In this document: piece by piece, positions 1 to 45,281 of the stretch
Position numbering within the stretch: position 1 is the stretch's first letter
How the letters are laid out: the number at the start of each line of letters is the position of its first letter
Position numbers and translations under genes: made by a program
Source: Halomonas sp.
GTDB taxonomy: Bacteria; Pseudomonadota; Gammaproteobacteria; Pseudomonadales; Halomonadaceae
NCBI RefSeq assembly: GCF_011050415.1
Contig: NZ_DRFS01000001.1
Span: 1 to 45,281 of the forward strand
Direction of reading: 5' to 3'
Length of the DNA stretch: 45,281 bases
Notes under the pieces: generated by a model
Database searches by the model: none
Told to the model about the DNA's origin: nothing
The model's input: the letters and a program-made list of their open reading frames with translations, nothing else

Positions 1-154
1 GATTTTCGCTATCGATACCACCCTGACACGAAACCGCTAACCCTCTGACAAACCAAGGCTTTTACACCTTATGCACCGCTGGTAACGCTTGGCGTCCCCG
101 GCAGCGGATGCGTACTTTACGGATTCGCTGACGGATTGGCAAGGGGTATGAGTA

Positions 155-195
155 CAAAAAAACAAAAAAGCGGCAAGAGGGGTTCCTCTTGCCGC
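155..195 (-). terminator. Rho-independent terminator of the acyl-CoA dehydrogenase gene
   Basis: An 11-bp perfect stem (170-180 with 185-195, loop 181-184) is followed, reading the minus strand, by a T-rich tract (complement of the A-run at 155-169). It lies about 75 bp after the stop of the minus-strand acyl-CoA dehydrogenase gene. The plus-strand side has no T-tract, so termination is predicted for minus-strand transcripts only. Confidence 0.85.
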
Positions 196-270
196 AAACC
201 ACCGATCAGTACGACTGATCAGAGAGTGCTCGTTGACGTAATTTAGCTTACGCCTTCAATAATCGACGCT

Positions 271-2076
271 TCAGATTTCAAAACCCAAACCGAAATCTTC
301 ACTGGAGATAGCCATAAGACTGGATGCCCCCGCCTGGATCATTTGCGCATGCGCCTTAGTGCGTGGCAGTAGACGCTGATAGTAGAAGCGAGCGGTATTC
401 AATTTAGCGGCATAAAAGGCTTTATCGTCACCCTCTAGAGAGGTAGAAGCCTGCTTGGCCGCGCGAGCGAATAAGTAGGCCAGCGAGACGTAACCGGAAT
501 ACATTAGATAATCAACGCTTGCCGCACCGACTTCCTCACGGTCTTGCATCGCTTTCATACCTACACCCATGGTCAGCTCGCCCCACTCTGCATTCAGCTT
601 TGCCAACGGCTCAACGAATTCTTTAAGGGCCGGGTTGTCAGCTTCATTTTTGCAGAACTTATGGATCTCTTTGGTGAATACCTTTAGCGACTCACCCTGG
701 CTCATAAGCACCTTACGGCCCAGCAGATCAAGCGCCTGAATACCGGTGGTACCTTCATACAAGCGGGTAATACGCGCATCGCGCACTAATTGCTCCATGC
801 CCCACTCTTTGATAAAGCCATGGCCGCCATAAATTTGCACGCCTTCATTGGTGCTTTCAAAACCTACCTCCGTTAGGAAGGCTTTAACAATCGGCGTTAG
901 CAAACCAAGTAGCGTTTCTGCCTGGTCTCGCTCTTCACCCGGCTCCCCGTGCTCAACAACATCCAGCATCTGAGCGGTATACAGCACCAGCATGCGCCCA
1001 CCTTCAGCGAAGGCTTTCTGAGTCAACAGCATGCGGCGAACATCAGGGTGGACAATAATCGGATCAGCAGGCTTTTCAGGTGCCCGCTTTCCTGACAAGC
1101 CACGCATTTGCAAACGATCGCGAGCGTAGCTCAATGAATTCTGGAAGCTGGCTTCAATCAAACCTAGACCTTGGATACCTACACCAAGGCGCGCAGCGTT
1201 CATCATGGTGAACATGCATGCTAGCCCTTTATTGGGCGGGCCTACCAAGTAACCGGTTGCGCCATCGAAGTTCATCACGCAGGTGGCATTACCATGAATG
1301 CCCATCTTATGTTCGAGCGAACCACAGCTAACGCCATTACGCTCGCCCACATTCCCCTGGGCATCGGGCATGAATTTAGGCACAACAAATAGCGAAATGC
1401 CTTTCGAGCCTTCTGGCGCGTCCGGCAATTTTGCTAGAACGAGATGGACGATATTCTCAGCTAAGTTATGCTCGCCAGCAGAGATGAAGATTTTGGTGCC
1501 AGTAATCGCATAGGCATCGCCCTCAGTGGGCACCGCCCGCGTTTTGATCAACCCGAGATCAGTACCACAGTGGGACTCGGTCAAGCACATCGTACCAGTC
1601 CAGACGCCTTCAACCAGCTTGGTGAGGTAAGTCGCTTTCTGCTGATCAGTTCCGTGATGGCGCAGCGCATCAGCAGCACCATGGGACAGCCCCGGATACA
1701 TCCCCCACGCCAAGTTGGTAGCGCAGATCATTTCCGAGAGCATCATCGCCAGCGAAGGGGGAAGCCCTTGCCCGCCATGCGCTGGATCGGCCGCCAGGCT
1801 AGGCCAGCCACCCTCTACATACTGCTGATAAGCTTCTTTAAACCCGTTGGGTGCTTTTACTTCACCCCCTTCTAACAGACAGCCCTCTTCATCTCCGCTC
1901 TGATTAATTGGCAGAAGCACCTCGCGAGCAAAGCGTGCGCCCTCTTCCAAAATAGCGCTGACGACATCGGGAGATGCCTCGTCACCGTTTGGCAAGCGTG
2001 CGTAGTGGGCGGGGTAGTCGAGCATTTCGTCCATAACGAAACGCATATCACGAATAGGGGCCTGATAGCTGGGCAT
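271..2076 (-). CDS. Acyl-CoA dehydrogenase, long form with C-terminal extension (DmdC-like family)
   Basis: FAD-dependent acyl-CoA dehydrogenase of 601 residues, catalysing alpha,beta-dehydrogenation of an acyl-CoA and passing electrons to ETF. The first family signature (MCLTESHCGTDLG) is at residues 163-175. The C-terminal signature with the catalytic glutamate in RLYEGTTGIQALD has that residue at about E441. About 160 residues follow, typical of the roughly 600-residue subgroup that includes 3-methylmercaptopropionyl-CoA dehydrogenase (DmdC) and many uncharacterised fatty acyl-CoA dehydrogenases. The substrate cannot be told from sequence. I chose the ATG at 2076, preceded by AGGAG and beginning MPSYQAPIRDMRF as relatives do; an open frame runs 23 codons further upstream without support. 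It is monocistronic, with its own terminator and a PsrA-like operator 61 bp upstream. Confidence 0.92.
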   Translation of the reverse strand: MPSYQAPIRDMRFVMDEMLDYPAHYARLPNGDEASPDVVSAILEEGARFAREVLLPINQSGDEEGCLLEGGEVKAPNGFKEAYQQYVEGGWPSLAADPAHGGQGLPPSLAMMLSEMICATNLAWGMYPGLSHGAADALRHHGTDQQKATYLTKLVEGVWTGTMCLTESHCGTDLGLIKTRAVPTEGDAYAITGTKIFISAGEHNLAENIVHLVLAKLPDAPEGSKGISLFVVPKFMPDAQGNVGERNGVSCGSLEHKMGIHGNATCVMNFDGATGYLVGPPNKGLACMFTMMNAARLGVGIQGLGLIEASFQNSLSYARDRLQMRGLSGKRAPEKPADPIIVHPDVRRMLLTQKAFAEGGRMLVLYTAQMLDVVEHGEPGEERDQAETLLGLLTPIVKAFLTEVGFESTNEGVQIYGGHGFIKEWGMEQLVRDARITRLYEGTTGIQALDLLGRKVLMSQGESLKVFTKEIHKFCKNEADNPALKEFVEPLAKLNAEWGELTMGVGMKAMQDREEVGAASVDYLMYSGYVSLAYLFARAAKQASTSLEGDDKAFYAAKLNTARFYYQRLLPRTKAHAQMIQAGASSLMAISSEDFGLGFEI

Positions 2077-2133
2077 CGCACTTCTCCTAAAATAGGGGGC
2101 TTGGAAGCCAATCAATTTATTTTGACTGCAGGC

Positions 2134-2153
2134 TTTCAAACACATGTTTGAAA
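2134..2153 (-). promoter_or_regulatory. PsrA-like operator upstream of acyl-CoA dehydrogenase
   Basis: TTTCAAACACATGTTTGAAA is a 20-bp inverted repeat, perfect apart from the four-base centre. The core CAAAC-N4-GTTTG (2137-2150) fits the published PsrA half-site spacing for fatty-acid-responsive repression in gammaproteobacteria. Its TTGAAA (minus strand) could serve as a -35 element, with an ATTGAT hexamer 17 bp downstream, so a bound repressor would block the promoter. No psrA gene is in the window; the assignment is by motif only. Confidence 0.65.
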
Positions 2154-2253
2154 ACTAGCTCGGGCGCGCAACAGAGTCAAGCGGGCGTTTTAATTTAGCT
2201 CAAAAACACTCTACAACTTTGGTCGCCCACCCTACAAACCACTGAAGCTGATA

Positions 2254-2285
2254 ATAAAAAACTCGCCGACCAAAAGCCGACGAGT
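2254..2285 (-). terminator. Rho-independent terminator of the synthetase-dehydrogenase operon
   Basis: Ten-base-pair stem (2261-2270 with 2276-2285, including two G-U pairs in the minus-strand RNA) with loop 2271-2275, followed on the minus strand by TTTTTTATT. It lies 35 bp after the stop of the SDR gene and ends the two-gene minus-strand operon. Confidence 0.8.
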
Positions 2286-2319
2286 CGCGCCATACCCTCT
2301 TCCAACTACTTCCCCCCAC

Positions 2320-3087
2320 TTACTGCATGCGAATACCGCCATCGAGGCGAATGACTTCACCATTCAGCATAGGGTTGGTAATAATCTGCTCGGCTAGCTG
2401 GGCAAACTCATCGGGCTTGCCTAGTCGCTTTGGAAATGGCACTGAGGCCGATAGCGCCTGGGCAGCTTCGTCGGGAATCTCGCTCATCATAGGCGTTTCA
2501 AATACACCCGGAGCAATGGCCATGACACGAATAGCATGCCGCGATAACTCACGCGCCGCAGGCAAGCTCATACCCACAACGCCAGCTTTAGAGGCACTGT
2601 AAGCACACTGCCCTACCTGCCCATCAAAAGCGGCGATAGATGCAGTATTAATAATCACCCCCCGCTCGCCGCTCTCATTGGGCGTATTCTTGGCCATTGC
2701 AGCAGCCGCCAAGCGCATAACATTAAAGGTGCCAATCAAATTAATATTGATCGTTTTGGCATAGCTCTCTAAATCAGCTGGATTGCCTTCACGGTCAACC
2801 AGCTTCGCTATGCTGACGACACCCGCACAATGAACCACACCCGAGAGTCCGTGCTCGCCACCCAGCGCAACCGCCGCATCAACCGCCTGTTTCATCTGCT
2901 CAGCAGAGGTAATATCTGCCAAGCAAGCCTGAGCGTGTGCCCCCAACTGCTGAGCATGAGCAGTGACGCTGTCATTCAAGTCGCACAAAACAACCCGAGC
3001 CCCCGCTGTTACCAATCGCTCTGCCGTTGCCGCCCCAAGACCAGAAGCGGCCCCAGTAATTAAAAAGGTACTGTCCTTAACCTGCAT
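2320..3087 (-). CDS. Short-chain dehydrogenase, HSD10-like 3-hydroxyacyl-CoA dehydrogenase
   Basis: A 255-residue classical SDR. The Rossmann glycine motif TGAASGLG is at residues 11-18 and the catalytic YSASK follows an active-site serine near residue 150. The C-terminal part ([13 protein letters not shown], then [12 protein letters not shown]) matches the type 2 3-hydroxyacyl-CoA dehydrogenase (HSD17B10) group, which oxidises 3-hydroxyacyl-CoA or 2-methyl-3-hydroxybutyryl-CoA with NAD+. It follows the acyl-CoA synthetase gene by 26 bp on the same strand, so the pair probably handles activation and beta-oxidation of a short or branched acid. The start has AGGGA upstream. A FabG-type biosynthetic role is less likely given this context. 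Confidence 0.85.
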
Positions 3088-3113
3088 AACCGTATTCCCT
3101 GTAAGTGTTATGT

Positions 3114-4784
3114 TTATTTAGCTGCTTTGGCTTCTTCTGCCGCCTGAGTGCGCAATTTAAAGCGCTGAATTTTGCCACTGGGTGTTTTAGGCAGCTCATC
3201 GACAAACTCGATAATGCGTGGAAAGGCATGAGTGGAGAGCCGATCCCTTACCCGCTGCTTAATCTCATCAGCAAGTGCGTCGCTTGCCTCATAGCCTTCG
3301 CGCAGCACGACATAGGATTTAATGACTTCACCACGAATTTCATCGGGCTGCCCCACCGCCGCCGACTCAGCGACCGCCGGATGGGTCATGACACTATTCT
3401 CAACGTCTGTTGGTCCTACTCGATAGCCTGCGGTGGTGATAATGTCGTCATCACGACCCGCGAATTGAAAGGTGCCATCCTCATTGCGAATCACCACATC
3501 ACCGGTAAGGTAATAGCCTTCTACAAAGGGGTTCTTCTCTTGCCAGGTGTAACCCGGAAAGAAGTGCGCGGGTGAATTCTTAATATCTACAGCAAGGACA
3601 CCCGGCTCACCTGCAGGCAATTCATGGTACTCCGCATCCAAAATGGCTAGACGATAGCCTGGCATCGGCACGCCCATGGCGCCCACATGCTTTAAGTGAT
3701 CCAGCGCATGGTGATTGTTACAGGTCATGCCCGTTTCAGTTTGCCCATAGTGATCCATAACAGGGCAGCCTAATGATCTCTCCACCCAGGTAACCACTTC
3801 AGTATTTAACGGCTCCCCCGCCGAGCTAGCTGCACGCAGTTCCAGTGTTTGATAAGCATCATCAAACAGACCGGATGCTTTCATCAGTCGATAAGCAGTC
3901 GGTGCAGCGGCAAAATTAGTAATGTGGTGGCGCTTCATAAATGCCAGCGCACCTTCGGCACTAAACCCCGCCTCACAGAAATGCGTGGTGACTCCAAGCA
4001 ACAAAGGTCCGGCAATCGCATAGTAAAGTCCGTACGCCCAACCTGGATCAGCCATGTTCCAGAAGCGGTCATCGTCACGCAGGTCAATGGCAAGCTCCAT
4101 ATAGATGGCAAAGGCGGTCATACCCGCTAATGGCACGGCAACCCCTTTGGGCTTACCCACAGTGCCTGAGGTGAACATTTGCAAAAATGGCTGCTCGGGC
4201 GAAAGCCTGGGCGGCTTATCGCTCATTGACGTGTGCGTCAATGCGGCTTGCCAATCTTGATCATCAGTATGCTCGCTGGTAGCACCTCCAACGGCTAACA
4301 CCGGCGGACACTGGCTCAAACCATCAAATTTATAGCGGTTGGCGTGATCAGTTATCACTAGCTTGGTATCGGCACGCTCTAACCGATAGTCAACGGCATC
4401 AGGGCCAAACGCCGTAAAAAGGGGCTGATAAACTGCGCCAATGCGCCATGTTGCCAATACCGCAATCAAAAGCTGGGGGGAACGAGGCAGCATGCAGGCA
4501 ATTCGATCGCCCTTCTCCAGCCCCTGAGCCTGAAACCAACCCGCTAATTTAGCGCTCTGCTCATCAAGCTCAGCGTACGTTAGGGTATGCATCTCACCCT
4601 GAGTATCTTCTTGCACAAGCGCCAGCACATCACCACGACCAGCACGCACATGACGCCCACAACAGGCCTCAAAGGCATTGAGCATGCCATCCTGATGGTC
4701 ATCCAGCCGGGCAATAACGCTATCAATGGAAAAGCTATCGAGGTAGTGCTGATAGTCGGGCAGTGATTGTGGTGTCGCTGTCAT
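3114..4784 (-). CDS. Acyl-CoA synthetase, AMP-forming, medium-chain/ACSM-like
   Basis: A 556-residue ANL-superfamily adenylating enzyme that makes acyl-CoA from a carboxylic acid, ATP and CoA through an acyl-adenylate. The P-loop FTSGTVGKPKG is at residues 204-214, the A5 motif YGQTETGM near the middle, the hinge motif GRDDDIITTAGYRV in the C-terminal third, and the catalytic lysine in PKTPSGKIQRFK at about K538. Overall it resembles medium-chain and acetyl-type synthetases rather than the FadD protein at 30.6-32.3 kb. It is the first gene of the operon with the SDR at 2320-3087. A 16-bp palindrome at 4872-4887 lies in its promoter region. The substrate is not predictable. Confidence 0.87.
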   Translation of the reverse strand: MTATPQSLPDYQHYLDSFSIDSVIARLDDHQDGMLNAFEACCGRHVRAGRGDVLALVQEDTQGEMHTLTYAELDEQSAKLAGWFQAQGLEKGDRIACMLPRSPQLLIAVLATWRIGAVYQPLFTAFGPDAVDYRLERADTKLVITDHANRYKFDGLSQCPPVLAVGGATSEHTDDQDWQAALTHTSMSDKPPRLSPEQPFLQMFTSGTVGKPKGVAVPLAGMTAFAIYMELAIDLRDDDRFWNMADPGWAYGLYYAIAGPLLLGVTTHFCEAGFSAEGALAFMKRHHITNFAAAPTAYRLMKASGLFDDAYQTLELRAASSAGEPLNTEVVTWVERSLGCPVMDHYGQTETGMTCNNHHALDHLKHVGAMGVPMPGYRLAILDAEYHELPAGEPGVLAVDIKNSPAHFFPGYTWQEKNPFVEGYYLTGDVVIRNEDGTFQFAGRDDDIITTAGYRVGPTDVENSVMTHPAVAESAAVGQPDEIRGEVIKSYVVLREGYEASDALADEIKQRVRDRLSTHAFPRIIEFVDELPKTPSGKIQRFKLRTQAAEEAKAAK

Positions 4785-4871
4785 GATGGCTCTCTAATGT
4801 GGTTGATAATTGTTGTTGGTAATGAGCACAAAGCAGTAAAGGTAGGTCGCAACCAAGACCGTTATAATTAT

Positions 4872-4887
4872 CCGTTGACGTTAACGG
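4872..4887 (-). promoter_or_regulatory. Palindromic operator, LiuR-like, upstream of acyl-CoA synthetase
   Basis: CCGTTGACGTTAACGG is an inverted repeat with only two mismatched positions. It lies 88-103 bp before the synthetase start and directly upstream of a GATAAT/TATAAC -10-like box on the minus strand, the usual place for a MerR-family operator. The TTGACGTTAACG core resembles, from memory, the motif described for LiuR, the MerR-type regulator of branched-chain amino acid catabolism. The TetR protein encoded immediately upstream is an alternative ligand. Confidence 0.4.
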
Positions 4888-4991
4888 AAACTTAAGGGTA
4901 AAAGCAACGCTAAAAGTAATCGAAGTAGAGAGCAAGCACTCTCACAGACTAAAGGGTTAGACGTTGGTAGGAGCTGTATTAATGAAGCATC

Positions 4992-5570
4992 TCATGCGGG
5001 GGTGGGCATTATCATGGCAACCAGCTCGTCCGCTAAATCGTCAGGCGAACGTGGCCCATTGGGATCGTACCAGCGTACGGTCCAATTTAGCGCCCCCAGC
5101 ACAAAGCGTGAAACGAGAAAACGGTCGCCATGGATCAACCCCGCCTCCAAGGCATCGTCAATAACAGCAACCCACAGCGCCTCGTAAGCATCACGTAAAT
5201 GGCTCAAATGGGCACTCGCCGCTGGGTCGAGCCGGCGCCACTCAAATAGCGCCACCACATGTGCATTACGGTCGGTAAACAGGGTTTCGAGATGGGCGCG
5301 CGCCATCGCACGCAAGCGTACTTCAGGATCAGCAGCACACTCAGCCAAGGCTTTGCGGGCAATCGCCAGGGCGTTTTGGGTGCCCTCTTCAATGACTGCG
5401 GCAAGAATTTCCTGTTTATCTTTAAAATGATGAAACAAGCTGCCGGATTTAATGCCCATTTCTTGCGCCAGCATACGCACCGTCGTGCGATCAAAGCCCT
5501 CTTGGACGAATAGCTGAGCGGCCAGGCGTGTCAATTCCTTGCGGCGAGGGGATGCATTCATTACATTCAT
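4992..5570 (-). CDS. TetR/AcrR family transcriptional regulator
   Basis: A 192-residue TetR regulator from the ATG at 5570. The N-terminal helix-turn-helix covers roughly residues 8-50 (TRLAAQLFVQEGF, then MLAQEMGIKSGSLFHHFKDK), followed by a helical ligand-binding domain. It is divergent from the thiolase gene and lies upstream of, and collinear with, the acyl-CoA synthetase gene, so it probably senses an acyl-CoA or fatty acid and controls one or both. The start is uncertain: an in-frame TTG at 5633 has a better AGGTG ribosome site but would leave only 54 bp for the divergent promoters. The ATGs at 5570 and 5561 have no obvious ribosome site. Confidence 0.85.
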   Translation of the reverse strand: MNVMNASPRRKELTRLAAQLFVQEGFDRTTVRMLAQEMGIKSGSLFHHFKDKQEILAAVIEEGTQNALAIARKALAECAADPEVRLRAMARAHLETLFTDRNAHVVALFEWRRLDPAASAHLSHLRDAYEALWVAVIDDALEAGLIHGDRFLVSRFVLGALNWTVRWYDPNGPRSPDDLADELVAMIMPTPA

Positions 5571-5687
5571 GTCATTTACACTAGCGCTTGCTTGGTTACT
5601 CAGGAGAGAACCACAGCGCCGCCGACGGGTCAACGTATCACCTACTACTCAGCCTGATAATCACAATAATCCTGAAGGAGATGAAAC

Positions 5688-6875
5688 ATGAACAACCCAA
5701 CTGATGTGGTATTTCTCGCGGCTAAACGTACGCCAATGGGCGGCATGATGGGCAGCCTTTCAAGCATGACGGCTCCGCAACTTGGTGCGGTCGCGATTAA
5801 AGCAGCGATTGAAGCATCGGGCATTGATCCCGCGTTGATTAACGAAGGCATAATGGGCTGTGTGCTACCCGCGGGTGTTAAGCAAGGCCCTGCGCGCCAG
5901 GCAATGCGACAGGCAGGCATTCCTGATGCCAATGGCGCAACCACCATTAATAAGCTGTGTGGTTCCGGTATGAAAGCCGCGATGCTTGCCCATGACTTAA
6001 TCAAAGCAGGCAGCGGCAATATTTTGCTAGCAGGTGGCATGGAGTCCATGTCTAACGCCCCACACGTGCTCACCAAGGCACGTGGCGGCTATCGTTTGGG
6101 CCATGGCGAGCTAAAAGACCATATGTTTTTAGATGGCCTTGAGGATGCTGAAACAGGCAAGCTGATGGGCGTGTTCGCCCAGGATGTAGCCACTGAGCGT
6201 GGCTATACACGCGAACAGCTTGATGATTTTGCGATTGCCTCACTTGAACGGGCCATGGCCGCCACCAATGCGGGCCACTTGAACGCGGAGATGGCGCCTG
6301 TATCGGTCTCCACTCGTCAGGGTGACACCCTTGTTGAGCATGATGAGCAGCCTTTCCAGGCGAAACTCGATAAAATTCGCCAGCTGCGCCCCGCCTTTGC
6401 CAAAGACGGAACCATTACCGCCGCCAACGCCAGCTCCATTTCAGACGGTGCCTCGGCGCTAATTTTAGCCAGCCTAGAAGCAGCGGACCAGCACGGCATT
6501 AAGCCCCTCGCACGCATGCTAGGCCACTCCACCCACTCTCGTCATCCTAGCGAGTTCACCATTGCGCCGGTGGGTGCAATTGAAAAGCTGATGAAAAAGC
6601 TAGGCTGGGGCGTCAATGACGTTGATCTATTTGAAATCAACGAAGCCTTTGCCGTGGTCACACTGATTGCGATAGATGACCTGGGGCTGCCCCATGACAA
6701 GGTCAACGTCTTTGGCGGCGCTTGCGCTCAGGGCCACCCCATTGGCTCTACAGGCTCGCGTATTATCGCCACACTGATCCATGCACTGCGCACTAAAGGC
6801 GGCAAACGGGGTATTGCCAGCCTGTGCATTGGCGGTGGAGAAGCAACAGCCGTGGCCGTTGAGCTCATTGATTAA
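5688..6875 (+). CDS. Acetyl-CoA C-acyltransferase (thiolase)
   Basis: A 395-residue thiolase with all catalytic residues: the nucleophilic cysteine in NKLCGSGMKA (C91), the GHPIGSTGSRI histidine (H350) and the second cysteine in CIGGGEATA (C380). Thiolases of this size act either as acetoacetyl-CoA thiolases (biosynthetic or catabolic) or as 3-ketoacyl-CoA thiolases. Without a FadB-type partner, and with an acyl-CoA synthetase and HSD10-like dehydrogenase nearby, an acetyl-CoA acetyltransferase role is the more likely one. AAGGAG lies 7 nt before the ATG. It is transcribed away from the tetR gene. Confidence 0.92.
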   Translation: MNNPTDVVFLAAKRTPMGGMMGSLSSMTAPQLGAVAIKAAIEASGIDPALINEGIMGCVLPAGVKQGPARQAMRQAGIPDANGATTINKLCGSGMKAAMLAHDLIKAGSGNILLAGGMESMSNAPHVLTKARGGYRLGHGELKDHMFLDGLEDAETGKLMGVFAQDVATERGYTREQLDDFAIASLERAMAATNAGHLNAEMAPVSVSTRQGDTLVEHDEQPFQAKLDKIRQLRPAFAKDGTITAANASSISDGASALILASLEAADQHGIKPLARMLGHSTHSRHPSEFTIAPVGAIEKLMKKLGWGVNDVDLFEINEAFAVVTLIAIDDLGLPHDKVNVFGGACAQGHPIGSTGSRIIATLIHALRTKGGKRGIASLCIGGGEATAVAVELID

Positions 6876-6886
6876 ACTGCTTCTGC

Positions 6887-6923
6887 TAAATGTCTTGATA
6901 TTTTTAAAATGCCAAGGCATTTA
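6887..6923 (+). terminator. Possible weak hairpin terminator after the thiolase gene
   Basis: An 11-bp stem (6887-6897 with 6913-6923, one G-U pair) closes a 15-nt loop that contains the run of T. There is no T-tract after the stem, so it is at best a weak or factor-assisted terminator. Confidence 0.25.
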
Positions 6924-7007
6924 GTTAGCCTTACTCAACGATAAAAGATTTTTATAACGTCTACCCGGCTGAGCAAAAAAGCGTGCACTAATTATTGAGC
7001 ACTATTA

Positions 7008-7027
7008 ATATATGAAAAAACATATAT
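7008..7027 (+). promoter_or_regulatory. Putative ArsR-type operator of the arsH operon
   Basis: ATATATG-AAAAAA-CATATAT is a perfect 7+7 inverted repeat with a 6-nt spacer, 43 bp before the arsH start. Its position in the only promoter region of the arsH operon suggests the operator for an arsenic-responsive repressor. A matching repeat (12 of 14 half-site bases, same spacing) lies before the gapdh-arsJ unit at 13745-13764. No arsR gene is in the window, so the regulator must be elsewhere. Confidence 0.5.
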
Positions 7028-7070
7028 CATAAGACGACTAGCTCAATATAGTGCTAACAGGTAGACCACG

Positions 7071-7790
7071 ATGCCCCTTTTAAATGATTTACCCAATATA
7101 GATGCGTCCCTATTTGAAGTCCCCAGCAGCGAGTACCTTGGGGTACCTCAAAGCACTGAATATGCCCCTAAAATATTGCTGCTATACGGCTCCCTGCGTG
7201 AGCGCTCATTCAGCCGCTTAGCAGTTGAAGAAGCGGCACGCCTGCTAACCGCAATGGGAGCAGAAACACGGATTTTTGACCCGCGGGGATTGCCACTCCC
7301 CGATGCTGAGGATGCCAGCCACCCCAAGGTTGACGAGCTACGCCAATTGGCACAATGGGCTGAAGGCATGGTGTGGTGCTCCCCGGAACGCCACGGCGCG
7401 ATGACCGGCATTATGAAGGCGCAAATAGACTGGATACCTCTTTCGCTGGGCGGCGTACGCCCTACTCAGGGCAAGACATTAGCAGTGATGCAAGTGTGCG
7501 GCGGCTCGCAATCATTCAATACCGTTAATCAGCTGCGCATTTTGGGGCGCTGGATGCGCATGCTGACAATTCCCAATCAATCATCCGTCCCCAAAGCCTT
7601 TATGGAGTTCGATGATAACGGCCGGATGAAACCCTCCCCTTTCTACGACCGTATTGTGGATGTCATGGAAGAGCTGGTGAAATTTACGCTGTTAGTGCAC
7701 GACCGCAGCGACCTGCTGACAGACCGTTATTCAGAACGTAAAGAGAGTGCTGAAGAACTCTCTAAGCGTGTTAACCAGCGCGCTATCTAA
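7071..7790 (+). CDS. arsH: Arsenical resistance protein ArsH, NADPH-dependent FMN reductase
   Basis: A 239-residue flavodoxin-like oxidoreductase. ArsH proteins use NADPH and FMN and oxidise trivalent organoarsenicals to less toxic pentavalent forms. The FMN-phosphate loop [13 protein letters not shown] (about residues 38-50), the [19 protein letters not shown] segment and the C-terminal [10 protein letters not shown] are characteristic of ArsH rather than of general FMN reductases, and the length is normal. It is the first gene of a plus-strand ars operon, with acr3 starting 13 bp after its stop. Confidence 0.93.
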
Positions 7791-7803
7791 TAAGGAACTT
7801 TCC

Positions 7804-8880
7804 ATGTCAGCAGAGCAAGATATTGCATCGCCCACCACTGCCGAAGGGATGGGGCTGTTTGAACGCTACCTCACACTCTGGGTAGCCCTGGCTATTGTGG
7901 CGGGCATTTTACTCGGGCAGCTCCTGCCAGCAGTACCGGAAACGCTTTCTCGCTTTGAGGTGGCACAGGTCTCCATTCCGGTTGCGGTGCTTATTTGGGC
8001 AATGATTTTCCCGATGATGGCACAAATAGACTTCACCTCACTACTCGGTGTGCGGCGCCAGCCAAAAGGCTTGATCATCACTACATCGGTGAACTGGCTA
8101 ATTAAGCCTTTCACCATGTTTGCCATCTCCTGGTTCTTTCTTATGGTGGTTTTTCGGCCTTTAATTCCCGCCGAATTAGCCAGCCAGTATTTGGCGGGTG
8201 CTATTTTACTCGGTGCAGCACCGTGTACAGCGATGGTGTTTGTGTGGAGTTATTTAACCCGCGGTGATGCCGCCTACACCCTGGTACAGGTGGCGCTTAA
8301 TGACCTGATTATGCTGTTCGCATTTGCTCCCATTGTGGTCTTTCTACTGGGGGTTTCTAATATCCAAGTGCCATGGGACACCGTTGCCCTATCGGTAGTG
8401 CTGTATATTGTCATTCCTCTCGCGGCTGGCTACATCACGCGCCAGACGTTGATCAAAAAACATGGTGCCGAATGGTACGACAACGTCTTTATGAAGCGTG
8501 TTGGCCCGATAACGCCGATTGGCTTGATCATTACGCTGATCCTGCTATTCGCCTTCCAGGGCGAAGTGATCCTAAACAATCCGCTGCATATCGTATTGAT
8601 TGCGATACCGCTGATTATCCAAACATTTTTGATTTTCTTTATTGCCTACGGCTGGGCCAAAGCCTGGCACGTGCCGCACAATGTTGCCGCACCAGGCGCC
8701 ATGGTGGGGGCCAGTAACTTTTTTGAGTTGGCTGTCGCCGCGGCGATTGCTCTGTTTGGCTTACAGTCGGGGGCCGCGCTGGCCACGGTGGTGGGCGTGC
8801 TGGTAGAGGTGCCGCTTATGCTGGTACTGGTAAGAATTGCCAATAACACCCGGCATTACTTTCCTGCTCAAAGCAGCTAA
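7804..8880 (+). CDS. acr3: Arsenite efflux transporter of the ACR3 family
   Basis: A 358-residue integral membrane protein of the bile/arsenite/riboflavin transporter superfamily, with about ten membrane segments. The conserved ACR3 cysteine lies in LGAAPCTAMVFVW (C141, fourth segment), and the conserved acidic residue is in the ASNFFELAVAAAIALFG segment near the C-terminus; both are needed for As(OH)3 export in characterised members. I chose the ATG at 7804 with AAGGA upstream; an earlier in-frame start would overlap arsH. It lies between arsH and the second FMN reductase in the operon and exports the arsenite made by ArsC. Confidence 0.93.
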   Translation: MSAEQDIASPTTAEGMGLFERYLTLWVALAIVAGILLGQLLPAVPETLSRFEVAQVSIPVAVLIWAMIFPMMAQIDFTSLLGVRRQPKGLIITTSVNWLIKPFTMFAISWFFLMVVFRPLIPAELASQYLAGAILLGAAPCTAMVFVWSYLTRGDAAYTLVQVALNDLIMLFAFAPIVVFLLGVSNIQVPWDTVALSVVLYIVIPLAAGYITRQTLIKKHGAEWYDNVFMKRVGPITPIGLIITLILLFAFQGEVILNNPLHIVLIAIPLIIQTFLIFFIAYGWAKAWHVPHNVAAPGAMVGASNFFELAVAAAIALFGLQSGAALATVVGVLVEVPLMLVLVRIANNTRHYFPAQSS

Positions 8881-8895
8881 TTGGGAGCAAAAACG

Positions 8896-9564
8896 ATGGC
8901 ACACTATTTAGTATTTTTGGGCTCAACACGTACTAGCACGCCTCCCTCACCCGCCCGTCTTGGAGAACGAGTAGCCAACGCCTGCGAGCGTTTGCTTTCA
9001 TCACTCCCTGATACCACGGTCGAGATAATTGACCCGCTAACACTGAATTTAAGCGATCCGTTCAAGCCCCACTTTGCTTATGCTAAAGCCGATGTACCGG
9101 AAGACTTAGCAGCGCTGGCAGACAAAATCGCTCATGCCGATGGTTATGTGATGGTCAGCCCTGAATATAACCACTCCATGAGCCCTGCGCTTAGCCATCT
9201 GCTTAATCACTTCGGCGCATCACTGTTTGCATTCAAACCCAGTGCTATTGTGACCTACTCGATGGGCCAGTGGGGCGGCGTACGCGCAGCAGTTGCCATG
9301 CGCTCATTTCTATCAGAGCTTGGCTGCCTGCCGGTATCGGCAATGATACATATTCCTAAGGCGCAAGATGCGCTGAGCGAAGATGGGCAGTTTGCTCAAG
9401 ATCAGGAGCGCTGGGAAAGCTATTTTGGTCGTACGCTAGGCCAATTAATGTGGTGGGCTGAAGCCGCATCTCGTTACAAAAGCCAGCTAGATCCGACCCG
9501 CGTATCCCCCGCCTTTAAAACGGCTCCCTCACAGCGCAATGCACCCGACGGTGAAGCCAGCTAA
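8896..9564 (+). CDS. NADPH-dependent FMN reductase family protein in the ars operon
   Basis: A 222-residue flavodoxin-fold reductase: an N-terminal FMN loop (LGSTRTSTPPSPARLG, residues 7-22) and the VSPEYNHSMSPALSHLLNHFG segment, which carries the SPEYN motif of NAD(P)H-dependent FMN reductases. It is clearly different from the ArsH two genes upstream and lacks ArsH signatures. GGGAG precedes the ATG. The 15-bp gap to acr3 and 19-bp gap to arsC make it part of the operon. A role in reducing or oxidising arsenicals, or in supplying reduced flavin, is inferred only from context. Confidence 0.82.
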   Translation: MAHYLVFLGSTRTSTPPSPARLGERVANACERLLSSLPDTTVEIIDPLTLNLSDPFKPHFAYAKADVPEDLAALADKIAHADGYVMVSPEYNHSMSPALSHLLNHFGASLFAFKPSAIVTYSMGQWGGVRAAVAMRSFLSELGCLPVSAMIHIPKAQDALSEDGQFAQDQERWESYFGRTLGQLMWWAEAASRYKSQLDPTRVSPAFKTAPSQRNAPDGEAS

Positions 9565-9583
9565 ATGACATTTTGAGGTCACC

Positions 9584-9991
9584 ATGTCAGTCACTATTTA
9601 TCACAATCCAAACTGTGGTACGTCGCGCAATACACTGGCGATGATAGAAGCCTCTGGAGAAACACCGGAGGTGATCTATTATCTTGAAACACCGCCCAGC
9701 CGCGAAAAGCTCATCGAGTTACTAGCAATGATGCAGATATCCCCCCGGGAACTGCTGCGGCGTAAAGGAACACCCTATGACGAGCTGAATTTGGATGATT
9801 CATCCCTTCTTGATGCTCAACTCATCGACGCCATGATGGCGCATCCGATTCTGATTAATCGCCCCATTGTTGTTACCCATAAAGGAGCTCGACTTTGTCG
9901 ACCCTCTGAACAAGTATTAGATCTTCTGGAACAACCGATTGAACACTTTACCAAAGAGGATGGTGAGACCATTAACTATCTATCGCGTTAG
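9584..9991 (+). CDS. arsC: Arsenate reductase ArsC, glutaredoxin-dependent type
   Basis: A 135-residue protein of the thioredoxin-fold ArsC family that reduces arsenate to arsenite with glutathione and glutaredoxin. The catalytic cysteine sits in HNPNCGTSRN (C11). The conserved arginines are in ELLRRKGTPYDEL, HPILINRPIVV and GARLCRPSE, as in the plasmid R773 enzyme. GAGGT precedes the start. Its product arsenite is the substrate of the ACR3 pump encoded upstream. Confidence 0.94.
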   Translation: MSVTIYHNPNCGTSRNTLAMIEASGETPEVIYYLETPPSREKLIELLAMMQISPRELLRRKGTPYDELNLDDSSLLDAQLIDAMMAHPILINRPIVVTHKGARLCRPSEQVLDLLEQPIEHFTKEDGETINYLSR

Positions 9992-10018
9992 TGCCGTAAC
10001 CGAGATATAGGGTGAGCA

Positions 10019-10336
10019 ATGGACAGTGTGATTGATATAGATAACAACGCATTGGCATTTATTAAGGAGAACGGCGGAGTGGTCACCGTTCGCCTTTCCC
10101 CAAAATATGGCTGCTGCGGAGGAGTCGCTAACATAGTGGTCGCCGAGGCGAGCTCACCCATAGATCCTTCGCCCTATCAGTACCATAGTTGCTATGAAGG
10201 TATAGGTTTATTTATTGATCAGGCGCTTGTCGGCCAAGGGCTATATATCAACGTTGAGGGATGGTGGAAACTGCGACACCTTTATGTGGATGGTCTACCT
10301 CTGCAACTGAGGCACACGAATAAACAGAAGCGCTAA
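10019..10336 (+). CDS. Small CC-motif (HesB/IscA-like) protein of the ars operon
   Basis: A 105-residue protein beginning with a HesB/IscA-like pattern (TVRLSPKYGCCGG) but with a vicinal cysteine pair C32-C33 and a further cysteine at 58 (YHSCYEG) in place of the usual IscA C-x60-70-C-G-C arrangement. From memory this resembles the family named CC/Se-motif (seleno)protein, some members of which have selenocysteine in the pair. It is the last gene of the ars operon, 27 bp after arsC with a GGGTGAG ribosome site. Vicinal thiols suit As(III) binding, but the function is not known. Its last 42 bp overlap the convergent MFS gene. Confidence 0.75.
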   Translation: MDSVIDIDNNALAFIKENGGVVTVRLSPKYGCCGGVANIVVAEASSPIDPSPYQYHSCYEGIGLFIDQALVGQGLYINVEGWWKLRHLYVDGLPLQLRHTNKQKR

Positions 10337-11455
10337 AAATGCCAATAGCATCAACCCAGAGGTTAGCCACAGCGCTTCCGCACCGTTTTGCTCTATTAGT
10401 AAGCCAAACAGCAGCGGTGCTGAGGCTTGCATCGCTCTGGCCGGGGCGATAATTAACCCTTGGCGTTGCCCAAACCCTTTGGGGCCAAACAGCGCCAGCG
10501 GTAGCGTACCTGAGGCAATTGTCATCATGCCATTCCCCGCCCCATGCAGTAACGCAAAACCTGCGGCGGGCATTCCCACGGTGGCCAGCAGAGCCGCGCC
10601 TAAGGGGTGAAGCGTTGTTGCCACGCGCGCGGCGATAAGGGGGTGCAAATGACGCAGCAGCGCAAACTCACCCAGCCGGGCAGCTACCTGAGCAGGCCCT
10701 ACTAACGCAGCAGCTGCCACCGCCACCGAAAGCGATACGCCCGTTTCCTGCAAAAGCCTAGGCAAATGCGCCGCCATCGCTGTTGAGACAAACCAGCCAG
10801 CTGCAAAGACATAGGCTAATAAGATCATCGCCAGGCGGGGCCTCTCCGGAGGTGGCGCTGACTTATCATCATCAGGATAGTGTGTACTCTCACCCGCCCT
10901 GGGAAGGCGGGCATTAAGCGGCAGGCCAATGACGATATGCAAAATGGCCCAAGCGCCACAGGCTGCCCGCCATCCCAATTCGCTTTCTAACAAGGCCGTT
11001 AGCGGCCAACCAATTGTGCTGGCAAAGCCCGCCAGCAGTGTCACGCCGGTAATAGAGGAACGAGCGCTGCGACCTAGTAGCCGCCCTAGCGTGGCAAAGG
11101 CCGCGTCATATAACCCCATCGCCATGCCGATGCCGATGAACAGCCAAGCCAACATTAGGCTGAACATCCCTTGGGACAGCGCCATGATAACCAAGCCAAG
11201 CGCCATTACAGCGTTCGAGACCATTAATACGCCTCGCCCACCTTGCTTATCAATCAAACGACCAACGCTGGGGCCGAGCATAGCGGTTAATAATAGAGCA
11301 GCCGAAAACGCCGCAAACACCCAGCTGGGCGATATGCCCAAATCGCGGGCCATAGGTACCGCAAGAATAGCGGGCAGATAATAACTAGATGCCCAGGCAA
11401 GAGTTTGTGCGCTGCCTAAGGTGAGCGTTAAACCAAACCGGGGCGAACGAATCAT
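10295..11455 (-). CDS. MFS transporter downstream of arsJ
   Basis: A 386-residue major facilitator with about 12 membrane segments and a charged central loop (around residues 190-215) between the two halves. The first half has the GRLIDKQGGRG loop typical of MFS motif A. It starts with an ATG overlapping the arsJ stop codon in the ATGA arrangement (11452-11455), which implies translational coupling; the frame is open further upstream, but the ATGA start is preferred. The substrate is unknown; the operon suggests an arsenical or a phosphorylated metabolite. Its 3' end overlaps the CC-motif gene on the other strand by 42 bp. Confidence 0.85.
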   Translation of the reverse strand: MIRSPRFGLTLTLGSAQTLAWASSYYLPAILAVPMARDLGISPSWVFAAFSAALLLTAMLGPSVGRLIDKQGGRGVLMVSNAVMALGLVIMALSQGMFSLMLAWLFIGIGMAMGLYDAAFATLGRLLGRSARSSITGVTLLAGFASTIGWPLTALLESELGWRAACGAWAILHIVIGLPLNARLPRAGESTHYPDDDKSAPPPERPRLAMILLAYVFAAGWFVSTAMAAHLPRLLQETGVSLSVAVAAAALVGPAQVAARLGEFALLRHLHPLIAARVATTLHPLGAALLATVGMPAAGFALLHGAGNGMMTIASGTLPLALFGPKGFGQRQGLIIAPARAMQASAPLLFGLLIEQNGAEALWLTSGLMLLAFLALLFIRVPQLQR

Positions 11456-12687
11456 GCGGTTTGTCGAGGTAACGCCAGCGCCATCGCGGAACTGGCAGCT
11501 ACTAAGACTGCCGACACCCACAGGCATGCGCTCAACCCATAGGCCATATACAGCCAGCCAGAAAGTAGTGTGCCCACTAATCGCCCCATCGCATTTGCCA
11601 TATAGTAGAAGCCAACGTCCATCGACACGCCATCGGCGCGAGCATAGTGCACGATCAAGTAGCTGTGCCAGCTGGAATTAATCGCAAATAGCACGCCAAA
11701 AGCGAGCAGCCCAACCACTAACCAGCCTACCTGCGCTAGCGGCAGCATCGCTAATAGAATCGCCAGCACCGCCAGTGCCGCTGCCCAGCCAGCAGTTAGC
11801 GCCCGGGCATCACCTTTAATCAATCTGGTTAATTTCGGAGCCTGGGTTTGTACCCCGCCGTAGCCAATAATCCACACCGCCAATAGCCCACCTACCGTCC
11901 AGTGAGTCCAACCATGCTGATCGTATAAAAATACCGGCAGTGCCACCACAAACCAAACATCCCGTGCTGCAAAGAGACAAAAGCGCGCCGCTGAAAGCAC
12001 GTTAATAGCGCGTGATTTTGAGAAGATTTCGGAGAACTTGGGCTTCACTTTCTGGCGGCCTAAGTCAGCCTTTAACCGCCAAAGCGATAGTGCCAATACG
12101 CCGCCAAGCATCACAGCCATCACCAATACAGCAGCACGAAAGCCAATCAGTGTTAGCAGTACGCCGCCGACAAAAAAGCCTAACCCTTTCAGCGCGTTTT
12201 TAGAGCCGGTTAGCATTGCCACCCAGCGATAGAGCGAGCTGTTAGCGTTAGCGCTCTCTTTAGGCACCAATACCTTAACAGCGCTTTTCGCACTCATCTT
12301 ATTAAGATCTTTGGCGATGCCCGACAGCGCCTGAGCAGCCATTACCCAAACCACCGTTAACATGCCAGCAGGTACCATGAGCATAGCAAGGGCTACAATT
12401 TGCAGCCCCAGCCCGACGTTCATGGTTCGATTCAACCCTAACCGTGCTCCCAGCCAACCGCCCACTAGATTAGTGATCACGCCAAAGGCTTCATAGAACA
12501 GAAATAGCATGGCGATGGCGAGCGGAGAGTAGCCAAGCTGGTGGAAGTACATCACCACCAGCATGCGCAGCGCGCCGTCGGTTATCGTAAACGCCCAGTA
12601 GTTGCCAGTAATCAACATATACTGGCGCACTTCAAACGGCAGCGCTTTTACTTTCTCGCGCATTGTCACTAACGGCGAATCAGCCAC
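11452..12687 (-). CDS. arsJ: Organoarsenical efflux MFS transporter ArsJ
   Basis: A membrane transporter of about 411 residues that in characterised systems exports 1-arseno-3-phosphoglycerate made by the neighbouring GAPDH. The N-terminal [20 protein letters not shown] and the central [17 protein letters not shown] segment are hallmarks of ArsJ. About 12 membrane segments are seen. The start is taken as GTG at 12687, which overlaps the gapdh stop and has AGGTGG just upstream; GTG at 12702 or ATG at 12663 are alternatives. It is coupled to gapdh upstream and an MFS gene downstream. Confidence 0.9.
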
Positions 12688-13711
12688 GACCCACCTGCCC
12701 ACTGCCTATAATAAGGGCTAGTTCAGCGGTGCGGTTAGCGTAGCCCCACTCGTTGTCGTACCAGGCGTACAGTTTCAGTTGAGTGCCATTAACCACCATG
12801 GTCGACAGCGCATCAATAATCGAGCTGCGCGGGTCGGTGCGATAATCAATCGACACCAGCGGGCGCTCTTCGTAGCCCAAAATACCCGCAAGCGGGCCAT
12901 CAGCGGCGGCCTTGAGTGCTTGGTTGACCTCCTCTACGGTCACTTCCCGCTCCAGCTCAAACACCATATCGGTTAGCGAGGCATTGGCCAGCGGCACTCG
13001 AATTGCGTGGCCGTTTAGCTTGCCTTCCAGCTCAGGGAAAATGGCGGTAATCGCTTTCGCTGAACCGGTGGTAGTGGGAATTAAGCTCATCCCACAGGCA
13101 CGAGCACGGCGCAGATCTTTATGCGGCGCATCAAGAATCGTTTGGGTATTGGTAATGTCGTGTACCGTGGTCATTGAGCCATGGCGTATACCGAAGTTTT
13201 CCTGGATAACTTTAACCACCGGTGCTAAGCAGTTGGTGGTGCAGCTAGCCGCGGTGACAATCTTGTGCGCAGCAGGGTCGTAAAGATGATCATTCACTCC
13301 GACTACCACGTTCAACACACCCTGCTCTTTAACCGGCGCGCTCACCACTACCCGGCCTACGCCTTGGTCAAGATAGGCCTGCAGTTTTTCGGTGGTTTTC
13401 ATTTTGCCCGAACATTCGATCACCACATCGCAGTTAGACCAGTCACTGTCATTGATTTCTTTGTTAGCGCTAAACGCAACGGTGTGTCCATCAAGCACAA
13501 TCGCATCGTTGGAGGCGGTAATACCTGACCCTGGTGACCAATGACCGTGTACTGAATCAAATTCCAGTAAGTGAGCAAAGGTCGCCGCATCACCGCCTGG
13601 ATCGTTAATGCGTGTTAGTTCTATCGCACCTGATGCAATCTGTGCCCATAGGCTACGCAGTGTCAAACGCCCAATACGGCCTAAGCCATTGATACCAATT
13701 CGTAGTGCCAT
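12680..13711 (-). CDS. gapdh: ArsJ-associated glyceraldehyde-3-phosphate dehydrogenase
   Basis: A 343-residue GAPDH with the NAD-binding INGLGRIGR (residues 7-15), the catalytic cysteine in [10 protein letters not shown] (C157) and the general-base histidine in TVHDITNTQ (H184). The D-for-A and N-for-A changes in that last motif mark it off from ordinary glycolytic GAPDH. In ArsJ systems this enzyme uses arsenate instead of phosphate to make the unstable 1-arseno-3-phosphoglycerate, which ArsJ pumps out, giving arsenate resistance without reduction. GAGAGG precedes the ATG. It is the first gene of the gapdh-arsJ-MFS unit. Confidence 0.92.
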
Positions 13712-13744
13712 TTTCGCAACCTCTCAACGTAGTTAGCTGCCAAT

Positions 13745-13764
13745 ACATACGGTAAATCATATAT
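13745..13764 (-). promoter_or_regulatory. Putative ArsR-type operator of the gapdh-arsJ unit
   Basis: ACATACG-GTAAAT-CATATAT repeats the architecture of the arsH operator (7-bp halves, 6-nt spacer): the right half is identical and the left half matches at 5 of 7 bases. It lies 34-53 bp upstream of the gapdh start. This supports control of both ars units by one regulator encoded elsewhere. Confidence 0.42.
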
Positions 13765-13770
13765 AAAAAG

Positions 13771-13821
13771 CCAAAAAAAAGTCTAACTAACCACCGGAGA
13801 CATTGATTTAAGCCTCCGGTG
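13771..13821 (-). terminator. Terminator of the pst operon
   Basis: An 8-bp perfect stem (13792-13799 with 13814-13821) enclosing a 14-nt loop lies 21 bp after the pstB stop. On the minus strand it is followed, after about 11 nt, by eight T (complement of 13773-13780). It separates pst transcription from the gapdh-arsJ unit, which starts 60 bp further on. Confidence 0.6.
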
Positions 13822-13842
13822 ATATATAGCGACTATCCAAAC

Positions 13843-14682
13843 CTAGCCATAGCGTCCGGTAATGTAGTCATGGGTTCGCTGATTGTGAGGGTTAGTAAAT
13901 ATAGTATCTGTTCTATCCACTTCTATCAGATCGCCCATATGGAAAAATGCCGTGCGATCAGCAACACGGGCCGCCTGTTGCATATTGTGCGTCACCATGA
14001 CGATGGTATAGCTCTCACTCAGCTCGTCGATCAACTGCTCAACTTTACCCGTTGCGATGGGGTCAAGTGCTGAGCAAGGCTCATCCATCAAAATGATATC
14101 AGGGCTTACTGCGATGGTTCTGGCTATACATAGGCGCTGCTGCTGCCCACCAGAAAGGCCTGTGCCTGGCTGATCCAAGCGATCTTTCACCTCATCCCAT
14201 AGCCCTGCACGACGCAAACTACTCTCCACAATATCGTCAAGCTCTGCTTTACGCTTGGCCAAACCGTGGAGACGCGGCCCATAGGCAATATTCTCATAAA
14301 TCGACTTTGGAAATGGGTTAGGTTTCTGAAAGACAATACCTACCTGAGCACGTAACAAAACTACGTCACGGTCTGGGGCGTAAATGTCCTTTTTATCTAA
14401 CGTGATCTCCCCTTCAACACGGCATATATCAATGGTGTCATTCATGCGATTTAAGCAACGTAAGAACGTTGACTTACCGCACCCTGAAGGACCGATAAAT
14501 GCCAACACCTCGTTTTCATAAATATCGATGTCGATGCCATTAATCGCCTGAGCATCGCCATAAAAGACTTTTACATCTTTAGCACTCATCTTGACGTTGC
14601 CGGTCGATTTACTTTTGCGGCTCTCACCGCCGCCAACACTCACCATGGATGCAGGCATATTGGGCTGTGCAGAAGTATTCAC
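13843..14682 (-). CDS. pstB: Phosphate ABC transporter ATP-binding protein PstB
   Basis: A 279-residue ABC ATPase that drives phosphate import with PstSCA. Walker A GPSGCGKS is at residues 64-71, the ABC signature LSGGQQQR at 176-183, Walker B ILMDEP at 197-202 and the switch histidine in VTHNMQQA at H232. The extra 30 N-terminal residues before the ABC domain are Ser/Gly rich. The GTG start directly follows the pstA stop codon and has GAGGTGG upstream, which supports it over later ATGs. It is the last gene of the operon; no phoU follows. Confidence 0.95.
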
Positions 14683-16041
14683 TTACCACCTCGTCTCGAA
14701 TTTTTTACGCAACCAGATTGCTAATGCGTTCAAGCTCAGCATTAACGCTAACAGCACAATAATGGCTGCTGATGTACGTGCCTCGAAGAAATTACGTAGC
14801 TCGTTACCTTGCCAGAGATATATTTGCACTGGCAGCGCGGCAGATTGCTCAAACGGCGTACTAGGAACGTTCGCGACAAAAGCATTCATTCCTATCAATA
14901 ACAGTGGTGCAGTTTCGCCTAATGCCTGAGCAACCCCCAGTATTGACCCCGTCAAAATACCCGGCAGCGCGATAGGTAATACATGATGGAATACCGTTTG
15001 CACCTTCGATGCGCCAATGCCTAACGCTGCTTGTCGAATTGAGGGAGGAATTGAGCGAAGCGAAGCACGTGTAGCAATAATAATAGTGGGCAACGTCATT
15101 AACGTGAGTACCAAGCCACCTACTAATGGCGCAGAGAGCGGCAAACCTAAATAGCCGATAAAGATCGAGGCCCCTAACAAACCAAATACAATGGAGGGGA
15201 CAGCCGCCAAGTTATTGATATTAATTTCAATAATATCCGTTAAGCGATTTTTGGGAGCGAATTCCTCTAAATAGATGGCACTAGCAACCCCTAATGGTAC
15301 TGACAGTATGATGACAATTATCATCATAAAAAGTGAACCCATGAACGCACCAGCAAGACCCGCGGAAGCAGGTGCACTACGTGAGTCAGTATTTAAAAAT
15401 AGTGCTGTGCTGAATGCATTACGGATGACACCTTCTTCATAGAGCTGATCAGCCCAAGCTCGCGTTTGCGCACTTAACTGCTGGCGAGCATCAGCCAAGT
15501 CACGATTTATGTTTCCTTTAAGCCATACATCCACATTAGCACTGGCCAGCATTTTTACTTCAACAGTCTGACCCAGTACTGAGGGGTCATCCATAAATTT
15601 GTTGCGCAGAGTAAAACGCTCATTTGATGAAAGTAACGCACGCAGATCTCTTAGTTGGCTCGGCTCCAACTCTTCATCAAGCTTATCTTCCAGTGCGTTA
15701 TCAATCAAAACTTGCCAGTTCACCAAGCCTGCCTGAGTTTGCCAAGCCGAAAAACGCTCGTTGAATTCTGACTGGCTTTCACCACTTGCACGCTCAGGTC
15801 TTTCGTCGAGCTGAATAACCTCTGGGTCAAAGTAGAGCTCCATAAAGAAAGTTGCTTGCCAAAATGCTGGTACGCCGCGCATGAGAATGCTGGCAAATAG
15901 AATGGCAACCAACGTCATGCCGGTTAGCACGGCAGCTAAACCCAGGCGGCGAAAGAGATTCTCTTTCCGATGCCTTGTCGACAACGATTTTTCAATCGTC
16001 ATAAGCCGATGCTGGCGACGCTGTTCAATCGTCATAGACAT
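14683..16041 (-). CDS. pstA: Phosphate ABC transporter permease PstA
   Basis: A 452-residue inner-membrane permease. After a basic cytoplasmic start there is one membrane segment (about residues 32-52), then a long hydrophilic, probably periplasmic, region to about residue 210, then the usual five-helix permease core. The ABC-interaction (EAA) loop is around ASLRSIPPSIRQAALGIGASKVQTVFHHVLP. The large insert makes it longer than E. coli PstA (about 296 residues) and is typical of the extended form of Pseudomonas relatives. It starts 6 bp after pstC ends and is followed without a gap by pstB. Confidence 0.93.
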   Translation of the reverse strand: MSMTIEQRRQHRLMTIEKSLSTRHRKENLFRRLGLAAVLTGMTLVAILFASILMRGVPAFWQATFFMELYFDPEVIQLDERPERASGESQSEFNERFSAWQTQAGLVNWQVLIDNALEDKLDEELEPSQLRDLRALLSSNERFTLRNKFMDDPSVLGQTVEVKMLASANVDVWLKGNINRDLADARQQLSAQTRAWADQLYEEGVIRNAFSTALFLNTDSRSAPASAGLAGAFMGSLFMMIIVIILSVPLGVASAIYLEEFAPKNRLTDIIEININNLAAVPSIVFGLLGASIFIGYLGLPLSAPLVGGLVLTLMTLPTIIIATRASLRSIPPSIRQAALGIGASKVQTVFHHVLPIALPGILTGSILGVAQALGETAPLLLIGMNAFVANVPSTPFEQSAALPVQIYLWQGNELRNFFEARTSAAIIVLLALMLSLNALAIWLRKKFETRW

Positions 16042-16047
16042 AGTCGC

Positions 16048-17427
16048 TTACTCGTATTGCTGGCGGAATTTGCGCACTACAACCAGTGCGATGACATTTA
16101 AACCTAACGTGATCACAAACAGCGTTAGGCCTAGCGCAAACGCTACTAATGATTGAGGGCTGGCAAAATCCATATCGCCTGTCAATTGATTGACAATCGT
16201 TACGGTAATTGTTGATACCGCTTCAAAAGGATTGGCATGGAGCACTGGATTATTACCTGCGGCTAACACCACAATCATGGTTTCACCAATAGCGCGACTG
16301 GCCGCTAACAAAAATGCCCCTACTATGCCAGGCAGTGCGGCTGGCAAGACAACCTGACGGATGGTTTCCGATTTAGTGGCACCTAACCCTAACGCGCCAT
16401 CACGTAGAGACTTAGGTACTTGGGTAATAATGTCGTCAGACAGCGAAGAGACAAATGGGATAATCATAATCCCCATCGCGATACCGGCAGTTAATGCACT
16501 GGTGGTGCGAATATTGATGCCTATTAAATCACCAAAATTTGATAGAAATGGCCCGATGACCATTAACGCAAAAAAACCGTAAACAATGGTCGGGATACCG
16601 GCAAGAATTTCAATCATAGGTTTAGCCACGTTACGTAGCCATGGCGGTGCGTATTCAGCCATATAAATGGCGGTCATCAGTCCCACGGGAATGGCAATCA
16701 ACAGTGCAATGGCACTGACCATCATAGTGCCCCAGAGTAGAGGCAATAACCCGAATTCACCCTGAGCATCAGTACCAGAAGTGCTAAATCGAGGATTCCA
16801 AGTAGTACCAAGAAAGAATTCTGCTGGGCTAATGAAGGTGAAGAACTTAAGTGTTTCTCCTAACATCGACAGCACAATACCCACTGTGGTGAAAATGGCG
16901 ATACCTGAACTAGCTGCCAAAGCGATTGTGATCACTCGCTCTACTTGGTTACGAGCACGCCACTGAGGAGAGATATTGCGCCGCGCATAGACTAAGCCCG
17001 TCACAGCGAGAACGGCCATCAGCGCTACTAAACTCAGATTCTCAAACGTTTGCAGCCTTGCCATATGAGCCGCTGCAGCCAGCTCTTCTGGCGAGCCTCC
17101 GCCAGATACGCTGCGCTCATTTGCCAGCGCAGTCACCCGTCGTAAAAAAGTAGTTAACTCTCGCTCACTCATACCGGCGACAAATTCAGCCGGTACCTGT
17201 TGTGTTACCAACATGTCTATCAGTTGCGGGGCCAAGAAAGACCACAATAAAAATAACGCTATTGCAGGCAAGCCACACCACAATGCTACTAGCGTTCCAT
17301 AATAACCGGGGCGCGAGTGCATTCGCACATCATGCTCTGCAGCAACCGCACGACTGCGAGTCAAACCCAAGTGATAAGCTAGGGCCATGATCATCAGCAG
17401 CGTGGCTATTAAGGCAAGGTTCGTCAT
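16048..17427 (-). CDS. pstC: Phosphate ABC transporter permease PstC
   Basis: A 459-residue inner-membrane permease. Two extra N-terminal membrane segments (about residues 1-20 and 45-70) and a periplasmic stretch precede the classic PstC core, whose ABC-interaction loop is around VPKSLRDGALGLGATKSETIRQVVLP. E. coli PstC is about 319 residues, so this is the extended form, matching the long PstA. GGAGAG lies just before the ATG. It follows pstS after a 101-bp gap that holds a strong hairpin, so it is probably expressed less than pstS. Confidence 0.93.
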   Translation of the reverse strand: MTNLALIATLLMIMALAYHLGLTRSRAVAAEHDVRMHSRPGYYGTLVALWCGLPAIALFLLWSFLAPQLIDMLVTQQVPAEFVAGMSERELTTFLRRVTALANERSVSGGGSPEELAAAAHMARLQTFENLSLVALMAVLAVTGLVYARRNISPQWRARNQVERVITIALAASSGIAIFTTVGIVLSMLGETLKFFTFISPAEFFLGTTWNPRFSTSGTDAQGEFGLLPLLWGTMMVSAIALLIAIPVGLMTAIYMAEYAPPWLRNVAKPMIEILAGIPTIVYGFFALMVIGPFLSNFGDLIGINIRTTSALTAGIAMGIMIIPFVSSLSDDIITQVPKSLRDGALGLGATKSETIRQVVLPAALPGIVGAFLLAASRAIGETMIVVLAAGNNPVLHANPFEAVSTITVTIVNQLTGDMDFASPQSLVAFALGLTLFVITLGLNVIALVVVRKFRQQYE

Positions 17428-17459
17428 TATCTCTCCGCCTTAGATTCCCTACGTGTAAA

Positions 17460-17488
17460 CGCCGACATCAACTTTTTTGATGTCGGCG
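17460..17488 (-). terminator. Intercistronic hairpin between pstS and pstC (attenuator or mRNA stabiliser)
   Basis: A perfect 11-bp GC-rich stem (17460-17470 with 17478-17488) with a 7-nt loop, followed on the minus strand by only TTT. It would give partial termination or protect the pstS 3' end, both of which raise pstS over pstCAB. A smaller 6-bp hairpin (17499-17514) lies between it and the pstS stop. Confidence 0.55.
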
Positions 17489-17528
17489 CGATGTCCTACC
17501 TAATAACGATTAGGCAGCAGCAAGCTTA

Positions 17529-18545
17529 TTACTCTGGACTCACTACAGTGCGAGCCTGAAACTGCTCAAGAGCAGCGGCACGCTCTTCTTCATCCATAGG
17601 AATCAGACCAGCATCTTCAAGCGGGCTACCATAGCCAGAAATCATGTCGTTCAGGAAGAATTCTGTGTATTCAGCAAGACCAGGAATCACGTCCAGGTGC
17701 TCACCTTTCACGTAGAAAAACAGCGGACGAGAAACTGGGTATTCACCAGAACCAATAGTTTCTAAGCTTGGCTCAACACCATCAACCGTTGCTACTTGTA
17801 GACGGTCACGGTTTTGATCATAGAAACTCAAACCAAATACACCCACTGCATCAGCCTGCGCATCTAAACGTGCTAATGTTTCAGTGTAATCACCGGCAAT
17901 TTCAACGATACGCCCATCGCCACGCAGGTTGTTACAAGCGTCTTCTTCAACATTTTCTTCGCTTTCACAACCAACGTGGATTACTTTCTCTTCAAAAACT
18001 TCACGTGTACCGTGGTTAGACGCAGGAATTACTAACACGATTTCTTGGTCAGGCAGGCTGCTATCTACCTCAGACCAACGAGTGTAGGGATTATCAACTA
18101 GCGTGCCGTCTACCGTTACTTGGGCAGCGGCTGCTTTAAATACGTGCTCTGGGGTCAATGCAAACTCTTCACGATCAATACGTGAAGCGAACACAATGCC
18201 GTCATAACCAAACATAACTTCTAGAATTTCGTTTACACCGTTTTCGTTACAGTTGGCAACTTCGCCACTGCGGATAGCACGCGATGAGTTGGCGATATCA
18301 ATGGTGTTCTCACCAACGCCCTGACAGAACTGACGCAAACCGCCACCCGAACCACCTGAGCCAACCACTGGAGTATTGAACTGAGAGTAGGTATTACCAA
18401 ATTCCTCGGCGACGATACTGGCGAACGGTAAAACAGTAGAAGAGCCAGCAATTTGCACGGTCTCACGGGCCATTGCAGCGGTTGAAACACCAGTGGCCAA
18501 TGCGGCTACCATTGCAACACCTAAAGTATGCTTTGTTACGTTCAT
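17529..18545 (-). CDS. pstS: Periplasmic phosphate-binding protein PstS
   Basis: A 338-residue periplasmic binding protein with a signal peptide (MNVTKHTLGVAMVAALATGV onward, cleavage predicted after AMA at residue 26). Phosphate-binding loops are visible: AGSSTVLPF (33-41), GSGGSGGGL near 62, and DIANSSRAI near 84. It captures phosphate, and also arsenate to some degree, for PstCAB. GAGGGGA precedes the ATG. A Pho box lies about 100 bp upstream. It is the first and presumably most strongly expressed gene of pstSCAB. Confidence 0.95.
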   Translation of the reverse strand: MNVTKHTLGVAMVAALATGVSTAAMARETVQIAGSSTVLPFASIVAEEFGNTYSQFNTPVVGSGGSGGGLRQFCQGVGENTIDIANSSRAIRSGEVANCNENGVNEILEVMFGYDGIVFASRIDREEFALTPEHVFKAAAAQVTVDGTLVDNPYTRWSEVDSSLPDQEIVLVIPASNHGTREVFEEKVIHVGCESEENVEEDACNNLRGDGRIVEIAGDYTETLARLDAQADAVGVFGLSFYDQNRDRLQVATVDGVEPSLETIGSGEYPVSRPLFFYVKGEHLDVIPGLAEYTEFFLNDMISGYGSPLEDAGLIPMDEEERAAALEQFQARTVVSPE

Positions 18546-18642
18546 CGTCGTGTTCCCCTCTGGTTTAATATCCGGTTAGCACGCGCCTTCCGGTAGAGTT
18601 GGCCTGCTTGGCCTTTCACAACGAGGAGTCTGCACACGTTCC

Positions 18643-18660
18643 ATTGCAGAAATATGACAG
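18643..18660 (-). promoter_or_regulatory. Pho box (PhoB binding site) of pstS
   Basis: On the minus strand CTGTCATATTTCTGCAAT matches the two 7-bp direct PhoB repeats separated by 4 nt (CTGTCAT-ATTT-CTGCAAT; consensus CTGTCAT-N4-CTGTCAT/C). It ends 98 bp before the pstS start, the expected distance, and indicates induction by phosphate limitation through PhoBR. Confidence 0.7.
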
Positions 18661-18711
18661 CACAACTTTCTTTGAATATTTTTTAATAAAAGGAAGCGTT
18701 AGCTACTCAGC

Positions 18712-19443
18712 TCACAACAGCAGACCAAGGGCCGCCAATGTACATAGCGCCAGCGATGCGCCTTGCAGCAGCCGCCTATCGATGCGATGAGCAACAGCGT
18801 CTGCCAGGGCATTACCCATTAACACCGCAGGCAAGAAGGTCAGCGCAACTTGAAAATGCCAAAGCTGAATTTGCTTCGCTAACGCAAGGGTTATTAGCGT
18901 CAGCAAAGAGGTGAGAATAAAAAAGGCGGCTAAGTTGCCACGCACGCGATCAGCCGGTAAGCCGTGCATTAGCAGTACGAGGGGCGGACCACCAATGGCC
19001 GCTACGGTACCGAAAATGCCAGAGAGAATGCCCGCAAAAAATAGCGTGATTCGATTTACCGGGAGTTGAAAACGGCAAAGTGTTACGAGTACCGCAAACA
19101 GCACGATCACCGCGATCATTTTTTCTAAAACCACCATTGGCGCAGCGAGCAGTAGCCATATACCCAGCGCATTGCCGGGTAAGCGCCCCACTAACGCCAT
19201 GCCAATAGCATCCAGGCGAACTTCATGCCAATAGTGGCGGACCATCATCAACGAAACCGTAAACCCAAACAGCACTAAGATGACCGGAACCAAGCGAGGC
19301 TCAAGCATTAATAGCAGCGGTGCCCCCACTACTGCCAAACCGAAACCCGTAGCGCGCTGTACAAAGGCACCCAGCATTAATACCCCTGCACAGCCCAACC
19401 AGGTAGTTAGCGGTAAGTTTACCCAGGCTAATAAGCTATCCAT
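18712..19443 (-). CDS. TauE/SafE family membrane transporter
   Basis: A 243-residue protein of about eight membrane segments belonging to the sulfite/organosulfonate exporter family (TauE/SafE, formerly DUF81). Family features are the RATGFGLAVVGAPLLLM repeat near residue 30 and the related GTVAAIGGPPLVLLMHG in the second half, the internal duplication typical of the family. The substrate is unknown. Its ATG overlaps the last 8 bp of the Bcr/CflA gene, so the two are co-translated. It ends 52 bp before the pstS Pho box. Confidence 0.85.
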   Translation of the reverse strand: MDSLLAWVNLPLTTWLGCAGVLMLGAFVQRATGFGLAVVGAPLLLMLEPRLVPVILVLFGFTVSLMMVRHYWHEVRLDAIGMALVGRLPGNALGIWLLLAAPMVVLEKMIAVIVLFAVLVTLCRFQLPVNRITLFFAGILSGIFGTVAAIGGPPLVLLMHGLPADRVRGNLAAFFILTSLLTLITLALAKQIQLWHFQVALTFLPAVLMGNALADAVAHRIDRRLLQGASLALCTLAALGLLL

Positions 19444-20623
19444 CTGAAGTAGGCGTTTGGGTTAGTTTGCGCACTCCGATATTTCCCAGCAGCGCAGCAC
19501 CTAACATCGTTAGCACCATTGGCCAGAGGTGCTCAACTTCGAAAAGCCCCACCATCACACCGGCTAGCGCGCCACAGGTAAACTGAATACCGCCCAGCAA
19601 GGCCGTTGCAGTAGCACTGATATGGCCAAAGTGGTCCAGCAGCGACGAGATTGCATTCGGGGTAATCAATCCAATCATGCCAGTAAACAGCATAATCAGC
19701 GGCACCACGATCATTAGCGAGGCCATATTCAGCGCCGTCGCCGCGACCAAGCCCAGTGCTGCTATTAATTGTATTAATAAGCCTAAACGCAAATTCTGCT
19801 GAGGGGAGCGTTTACGCAATAAGTGAATATTGACCCGATTTGAGAGGGCGATGACGAGTACGTTAACGCCAAAAACGAGCGGATAGGTCGCAGGAGACAG
19901 ACCGAAATAGTCGAGATACAAAAAGGGTGAGGCGGTCACAAAAGCAAAAAGCCCAGCAAAGGAAGCCGCTACCGCACAGATATAGCCCATACCTTCGCGG
20001 TGCTTAAGCACGCTGGCATAGTTGCGGATGACTTGCCGCGGTGACGCTGCTGGTAACGACATGTCCCGAGTCTCAGGTAAACGCGTCCCTAGCAGCCACA
20101 ACAGAAAGGCTGCATAAACAGCTAGAAACACAAAGATCAGCCACCAACCCGCCACATGCAGCAGCAGACTCCCAACGGCCGGCGCAACCAGCGGTGCTAA
20201 CATCATGATCATTGCCATGGTAGACATGACTTTAGCGGCCTCACGCCCACTAAAACAGTCGCGCACAATTGCCGCCGAGTTAACCACACAGGCCCCGCCG
20301 CCCAGCGCCTGAATAAATCGCCAAGCAAGCAGGGTGGACAAACTATCCACCGAAGTGATAGCAAGGCTGGCCAGCATAAACACCACAAGCCCCCCGAGGA
20401 GTACTGGCTTTCTGCCCATTCGATCAGAGAGCGGCCCAAAACATAGCTGGCCCAGCGCAAAGCCAAACAAGAACACGCTAATAGAAAGTTCCGTGCGATG
20501 AATGCTGGCACCAATACTGTCAGCGATGATCCCCATCGCAGGTAAATACGCATCGATCGCAAAAGGGGCAAGCGCCGTATTGGCAGCAACCAGCAGTGCT
20601 ACCCGGCGGGGATTAAGGTGCAT
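19436..20623 (-). CDS. Bcr/CflA family multidrug efflux MFS transporter
   Basis: A 395-residue, 12-segment major facilitator. The N-terminal FAIDAYLPAMGIIADSIG and the motif A loop GPLSDRMGRKPVLLGG are characteristic of the Bcr/CflA drug:H+ antiporter subfamily (bicyclomycin, chloramphenicol and related drugs; also sulfonamides or dipeptides). I chose the ATG at 20623, preceded by AAGGA; an in-frame ATG 18 bp upstream has no ribosome site. Its stop overlaps the TauE/SafE start. Confidence 0.88.
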   Translation of the reverse strand: MHLNPRRVALLVAANTALAPFAIDAYLPAMGIIADSIGASIHRTELSISVFLFGFALGQLCFGPLSDRMGRKPVLLGGLVVFMLASLAITSVDSLSTLLAWRFIQALGGGACVVNSAAIVRDCFSGREAAKVMSTMAMIMMLAPLVAPAVGSLLLHVAGWWLIFVFLAVYAAFLLWLLGTRLPETRDMSLPAASPRQVIRNYASVLKHREGMGYICAVAASFAGLFAFVTASPFLYLDYFGLSPATYPLVFGVNVLVIALSNRVNIHLLRKRSPQQNLRLGLLIQLIAALGLVAATALNMASLMIVVPLIMLFTGMIGLITPNAISSLLDHFGHISATATALLGGIQFTCGALAGVMVGLFEVEHLWPMVLTMLGAALLGNIGVRKLTQTPTSDG

Positions 20624-20777
20624 GGGAATCCTTGAACGCATTAAACGTAAGCACTAGAAAAGATAGGCCGCTAATCATACACGCAGCTCAAACTGCATGC
20701 ACTGCTGCACCCTCTCTAATAAATGAAACATTTTCTGCTTAAGGTTTCACTCATAAACCATTTCCCTTCAATTCGAT

Positions 20778-22442
20778 GTGGACACTACTGTGAAATCGAA
20801 AAAGCTAGAAAACATTTCATTACGTTACTTAAGCCTTGCTGCCCTACTGCTCATTGCCGTAAGTATTTTTATTTTTGCTACGCTTACCTGGCACATTATG
20901 CAACAGAGCAATAGCGACTTATCTTCTCTAGAGCAGATTAACGTTCAACAGGGTTCCTCACTTAACCGTTTGCATATAGCTAGCCTAGAGGGTCTTAACC
21001 GAATGGATCGGGCGTTAGAACGCCAGCTACGTCCATCGCTTGGCGACCCAGTGGAAGCTCTGCAAGATGTAGAGCATGAATTGGCTGAAATGACTTCCTC
21101 TTTGGCAACATTTTTACAAGCCACAATAGAAAGTCCTTACCAAGCATTGCGCACTTCAATTGAACAGGAAGCAACCCTGCTACTGATTTCAATGGGCGAG
21201 CAATTGAATGCGATTACAACGGGCGATCGAGCAGGGTATCGTCAGATTACATTAGAAGCCCTAACACATAGCATGGCATTAGCAATTCACGCTCGCGCGT
21301 TTAATCAAGTTGCCGATCAACAAGGTATCGACCTAATGCAGTCTGCCCAACAGCGTTCGCAAAGCGTTGCTACTTGGCTAATTGGTGGTGTGAGTTTATC
21401 TGTAGGTCTGCTAGGCCTGCTAATGTTGTTGGGTCATTATCAAATACTATTACCTATCAACCATTTAATAGCACATTTTCGCACTATGGCGAGCGGAGAT
21501 CTTACCGCCGAGGTTCCCAAGCGGGGTAAGAATGAGATTGGTCAGCTTTACGAAGCGCTCAACACTATGCAGCGTTCTTTTACAAGCACTGTCAAACAAC
21601 TTCATACTAACAGTCATTATATTTTCGCAAGTGCGCAACGCCTTGCTTTGGGAAATGAAGATCTTGCTACTCGCACCCATCAGCAAAATGTATCACTGGA
21701 TACCACTTCAACTAATTTGCATATACTTACGGACAGTGTTGCGGATACGGCAAACCATGCTATCGAAGCTCAGAGGTTAACTGAAACAGCTGTAGAGCAG
21801 GCCACGCAAGGCCATCAAACTATGGAAGAATTCTTATTGACGATGCAAGAGATTCGCATACGCTCGCAGCAAGTGAACGATATTATGGATGTTATCAACG
21901 CTATTTCCTTTCAAACCAATCTACTTGCACTTAATGCCTCGGTAGAAGCGGCAAGGGCTGGTGAGCAAGGCAGAGGGTTTGCCGTAGTGGCAGAAGAAGT
22001 ACGCTCGTTGGCAACACGAAGCTCAGATGCAGCCGCTCAAATCCAATCGATACTAGTAACGTCCAACAATAGCATTGAGCAAGGGAATAAGCTTTCGCTG
22101 AACGCCAGCAGAAACATTCAAGAAGCGGTATTATCAATTGAGACAATCAATAAATCGATTGCAAAGATTGCAGTTTCAGCAAGTCAGCAGCACCAAAATA
22201 TTGAGCAAATCAGTGGCACTCTACAAGAACAAACACAGGTAACTCAGGCAAACGCACGTCAAGTAGAAGCAACATCACAAGATGCCATTTCACTGGAAGC
22301 AGCTGCCGAGAGTATGCGTGAGCAAGCGGCCCAATTTAAAGTTGATACTGCTCTGCATGTCGAGCCTTACGAATGGTCAGCGACTAATCAAGAAATACTG
22401 CCAACAGCTAATCAATATCAAGAACCAGCTTCGCTAGCATAG
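20778..22442 (+). CDS. Methyl-accepting chemotaxis protein
   Basis: A 554-residue chemoreceptor: membrane segment at about residues 15-39, a helical periplasmic ligand domain (about 40-195), a second membrane segment (about 196-218), HAMP (219-272) and a long cytoplasmic coiled coil. The kinase-control hairpin [20 protein letters not shown] starts near residue 377. There is no C-terminal NWETF-like pentapeptide for CheR/CheB tethering. The start is a GTG at 20778, or possibly the GTG at 20790; neither has a strong ribosome site. The ligand is unknown. It stands alone, with no che genes beside it. Confidence 0.9.
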
Positions 22443-22489
22443 TGTTAATGCTAAGAATGCAAGGATCTGTATAACAGCTTAATAGCCGC

Positions 22490-22529
22490 GTAACGATAAC
22501 CTGTAAATTCCACAGGCATATATCGTTAC
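22490..22529. repeat. Long interrupted hairpin between the chemoreceptor and STAS genes
   Basis: GTAACGATA (22490-22498) pairs perfectly with TATCGTTAC (22521-22529), and inside it CCTGT (22500-22504) pairs with ACAGG (22512-22516). It has no T-tract. It lies between convergent genes and may act as a mRNA 3'-end stabiliser or a dispersed palindromic unit. A further 8-bp inverted repeat (22550-22557 with 22590-22597) reaches into the STAS stop codon. Confidence 0.4.
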
Positions 22530-22593
22530 TGCAGCAAGGTAGAATTCTCCTAAAGCCATCAGGCTACTTAACGAACCAAATTAGTCTGGGGCT

Positions 22594-23118
22594 TTAGTGG
22601 TTCGTAGCAGCGTCTTGCGACTCAAGCATCTCAACCAGTGGCTGAAATTGCTCGCGGTTGTGCTCGTTCATGTGCATCAAAATGCGATGGGCTTCAAGGA
22701 TGCGTTCACGCAGTCCCTCTTCATCGGCGGGCTCTTCTGGCAACTCTTCAAGTACATCATTGAGCGCGGTCTGCTGCTGCAAAGGCGCTTCCATCAGCGT
22801 GAAAAAACGCGCAAACCCCATCACATCCAGCATTTGACGGACGTCAGGGTTATCAACAATGATTGTGGGTGGCTGCTCCAAGCGGCCTTTAACCGCCATG
22901 GCCACCTTAGCGAGGAAGCCCAATGCGGTGGAGTCCACGTTGGTGGCCTCGCGCAGGTCAATCAATACGGCACACAACCCCGGCGTCTCGGCGAGGCGTT
23001 GGGCTTGAGTGTCTAGCGTAGCGCAGAGCGTTAAACGCACATCGCCACACAGTTTTAAAACAAATACACCAGAATCGAACGCCGCTTTAATGCGGCCTTC
23101 TTCAATCAGTATGACCAA
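22594..23118 (-). CDS. STAS-domain anti-sigma factor antagonist
   Basis: A 174-residue protein whose first 115 residues form a STAS domain. The likely regulatory phosphoserine is S63 in NVDSTALGF. A C-terminal helical, acidic tail of about 60 residues follows (EELPEEPADEEGLRERI). In partner-switching systems such proteins bind an anti-sigma factor when dephosphorylated by a SpoIIE/RsbU-type phosphatase; the gene upstream encodes exactly such a phosphatase and overlaps it by 17 bp. The start is TTG at 23118, with an AGCGGA-like ribosome site inside the upstream gene. From memory, Pseudomonas carries a similar vacJ, phosphatase and STAS neighbourhood. Confidence 0.85.
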   Translation of the reverse strand: MVILIEEGRIKAAFDSGVFVLKLCGDVRLTLCATLDTQAQRLAETPGLCAVLIDLREATNVDSTALGFLAKVAMAVKGRLEQPPTIIVDNPDVRQMLDVMGFARFFTLMEAPLQQQTALNDVLEELPEEPADEEGLRERILEAHRILMHMNEHNREQFQPLVEMLESQDAATNH

Positions 23119-24295
23119 ATCCGCTCACCATCATGATTGTTAGATCATCGGGTAAAGCATCGCGCTCTTGATTCGCATCAAACTCCGCATCCCCTTCTGC
23201 AAGGAGCGAATTTGTCTGTGCGAGCCGGTCGCGCAACTGCTCAAGCGTTACACTCTCACTTACCAATTGCTCAAGCTCCTTGAGCCGCGTGTCGAGCGTT
23301 TTACCCGGCAAGCACTCCAATACACCGTCTGAACAGAGCCATAAACGAAACTCTTTCGGCAAAGTACAGCTTAGCGAAGGATACTCCACATCGGGGAAAA
23401 GGCCTACCGGCATTCCCTCACCTTCCAAGCGACTTAGCTTACCCTCTGCCGCCAAAAGCGGCATAGGAAGCTGAGCGCCGAGCGAATAGTGCAGAGTATG
23501 CGCCTCATGGTCAATAACACCGACAAATAAAGTGGCATGCTTACCTATATCGGTGCCCTGTAATTCACGATTCATTGCCTTCAGCCAATCCGGGGGCAGG
23601 TTCTCCGGTTGCTTACCATCCCACTCACTTAACCAGCGGTTGCATAAGTATTTGAGCAGTACCGTCACAAAGGCTGATGAGGCGCCATGTCCAGATACAT
23701 CCGCGAAGTAAAATGCGCTGTAACGCTCGTTATAGCGCTGATAGTCTAGAAAATCGCCGGATAAATAGAGCGAAGGAGCAAATAGATAATCGTAGTACAC
23801 CCCATTAATCACCTTAGGATGTACCGGCAGTAAGCGACGTTGAATATGCCCCCCGCTCTGCTGATCCATACGCAGCAGCGCCAAGTGTGTCTCAAGGCTC
23901 TCATTTAATTCAGCCAGCCGGGCATGATCACGCTCGCGCTCAAGGGCCAAATCATTAAGCTCAATGGCCTTGCGGATCATTCGTCGCAGTAGCTCGGCAT
24001 GACGCAAAGGATGAACGATGTAGTCCACCAAACCAACATCGATGGCCTTAATTAGATCAGCGTCCTGTCGCGAGTCACTAACCACCAGCGTCGGCAGCCG
24101 ATGCGTTAACTGCGACCACTGCTGCCGTGGCACTGCCCTGGCATGGGCAACAATAAGTGCCGTGCCTGAGGGCAAATGCTCAATATCATCAGCCGCATAT
24201 ACCCACATACCATCGCAGGTAATTGCTTCCGCCAGCGCATCACGTTCACGACCAGGTTCATCGATCACCGCGATCAACTGCTTAGAATGATCCAT
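23102..24295 (-). CDS. SpoIIE/RsbU-type PP2C phosphatase with degenerate receiver domain
   Basis: A 397-residue protein: receiver-like domain (residues 5-110), a helical linker (110-150) and a PP2C/SpoIIE phosphatase domain (155-395) with metal-binding aspartates in SGDFLDY (D181), ADVSGHG (D199) and LPDDLTIMM. The receiver keeps the acidic pair (D12, E13), but the phosphoacceptor position is A52 (IVAHARAVP) and the conserved lysine is H95 (VHPLR), so classical phosphorylation looks impossible. It probably dephosphorylates the STAS protein encoded downstream. The ATG at 24295 has GAGG 6 nt upstream; vacJ ends 8 bp before it. Confidence 0.85.
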   Translation of the reverse strand: MDHSKQLIAVIDEPGRERDALAEAITCDGMWVYAADDIEHLPSGTALIVAHARAVPRQQWSQLTHRLPTLVVSDSRQDADLIKAIDVGLVDYIVHPLRHAELLRRMIRKAIELNDLALERERDHARLAELNESLETHLALLRMDQQSGGHIQRRLLPVHPKVINGVYYDYLFAPSLYLSGDFLDYQRYNERYSAFYFADVSGHGASSAFVTVLLKYLCNRWLSEWDGKQPENLPPDWLKAMNRELQGTDIGKHATLFVGVIDHEAHTLHYSLGAQLPMPLLAAEGKLSRLEGEGMPVGLFPDVEYPSLSCTLPKEFRLWLCSDGVLECLPGKTLDTRLKELEQLVSESVTLEQLRDRLAQTNSLLAEGDAEFDANQERDALPDDLTIMMVSGFGHTD

Positions 24296-24303
24296 CACAA
24301 GCC

Positions 24304-25113
24304 TCAATCGGCGAAATCATCGTCACCAAAGTCGCTATCATCGAAATCGCTATCATCAAAATCAAAGACGTCAGCGGCAAACGGATCGTCGCCCAGCTCT
24401 CCATCACTAATCGCAAATTGGCGACTTTGTAAGAAGGCGTCCCGAATAAAGCGGTAGCGATCACCGCGGATTAACTCCTCCTGGTCTAGCAAGCCCGCGC
24501 GGATATCGACCAAGTTAAGCGCTGTCAGGCTGATACGAACCGTATCATCATCCACGTAATAGATGGGATTCGCGGCTAGATCAGCAGGTAAACCGGTCGT
24601 GTCTCGCAGCGTACTGGGGCCTAACAAAGGCAACACTAAATAGCGCGAGTCCTCCCACCCCCAAACGGCTAATGTTTGACCAAAATCCTCTTCTTCCGCG
24701 GTAATTTCCATCAAGGTGGCATAATCCAGCAGCCCCCCAATGCCGACGGTGGAGTTAATCAAAAACCGGGAAGTGGCAAGGCCTGCGTTGGCAGGCTTGC
24801 CTTGCAGCATACTATTGATCGCCGTGCGCACTTCACCTAAGTTGGAGAAGAAATTACCCACGCCTATTTGTACGGGCTCAGGGGTAATCGTGCGGTAGCC
24901 TCTAGCAACTGGTTTTAATGTGTAACGATCTAATACATCGTTAAACGCAAACACTTTACGGTTAAAGCCTTCCCAAGGATCCTCGGGATGCCTGTCTTCC
25001 GCGACCTGGGTGCTGGCGCAGCCGCCGGTTGCTAATAACGCCACCAGCAGGAGAGGCAAGCCCCCGGTGCGCCACGTAAGCGCTGACTTCTCGTTATTTA
25101 ACAACTGCCGCAT
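24304..25113 (-). CDS. mlaA: MlaA/VacJ family outer-membrane lipoprotein
   Basis: A 269-residue lipoprotein of the Mla phospholipid transport system, which removes mislocalised phospholipids from the outer leaflet of the outer membrane. The signal peptide ends in a lipobox-like LLATGGC (lipidated C32). The body carries the family hallmarks DPWEGFNRKVFAFND and FSNLGEVRTAINSMLQGK, and the central VWGWEDSRYLVLPLLGPSTLRD. The last 20 residues are very acidic, built from repeats of DFDDS and DFGDD (encoded by 15-bp repeats near 24310-24365), an unusual tail. It follows the KAS III-like gene by 32 bp and precedes the phosphatase gene. Confidence 0.93.
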   Translation of the reverse strand: MRQLLNNEKSALTWRTGGLPLLLVALLATGGCASTQVAEDRHPEDPWEGFNRKVFAFNDVLDRYTLKPVARGYRTITPEPVQIGVGNFFSNLGEVRTAINSMLQGKPANAGLATSRFLINSTVGIGGLLDYATLMEITAEEEDFGQTLAVWGWEDSRYLVLPLLGPSTLRDTTGLPADLAANPIYYVDDDTVRISLTALNLVDIRAGLLDQEELIRGDRYRFIRDAFLQSRQFAISDGELGDDPFAADVFDFDDSDFDDSDFGDDDFAD

Positions 25114-25145
25114 GACGTTTTCCCTTTTCTAATTACGCACTGCTT

Positions 25146-26267
25146 TTAATGACGACGAACAACCACGCTACCCGCACTGTAACCTGCTCCAAAGGAGCAA
25201 ATGACACCGATATCTCCCGTCTCCAACTGATCGCGATGGAGGTGAAACGCAATAATAGAACCTGCAGAACTGGTGTTCGCGTAACGATCAAGAATGATCG
25301 GTGCTTGCGTCATGCTCGGATCGTGGCCCAACACTTTGCGGGCAATCAAATCATTCATATGCTGATTAGCTTGGTGCAACCACATGCGTTTAAGATCACT
25401 ACCGCTCAATTCCAAAGAGGCCAAATGGTCAGTGATCAATTTTGCCACCATGGGGCAAACTTCTTTAAACACACGCCGTCCTTCCTGAACAAATAGCTTA
25501 TCCAACGCCAACGGATCACTATCAGTCACCCGATTTAAAAAACCAGCATTGTTACGAATCGCGTTGGAAAACTTGGTAATCAGGCGCGTACCAAGAATCT
25601 CAAAACGTTCATCCGCTTTAGCGACTGCGCCGTTTTCTAGTACCACAGCCGTACAAGCATCGCCGAAAATGAAGTGGCTGTCACGGTCTCGAAAATTGAG
25701 ATGCGCCGAGCAAACTTCCGGATTAACCACCAGCGCTCTTTTTACGCTACCTGACGCTATCGCGTTAGCCGCCGTTTCCAGTGCAAAGGTTGCCGAACTA
25801 CAGGCAACGTTCATATCAAACCCATATCCGCTTGTCCCCAATGCTTGCTGCACCTCTACCGCAATGGCGGGGTAAGCGCGTTCAAGGTTTGAACAGGCAA
25901 CAATAACAAGCTCAATATCCGCAGCATCTACCTGCGCGGCGGCCAACGCCTGGAGCGCCGCAGCCGTTGCCATCTCACATTGAATGGAAGGTTCATCATT
26001 ATTCCGCTGTGGCAGTTTAGGCCGCATACGCTGTGGGTCAAGGATACCCTCTGCATCTAGTACAAAACGGCTCTTGATACCGGACGCTTTTTCAATAAAT
26101 TCACTGCTCGAATACGCCAGTGGCGCCCGCTCTCCTCGCGCAATGGCTTCGGCATGAATGTCATTGTCGCTGTCTACCCAAGCGTTAAATGCCGCCACCA
26201 AAGCCGCATTATCAATGGCGTGTTCCGGTGTATAAAGCCCTGTCCCGGTAATCACCACATGTGTCAT
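25146..26267 (-). CDS. Beta-ketoacyl-ACP synthase III-like protein
   Basis: A 373-residue thiolase-fold condensing enzyme with the KAS III triad: C156 in MNVACSSATFA, H298 in MWLHQANQHMN and N331 in RYANTSSAGS. It is longer than FabH (about 317-330) because of an insert near residues 30-95. It resembles the group, from memory including P. aeruginosa PA3286, that condenses medium-chain acyl-CoA from beta-oxidation with malonyl-ACP. A standard FabH role is less likely, as no fab genes are nearby. AAAGGAG precedes the ATG. It leads an apparent operon with vacJ and the phosphatase-STAS pair. Confidence 0.87.
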   Translation of the reverse strand: MTHVVITGTGLYTPEHAIDNAALVAAFNAWVDSDNDIHAEAIARGERAPLAYSSSEFIEKASGIKSRFVLDAEGILDPQRMRPKLPQRNNDEPSIQCEMATAAALQALAAAQVDAADIELVIVACSNLERAYPAIAVEVQQALGTSGYGFDMNVACSSATFALETAANAIASGSVKRALVVNPEVCSAHLNFRDRDSHFIFGDACTAVVLENGAVAKADERFEILGTRLITKFSNAIRNNAGFLNRVTDSDPLALDKLFVQEGRRVFKEVCPMVAKLITDHLASLELSGSDLKRMWLHQANQHMNDLIARKVLGHDPSMTQAPIILDRYANTSSAGSIIAFHLHRDQLETGDIGVICSFGAGYSAGSVVVRRH

Positions 26268-26408
26268 GCAAATCTCCTTTAAACGGCTTGCCGACGTGAC
26301 TGGCCATCGATGGCTAGCGTGTGACTTACGGCGTGCCTATATCGTAACTGTGTGCGTAAAGTAGCGGTTTTTCCAGCAACTTATTTAACGGCATGTTTTA
26401 ACGAGAGG

Positions 26409-29400
26409 CTAAACGCTGACGATCTCTTGCCAGCGTTTTTCCAGGCGTTTGACTGACACCGCCATACTGGTTCCCAACTGCTGGGCAAATAAAGACACCC
26501 TAAGTTCTTGCAGCCACCACCCAAAAGCGACTAATGCTGGGTCTTCAACGTTACCTCGGCGCTCACTTTCACGGCGTGCATCAAAGCGTGCTTCTAACGC
26601 TTGGACATCCTGCATCATCATTTGGTCGCGACCGCGTTCACGGGCGGCTTTTTCGAGCCGAATAAGCGCGGCCTCGGTATAACGAGGATACTCTTGCAAC
26701 CAAGCGCCAGCATCACGAATAAAGCCAGGGTAAACCAAACGCTGCATCTGAGCACTAACGTCGCTATAGACTAACGCCAGAGCAAAATTAAGCCTCCCTT
26801 TTAATATTTTACTCACCGCCAGATGGCCTTTAAGCGCCGTTTCTATCTGTTTGAGCAACGTCTTAGCTTCATCAACCAGTTGGCTTTGCGTATCGCTTAA
26901 TCGCTGACTGAACTCCCCTTCCGAGCGTGGCAAGGGATGCTGTGCCACCACCCGGGTAAATACTGCCAGCAGTAGGTCATCAACCAATGCTTGCTTACTA
27001 CCCACCTTGGCAAATAGCAGCGCACATTTCTCTACATCAGGTAATTGCTTAATTGCTTTAACCTGTTCAGGCAACTTGGCAATGGCTAACCGGGCAATGC
27101 CTTGCTGGTGCGCAGCTTCAGCTTTCGCAGGATGATCAAAAAGCGCGACCTTGAACTCATAGGCTTCTGCTACCCTGGTCTCGGCAACTCCGGTCTTAGC
27201 AACCCTGGTCTTAGCAACCAATGCAGGATACGCCTCAACGCGAATGCCCGCTTGGGTGGTTACTCGAGAGGCGGGCAATGGTGCTTTGGGTAGCCCCGCA
27301 ACGACAGGCTCTGCGCTGACCTGTTCGGCTAACGCCTGTGCGCCAGCGCTTGCTGCTGCTTCAAAGCGCTGTTCCAGCGCCCGCAGATCACGCCCCTGTC
27401 CAAGGGTTTTTCCCGCATGATCGACCACACGAATATTCATGATCAAATGCGGTTCGAGCAAATCTAAGCGCCAGTCGTCCGGATGCACCCGCGTTGATGT
27501 GCGGCGGCGAATAAATTCCCCTAACGCCTCGGTTAACGGGCGTTGATCGGGCAGCAAGGTTTCCAGCGCGGCATCCACCCAGTCGGGTATCGGCACTACC
27601 TGGCGACGAATGCTTTTCGGCAGCGACTTCAGCAGCGCAATACACTTTTCGCGTAACAGCCCCGGCACCAGCCACTCCAGCGAATGCACCGGCACTTGCG
27701 GCAGCATAGCGGCGGGAACGGTCAGGGTGACACCGTCATCTTCAGCTTCCGGATCAAAGTGGTAGCTAACCGGATAGGCGACGCCAGCAAGGGTTAAATG
27801 ATCAGGGTACTGCGCTTGGGTAACGTCGTCCGCATCGCGTGCTTTAAGCGAATCAATATCAAAATGAAGTAATTGCGGGTCTTGCAGCTCGGCCTGCTTA
27901 CGCCAGTGCTCAAAGCCCTTGCCATTAACGATCTCCGCCGGGATCCGCTGGTCGTAAAAGTCATAGAGCGTGTCTTCATCGACCAGAATATCTCGACGAC
28001 GAGCACGGTCTTCCAGGGCTTCGACTTCGTCAATCAGCGCGCGGTTGTGGGCAAAGAAGGCCCCTTTGGTGTGGAACTCCCCTTCCACCAGCGCTCGGCG
28101 TATAAACAGCTCCCGAGCCTCTTGGGGCGCTATTGGACCGTAATGCACTCGTCGGCGGGCCACAATGGGTAGCCCAAACAGGGTAACTTGCTCAAATGCC
28201 ACTACCTGCGCCCGCTTCATTTCCCAATGCGGTTCGCTATAGCTGCGCTTAATTAAGTGCTGTGCCTGGGGCTCAATCCACTGCGGTTCAATTTTGGCCA
28301 CCGTACGGGCAAATAGCTTAGAGGTCTCGATTAGCTCGAAGGCCATCATCCATTTAGGAGATTTCTTGGCTAACCCCGAGCCAGGATGAATCATAAATTT
28401 GCGATTGCGCGCACCAAGATATTCGCGGTTCTCAAGCAAATTCCCCAGGTTGGAAAGCAACCCAGAAAGCAGCGCTTGATGCACTTTCCCGGAGGTTTTA
28501 CGCCGTGCCTGACGCGCCTGCTCTTCGCTTTCATCTTCATCACGTGGCGGCGGCGTAGGCACCTCAATATCCATATCGTGCAGCAGCTGTCTGAGCTGGC
28601 GGAAGGTGTCGTGCCATTCGCGCATACGCAGATAGTTTATGTAGTGCTCGCGACACCAGCGTCGCAGTTGATTGCCTGACAGCGCTTCGCGGGCATTCTC
28701 GATACCGTGCCAGAGATTTAACAGCGCGACGAAATCTGAGTCCGGGTCATGCCAGCGCTGGTGGGCCTGATCGGCGGCTTGGCGTTTATCCGCAGGTCGG
28801 TCACGAGGGTCTTGAATAGCCAGCGCCGATACTACAATCAGCACATCACGCAGGCTGCCAAACTCGACACCTGCTAACACCATCCGCGCCAACCGAGGGT
28901 CAATCGGCAAACGCGCCAACTTACGGCCAAGGGGAGAGAGTCGCTGCTGTTCGTCTACCGCCCCTAACTCAAACAGCAGGCGGAAGCCATCTTTAACAAA
29001 ACGGCTATCCGGCGGATCAACAAACGGGAAGTCTTCTATATCGCCCAGTTTCAGTCCCAGCATCGAGAGAATCACCGACGCTAAGTTGGTGCGCTGAATT
29101 TCAGGATCCGTAAAACCAGGGCGCGCTAAAAAATCTTCCTCGCTGTAGAGGCGAATACACACACCTTCGGCGATCCGCCCACAGCGCCCTTTACGCTGGT
29201 TAGCACTGGCTTGGCTCACCGCTTCTACGGGCAAACGCTGGATTTTAGAGCGATAGCTGTAACGGCTGATACGCACCAAGCCAGGATCGATCACATAGCG
29301 AATACCGGGCACGGTCAGCGAGGTTTCCGCGACGTTGGTAGCGAGCACAATACGCCGCCCGCGGTGTGGCGCGAATACACGGTTCTGCTCTTCGTTAGAA

Positions 29401-30458
29401 AGCCTGGCATACAGCGGCAGGATCTCGGTGCCCTTTAGTTCCGCTCGGCGAAGGGTATCGGCGGTTTCGCGAATTTCGCGCTCACCGGGCAAAAATACCA
29501 ACACATCTCGCGGGCCATGTAACCACCCTTTCTCACGCTCAATAATGTCAAGCTCTTCAACCGCGTGCAGAATACCTTCCTGAATTGTGCGATCCTCTTC
29601 GCCCTCTTCATCACGAACTAACGGCCGGTAGTGCACCTCCACCGGATAGGTGCGCCCAGTCACTTCGATGACGGGTGCTGGCGTTTCAGGCGTACCAAAG
29701 TGTCGAGCGAAACGCTCTACATCAATGGTCGCCGAGGTAATAATAACTTTTAGGTCAGGCCGTTTGGGCAGCAAGCGCTTAAGGTAGCCGAGCAAGAAAT
29801 CGATATTCAGGCTACGTTCGTGAGCCTCATCAATAATGATGGTGTCGTAGCGCAGTAGCATTGGATCATGCTGAGTCTCGGCCAGCAAAATGCCGTCAGT
29901 CATCAGTTTAACTAACGTGCTGGGGCTGCTCTGATCGCTAAAACGTACCTGATAACCCACCTGCTCGCCCAGGGAGGCTTCCAGCTCTTCGGCCAACCGC
30001 CCGGCGACGCTTCGGGCCGCTAAGCGGCGTGGCTGGGTGTGTCCAATCAAACCACGGCGACCACGCCCCAGCTCCAAACACATTTTGGGCAGCTGAGTGG
30101 TTTTGCCTGAACCGGTCTCCCCCGCGACGACCACCACTTGGTGATCGCGTATGGCGTTAAGGATATCTTCACGCCGCTCCACCACCGGCAGTTCCGCTGG
30201 GTAGTTCAGGGCAACCTTTTGATCTATGCGCTGGCTCAGCACTTGCTGAGCTCGATTAACCTCACGCTGCACCTCTTCCAAGCCACGACTAATAGGCTTG
30301 TTGTCACGTAGGCGACGGTTTAAACCGGCCAAACGTCGCTCCAACCGCTCTGTATCGCGCAGCATCACATCGCCCGCTGCCTGTTTCAGCGACTCAAGGC
30401 GTTGGCTATCGGTGGGGGCTGGGAATGTGTCGGTAGTCACGATAGACGGGGTTTCCAT
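26409..30458 (-). CDS. hrpA: ATP-dependent RNA helicase HrpA
   Basis: A 1349-residue DEAH-box RNA helicase. Walker A AGETGSGKTT is at residues 112-121 and DEAH at 210-213. The SAT motif (ITSATID), the QRKGRCGRIAEG motif VI, the winged-helix and ratchet regions and the long HrpA-specific C-terminal region with DUF3418 follow. HrpA acts on stalled ribosomes and mRNA processing. The length is normal. Near residues 1080-1100 there is a small tandem repeat of roughly five residues (KTRVA, KTGVA, ETRVA), encoded around 27160-27215. Only a weak ribosome site is seen before the ATG. Confidence 0.95.
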   Translation of the reverse strand: METPSIVTTDTFPAPTDSQRLESLKQAAGDVMLRDTERLERRLAGLNRRLRDNKPISRGLEEVQREVNRAQQVLSQRIDQKVALNYPAELPVVERREDILNAIRDHQVVVVAGETGSGKTTQLPKMCLELGRGRRGLIGHTQPRRLAARSVAGRLAEELEASLGEQVGYQVRFSDQSSPSTLVKLMTDGILLAETQHDPMLLRYDTIIIDEAHERSLNIDFLLGYLKRLLPKRPDLKVIITSATIDVERFARHFGTPETPAPVIEVTGRTYPVEVHYRPLVRDEEGEEDRTIQEGILHAVEELDIIEREKGWLHGPRDVLVFLPGEREIRETADTLRRAELKGTEILPLYARLSNEEQNRVFAPHRGRRIVLATNVAETSLTVPGIRYVIDPGLVRISRYSYRSKIQRLPVEAVSQASANQRKGRCGRIAEGVCIRLYSEEDFLARPGFTDPEIQRTNLASVILSMLGLKLGDIEDFPFVDPPDSRFVKDGFRLLFELGAVDEQQRLSPLGRKLARLPIDPRLARMVLAGVEFGSLRDVLIVVSALAIQDPRDRPADKRQAADQAHQRWHDPDSDFVALLNLWHGIENAREALSGNQLRRWCREHYINYLRMREWHDTFRQLRQLLHDMDIEVPTPPPRDEDESEEQARQARRKTSGKVHQALLSGLLSNLGNLLENREYLGARNRKFMIHPGSGLAKKSPKWMMAFELIETSKLFARTVAKIEPQWIEPQAQHLIKRSYSEPHWEMKRAQVVAFEQVTLFGLPIVARRRVHYGPIAPQEARELFIRRALVEGEFHTKGAFFAHNRALIDEVEALEDRARRRDILVDEDTLYDFYDQRIPAEIVNGKGFEHWRKQAELQDPQLLHFDIDSLKARDADDVTQAQYPDHLTLAGVAYPVSYHFDPEAEDDGVTLTVPAAMLPQVPVHSLEWLVPGLLREKCIALLKSLPKSIRRQVVPIPDWVDAALETLLPDQRPLTEALGEFIRRRTSTRVHPDDWRLDLLEPHLIMNIRVVDHAGKTLGQGRDLRALEQRFEAAASAGAQALAEQVSAEPVVAGLPKAPLPASRVTTQAGIRVEAYPALVAKTRVAKTGVAETRVAEAYEFKVALFDHPAKAEAAHQQGIARLAIAKLPEQVKAIKQLPDVEKCALLFAKVGSKQALVDDLLLAVFTRVVAQHPLPRSEGEFSQRLSDTQSQLVDEAKTLLKQIETALKGHLAVSKILKGRLNFALALVYSDVSAQMQRLVYPGFIRDAGAWLQEYPRYTEAALIRLEKAARERGRDQMMMQDVQALEARFDARRESERRGNVEDPALVAFGWWLQELRVSLFAQQLGTSMAVSVKRLEKRWQEIVSV

Positions 30459-30499
30459 TCGCTGTATTAAAAAATAAAAAGGAAAAGAAAAAACGGGAT

Positions 30500-30530
30500 A
30501 TAAAAAAACAGCCCGCTCAAAAGAGCGGGC
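30500..30530 (-). terminator. Rho-independent terminator of fadD
   Basis: A perfect 8-bp GC stem (30511-30518 with 30523-30530) and 4-nt loop is followed on the minus strand by TGTTTTTTTA. It lies 62 bp after the fadD stop and 42 bp before the hrpA start. Confidence 0.9.
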
Positions 30531-30591
30531 CGACTATTGTAACGCTTTCAACTCCACGACGCCTAACCACACTGCTTTAGTGGAATACGAG

Positions 30592-32262
30592 TTACGTTTT
30601 TGAAGGCGCTTCATCGCGCAACTGACGTCGCAGCACTTTGCCAACATTCGTCTTGGGCAATTCATCACGGAACTCGATCACCTTCGGCACTTTATAGGCG
30701 GTCAGCTCTTTCTTGCACCAGTCACGTAGCGTTTTTTCATCGAGCTGGTCATTTTTGCTCACCACAAACAGCTTGATCGCCTCACCCGCATTTTCGTCGG
30801 GCACACCCACCGCTGCTGATTCAAGCACATCCGGATGGGCGGCAACGACATCCTCAATTTCATTGGGGTAGACGTTAAAGCCAGAGACCAGAATCATATC
30901 TTTTTTGCGATCAACAATGCGGATGTAACCATCTTCCTGCAAAACAGCTATATCACCGGTAAAGAACCAGCCATTTTCATCAATGGAGGCACGGGTTTCA
31001 TCTTCACGCTGCCAGTAGCCTTTCATAACCTGGGGGCCTTGCACACATAGCTCACCCGGCTCGCCCATGGCGACATCATTGCCATCGGTATCAACAACTT
31101 TGACCGCTGTGCCTGCAACGGGCTTACCGATAGTGCCTAACTGAATGGCATCAGTCGGGTTAAAGCTAACAATCGGTGATGTTTCCGTCAGGCCGTAGCC
31201 TTCTGCAATGGGGCAACCCGTGGTTTGCTCCCAGCGCTGCGCCGCCGCTTTAGTCAGTGCCATACCGCCAGAAATCGTCAGCTTAAGCTTGGAAAAATCT
31301 AGCTGTTTGAAGTCATCGCGATTACATAAAGCATTAAAGAGCGTGTTTAAGCCGATGAAAGCAGTAAACGGTAGGCCTTTAAGCTCTTTCACAAAAGCGT
31401 CTAAGTCACGCGGGTTCGTAATCAGCAACGAGTGATTACCCGTTTCCATTAAGAACAAGCAGTTAACCGTAAAGGTATAGATGTGATAAACCGGAAGCGG
31501 TGCAATCACCAGCTCTTCGCCGTCACGTAGGTGCGTACCAATAGCTGCGCGCGCCTGGAGCATGTTAGCCACCAGATTACCGTGCGTCAGCATGGCACCC
31601 TTAGGCATGCCGGTAGTACCACCGGTGTACTGCAAGGCGGCTAAATCATCGTGGGTCTGCTTTGCATCGGTATGACTCAGTGAGGCACCCTTTTTTAACG
31701 CCTCGCGAAAACTAACTGCACTGGGTAACGAATAAGCCGGCACCATTTTCTTAACATGCTTAACCACTGCATTGATGAGCCAACGCTTGGGTACATCGTG
31801 AAGATCCGCCAACTGGGTCACTAGCACATGCTTGATATCGGTCTTATCAAGCACTTTCTCTAGCTTGTCAGCCATATTAGCCAATATAAGAATAGCTTTG
31901 GCATTGGAGTCTTTAAATTGGTGCGCCATTTCCCGCTCGGTATACAGCGGGTTGGTATTGACCACCACTAAGCCTGCCCGCAGCGCACCAAATACCGCTA
32001 CAGGAAACTGCAGCACATTGGGTAGCTGAATGGCAATACGATCGCCTGGCACTAGGTCCGTTTCATGCTGCAACCAAGCAGCAAAGTCGGCCGAGAGGCG
32101 ATCTAGGTCGGCAAACGTGAGTGTTTTACCCATGCAGGTAAAGGCTGGCTTCTCTTTGAAGCGACCAACCGCTGAGTGGAAGACATCCGTGACTGAATCG
32201 TATTTATCCAGCCCTTCAAGCGCTGGGCCACGTAAAACGGCGTCGTTGGCGTATTCGCTCAT
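30592..32262 (-). CDS. fadD: Long-chain fatty acid-CoA ligase FadD
   Basis: A 556-residue AMP-forming acyl-CoA synthetase that activates long-chain fatty acids for beta-oxidation and lipid synthesis. The P-loop LQYTGGTTGMPKGAMLTH is near residue 215, the A5 motif GYGLTETSP near 345, the fatty-acyl hinge region DGYIRIVDRKKDMILVSGFN near 430, and the catalytic lysine is in LPKTNVGKVLRRQLRD. The start is the ATG at 32262, with GGAG 7 nt upstream. A PsrA-like half-site pair lies about 140 bp upstream, consistent with induction by long-chain acyl-CoA. It has its own terminator. Confidence 0.94.
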   Translation of the reverse strand: MSEYANDAVLRGPALEGLDKYDSVTDVFHSAVGRFKEKPAFTCMGKTLTFADLDRLSADFAAWLQHETDLVPGDRIAIQLPNVLQFPVAVFGALRAGLVVVNTNPLYTEREMAHQFKDSNAKAILILANMADKLEKVLDKTDIKHVLVTQLADLHDVPKRWLINAVVKHVKKMVPAYSLPSAVSFREALKKGASLSHTDAKQTHDDLAALQYTGGTTGMPKGAMLTHGNLVANMLQARAAIGTHLRDGEELVIAPLPVYHIYTFTVNCLFLMETGNHSLLITNPRDLDAFVKELKGLPFTAFIGLNTLFNALCNRDDFKQLDFSKLKLTISGGMALTKAAAQRWEQTTGCPIAEGYGLTETSPIVSFNPTDAIQLGTIGKPVAGTAVKVVDTDGNDVAMGEPGELCVQGPQVMKGYWQREDETRASIDENGWFFTGDIAVLQEDGYIRIVDRKKDMILVSGFNVYPNEIEDVVAAHPDVLESAAVGVPDENAGEAIKLFVVSKNDQLDEKTLRDWCKKELTAYKVPKVIEFRDELPKTNVGKVLRRQLRDEAPSKT

Positions 32263-32400
32263 AGGCAATCTCCGCTATCCATGTCGGTTTGATCACCGAC
32301 CTTGTTGTTGTCACTAAGTAGGTGTGTCGCTAAGTTCATATGTCGTAAGCTTGGAGACCCAACGATATACGACCCGCGACGGGCTGTAAAACGATCGATT

Positions 32401-32414
32401 GAAACTAACGTTTA
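32401..32414 (-). promoter_or_regulatory. PsrA-like operator upstream of fadD
   Basis: GAAAC-TAAC-GTTTA, within TGAAACTAACGTTTAG, has the spacing of the PsrA consensus (G/C)AAAC-N4-GTTT. It lies 139 bp before the fadD start in the 233-bp intergenic region. The match is weaker than the box before the acyl-CoA dehydrogenase gene, but both precede fatty-acid catabolic genes. Confidence 0.45.
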
Positions 32415-32495
32415 GACTTTAGACCATCGGTAAAGCCCTGAGTTAGTTGCACGTTATGCTTAAGCCTCTTACCTACACTGTAGCAACATGCTCAC

Positions 32496-33275
32496 TTATG
32501 GACAGTAACGGGCCTGAATTTCTCCATCACGCCAGACTAATAGCTCCCCCGATGTCATTCGCTGCCACGCCTCATTGTGCGTGAGCGGCTCAGTGGCAAT
32601 AACAGAAACGATGTCGTCAGGCGTTGTATGCTCGGCAAAATTGACCGTCATTTCAGCATCAGAGAGCTCCGCATCGCCGAAGGGAGCGCACCTTGTGATA
32701 TGAGCTAATTTGGTCGCACAGTAGGTATATAAATAACGACCATCGGAAAGCAGCATATTAAATACGCCTAACGCTCTTAGCTTTTCACAAAGCTGATGTA
32801 AATGCTTCCAAAGCATTTCAGGTTCTGCGGGCGGTGTAGGAAACGTGCGGCGCAATTCGCCCATTAACCAGCAGTAGGCGTGCTCACTGTCCGTATTACC
32901 CACCGGGGTGTACACCCCCAGCGGCAAGCTTTCCCAATCAGTTAACTGACCGTTATGGGCATAGCACCAGGGGCGGCCCCACATTTCACGCATAAAGGGA
33001 TGTGTATTGGCTAAACGCACGCCACCCACATTGGCTTGCCGAATGTGACTAATTACCACATTTGACTTAATTGGATAGTCACAAATCAGCCGCGCGATGG
33101 GTGAGTTCACTGAGGGGTGAGGATCGCGAAAATCGCGGTAACCGCCCTCTTCATAGAAGGCAATACCCCAACCATCTCGATGCGGTCCTGTACCACCGCC
33201 GCGGTGTAAAAACCCTGAAAAACTAAAACAGATATCAGTGGGTACATTGGCGCTCATACCCAGCAGCTCACACAT
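32496..33275 (-). CDS. Class II glutamine amidotransferase, YafJ-like
   Basis: A 259-residue N-terminal-nucleophile amidotransferase domain protein. It starts MCELLGMSAN, so Cys2 becomes the catalytic nucleophile after Met removal. The family motifs HRGGGTGPHRDGWGIAFY, HIRQANVGGVRLANTHPF and YAHNGQLTDW (glutamine-binding loops) and GNTDSEHAYCWL are intact. There is no fused synthase domain, as in YafJ. The physiological reaction of YafJ proteins is not settled. It follows a small membrane-protein gene by 33 bp. Confidence 0.88.
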   Translation of the reverse strand: MCELLGMSANVPTDICFSFSGFLHRGGGTGPHRDGWGIAFYEEGGYRDFRDPHPSVNSPIARLICDYPIKSNVVISHIRQANVGGVRLANTHPFMREMWGRPWCYAHNGQLTDWESLPLGVYTPVGNTDSEHAYCWLMGELRRTFPTPPAEPEMLWKHLHQLCEKLRALGVFNMLLSDGRYLYTYCATKLAHITRCAPFGDAELSDAEMTVNFAEHTTPDDIVSVIATEPLTHNEAWQRMTSGELLVWRDGEIQARYCP

Positions 33276-33308
33276 AGTGAAACACCCGAATGTTGTTCAA
33301 ACGTGCCA

Positions 33309-33713
33309 TTAGCCAATCACCGGTTCCCGACGCCGCGGCGGCGTTACATCGTCCATCTCTTCCTCTTCTTCAATATATTCATACTCGCCAGGACGACGCC
33401 ACCACCAGAGAGCGATACCAATAACGGCGCCTAAGGCCATGCCTAGCACCAGCCATAGCAAGCTTCCGCGCAGCGCACTGCCGTTATTTTCTAAAAAACC
33501 GACTGCTGCCACCATCGCCGCTGGTGCCCAACCGGTATAGAATTCACCCTCTTCAATGAGCGGCAGTCGAAAAGTAGCGGGGGCCCAAATAGCACCGGCG
33601 ACTACCCAAGTCAGCACTAATCGCGGCAAGCGCGGTAGTAGCGCAAGGGTAAAGTAAACCGCGATGATCACTAACAGCGACAGGCCGTAATAACTTAACC
33701 ACAGCAGTGACAT
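33309..33713 (-). CDS. Small membrane protein of unknown function
   Basis: A 134-residue protein with about four predicted membrane segments (residues 5-25, 32-48, 63-78 and 90-112) and a charged C-terminal tail containing EYEYIEEEEEMDD, then a basic proline-rich end. I do not recognise the family. The ATG at 33713 has GGAG upstream; an in-frame ATG 30 bp earlier is weaker. It is co-oriented with the YafJ gene 33 bp downstream, and divergent from the S9 peptidase gene. Confidence 0.7.
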   Translation of the reverse strand: MSLLWLSYYGLSLLVIIAVYFTLALLPRLPRLVLTWVVAGAIWAPATFRLPLIEEGEFYTGWAPAAMVAAVGFLENNGSALRGSLLWLVLGMALGAVIGIALWWWRRPGEYEYIEEEEEMDDVTPPRRREPVIG

Positions 33714-33793
33714 TGAATCTCCAGACAGCATAATACCCCTCATGTGGGTGAGTTCACCCGACGTTGATTTCCCGTTATGGTACCTATGAATTT

Positions 33794-35905
33794 ATGAAAG
33801 CACAGCCAAGCATGCATTTAGGCTTACCCGCTGCGCGCTATTATCGCGCTAATGACCCAAAATGGCACTGGTTAGAAGAGCGTGATGATCCAGAAGTAAC
33901 CGCATTTTTAGAAGCAGCCAATCAACAGCAGGCAGAATGGTTTGCCCCACTTGAGAAGCTTGAAGAAACACTTTACCAAAGCCACTTGGCACGCCGCGAA
34001 CTCGCGGTGACCAGCCTTAAGACAACGCTTGACCAATTCACGTTCTGGAGTGAGACCGCAGCCGAAGATGATTACGCCTGCTGGTGGCGCCATCCCAATG
34101 ACCAACCTGAACAGCAGGAATGCTTTTTTGATGTTAATGCCCGGGCCTTCGAGCATGACTTTTACGACATGGGTGATATGGCGCTCTCTCCTGATGAGCA
34201 GTGGCTAGCCTGGACCGAAGATACCCAGGGCGACGAGCGATTCACTCTATGGCTGAAAGCGCTGCCTAACGGGGCGCCGTTTCAACTGTTGAGTGATATC
34301 GGCGCAGGCTTATGCTGGGCAGAAGATCAGACGGCCACCACGGCTACCCTGCTGTTCACACGCTTTGATGATACCCAGCGGCCCGATAGCGTATGGCGTC
34401 TACCGCTTACATTGAACGACCCCACCGCTTTAATCTCACCCGCGCTGGTTCTACGCGAAGAAGATCCAGAGTTTTGGCTCGGCATTGGTAAAACACGCTC
34501 TCGCTCATGGTTACTGCTCGAAAGCGGCTCAAAAGATACCAGTGAGATTCACCTGCTACCCGCCCACTCTCCTGGCGAAGCCCCGCAATGCATTCAGACA
34601 CGCAAAGAGGGGGTTGAGTACACTATTGACCACCGCCCGGGAAGTTTTTATCGTCTGCACAACCAAGCAGGCGCTCACTTTCAACTAGATTTCCTGCCGG
34701 AAGGTGAGCTTGCGCAGCGCCATCGCAATTGGCAAACGTTAATCGCTCACCGGGAAGAAGCAACGCTTGAGGGTGTTGATGCTTTCTCTTGGGGGCTGAT
34801 GCTGGGTGAGCGAGATCATGCCCAAGCACAGGTGCGTTTGCGACGATTACGATTAGATGAGCAGCATGCCTTTACGCTGGACGAGTACCTAGCACTGCCC
34901 GAACAACCCTGCTCGCAAATGCTTGAAGATGCCCCGCACTTTGATAGCCAGATCCTTCGCCTACGCGAAGAGTCATTTACCCAGCCGCCCAGCTGGTTTT
35001 CGATCGATCTTACCAATGGCCATCGTACGCTGCTCAAGCGTGCGCCAGTTTACGGCAATCTTCAGCCAGAACAGTTGATAAGTCGACGCCTATGGGCAAC
35101 CAGCCAAGATGGCGAGCAGGTGCCGGTATCGGTGGTGATGCGCGCCGACCTGGCAAGCCACCCCTTGCCCACCCTGCTATATGGCTATGGCGCTTATGGC
35201 GAAGCTCTTGATCCGTGGTTTTCTATCGCCCGTTTAGAACTACTGGAACGCGGTGCGGCGTTTGCCGTCGCCCATGTTCGCGGTGGCGGCGAACGTGGCG
35301 AGCCTTGGTATTTAAATGGCAAGATGGCCCATAAGGAAAATAGCTTTAATGATTTTCTGGCCGCGCGGGAAGCACTGGTCGAACAAGGGGTCAGCGAGGC
35401 GCAGCGTATCGTTGCCTATGGCGCTAGTGCTGGTGGCCTGCTGGTGGGCACCTGCATTAATCGTGCGCCTGAGGCGTTTTGCGCAGCCCTGCTAGACGTG
35501 CCTTTTTTAGATGTGCTGCGCACCATGCAGAACCCCGAGCTACCGCTTACTACCGCTGAGTACAGCGAGTGGGGCAATCCGGAGATGCCAGAGGTAGCAG
35601 AGCGGATTGGTAGTTATTCGCCTATCGATAACATCAAGCCACAAGCTTACCCTGCCCTTTGGATTGAAGGCAGTTGGTTTGATACCCGAGTAAGCTATTG
35701 GGAACCTGCCAAATTTTATGCTCTGGTGTCACAGCAGCAGCAAGGGTTAGCGCCGATAATGATGCGTACCGATATGAGCAGCGGGCACGGCGGCGCATCC
35801 GGCCGTTTCAAAGCCTGGCGGGACACCGCACGGCAAGATGCGTTTATTCTTTGGGCATTAGGACTAGATGCTCAAATGCTGCCAACCTCTGCTTCTACGC
35901 CCTGA
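33794..35905 (+). CDS. S9 family oligopeptidase (prolyl oligopeptidase/oligopeptidase B-like)
   Basis: A serine oligopeptidase of about 703 residues: N-terminal beta-propeller (about 60-400) and C-terminal alpha/beta-hydrolase. The catalytic serine is in AYGASAGGLLVG (about S544), the aspartate in SWFDTRVSYW (about D630) and the histidine in SSGHGGASGR (about H665). The first propeller blade motif MALSPDEQWLAWTEDTQGDE and the GGGERGEPWYLNGK segment resemble oligopeptidase B and PtrB relatives, which cleave short peptides after basic residues or proline. The start is uncertain: ATG at 33794 or a TTG 30 bp upstream, both without a clear ribosome site. Its 3' end overlaps the heme oxygenase gene by 34 bp. 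Confidence 0.9.
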   Translation: MKAQPSMHLGLPAARYYRANDPKWHWLEERDDPEVTAFLEAANQQQAEWFAPLEKLEETLYQSHLARRELAVTSLKTTLDQFTFWSETAAEDDYACWWRHPNDQPEQQECFFDVNARAFEHDFYDMGDMALSPDEQWLAWTEDTQGDERFTLWLKALPNGAPFQLLSDIGAGLCWAEDQTATTATLLFTRFDDTQRPDSVWRLPLTLNDPTALISPALVLREEDPEFWLGIGKTRSRSWLLLESGSKDTSEIHLLPAHSPGEAPQCIQTRKEGVEYTIDHRPGSFYRLHNQAGAHFQLDFLPEGELAQRHRNWQTLIAHREEATLEGVDAFSWGLMLGERDHAQAQVRLRRLRLDEQHAFTLDEYLALPEQPCSQMLEDAPHFDSQILRLREESFTQPPSWFSIDLTNGHRTLLKRAPVYGNLQPEQLISRRLWATSQDGEQVPVSVVMRADLASHPLPTLLYGYGAYGEALDPWFSIARLELLERGAAFAVAHVRGGGERGEPWYLNGKMAHKENSFNDFLAAREALVEQGVSEAQRIVAYGASAGGLLVGTCINRAPEAFCAALLDVPFLDVLRTMQNPELPLTTAEYSEWGNPEMPEVAERIGSYSPIDNIKPQAYPALWIEGSWFDTRVSYWEPAKFYALVSQQQQGLAPIMMRTDMSSGHGGASGRFKAWRDTARQDAFILWALGLDAQMLPTSASTP

Positions 35906-36441
35906 ATAAAGTACTCAAAGGCCTGCTGAGCACTCACCCGCAAAGCAGGCCAGCTAGGCGGCGGGCAATAGTGCTCAGCGCAACGCCAAAAAGCCGCCCA
36001 CTGCTCAGCTTGTAAGGGCTGAGCAGTAAAAAAACGTAGCGGTGCCTGGCTACCCAGCACGCTATGAATATGTCTCGCAATCATAGCGCCACCCAAACGC
36101 GAGCCTTCAAGCACGTACAGCTTGCCGACTACCTCCGCCACATTGGCAGAGGGAGGAATACGGTAAGCAGGTTCAGCCTGGCCACCTAATTGCTCAATAT
36201 CCGCTTTTAATAACGCTGCACGCTCCACTAAAACATAATCAACGTTATTGGCGGGTAAGCTGCTGTTGAGCGCCATTTCCAGGCTTGCGATAGGTGCATA
36301 AAGCGCGCTTAAAGCCGTTGCATACTCTTCCAGGCTTACGTCACGCTTTAGCAGTGGTTTCAATAAGGGATGCTGATCCACTCGGTGATGATCTGCTCGC
36401 GTTTCACGCTTTAACCATTCACTCAGCGTGAGCTTACTCAT
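35872..36441 (-). CDS. bphO: Biliverdin-producing heme oxygenase (BphO)
   Basis: A 189-residue helical heme oxygenase that opens heme to biliverdin IXalpha, iron and CO. The proximal heme histidine is H18 in TRADHHRVD, and the distal-helix glycine region is YVLEGSRLGGAMIARHI. It starts ATGAGTAA, overlapping the last 8 bp of the phytochrome gene, so the chromophore enzyme is translationally coupled to its apoprotein. Its own 3' end overlaps the convergent S9 peptidase gene by 34 bp. Confidence 0.93.
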   Translation of the reverse strand: MSKLTLSEWLKRETRADHHRVDQHPLLKPLLKRDVSLEEYATALSALYAPIASLEMALNSSLPANNVDYVLVERAALLKADIEQLGGQAEPAYRIPPSANVAEVVGKLYVLEGSRLGGAMIARHIHSVLGSQAPLRFFTAQPLQAEQWAAFWRCAEHYCPPPSWPALRVSAQQAFEYFIQGVEAEVGSI

Positions 36442-37921
36442 CCGCTTTCCAGGTAAACGTCTGCGCCTGTTGAAGAATAGCTCGCAGCTTCAATAGGTAC
36501 ATCCGGGTGCTAGCTGCCCAAGGTCGGCTGTAACCAACCCGTTGTTCTACCCAAGCTTCGAAAGATCGACGAGGTGCAATCGCACTATTGCCATCCCGAT
36601 AGTCCACCGGCTTATCGGGATTACCCCCCCAGGTAACCTCATAGAGATGCTCTAGGCGGCATAAGTAAAGATTAACCGCATGGTGGTGATCGAGAGGTAA
36701 ATCGCTTACCACTGCAACGCCAGCAATTTCGCTTAGCGGCAGATTAATGCAGTCTCTTCGTAAACAGTCGCTTATCCATACCGATGACGTTTCAGACCGT
36801 GCTACTTCTGCCACCACTTCAACTCCACGAGCTGATAGCACTTCTCCGGCGTAATAATAGTCGCTACCCACTTGCAAAACGACACCATCGGCGGCGAATG
36901 TCTCTATCAACCAATGGCTTAGTTCAGGCCACGCGCTTTCTAACTCACCGTGGCGCATCAGCACGGATTTAGCTTGATCGAAATGGCGCTGCATGCCATC
37001 AAGCACCTGTAAACGGCGGCGCGCCTTGAAGTCACGCAAGCGTAAATTGAATGCTTCTGAAAGCGCGCTCATCGCCTGTAATTGGCTGACCGTTAACTGA
37101 CGAGCAACGGCACTATGACAGGAAATAAGCGCATCCAACTCGCCTGCCTGAGTAATAGGTAAAGAAATAGCCGCCCTCACCCCCATATTGGCCATATATT
37201 CCAGATGAATAGGCGATACACTGCGTAAATCTACCCAAGAGAGGTTGGGAATAGATGATTGTGCGTGTCCTACAATGGACACCGGTTCAGTAAGGGCATC
37301 AGGGATTGAACGCCACGGATTTTTTAAATAGAGTTGGCGCGCCACTTGAGGAATGTCGCTGGCTGGAAAGCGCAAGCCTAGATAGCTACCTTCCACACCA
37401 GGCACACGGGCGTCGGCACTAACTTCACCGTCACCTTCAGGCATAAATCGGTAGTAGAGCACTCTATCAAAACCGCTTAACTCTAAAAGCGAATCCACCA
37501 ATTGCTGACACTGCTCTTCTAGCGCCTGCTGACTGTCTGGCACAGAAATAGCCTCACCCAGAATTGGCATCGGATCTGCATGCACTTCAACAGGATAGAG
37601 TTCAAATACGAGCTGCTGACCATTATGGGATACGACAACATCAAACTCTTGCTGTTTAGTATTGCACTGCCCCACATGCCGCTCGCCCTCATTAAGCGCT
37701 GGCGCGTTTGCATACACTTCTTGGATAAAGGCGGGTAACGGCTGATCCAATAGATGTTCAATTTGGATATGCTCATCAAGCCACTCCACAATGTTCATCG
37801 AAACATGGCTTACCAGGCCTTGTAAATTGGTCACGATAAGCACGCCGTGGGGCTGAATAGCGCCAGAAAGATGTAACTGCTCTTGTTCACACTGATCAAT
37901 AAAGCCGTTCTGTGTCGCCAT
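36434..37921 (-). CDS. bphP: Bacteriophytochrome photosensory module without an output domain
   Basis: A 495-residue red/far-red photoreceptor. The PAS domain has the biliverdin-attachment cysteine C11, 12 residues before IQPHG. The GAF domain has FPASDIPQ and RSVSPIHLEYM (the conserved Asp and His at the chromophore). The PHY domain has the PRRSFEAW tongue motif near residue 470. The protein ends in the helical spine after PHY; there is no histidine kinase, GGDEF or other output. It must signal through another protein, most simply the CheB-CheR-GGDEF-EAL protein whose stop codon is 1 nt before this ATG. The ribosome site AAAGGA lies inside that gene. Natural single-module phytochrome rather than truncation is suggested by the tight bphO coupling. 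Confidence 0.92.
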   Translation of the reverse strand: MATQNGFIDQCEQEQLHLSGAIQPHGVLIVTNLQGLVSHVSMNIVEWLDEHIQIEHLLDQPLPAFIQEVYANAPALNEGERHVGQCNTKQQEFDVVVSHNGQQLVFELYPVEVHADPMPILGEAISVPDSQQALEEQCQQLVDSLLELSGFDRVLYYRFMPEGDGEVSADARVPGVEGSYLGLRFPASDIPQVARQLYLKNPWRSIPDALTEPVSIVGHAQSSIPNLSWVDLRSVSPIHLEYMANMGVRAAISLPITQAGELDALISCHSAVARQLTVSQLQAMSALSEAFNLRLRDFKARRRLQVLDGMQRHFDQAKSVLMRHGELESAWPELSHWLIETFAADGVVLQVGSDYYYAGEVLSARGVEVVAEVARSETSSVWISDCLRRDCINLPLSEIAGVAVVSDLPLDHHHAVNLYLCRLEHLYEVTWGGNPDKPVDYRDGNSAIAPRRSFEAWVEQRVGYSRPWAASTRMYLLKLRAILQQAQTFTWKADE

Positions 37922-37922
37922 G

Positions 37923-40900
37923 TCAGGAATTCCTTTCCATGCCATTGTTAGCCGCATCCAAGGCTACTAGGGCTGTAAATTCTGGAAGTGGTAGCGGCTT
38001 GGATAATAAGTAGCCTTGTACGTAATCACAGCCGTTAGCGGTTAACCAACTCAACTGAGACTGTGTTTCTACTCCCTCAGCGACGGTGCGAATATTAAGC
38101 GCTTTCGCCATGCCTAAGATAGCCAGTGCAATGGCTTGGTCGCTTTCATCTGAACTACCCAGCCCATCCACAAAACTCTTGTCTATTTTGAGTTCCGCCA
38201 ACGGTAAGCGCTTTAAGTAGGCCAGGGATGAGTAACCGGTGCCGAAATCATCAACCGCTAACTTAATGCCCGCCTCCCTTAGTTTTTCGATATTGCCTAA
38301 TGCAGCGCTTGAGCGATCCACCAAGGTACTCTCGGTAATTTCAACTTGTATTAGTTCATGAGGAACACGGTACTGTTTTAAACAGGCAAATAGGTGCGAA
38401 ATAAAACGCTCTTCCTGAAAACTACGCGCAGAAACGTTCATTGCTACCGGGGGGGGACGAGCCCCCTCAACCAACCAATTGGCTAATTGATGAACCAATA
38501 GCAGTGCCACATGACGATCTAGTTCTAGAATCAAACCGGTTGCTTCCGCAACAGGGATAAAATCGACCGGACTTACCGCTCCCAAAACAGGGTCATTCAA
38601 ACGTAGCAGCGCTTCTGCACCCACTAAACGATTAGGTTCAGCACTGGTAAATTTCGGTTGGTATACCAGTGTTAGCCGCCCTTGCTCCATTCCTTCACGC
38701 AGGGCATGCTCAATGGCGACATCACGCATTAAGCGCTCCTGAAGTTCAGGCTTAAACAGCTCAAAACGATCGCGGCCATTCTCTTTAGCACGATACATCG
38801 CAGTATCGGCGGCTTTCGTCAGGCCTGCTACATCTTCACCGTCAACCGGGCAAAAAGCCAACCCAATACTGGATGTCACAAATAGCGAGTGGCGGCGAAT
38901 TTCAAACGGTTTTGAAAGCGCTTCGACGATACGTTTAGCAACTTGCTCAGCCCCTTCAATCGTTGTATCGGTCACAATAATGGTGAACTCGTCCCCTCCC
39001 AGTCGTGCAACGGTGTCCATCTCACGCACTAATTCACGCAACCGACCAGCCACCTGAACCAGCAGTTCATCTCCCACATCGTGACCCAAGGTGTCGTTAA
39101 TGCTTTTAAAGTTATCTAAATCCAAAAACATCAGTGCGCTAATTTGGTTATTGCGCCTCGCATGAGCAATGGCGACCTGCAAGCGGTCTTGGAATAACGT
39201 GCGATTAGGTAAGCCCGTGAGGGCATCATGAGTGGCGAGGTACTCAGCATGCTGCTGAGACTCTTTTATATGGGTAATATCTGAGAATACTGCTACGTAC
39301 AGCATCTCCTCATGGCTATCTGGCTCAATGCAGTTCAGGGTCAACCACTGAGAAAAGAGCGTTCCATCGCGGCGCCTATTCCAAACTTCTCCTTGCCAAA
39401 AACCATTCTGCTGCACAAGCTCCCAAAGCACTTGGCAGGTATCCGATTGCTCTGCATCCTGACCATTTTCATGCTCACTGTAGAGCAATGGGATCGCAGG
39501 TGTCCCTAACACTTCCTGAGTAGCGAAACCCGTAATACGCGTAAATGCCGCATTTACTGACTGCACATCACCTAAAGCATTGATGACAACAATAGCCTCT
39601 CCAGCCTGCTCATACACCTTGGCGGCCACCTGCATTTCCCGCTCACCCTGTTTGCGTGCGGTGATGTCCTCGGCTTCAGTCAGAATTAAGTTGGGGTGCC
39701 CTTGTTCATCGCGCAGCACTTGATGAACGACAGCAAAAATACGCATCCCGCCTTCCGGTGTCGAAAGCACATGCTCTGCCTTCACAATACGCTGATAGCG
39801 AAGTGCCTCAAGGTCACATGCCCACACGGAACTTGCGTAAGGCTCGGGAAATAACTCAAAGGGATTATGTCCTACTAGCTCGTCTTGAGTGAGGCCGAAC
39901 GTATTCAAAAACTGAGGGTTAGCGAAGGTATAGTGGCCATTAATATCCTTAAGTGCCATCATAACGGTGCTGTTTTCCATCAGCGCATATAGCTGCGCTT
40001 GAGATTGGCGTAACTTAGCCTGCGCATGGCTGAGGTCAGTGATATCCATCAGCGTCAGTATTAGCAACTCAACATTGCCCTCACGGCTGACCCCGGGGGT
40101 CAATGTGCACTGTAACAACCGGCCTTCGGCTTCAACCACTCCCTCTTCTGGCATGCCATGGGCCATTACGCTGGTTAGTTGTGCTTCGAGATCATTTAAT
40201 GCCTTAGGTAACCTCAATCCAGCCACATGGCGCTGAAGCGCGGTAGGCCGAAAATTAAAATAGCGCGCTGCGGGAGCGTTATAGCGTTTTAAGCAGTGGT
40301 CGGTGTCAAATACCAGTAGTGGGAAATCAAGCGCATCATAGAGATAGGTATACTCTTCATTCAGCTTGGTGAGTTGACTAGTTTTTACATTTAGCTCTTC
40401 GTTAAGGCTAATCAGCTCTTCATTGGTGGCTTGAAGTTCTTCGTTAGCCGCTTCCATCTCTTCATTGGTGGCTTGTAGCTCTTCATTAGAAGCCTGAGCC
40501 TCTTCGTTAAGCGACTGCATCTCCTCATTCGCCGTACCTAATTCTTCGATCAGCGCCTGAAGATGCTCACGAGTAGCCACCAGCTCATCTTCAAGGCTAT
40601 TACCTTTATCAAGCGGCAATGGCTCCATCAAACGCTCTAGCGCCAAATCCGTCGAGAATAATTGTTCGATAATAGGCTCAGGCGTCAGGATCACCAAAAG
40701 ACGACGATCGTCATCGCTTTCGGAAAGGGCACGAACACTAAGCCGCCACCAGCGATCCTCAAAGCGACGCCGGCGCCCCGTTTGAGGCTCACGCTTTTTG
40801 TGAAACTGATGCAGCATTGCCATCAGCTCACCGCGAAAGACATTGCTGATAACATCGCTGATGCCTACTTGGGTGCGACCAGCAGGAAAGTGTAAAAACT

Positions 40901-42479
40901 TTGCCACTTCTCCGGCCGTATGCAACACACTGCCCTGGGTGTCACACAGGGCAACCGTTGCTTCGATATGGGACACCAATGCATCTAACAACTGCTGCAT
41001 GTCGCGATCGCGGCGACGCAAAGGCTGGTTTACAGCACTGGTTTGCGGCGTTTTCGATATTAACTCACGACTTTCTCCCTGCTTCCGAAAAAGGCGCTCA
41101 CGACGATTCAAAGGGGTGAACAGGCTTTCCGTTTGAGCAATACTTTCTGAACGGCCTAAAAAAAGTACGCCACTCGCTCTTAAGCCAAAGTGAAAACGTT
41201 GCAGTACACGGGCCTGCAACTCATTATCAAAATAGATCAGAACATTACGGCAGGTAACCAAGTTCAGACGCAAAAAAGGCGGGTCATCAACCAAATTATG
41301 CTTAGCGAAAACGATCATATCGCGTAGCTCTTTATTCACTTCATAGGTATGTTCAGTCGCTGTAAAGTAGCGCTCTACCCACTCAGGTGGCAATGCCTCC
41401 AAAGCCGCCCCTATGTAACGCCCCCTGCGGGCAATATCCAAAGCATCTTCATCAATATCGGTGGCAAAAATTTGCACTACCTGACTCACCACACAATGAC
41501 GCTGTTTTGCCTCAGCAATCATTAGTGCAATTGAATAAGCCTCTTCTCCAGTTGCACAGCCTGCAACCCATACCCGAATAGGTTCACGCCCCGCTTCCTG
41601 GACGAGACGATTAATCGCGCCATCTAAAGCGTCAAATGCAGATCTATCACGTACAAATGCCGTGACAGAAATTAGAATATCTCGTCCCAACTGCTCCAAT
41701 TCAGTTGGGTTTGTTTCTACGAAATGCAGATATTGCTGCATGTCAGCCATATTAGTCGCAATCAGTCGGCGGCGAATTCGTCGGCCAAGGGTGCCTTTTT
41801 TATAACCAGAAAAATCTAACTTTCGATGCTCTTTTAATAACGCCAGTAAGCGCTCGGGTACGGCCGCGGCAGCATCATGCAGGCTTGCCCGCTCTAGTAC
41901 GGCAAGTTCACCTAAACGCGCTGCCATTGACTCAACGTTCAGCACATAATCAATCACGCCCGCATCAATAGCTGATTGAGGCATACCACTGTATTTAGCA
42001 TTGTCGGGCGCCTGTACCATGGTGACACCACCGGCCGCCTGGATGGCCCTAAGCCCTGCCGTTCCATCAGACCCGGTGCCTGAAAGCACAATACCGACCG
42101 CTGCCTCATGAGCATCTGACGCCAGTGAGATAAAAAAATCGTTTATGGAGGGTTTAGGCCCAACATGAGGCTGGATAGGGGTGGTGTAAAAAACACCCTC
42201 TCTAATCAAAGCATTCATATTGGCGGGTACAACATAAATCACCCCTGACTCGGGGATTTGATGATCTTCAAAACGTTGAACGCGTAGTTGTGTCTCACGA
42301 CTCAAAATATCGACCAACATACTTTTATGTGCAGGAGATACATGCTGTAACACGACATAGGCCAATGGAAAGGAGGGATCCAATGGTCTAATTAATTTAG
42401 TAATGGCTTCTAACCCGCCAGCAGAGGCTCCGATACCCACTACAAGGGGTAGGGACGAATGTGAAGTGGCAGCAGCCAT
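37923..42479 (-). CDS. CheB-CheR-PAS-GGDEF-EAL multidomain regulator
   Basis: A 1518-residue fusion. CheB methylesterase covers residues 10-190 with the triad S19 (GASAGG), H46 (LQHVSP) and D138 (GTGSDGT). CheR methyltransferase covers about 205-480 with the SAM-binding VWVAGCATGEEAYSIA near 305. A PAS-like segment follows, then a coiled coil (about 630-706) of repeated EELQATNEE-type heptads. There are three PAS domains (about 706-1060), an intact diguanylate cyclase motif RLGGDEF (about 1160) and an EAL phosphodiesterase (motif GAEALLRL about 1288, and DDFGTGYSSL). No transmembrane segment is seen. AAAGGAT precedes the ATG. It is first in an operon with bphP and bphO. CheB/CheR-PAS fusions are known; one ending in GGDEF-EAL and coupled to a kinase-less phytochrome is notable. 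Confidence 0.93.
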   Translation of the reverse strand: MAAATSHSSLPLVVGIGASAGGLEAITKLIRPLDPSFPLAYVVLQHVSPAHKSMLVDILSRETQLRVQRFEDHQIPESGVIYVVPANMNALIREGVFYTTPIQPHVGPKPSINDFFISLASDAHEAAVGIVLSGTGSDGTAGLRAIQAAGGVTMVQAPDNAKYSGMPQSAIDAGVIDYVLNVESMAARLGELAVLERASLHDAAAAVPERLLALLKEHRKLDFSGYKKGTLGRRIRRRLIATNMADMQQYLHFVETNPTELEQLGRDILISVTAFVRDRSAFDALDGAINRLVQEAGREPIRVWVAGCATGEEAYSIALMIAEAKQRHCVVSQVVQIFATDIDEDALDIARRGRYIGAALEALPPEWVERYFTATEHTYEVNKELRDMIVFAKHNLVDDPPFLRLNLVTCRNVLIYFDNELQARVLQRFHFGLRASGVLFLGRSESIAQTESLFTPLNRRERLFRKQGESRELISKTPQTSAVNQPLRRRDRDMQQLLDALVSHIEATVALCDTQGSVLHTAGEVAKFLHFPAGRTQVGISDVISNVFRGELMAMLHQFHKKREPQTGRRRRFEDRWWRLSVRALSESDDDRRLLVILTPEPIIEQLFSTDLALERLMEPLPLDKGNSLEDELVATREHLQALIEELGTANEEMQSLNEEAQASNEELQATNEEMEAANEELQATNEELISLNEELNVKTSQLTKLNEEYTYLYDALDFPLLVFDTDHCLKRYNAPAARYFNFRPTALQRHVAGLRLPKALNDLEAQLTSVMAHGMPEEGVVEAEGRLLQCTLTPGVSREGNVELLILTLMDITDLSHAQAKLRQSQAQLYALMENSTVMMALKDINGHYTFANPQFLNTFGLTQDELVGHNPFELFPEPYASSVWACDLEALRYQRIVKAEHVLSTPEGGMRIFAVVHQVLRDEQGHPNLILTEAEDITARKQGEREMQVAAKVYEQAGEAIVVINALGDVQSVNAAFTRITGFATQEVLGTPAIPLLYSEHENGQDAEQSDTCQVLWELVQQNGFWQGEVWNRRRDGTLFSQWLTLNCIEPDSHEEMLYVAVFSDITHIKESQQHAEYLATHDALTGLPNRTLFQDRLQVAIAHARRNNQISALMFLDLDNFKSINDTLGHDVGDELLVQVAGRLRELVREMDTVARLGGDEFTIIVTDTTIEGAEQVAKRIVEALSKPFEIRRHSLFVTSSIGLAFCPVDGEDVAGLTKAADTAMYRAKENGRDRFELFKPELQERLMRDVAIEHALREGMEQGRLTLVYQPKFTSAEPNRLVGAEALLRLNDPVLGAVSPVDFIPVAEATGLILELDRHVALLLVHQLANWLVEGARPPPVAMNVSARSFQEERFISHLFACLKQYRVPHELIQVEITESTLVDRSSAALGNIEKLREAGIKLAVDDFGTGYSSLAYLKRLPLAELKIDKSFVDGLGSSDESDQAIALAILGMAKALNIRTVAEGVETQSQLSWLTANGCDYVQGYLLSKPLPLPEFTALVALDAANNGMERNS

Positions 42480-42965
42480 GAAGATCCTTTACTAAGTAGT
42501 AACATTTTCGGTTAGTGTACACACCTTACAGCCTAAAGCGACATTCAGTACAGAAAATTGCGTGCAAATAACTGTTTTTAAAATGTTTTATACAATTAAA
42601 TTAGATAATTTTAAATATTATTAATAATTAATATATTTCTACAGTTAACTTATTACGGCAACCCTTCCTTTCAGAGCATTCTATCTAAGCACATTTTTCT
42701 GCCTCAGAGGATTCAATTCAGCACAAAGGTTGTACACCCCCACAAAAAGTACAATATCTGAAAAGTAAATTAGTACTTTATAATGAAAAAAAGAGCAAAA
42801 TAGCGATGTTAATAAAACTCATTTTATTGATTATCGTACTGATTTTTTCTTAATTCATAGCAGTAAACAGCGTTGACAGCATGCGCTAGTTAAAGCTTGG
42901 TGCCTAAGGGTACCTTATACGCCTATAGGTAAGCGCAACCACTCACGGATAAGTGACTCACTACG
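42480..42965. other. AT-rich divergent intergenic region of the light-sensing locus
   Basis: A 486-bp gap between the divergent CheB-CheR-GGDEF-EAL and LOV-protein genes. The part 42560-42660 is very AT-rich with TTAA/AATT runs, as in H-NS-type silenced regions. A TATAAT hexamer is at 42779-42784, next to an inverted repeat AAAGTAC/GTACTTT (42746-42779). TTGACA is near 42875 and TAAGG-GTA-CCTTA near 42906. It also holds a 15-codon frame (MLIKLILLIIVLIFS, 42806-42853). No larger gene is visible. Confidence 0.6.
42806..42853 (+). CDS. Possible 15-residue hydrophobic peptide
   Basis: ATG to TAA encoding MLIKLILLIIVLIFS, a single very hydrophobic segment, preceded by a purine-rich AAAAAAAGAG about 11 nt upstream. 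It lies in the AT-rich divergent gap. Such a frame may arise by chance in AT-rich DNA, and nothing else supports it. Confidence 0.15.
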   Translation: MLIKLILLIIVLIFS

Positions 42966-45164
42966 ATGGATGTCAATAATCGCGAACTGGCGCTTCAATC
43001 GGGTTTACTCATGCTACTCGTCACGACGACTGTGATTGGAGCTGGTGGGTTTCTATTGGGTTTTAGGGACAGTTTGCATCAACCAAAATCGCTCTCTCTA
43101 CTGCCGGATAGCGCATTAGTCATTATGCTATGTGGATTGGGTCTCAGCGCGGTAATGGCCAATCTGACGGGTTGTCGTAGAGCAACCTCTCTCGCATTAG
43201 CAGCCGTCGCCACCTATACGCTTTTACATAATAGCGTTGGCAGTGAGCCACATGGCCTGTCATTAATGACAGGCCATCCACGCTTACCCACTCAGACGGC
43301 ACCTATTTTAATAATGGCTGCATTTTGCCTATGGGCAGGACCAAGTGGACGCTGGTCACGGTATTTTTGGCGATCAGGGGGGCTGTTTTTATGGGTGATC
43401 GGATGCATTACGTTAATGGGCCATTATGGCTGGTCCCTGCCATCGTGGTTACCTCGCGCTAGTGCACTAATTCCAGGATTGCTGTGCTTTCTCTTTGGTG
43501 CTGCCATGATAATGGTTAGCCGGCATATTCCTCATTTAAAAACATCGTTAAGCAGTCCCGCCGTGTTTGCGTGTATTCTGGGTGTTAGCTTAAGTATCAG
43601 TAGTTGGTTTTTAGTCAGCTGGAATCAGCACCAGGAAACGCGTCATAGTGCTCAGCAGAGCCTGGAAGGAGTGGCGGCTAGTATTGAGCAAGCGCTTGCT
43701 TCACGGGCAGTTGTATTAGAGCGTTTATCAGGGCGATGGAGCCAAGTATTTAATGATGCTCAGTCACGCAGCCGAGAAGTTGAGCAATATTGGACAGACT
43801 ACCCCAGTATTTTAGCGATTGCCTACTTTAACCCACTTGCCGATGATATATGGCGTCGCGCTCGCCATGGCAGCGCCCTACGTTGGTTAGATGAACAGTT
43901 ATTAACCCCAGCGACCTTGATGTGGCTAAATCAGCAACGGACAAGTACCCAGTGGTCGATTCCGGATCACGAGCATCCATCGCGTGCTTTACTCTCTCTT
44001 CAGCAGCCAAACCAGCCCTATCAGCTCGTCGTAGCGATTGATATTGGGTTACTTATTGAGCAAGAAACTAGCATCATTAATGAAACCTATACGCTGCATG
44101 TAACCCACTTTAATGGCTATCTTGTTAATAACGGAGATGGTCTGTTACCCGCCCATTCTCCAACGCCACCTACGGACTCACTAGCGAAATACACAACCGT
44201 GTTACCTAGCGGAACAGTACTAAACTTTCATTTTACCGAGCGACCCAACTCTCCTGCGCGATTAGCTGACTTTATTGCCGCAGGCGTAGGCCTTTCCGGG
44301 CTGCTGCTTACCTATCAGTTGGTTTTCAGCTTGGCGCTGATATCAGCTCGCGCCAGACGCTCTCAAGAACTTGCCCAAGCCAAAGAGACCCTTCAAAACA
44401 GCGAGCAACGCTTTCGTTCACTCTTTACCCAAAATCCCGATGCGGTGTTTTCCCTAGACCTTCAGGGATACCACTTAAGTGTCAATCAATCTGTACTCAG
44501 CCTGCTAGAAATTAATGAATCGCAAATTATTGGCAGCCACTGGCACGATATTGTCGCTTCTGAAAACCATCCCGTCGTTGCCGCAGCCTTTCAACAAGCA
44601 TTAAAAGGCCTTGCTCAGCGATTTGACTTGGAAGTGTTCAGCCAACAGGGTCAGGCTCGACAACTGGATGTTTCTTTTTTACCCACCATCGTGATGGAAC
44701 AAGTGGTAGGCGTTTACGGTATCGCTAAGGATATGACGACACTGCGTCAACGGGAGTCGCAGCTGCGTCTTTATCAACGCAGCATTGAAGCCAGCAGCAA
44801 TGGCATTTTGATTTGCGAAGCACTGCCACCTGACTACCCCGTTCTGTATGTCAACCCTGCTTTCGTGGCCATAACGGGCTACGAGCTTAACGAAGTAAAG
44901 GGGTTTAGCTGCCGTTTTTTACAAGGCCAAGACACCGATCCTCAACAAGTGACCGACATCCAGCGAGCACTGGAGCAGCAACGCGATATCACCTTAACTA
45001 TTCGCAACTACCGTAAAAACGGTCAGCCATTTTGGAATAACTTGTTTCTCTCGCCTGTGCGTGCCCCTAATGGCGTAGTAACGCATTTTGTTGGAAGTAT
45101 TAATGATATTTCTGAACGACGAGACCACGAAAACGCTCTAGCCCGGATTTCTCACAGGGTATAA
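42966..45164 (+). pseudogene. Membrane PAS-LOV blue-light sensor, cut by an insertion sequence
   Basis: A 732-residue readable product. About seven membrane segments (residues 10-215) are followed by a CHASE-like extracytoplasmic domain (about 218-425), another membrane segment (430-455), a PAS domain (about 475-590) and a LOV domain (about 600-720). LOV hallmarks: YVNPAFVAITGY, the adduct-forming cysteine C649 in SCRFLQGQDTD (Asn to Ser just before Cys), NYRKNGQPFWN and the C-terminal GSINDISERR. The frame breaks at ALARISH, where relatives continue with an (H)D-LTGLPNR diguanylate cyclase start; the last native base is about 45155 and the rest comes from the insertion sequence. The output domain is therefore lost, or lies beyond the element outside the window. 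Confidence 0.85.
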
Positions 45165-45281
45165 AAGAAAGCGGCTGAAAGTGCTATGATTTCAAGAACC
45201 TAACCAATCCATCAAGCACCAACAGCCGCTTCCAAAATGGTACCTGAAAAGCTGACCTTCTCGCCACTCTCACGCCGCCAA
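45156..45281 (+). mobile_element. Left end of an insertion sequence (IS1380-like, partial)
   Basis: From about 45156 the sequence (AGGGTATAAAAGAAAGCGGC onward) no longer fits the sensor gene and has the layout of an IS left end. An imperfect inverted repeat (45169-45185 with 45215-45231) precedes a short leader, and an ATG follows. The upstream TCAC (45152-45155) could be a target duplication. The right end is outside the window, so the boundary and family are tentative. Confidence 0.6.
45237..45281 (+). CDS. Transposase N-terminus (partial, runs off the window)
   Basis: The first 15 codons, MVPEKLTFSPLSRRQ, run to the window edge. A start of this style (short leader, then L-S-R-R before an expected FDGG-type motif) resembles IS1380-family transposases, but 15 residues are too few for certainty. 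It follows the IS left end at about 45156. Confidence 0.45.
   Translation, partial: MVPEKLTFSPLSRRQ

Follow-up and report, generated by a model that had tools for sequence, protein, structure and literature searches.

A standalone phytochrome encoded beside a CheB-CheR fusion protein in Halomonas: a conserved gene pair and a possible self-adapting route from light to c-di-GMP

The C-terminal output module of bacteriophytochromes is usually a histidine kinase, and in phytochrome-fused cyclases, the type to which Rhodobacter BphG1 belongs, photosensor and enzyme share one chain. Such cyclases, among them that of Idiomarina (PDB 5llw), use the same red-light route as the locus described here, from a PAS-GAF-PHY sensor to c-di-GMP enzymes, and the solved relatives of both the phytochrome and the fusion protein of this locus include 5llw. 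They differ in that their enzyme is fused to the sensor, whereas here an output-less sensor is encoded next to a separate CheB-CheR fusion enzyme; as the original prediction had said, sensor and enzyme are on separate chains, both in the window (the whole stretch of 45,281 nucleotides of Halomonas sp. DNA that was analyzed) and in all 37 paired loci. A bacteriophytochrome likewise acts on a separate partner in the RpBphP1-PpsR2 system, but there the phytochrome has an output part of its own and its partner, PpsR, represses by binding DNA, unlike the pair here. PpsR structures were weak Foldseek matches of the N-terminal 830 residues of the fusion protein, as were many PAS proteins.

The locus consists of one tight operon on the minus strand, and its coordinates and Pfam domains bear out what had been predicted from the letters: a heme oxygenase gene, a kinase-less phytochrome gene and a CheB-CheR-PAS-GGDEF-EAL gene, separated by a 1-nt gap and an 8-nt overlap. 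The product of bphO (35872 to 36441; 189 aa; PF01126, E 9e-11) is predicted to make the biliverdin chromophore. The phytochrome gene (36434 to 37921; 495 aa) overlaps bphO by 8 nt; its start was placed at 37921 (a longer frame begins at 37957), which leaves 1 nt between it and the preceding stop. The encoded protein has the PAS_2, GAF and PHY domains of a bacteriophytochrome and no kinase. Considering that the chain stops just past the PHY domain, it is a standalone photosensory module; a C-terminal output module is absent by Pfam and from the AlphaFold model (mean pLDDT 84.6; last helix at residues 472 to 487), and the best Foldseek matches were phytochrome photosensory modules. In an alignment of 26 phytochrome sequences, C11, D189, H239 and P450-R451-S453-F454 were invariant; we take these to be the N-terminal Cys for biliverdin (predicted Cys11, 37889 to 37891, minus strand), the PASDIP Asp, the GAF His and the PRxSF tongue, respectively.

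The first gene of the operon (37923 to 42479, minus strand) encodes a 1518-aa fusion protein in which Pfam finds CheB, CheR_N, CheR, PAS_10, two PAS domains, GGDEF and EAL, in that order. The CheB methylesterase domain (41913 to 42440) has S19, H46 and D138 in place (GASAGG, QH, SGTGSDG) and no receiver domain, and the motifs of the CheR methyltransferase (CheR_N plus SAM-binding domain; 41106 to 41855) are intact. In other words, CheB and CheR share one chain with intact active-site motifs, and CheR is followed by a Glu-pair coil, as in CheB/CheR fusion proteins. Between CheR and this coil, residues 486 to 600 (40680 to 41024) have a predicted PAS-like fold by AlphaFold secondary structure only; Pfam called nothing there. 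The GGDEF diguanylate cyclase domain (38766 to 39236) retains its GGDEF and RxxD inhibitory sites, and the EAL phosphodiesterase domain (37995 to 38705) its EAL and DDFGTG motifs. An AlphaFold model of 830 residues reached a pTM of 0.37, so that domain placement was unusable, and structure was dropped as proof of a contact between CheR and the coil. A database search scored at least 7999 proteins; of those listed, 7991 match the protein over its CheB-CheR part, and some carry the source name "two-component system CheB/CheR fusion protein".

We found that every complete standalone phytochrome with readable surroundings, in two phyla, adjoins a co-directional CheB-CheR fusion gene, whose output is GGDEF-EAL in Pseudomonadota and a histidine kinase in Bacteroidota. 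Among 201 genomes of the family, all 12 standalone-type genomes had an adjacent fusion, one of them a split gene, while the remaining short PHY frames that were read were not complete PAS-GAF-PHY proteins. All 25 standalone cases among 50 compared loci were paired as well (L040, L042 and L043 of this set were read as L092, L094 and L095, contigs equal to them in length), as were the complete standalone genes in an even draw of 398 Pseudomonadota genomes, the genome of the window included (4/4, plus one split gene), and in one of 296 Bacteroidota genomes, seed included (3/3). For longer PHY frames (at least 600 aa) in these two draws, CheB was found within 10 kb in 0 of 77 and 0 of 30 (107 frames), among the matches listed; one search listed at least 150 CheB matches. 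The original prediction had proposed gene order as a check, and the order holds across genera and two phyla, making sensor and enzyme a conserved unit. It is this conservation that we regard as new; in openly licensed PubMed Central literature, searched by titles and the starts of abstracts of the papers listed, neither a pairing of standalone phytochrome and CheB-CheR protein nor self-methylation of a fusion was found, an absence of little weight.

That the neighbors are functionally unrelated and merely share inherited synteny is very improbable. Within Vreelandella a flanking prolyl oligopeptidase-like gene is indeed conserved too, but in G014, G024, Marinobacter, G792/G888 and Bacteroidota the pair persists between different flanks, gene order within the pair is reversed in Bacteroidota, and by the CheB-CheR tree the pairing has at least two origins. 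On that tree (21 of the 37 paired and 26 unpaired rows), the CheB-CheR cores of paired loci do not group together as one clade (AU p 0.00012); a single clade of all standalone phytochromes was not rejected (AU p 0.185), and the sensor half may therefore have been inherited once. No PHY match lies within 10 kb of any of the 26 unpaired fusions, and a comparison of gene sizes and gaps revealed no common sensor gene beside them.

Conservation of gene order across genera and two phyla favors action in trans and thus speaks for the model of the original prediction, in which the phytochrome would act on the fusion protein. Our own reading, to which we give an even chance, is of a phytochrome that works in trans on the fusion enzyme, whose own CheR and CheB domains would put methyl groups on its Glu-pair coil and take them off again, thereby tuning the strength of the light effect on c-di-GMP. 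Its starting point, taken from sequence, is a phytochrome gene and a fusion gene that are adjacent and co-directional in both phyla, with either output. The phytochrome, a predicted output-less red/far-red sensor, would work from outside the enzyme, and would contact the CheB-CheR-coil-PAS part rather than the catalytic output, because only that part is common to both output forms. The coil would be a reversible methyl-accepting substrate of the CheR and CheB domains in cis, which would let the protein adapt to steady light without chemoreceptors; judging from the intact motifs, the output here would be both synthesis and breakdown of c-di-GMP. A single-chain fusion of phytochrome and CheB-CheR, which would be a direct sign of contact, was not seen among the PHY frames of the surveyed genomes (longest frames 1230 aa in the 201 family genomes, 1199 aa in the 398 Pseudomonadota and 978 aa in the 296 Bacteroidota). 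In a broader and more tentative form, which we would place somewhat below even, CheB-CheR fusions are self-contained adapting hubs that methylate their heptads in cis and need no chemoreceptor, and standalone phytochromes have been recruited at least two times as plug-in sensors, which would drive c-di-GMP in the first phylum and a histidine kinase in the second.

The proposed methyl-accepting coil comprises seven tandem Glu-pair heptads at residues 651 to 699 (40383 to 40529, minus strand; motif count, AlphaFold model and alignment), in the order NEEMQSL, NEEAQAS, NEELQAT, NEEMEAA, NEELQAT, NEELISL and NEELNVK, within one predicted helix of 88 residues (629 to 716; 40332 to 40595). Its sequence heptads resemble the methylation helix of Halomonas-type chemoreceptors: the same heptad occurs in the MCP stretch TEQQAAS-LQETAAS-MEQLTAT and its variants, and the coil shows the MCP-type pattern x-[EQ][EQ]-x-x-[AST]-[AST] in tandem, with a small residue in both last places of four heptads, in the sixth place only of two, and in neither place of the last (NEELNVK). 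MCP-like heptads, at least two in tandem, were present in 15 of the 23 MCP frames read; the Marinobacter MCPs read (L178, L184, L185, L189) had at most one. Runs of at least three heptads were found in 48 of 51 CheB-CheR frames, 14 of 30 MCP frames and 1 of the 5 remaining frames with CheR. Only 3 of 2366 further frames had such a run, and these turned out to be a fragment of a CheB-CheR protein, an MCP and a protein of the coil-PAS_10 type.

That the CheR and CheB domains instead modify the phytochrome, making it a methyl-accepting sensor, we consider improbable. In its favor, genomes that gave no MCP match encode the sensor paired with the modifying enzymes, but the last predicted phytochrome helix spans only residues 472 to 487, tandem Glu-pair heptads were found in no phytochrome frame, and CheB-CheR fusions without a nearby phytochrome keep the same motifs. 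Similarly slim is the chance that light biases chemotaxis through chemoreceptors whose methyl groups the fusion protein adds and removes; receptor methylation had been allowed for in the original prediction. The CheB and CheR motifs are intact, and a search of four Vreelandella/Halomonas genomes and one Marinobacter genome gave 24 to 32 MCP matches in each, fragments included, but 17 of the 21 pair-bearing Bacteroidota genomes had neither an MCP nor a CheW match, and the fusions of these 17 keep their CheB and CheR motifs. This argues against receptor methylation, which we disfavor as the main function. In classical chemosensory adaptation, moreover, a CheB with a receiver domain acts on MCPs that are bound to CheA and CheW; the CheB here lacks that domain, and with it the usual route of control by CheA.

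A further alternative, possible though on balance unlikely, is that the phytochrome acts in trans with no methylation involved: CheB and CheR would serve as a platform for docking or have some other target, and the coil would be a structural signaling helix between PAS domains. This explains the adjacency equally well, and the coil joins the predicted PAS-like fold to PAS_10, much as signaling helices do. The coil is also present in CheB-CheR fusions without a phytochrome; it is therefore not light-specific and may be only structural. However, of the 37 paired fusion proteins 36 keep the CheB triad and all keep the CheR SAM motif, which is unlikely for mere platforms, and the Asn and Glu of the heptads are more conserved than the enzyme domains. 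Five to seven heptads occur in 36 of the 37, and across 32 proteins the Asn is conserved at 100% and the second Glu at 97 to 100% in all seven heptads (for heptad 658 to 664, 24 of the 32 rows were used, the rest being gapped), with a mean conservation of 0.87 for the coil versus 0.68 for CheB and 0.65 for CheR. One locus (L098) retains the operon even though it has Arg in place of the CheB Asp and lacks both the GASAGG context and the heptads, so that reversible methylation is unneeded for the pairing there. More generally, among 64 fusions 6 have lost a residue of the CheB triad, and three or fewer heptads were found in 5 of these 6 versus 1 of the 58 with an intact triad. On the tree, this reduces to three independent triad losses, two of them with a shortened coil, which is below significance, and with L149 (His lost, eight heptads) and L151 (triad intact, three heptads) as contrary cases; phylogenetic proof of co-loss was dropped for want of events. 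As to CheR by itself, an excerpt of one study (PMC8546571) describes a CheR that alone was not automethylated and that methylated PhoP on Arg and not on its Glu pairs, a result that, as excerpted, counts against self-methylation of a coil.

Divergent from the operon, the 5' part of a membrane-PAS-LOV-GGDEF-EAL gene (42966 to 45141, plus strand; Pfam and comparison with relatives) had been predicted as a membrane PAS-LOV protein, but it is not a complete gene. The left end of an insertion sequence, found at six places in the genome including the window, occupies the contig edge (45142 to 45281) and appends 7 foreign residues to the LOV ORF. Contig C4 opens with the missing GGDEF-EAL half, which has 83% identity to a relative, and the two edges share the same CTAG; four relatives (L090, L091, L041 and L099) have a continuous protein of 1157 to 1325 aa. 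The LOV domain (about 44799 to 45116, plus strand; aligned to solved LOV domains) has the adduct Cys in CRFLQ and the flavin-pocket Asn residues, and in place of the active-site Gln an Ile (Ile or Leu in the six relatives with a printed segment). In this it resembles the known Gln-deficient LOV receptors, which, according to an excerpt of their description, have Ile or Leu at the Gln site and a photo-active Cys, with a cyclase as showcase (PMC9098866); it differs from the receptors of that excerpt in its membrane-PAS-LOV-GGDEF-EAL architecture, its place beside a red-light operon and its interruption in this strain. Because the gene is interrupted here and missing next to the operon in G108, G014, G024 and Marinobacter, it is a common neighbor and not a core part. 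The dual-color locus of the original prediction is thus borne out in part, though not as an intact locus, and the LOV protein as a fixed operon partner was rejected. Shared regulatory signals in the AT-rich region between the divergent genes (42480 to 42965) were likewise dropped, as promoter-like matches were at chance level and inverted repeats were weak.

The pairing gives output-less phytochromes a partner. For the widespread and little explained CheB/CheR fusions, which also occur in genomes where chemoreceptors were not found, it offers a testable idea, namely adaptation by methylation of a coil within one and the same chain. Were this so, light sensing in bacteria would possess a chemotaxis-like memory device in organisms without chemotaxis, the likely switching of an enzyme in trans by its sensor would be an unusual, self-adjusting route from light to an internal signal, and the two-protein layout would be a ready split optogenetic tool, with one red-light sensor serving different outputs. 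CheB/CheR fusion proteins with PAS domains and a GGDEF-EAL or kinase output have the same domain order as the window protein, but only a subset of such fusions at large is paired with a standalone phytochrome; a CheB-CheR hybrid is also present in Rhodospirillum centenum, according to an excerpt on that organism (PMC2890560). Ppr of Rhodocista centenaria likewise ties a phytochrome-type photosensor to chemotaxis signaling, but is a single fusion of PYP, bilin-binding and further domains, and the excerpted text mentions no CheB-CheR partner (PMC2993699). Finally, as far as an excerpt on them goes, Wsp-type c-di-GMP control and Halomonas chemosensory cluster 2 couple chemotaxis-type proteins to a cyclase, as here, but do so through a chemoreceptor, CheA and CheW (PMC5907407), whereas the modification domains and the output of the present system are contained in one protein.

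The window is the complete contig C1 of a 4.7-Mb genome in 34 contigs. The closest named relatives of this genome belong to Halomonas and Vreelandella. Three genes on its reverse strand encode, in transcription order, a fusion protein (37923-42479; 1518 aa; Pfam CheB, CheR_N, CheR, PAS_10, 2 more PAS, GGDEF and EAL), a phytochrome (36434-37921; 495 aa; PAS_2, GAF and PHY) and a heme oxygenase (35872-36441; 189 aa; heme oxygenase domain). Taking 37921 as the phytochrome start leaves a 1-nt gap between the fusion and phytochrome genes; the phytochrome and heme oxygenase genes share 8 nt. Coordinates and Pfam thus bear out the tight operon with a kinase-less phytochrome of the original prediction, in which sensor and enzyme are distinct proteins. 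A motif check found the CheB, CheR, GGDEF, RxxD and EAL motifs of the fusion intact, and the phytochrome retains the chromophore Cys11, D189, H239 and the PRxSF tongue. Its structure model (mean pLDDT 84.6) resembles solved phytochrome modules and has a single short helix (472-487) as its C-terminal end.

The predicted conservation of gene order also held, in that the fusion adjoins every complete standalone phytochrome (PAS-GAF-PHY without an output domain) with readable surroundings, in both Pseudomonadota and Bacteroidota. Phytochrome matches occurred in 53 of 201 family genomes, mostly to longer proteins; the standalone type was found in 12 of the 201 (in G047 as a split gene), and the fusion adjoined it in all 12. 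Among 50 related loci, 25 carried standalone phytochromes, every one beside a fusion: 6 from Vreelandella, Halomonas and Marinobacter (L044 with broken frames) and 19 from the Bacteroidota genera Rufibacter, Pontibacter, Pedobacter and Sphingobacterium, with L040, L042 and L043 represented in the neighbourhood reading by L092, L094 and L095, contigs equal to them in length. One of the remaining 25 (L089) was cut at a contig end, and the DNA read around the other 24 held no fusion. Five more short frames from the family and Pseudomonadota searches (L198-L202) had no CheB-CheR neighbour: L198 contains PAS-GAF only and L200 PAS only, neither with PHY, while L199 is a broken PAS-GAF-PHY-GGDEF gene, L202 is a GGDEF protein and L201 gave no match.

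Even draws of genomes gave the same picture. In 398 Pseudomonadota genomes (87 PHY rows), none of the 77 frames of at least 600 aa had CheB within 10 kb among the matches listed, which may miss a neighbour, and a CheB-CheR fusion lay at most 6 kb from 5 of the 10 shorter ones (the window's own genome, G792, G888, the split G047, and contig C10 of G529, where GGDEF-EAL has a frame to itself). Of the remaining 5, one is a gene inside which the contig starts (G529 C6), one is broken and accompanied by a GGDEF frame (G010), and 3 are weak partial matches in GGDEF proteins. In 296 Bacteroidota genomes, the 34 PHY rows comprised 30 long ones, none with a listed CheB within 10 kb, 3 standalone phytochromes, all paired with a fusion (one in the seed genome), and 1 fragment with stops. 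Both genes were co-stranded in all 37 pairs compared in detail, with the fusion first in Proteobacterial loci and the phytochrome first in Bacteroidota. Separately, another phytochrome-like protein of 671 aa, with the domains PAS_2-GAF-PHY-GGDEF, is encoded on contig C21 of genome G000 (L141:7605-9620). A stand-alone CheB gene of normal size, with a 381-aa frame, lies some 13 kb away, and this 13-kb spacing recurs in G033, G047 and G010.

The fusion exists in two forms, which share CheB-CheR-coil-PAS_10. By Pfam, three Bacteroidota proteins end in HisKA-HATPase (L054 and L065) or HATPase (L050), and the fusions of the window, L098 and L100 end in GGDEF-EAL, as do the other Proteobacterial fusions, where uncut, by custom profiles. 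In a CheB-CheR tree of 47 rows (21 of the 37 paired fusions and 26 unpaired; L098, L149 and L154 on long branches), unpaired fusions lie between the paired proteins from Pseudomonadota and those from Bacteroidota, and a single paired clade was rejected (AU p 0.00012), so that pairing arose at least 2 times on this tree. The phytochrome tree (56 rows) also places the two standalone groups apart, yet one common clade was not rejected (AU p 0.185). G529 has two CheB-CheR loci, neither with GGDEF-EAL in the same frame: in L134 it forms a separate frame, and the L174 fusion is an 808-aa frame, through sequencing error or a real split.

The suggestion that the fusion methylates chemoreceptors (MCPs) fared less well. 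MCP signalling domains were absent from all 15 pair-bearing Pedobacter and Sphingobacterium genomes and from G257 and G485, two further pair-bearing genomes from the even draw, and these 17 of 21 pair-bearing Bacteroidota genomes gave no CheW match either. Each of the 4 Rufibacter and Pontibacter genomes had 1 MCP signalling domain and 2 CheW matches; one Marinobacter and four Vreelandella/Halomonas genomes had 24-32 MCP matches each. Fusions in the MCP-free Bacteroidota nonetheless keep their CheB and CheR motifs and would therefore, if the enzymes work, require a non-MCP substrate; homology suggests that this may extend to the window's fusion. The sole MCP found in one Rufibacter genome (L191:995-6406) is 1804 aa long with 13-14 consecutive HAMP stretches, and a Pontibacter MCP (L190) has 1508 aa. 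Near an MCP gene of the window (20778-22442), overlapping genes for a SpoIIE-type phosphatase with an N-terminal extension and a STAS protein (22594-24307) possibly form a partner-switch pair.

A candidate substrate lies within the fusion itself. Behind CheR, the structure model places a PAS-like fold and then one 88-residue helix (629-716; pLDDT ~83-91 across 641-710), which contains seven N-E-E-x-x-x-x heptads. Across 32 proteins from both phyla, each of the seven heptads has an invariant Asn and a second Glu conserved at 97-100%, with one heptad gapped in 8 rows; mean conservation is 0.87 for the coil versus 0.68 for CheB and 0.65 for CheR. When 23 MCP frames of related genomes were read, 15 had two to three such heptads in tandem, as TEQQAAS-LQETAAS-MEQLTAT, the stretch that forms the methylation helix of MCPs; the Marinobacter MCPs and the two Bacteroidota MCPs among the 23 lack such tandem heptads. 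Under a loose rule (at least 3 heptads, ORF classes assigned by motif), runs were found in 48/51 CheB-CheR, 14/30 MCP, 1/5 other CheR frames and 3/2366 other ORFs, the last three being L044, which is a CheB-CheR fragment, the MCP L173, and L154, a coil-PAS_10 protein adjoining a fusion.

Most likely, the phytochrome would dock onto the common core and shift the coil-PAS assembly. As in chemoreceptors, CheR and CheB would set how far the coil is methylated and thereby its charge, and the methylation state would tune the gain of the fusion's output, allowing adaptation and an effect of light on c-di-GMP. As the fusion's CheB lacks a receiver domain, its usual phospho-control is missing, and a partner acting in trans could replace it. 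CheB triad residues are missing in 6 of 64 fusions (Asp in L098; Ser and His in L146, L147, L148 and L150; His in L149), and 5 of these 6 have at most 3 heptads, versus 1 of the 58 others. By tree, these losses represent 3 independent events, 2 of them concordant with heptad loss, and L149 and L151 run opposite to the trend; such co-loss is suggestive of a link, not proof. L146, L147, L148 and L150 form a clade of ~1080-aa Bacteroidota fusions that retain the CheR motifs and have a shortened coil; their genomes gave no MCP match. Two points count against the methylation model. In L098 (5451-9458, genome G014), Arg replaces the CheB Asp, and both the GASAGG context and the heptads have been lost, with CheR, GGDEF, EAL and the phytochrome operon retained. 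Moreover, one study (PMC8546571) reported that CheR alone was not automethylated and that it methylated PhoP at Arg112, not at the Glu pairs of PhoP.

Of the proposed dual-colour locus, the red-light operon stands, but the blue-light branch is interrupted in this strain. The divergent gene (42966-45141, forward strand) does encode the predicted membrane-PAS-LOV part (LOV domain 44799-45116), but is truncated, running into an insertion sequence and stopping there. The end of this element (45138-45281) occurs at 6 places in the genome including the window, every one at a contig end, so the assembly breaks at it. The missing GGDEF-EAL half is a 445-aa frame opening contig C4, 83% identical to a relative, and CTAG is present at both edges of the interrupted gene. 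Relatives encode the uninterrupted membrane-PAS-LOV-GGDEF-EAL protein (L090, 1165 aa; L091, 1157 aa; L041, 1163 aa; L099, 1325 aa) or a LOV-GGDEF-EAL protein without the membrane part (L096, 816 aa; L097, 798 aa); the L044 gene is in broken frames and the L094 copy is cut by the end of the stretch read. Aligned to solved LOV domains, the window's domain has Ile at their Gln position, and Ile or Leu occupies this site in all 6 relatives compared (L091, L094, L096, L097, L099 and L044). This Gln-deficient family is found in Vreelandella; before the adduct Cys, the window copy reads GFSC versus RNC in the relatives compared. Gln-deficient LOV receptors are known to be capable of signalling (PMC9098866).

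Among the titles and abstract beginnings listed in searches of openly licensed papers, none described a standalone phytochrome and a CheB-CheR fusion as a conserved two-protein unit, or a methyl-accepting coil acting in cis. Phytochrome-fused cyclases, CheB/CheR fusions and Gln-deficient LOV receptors are already known kinds of protein.
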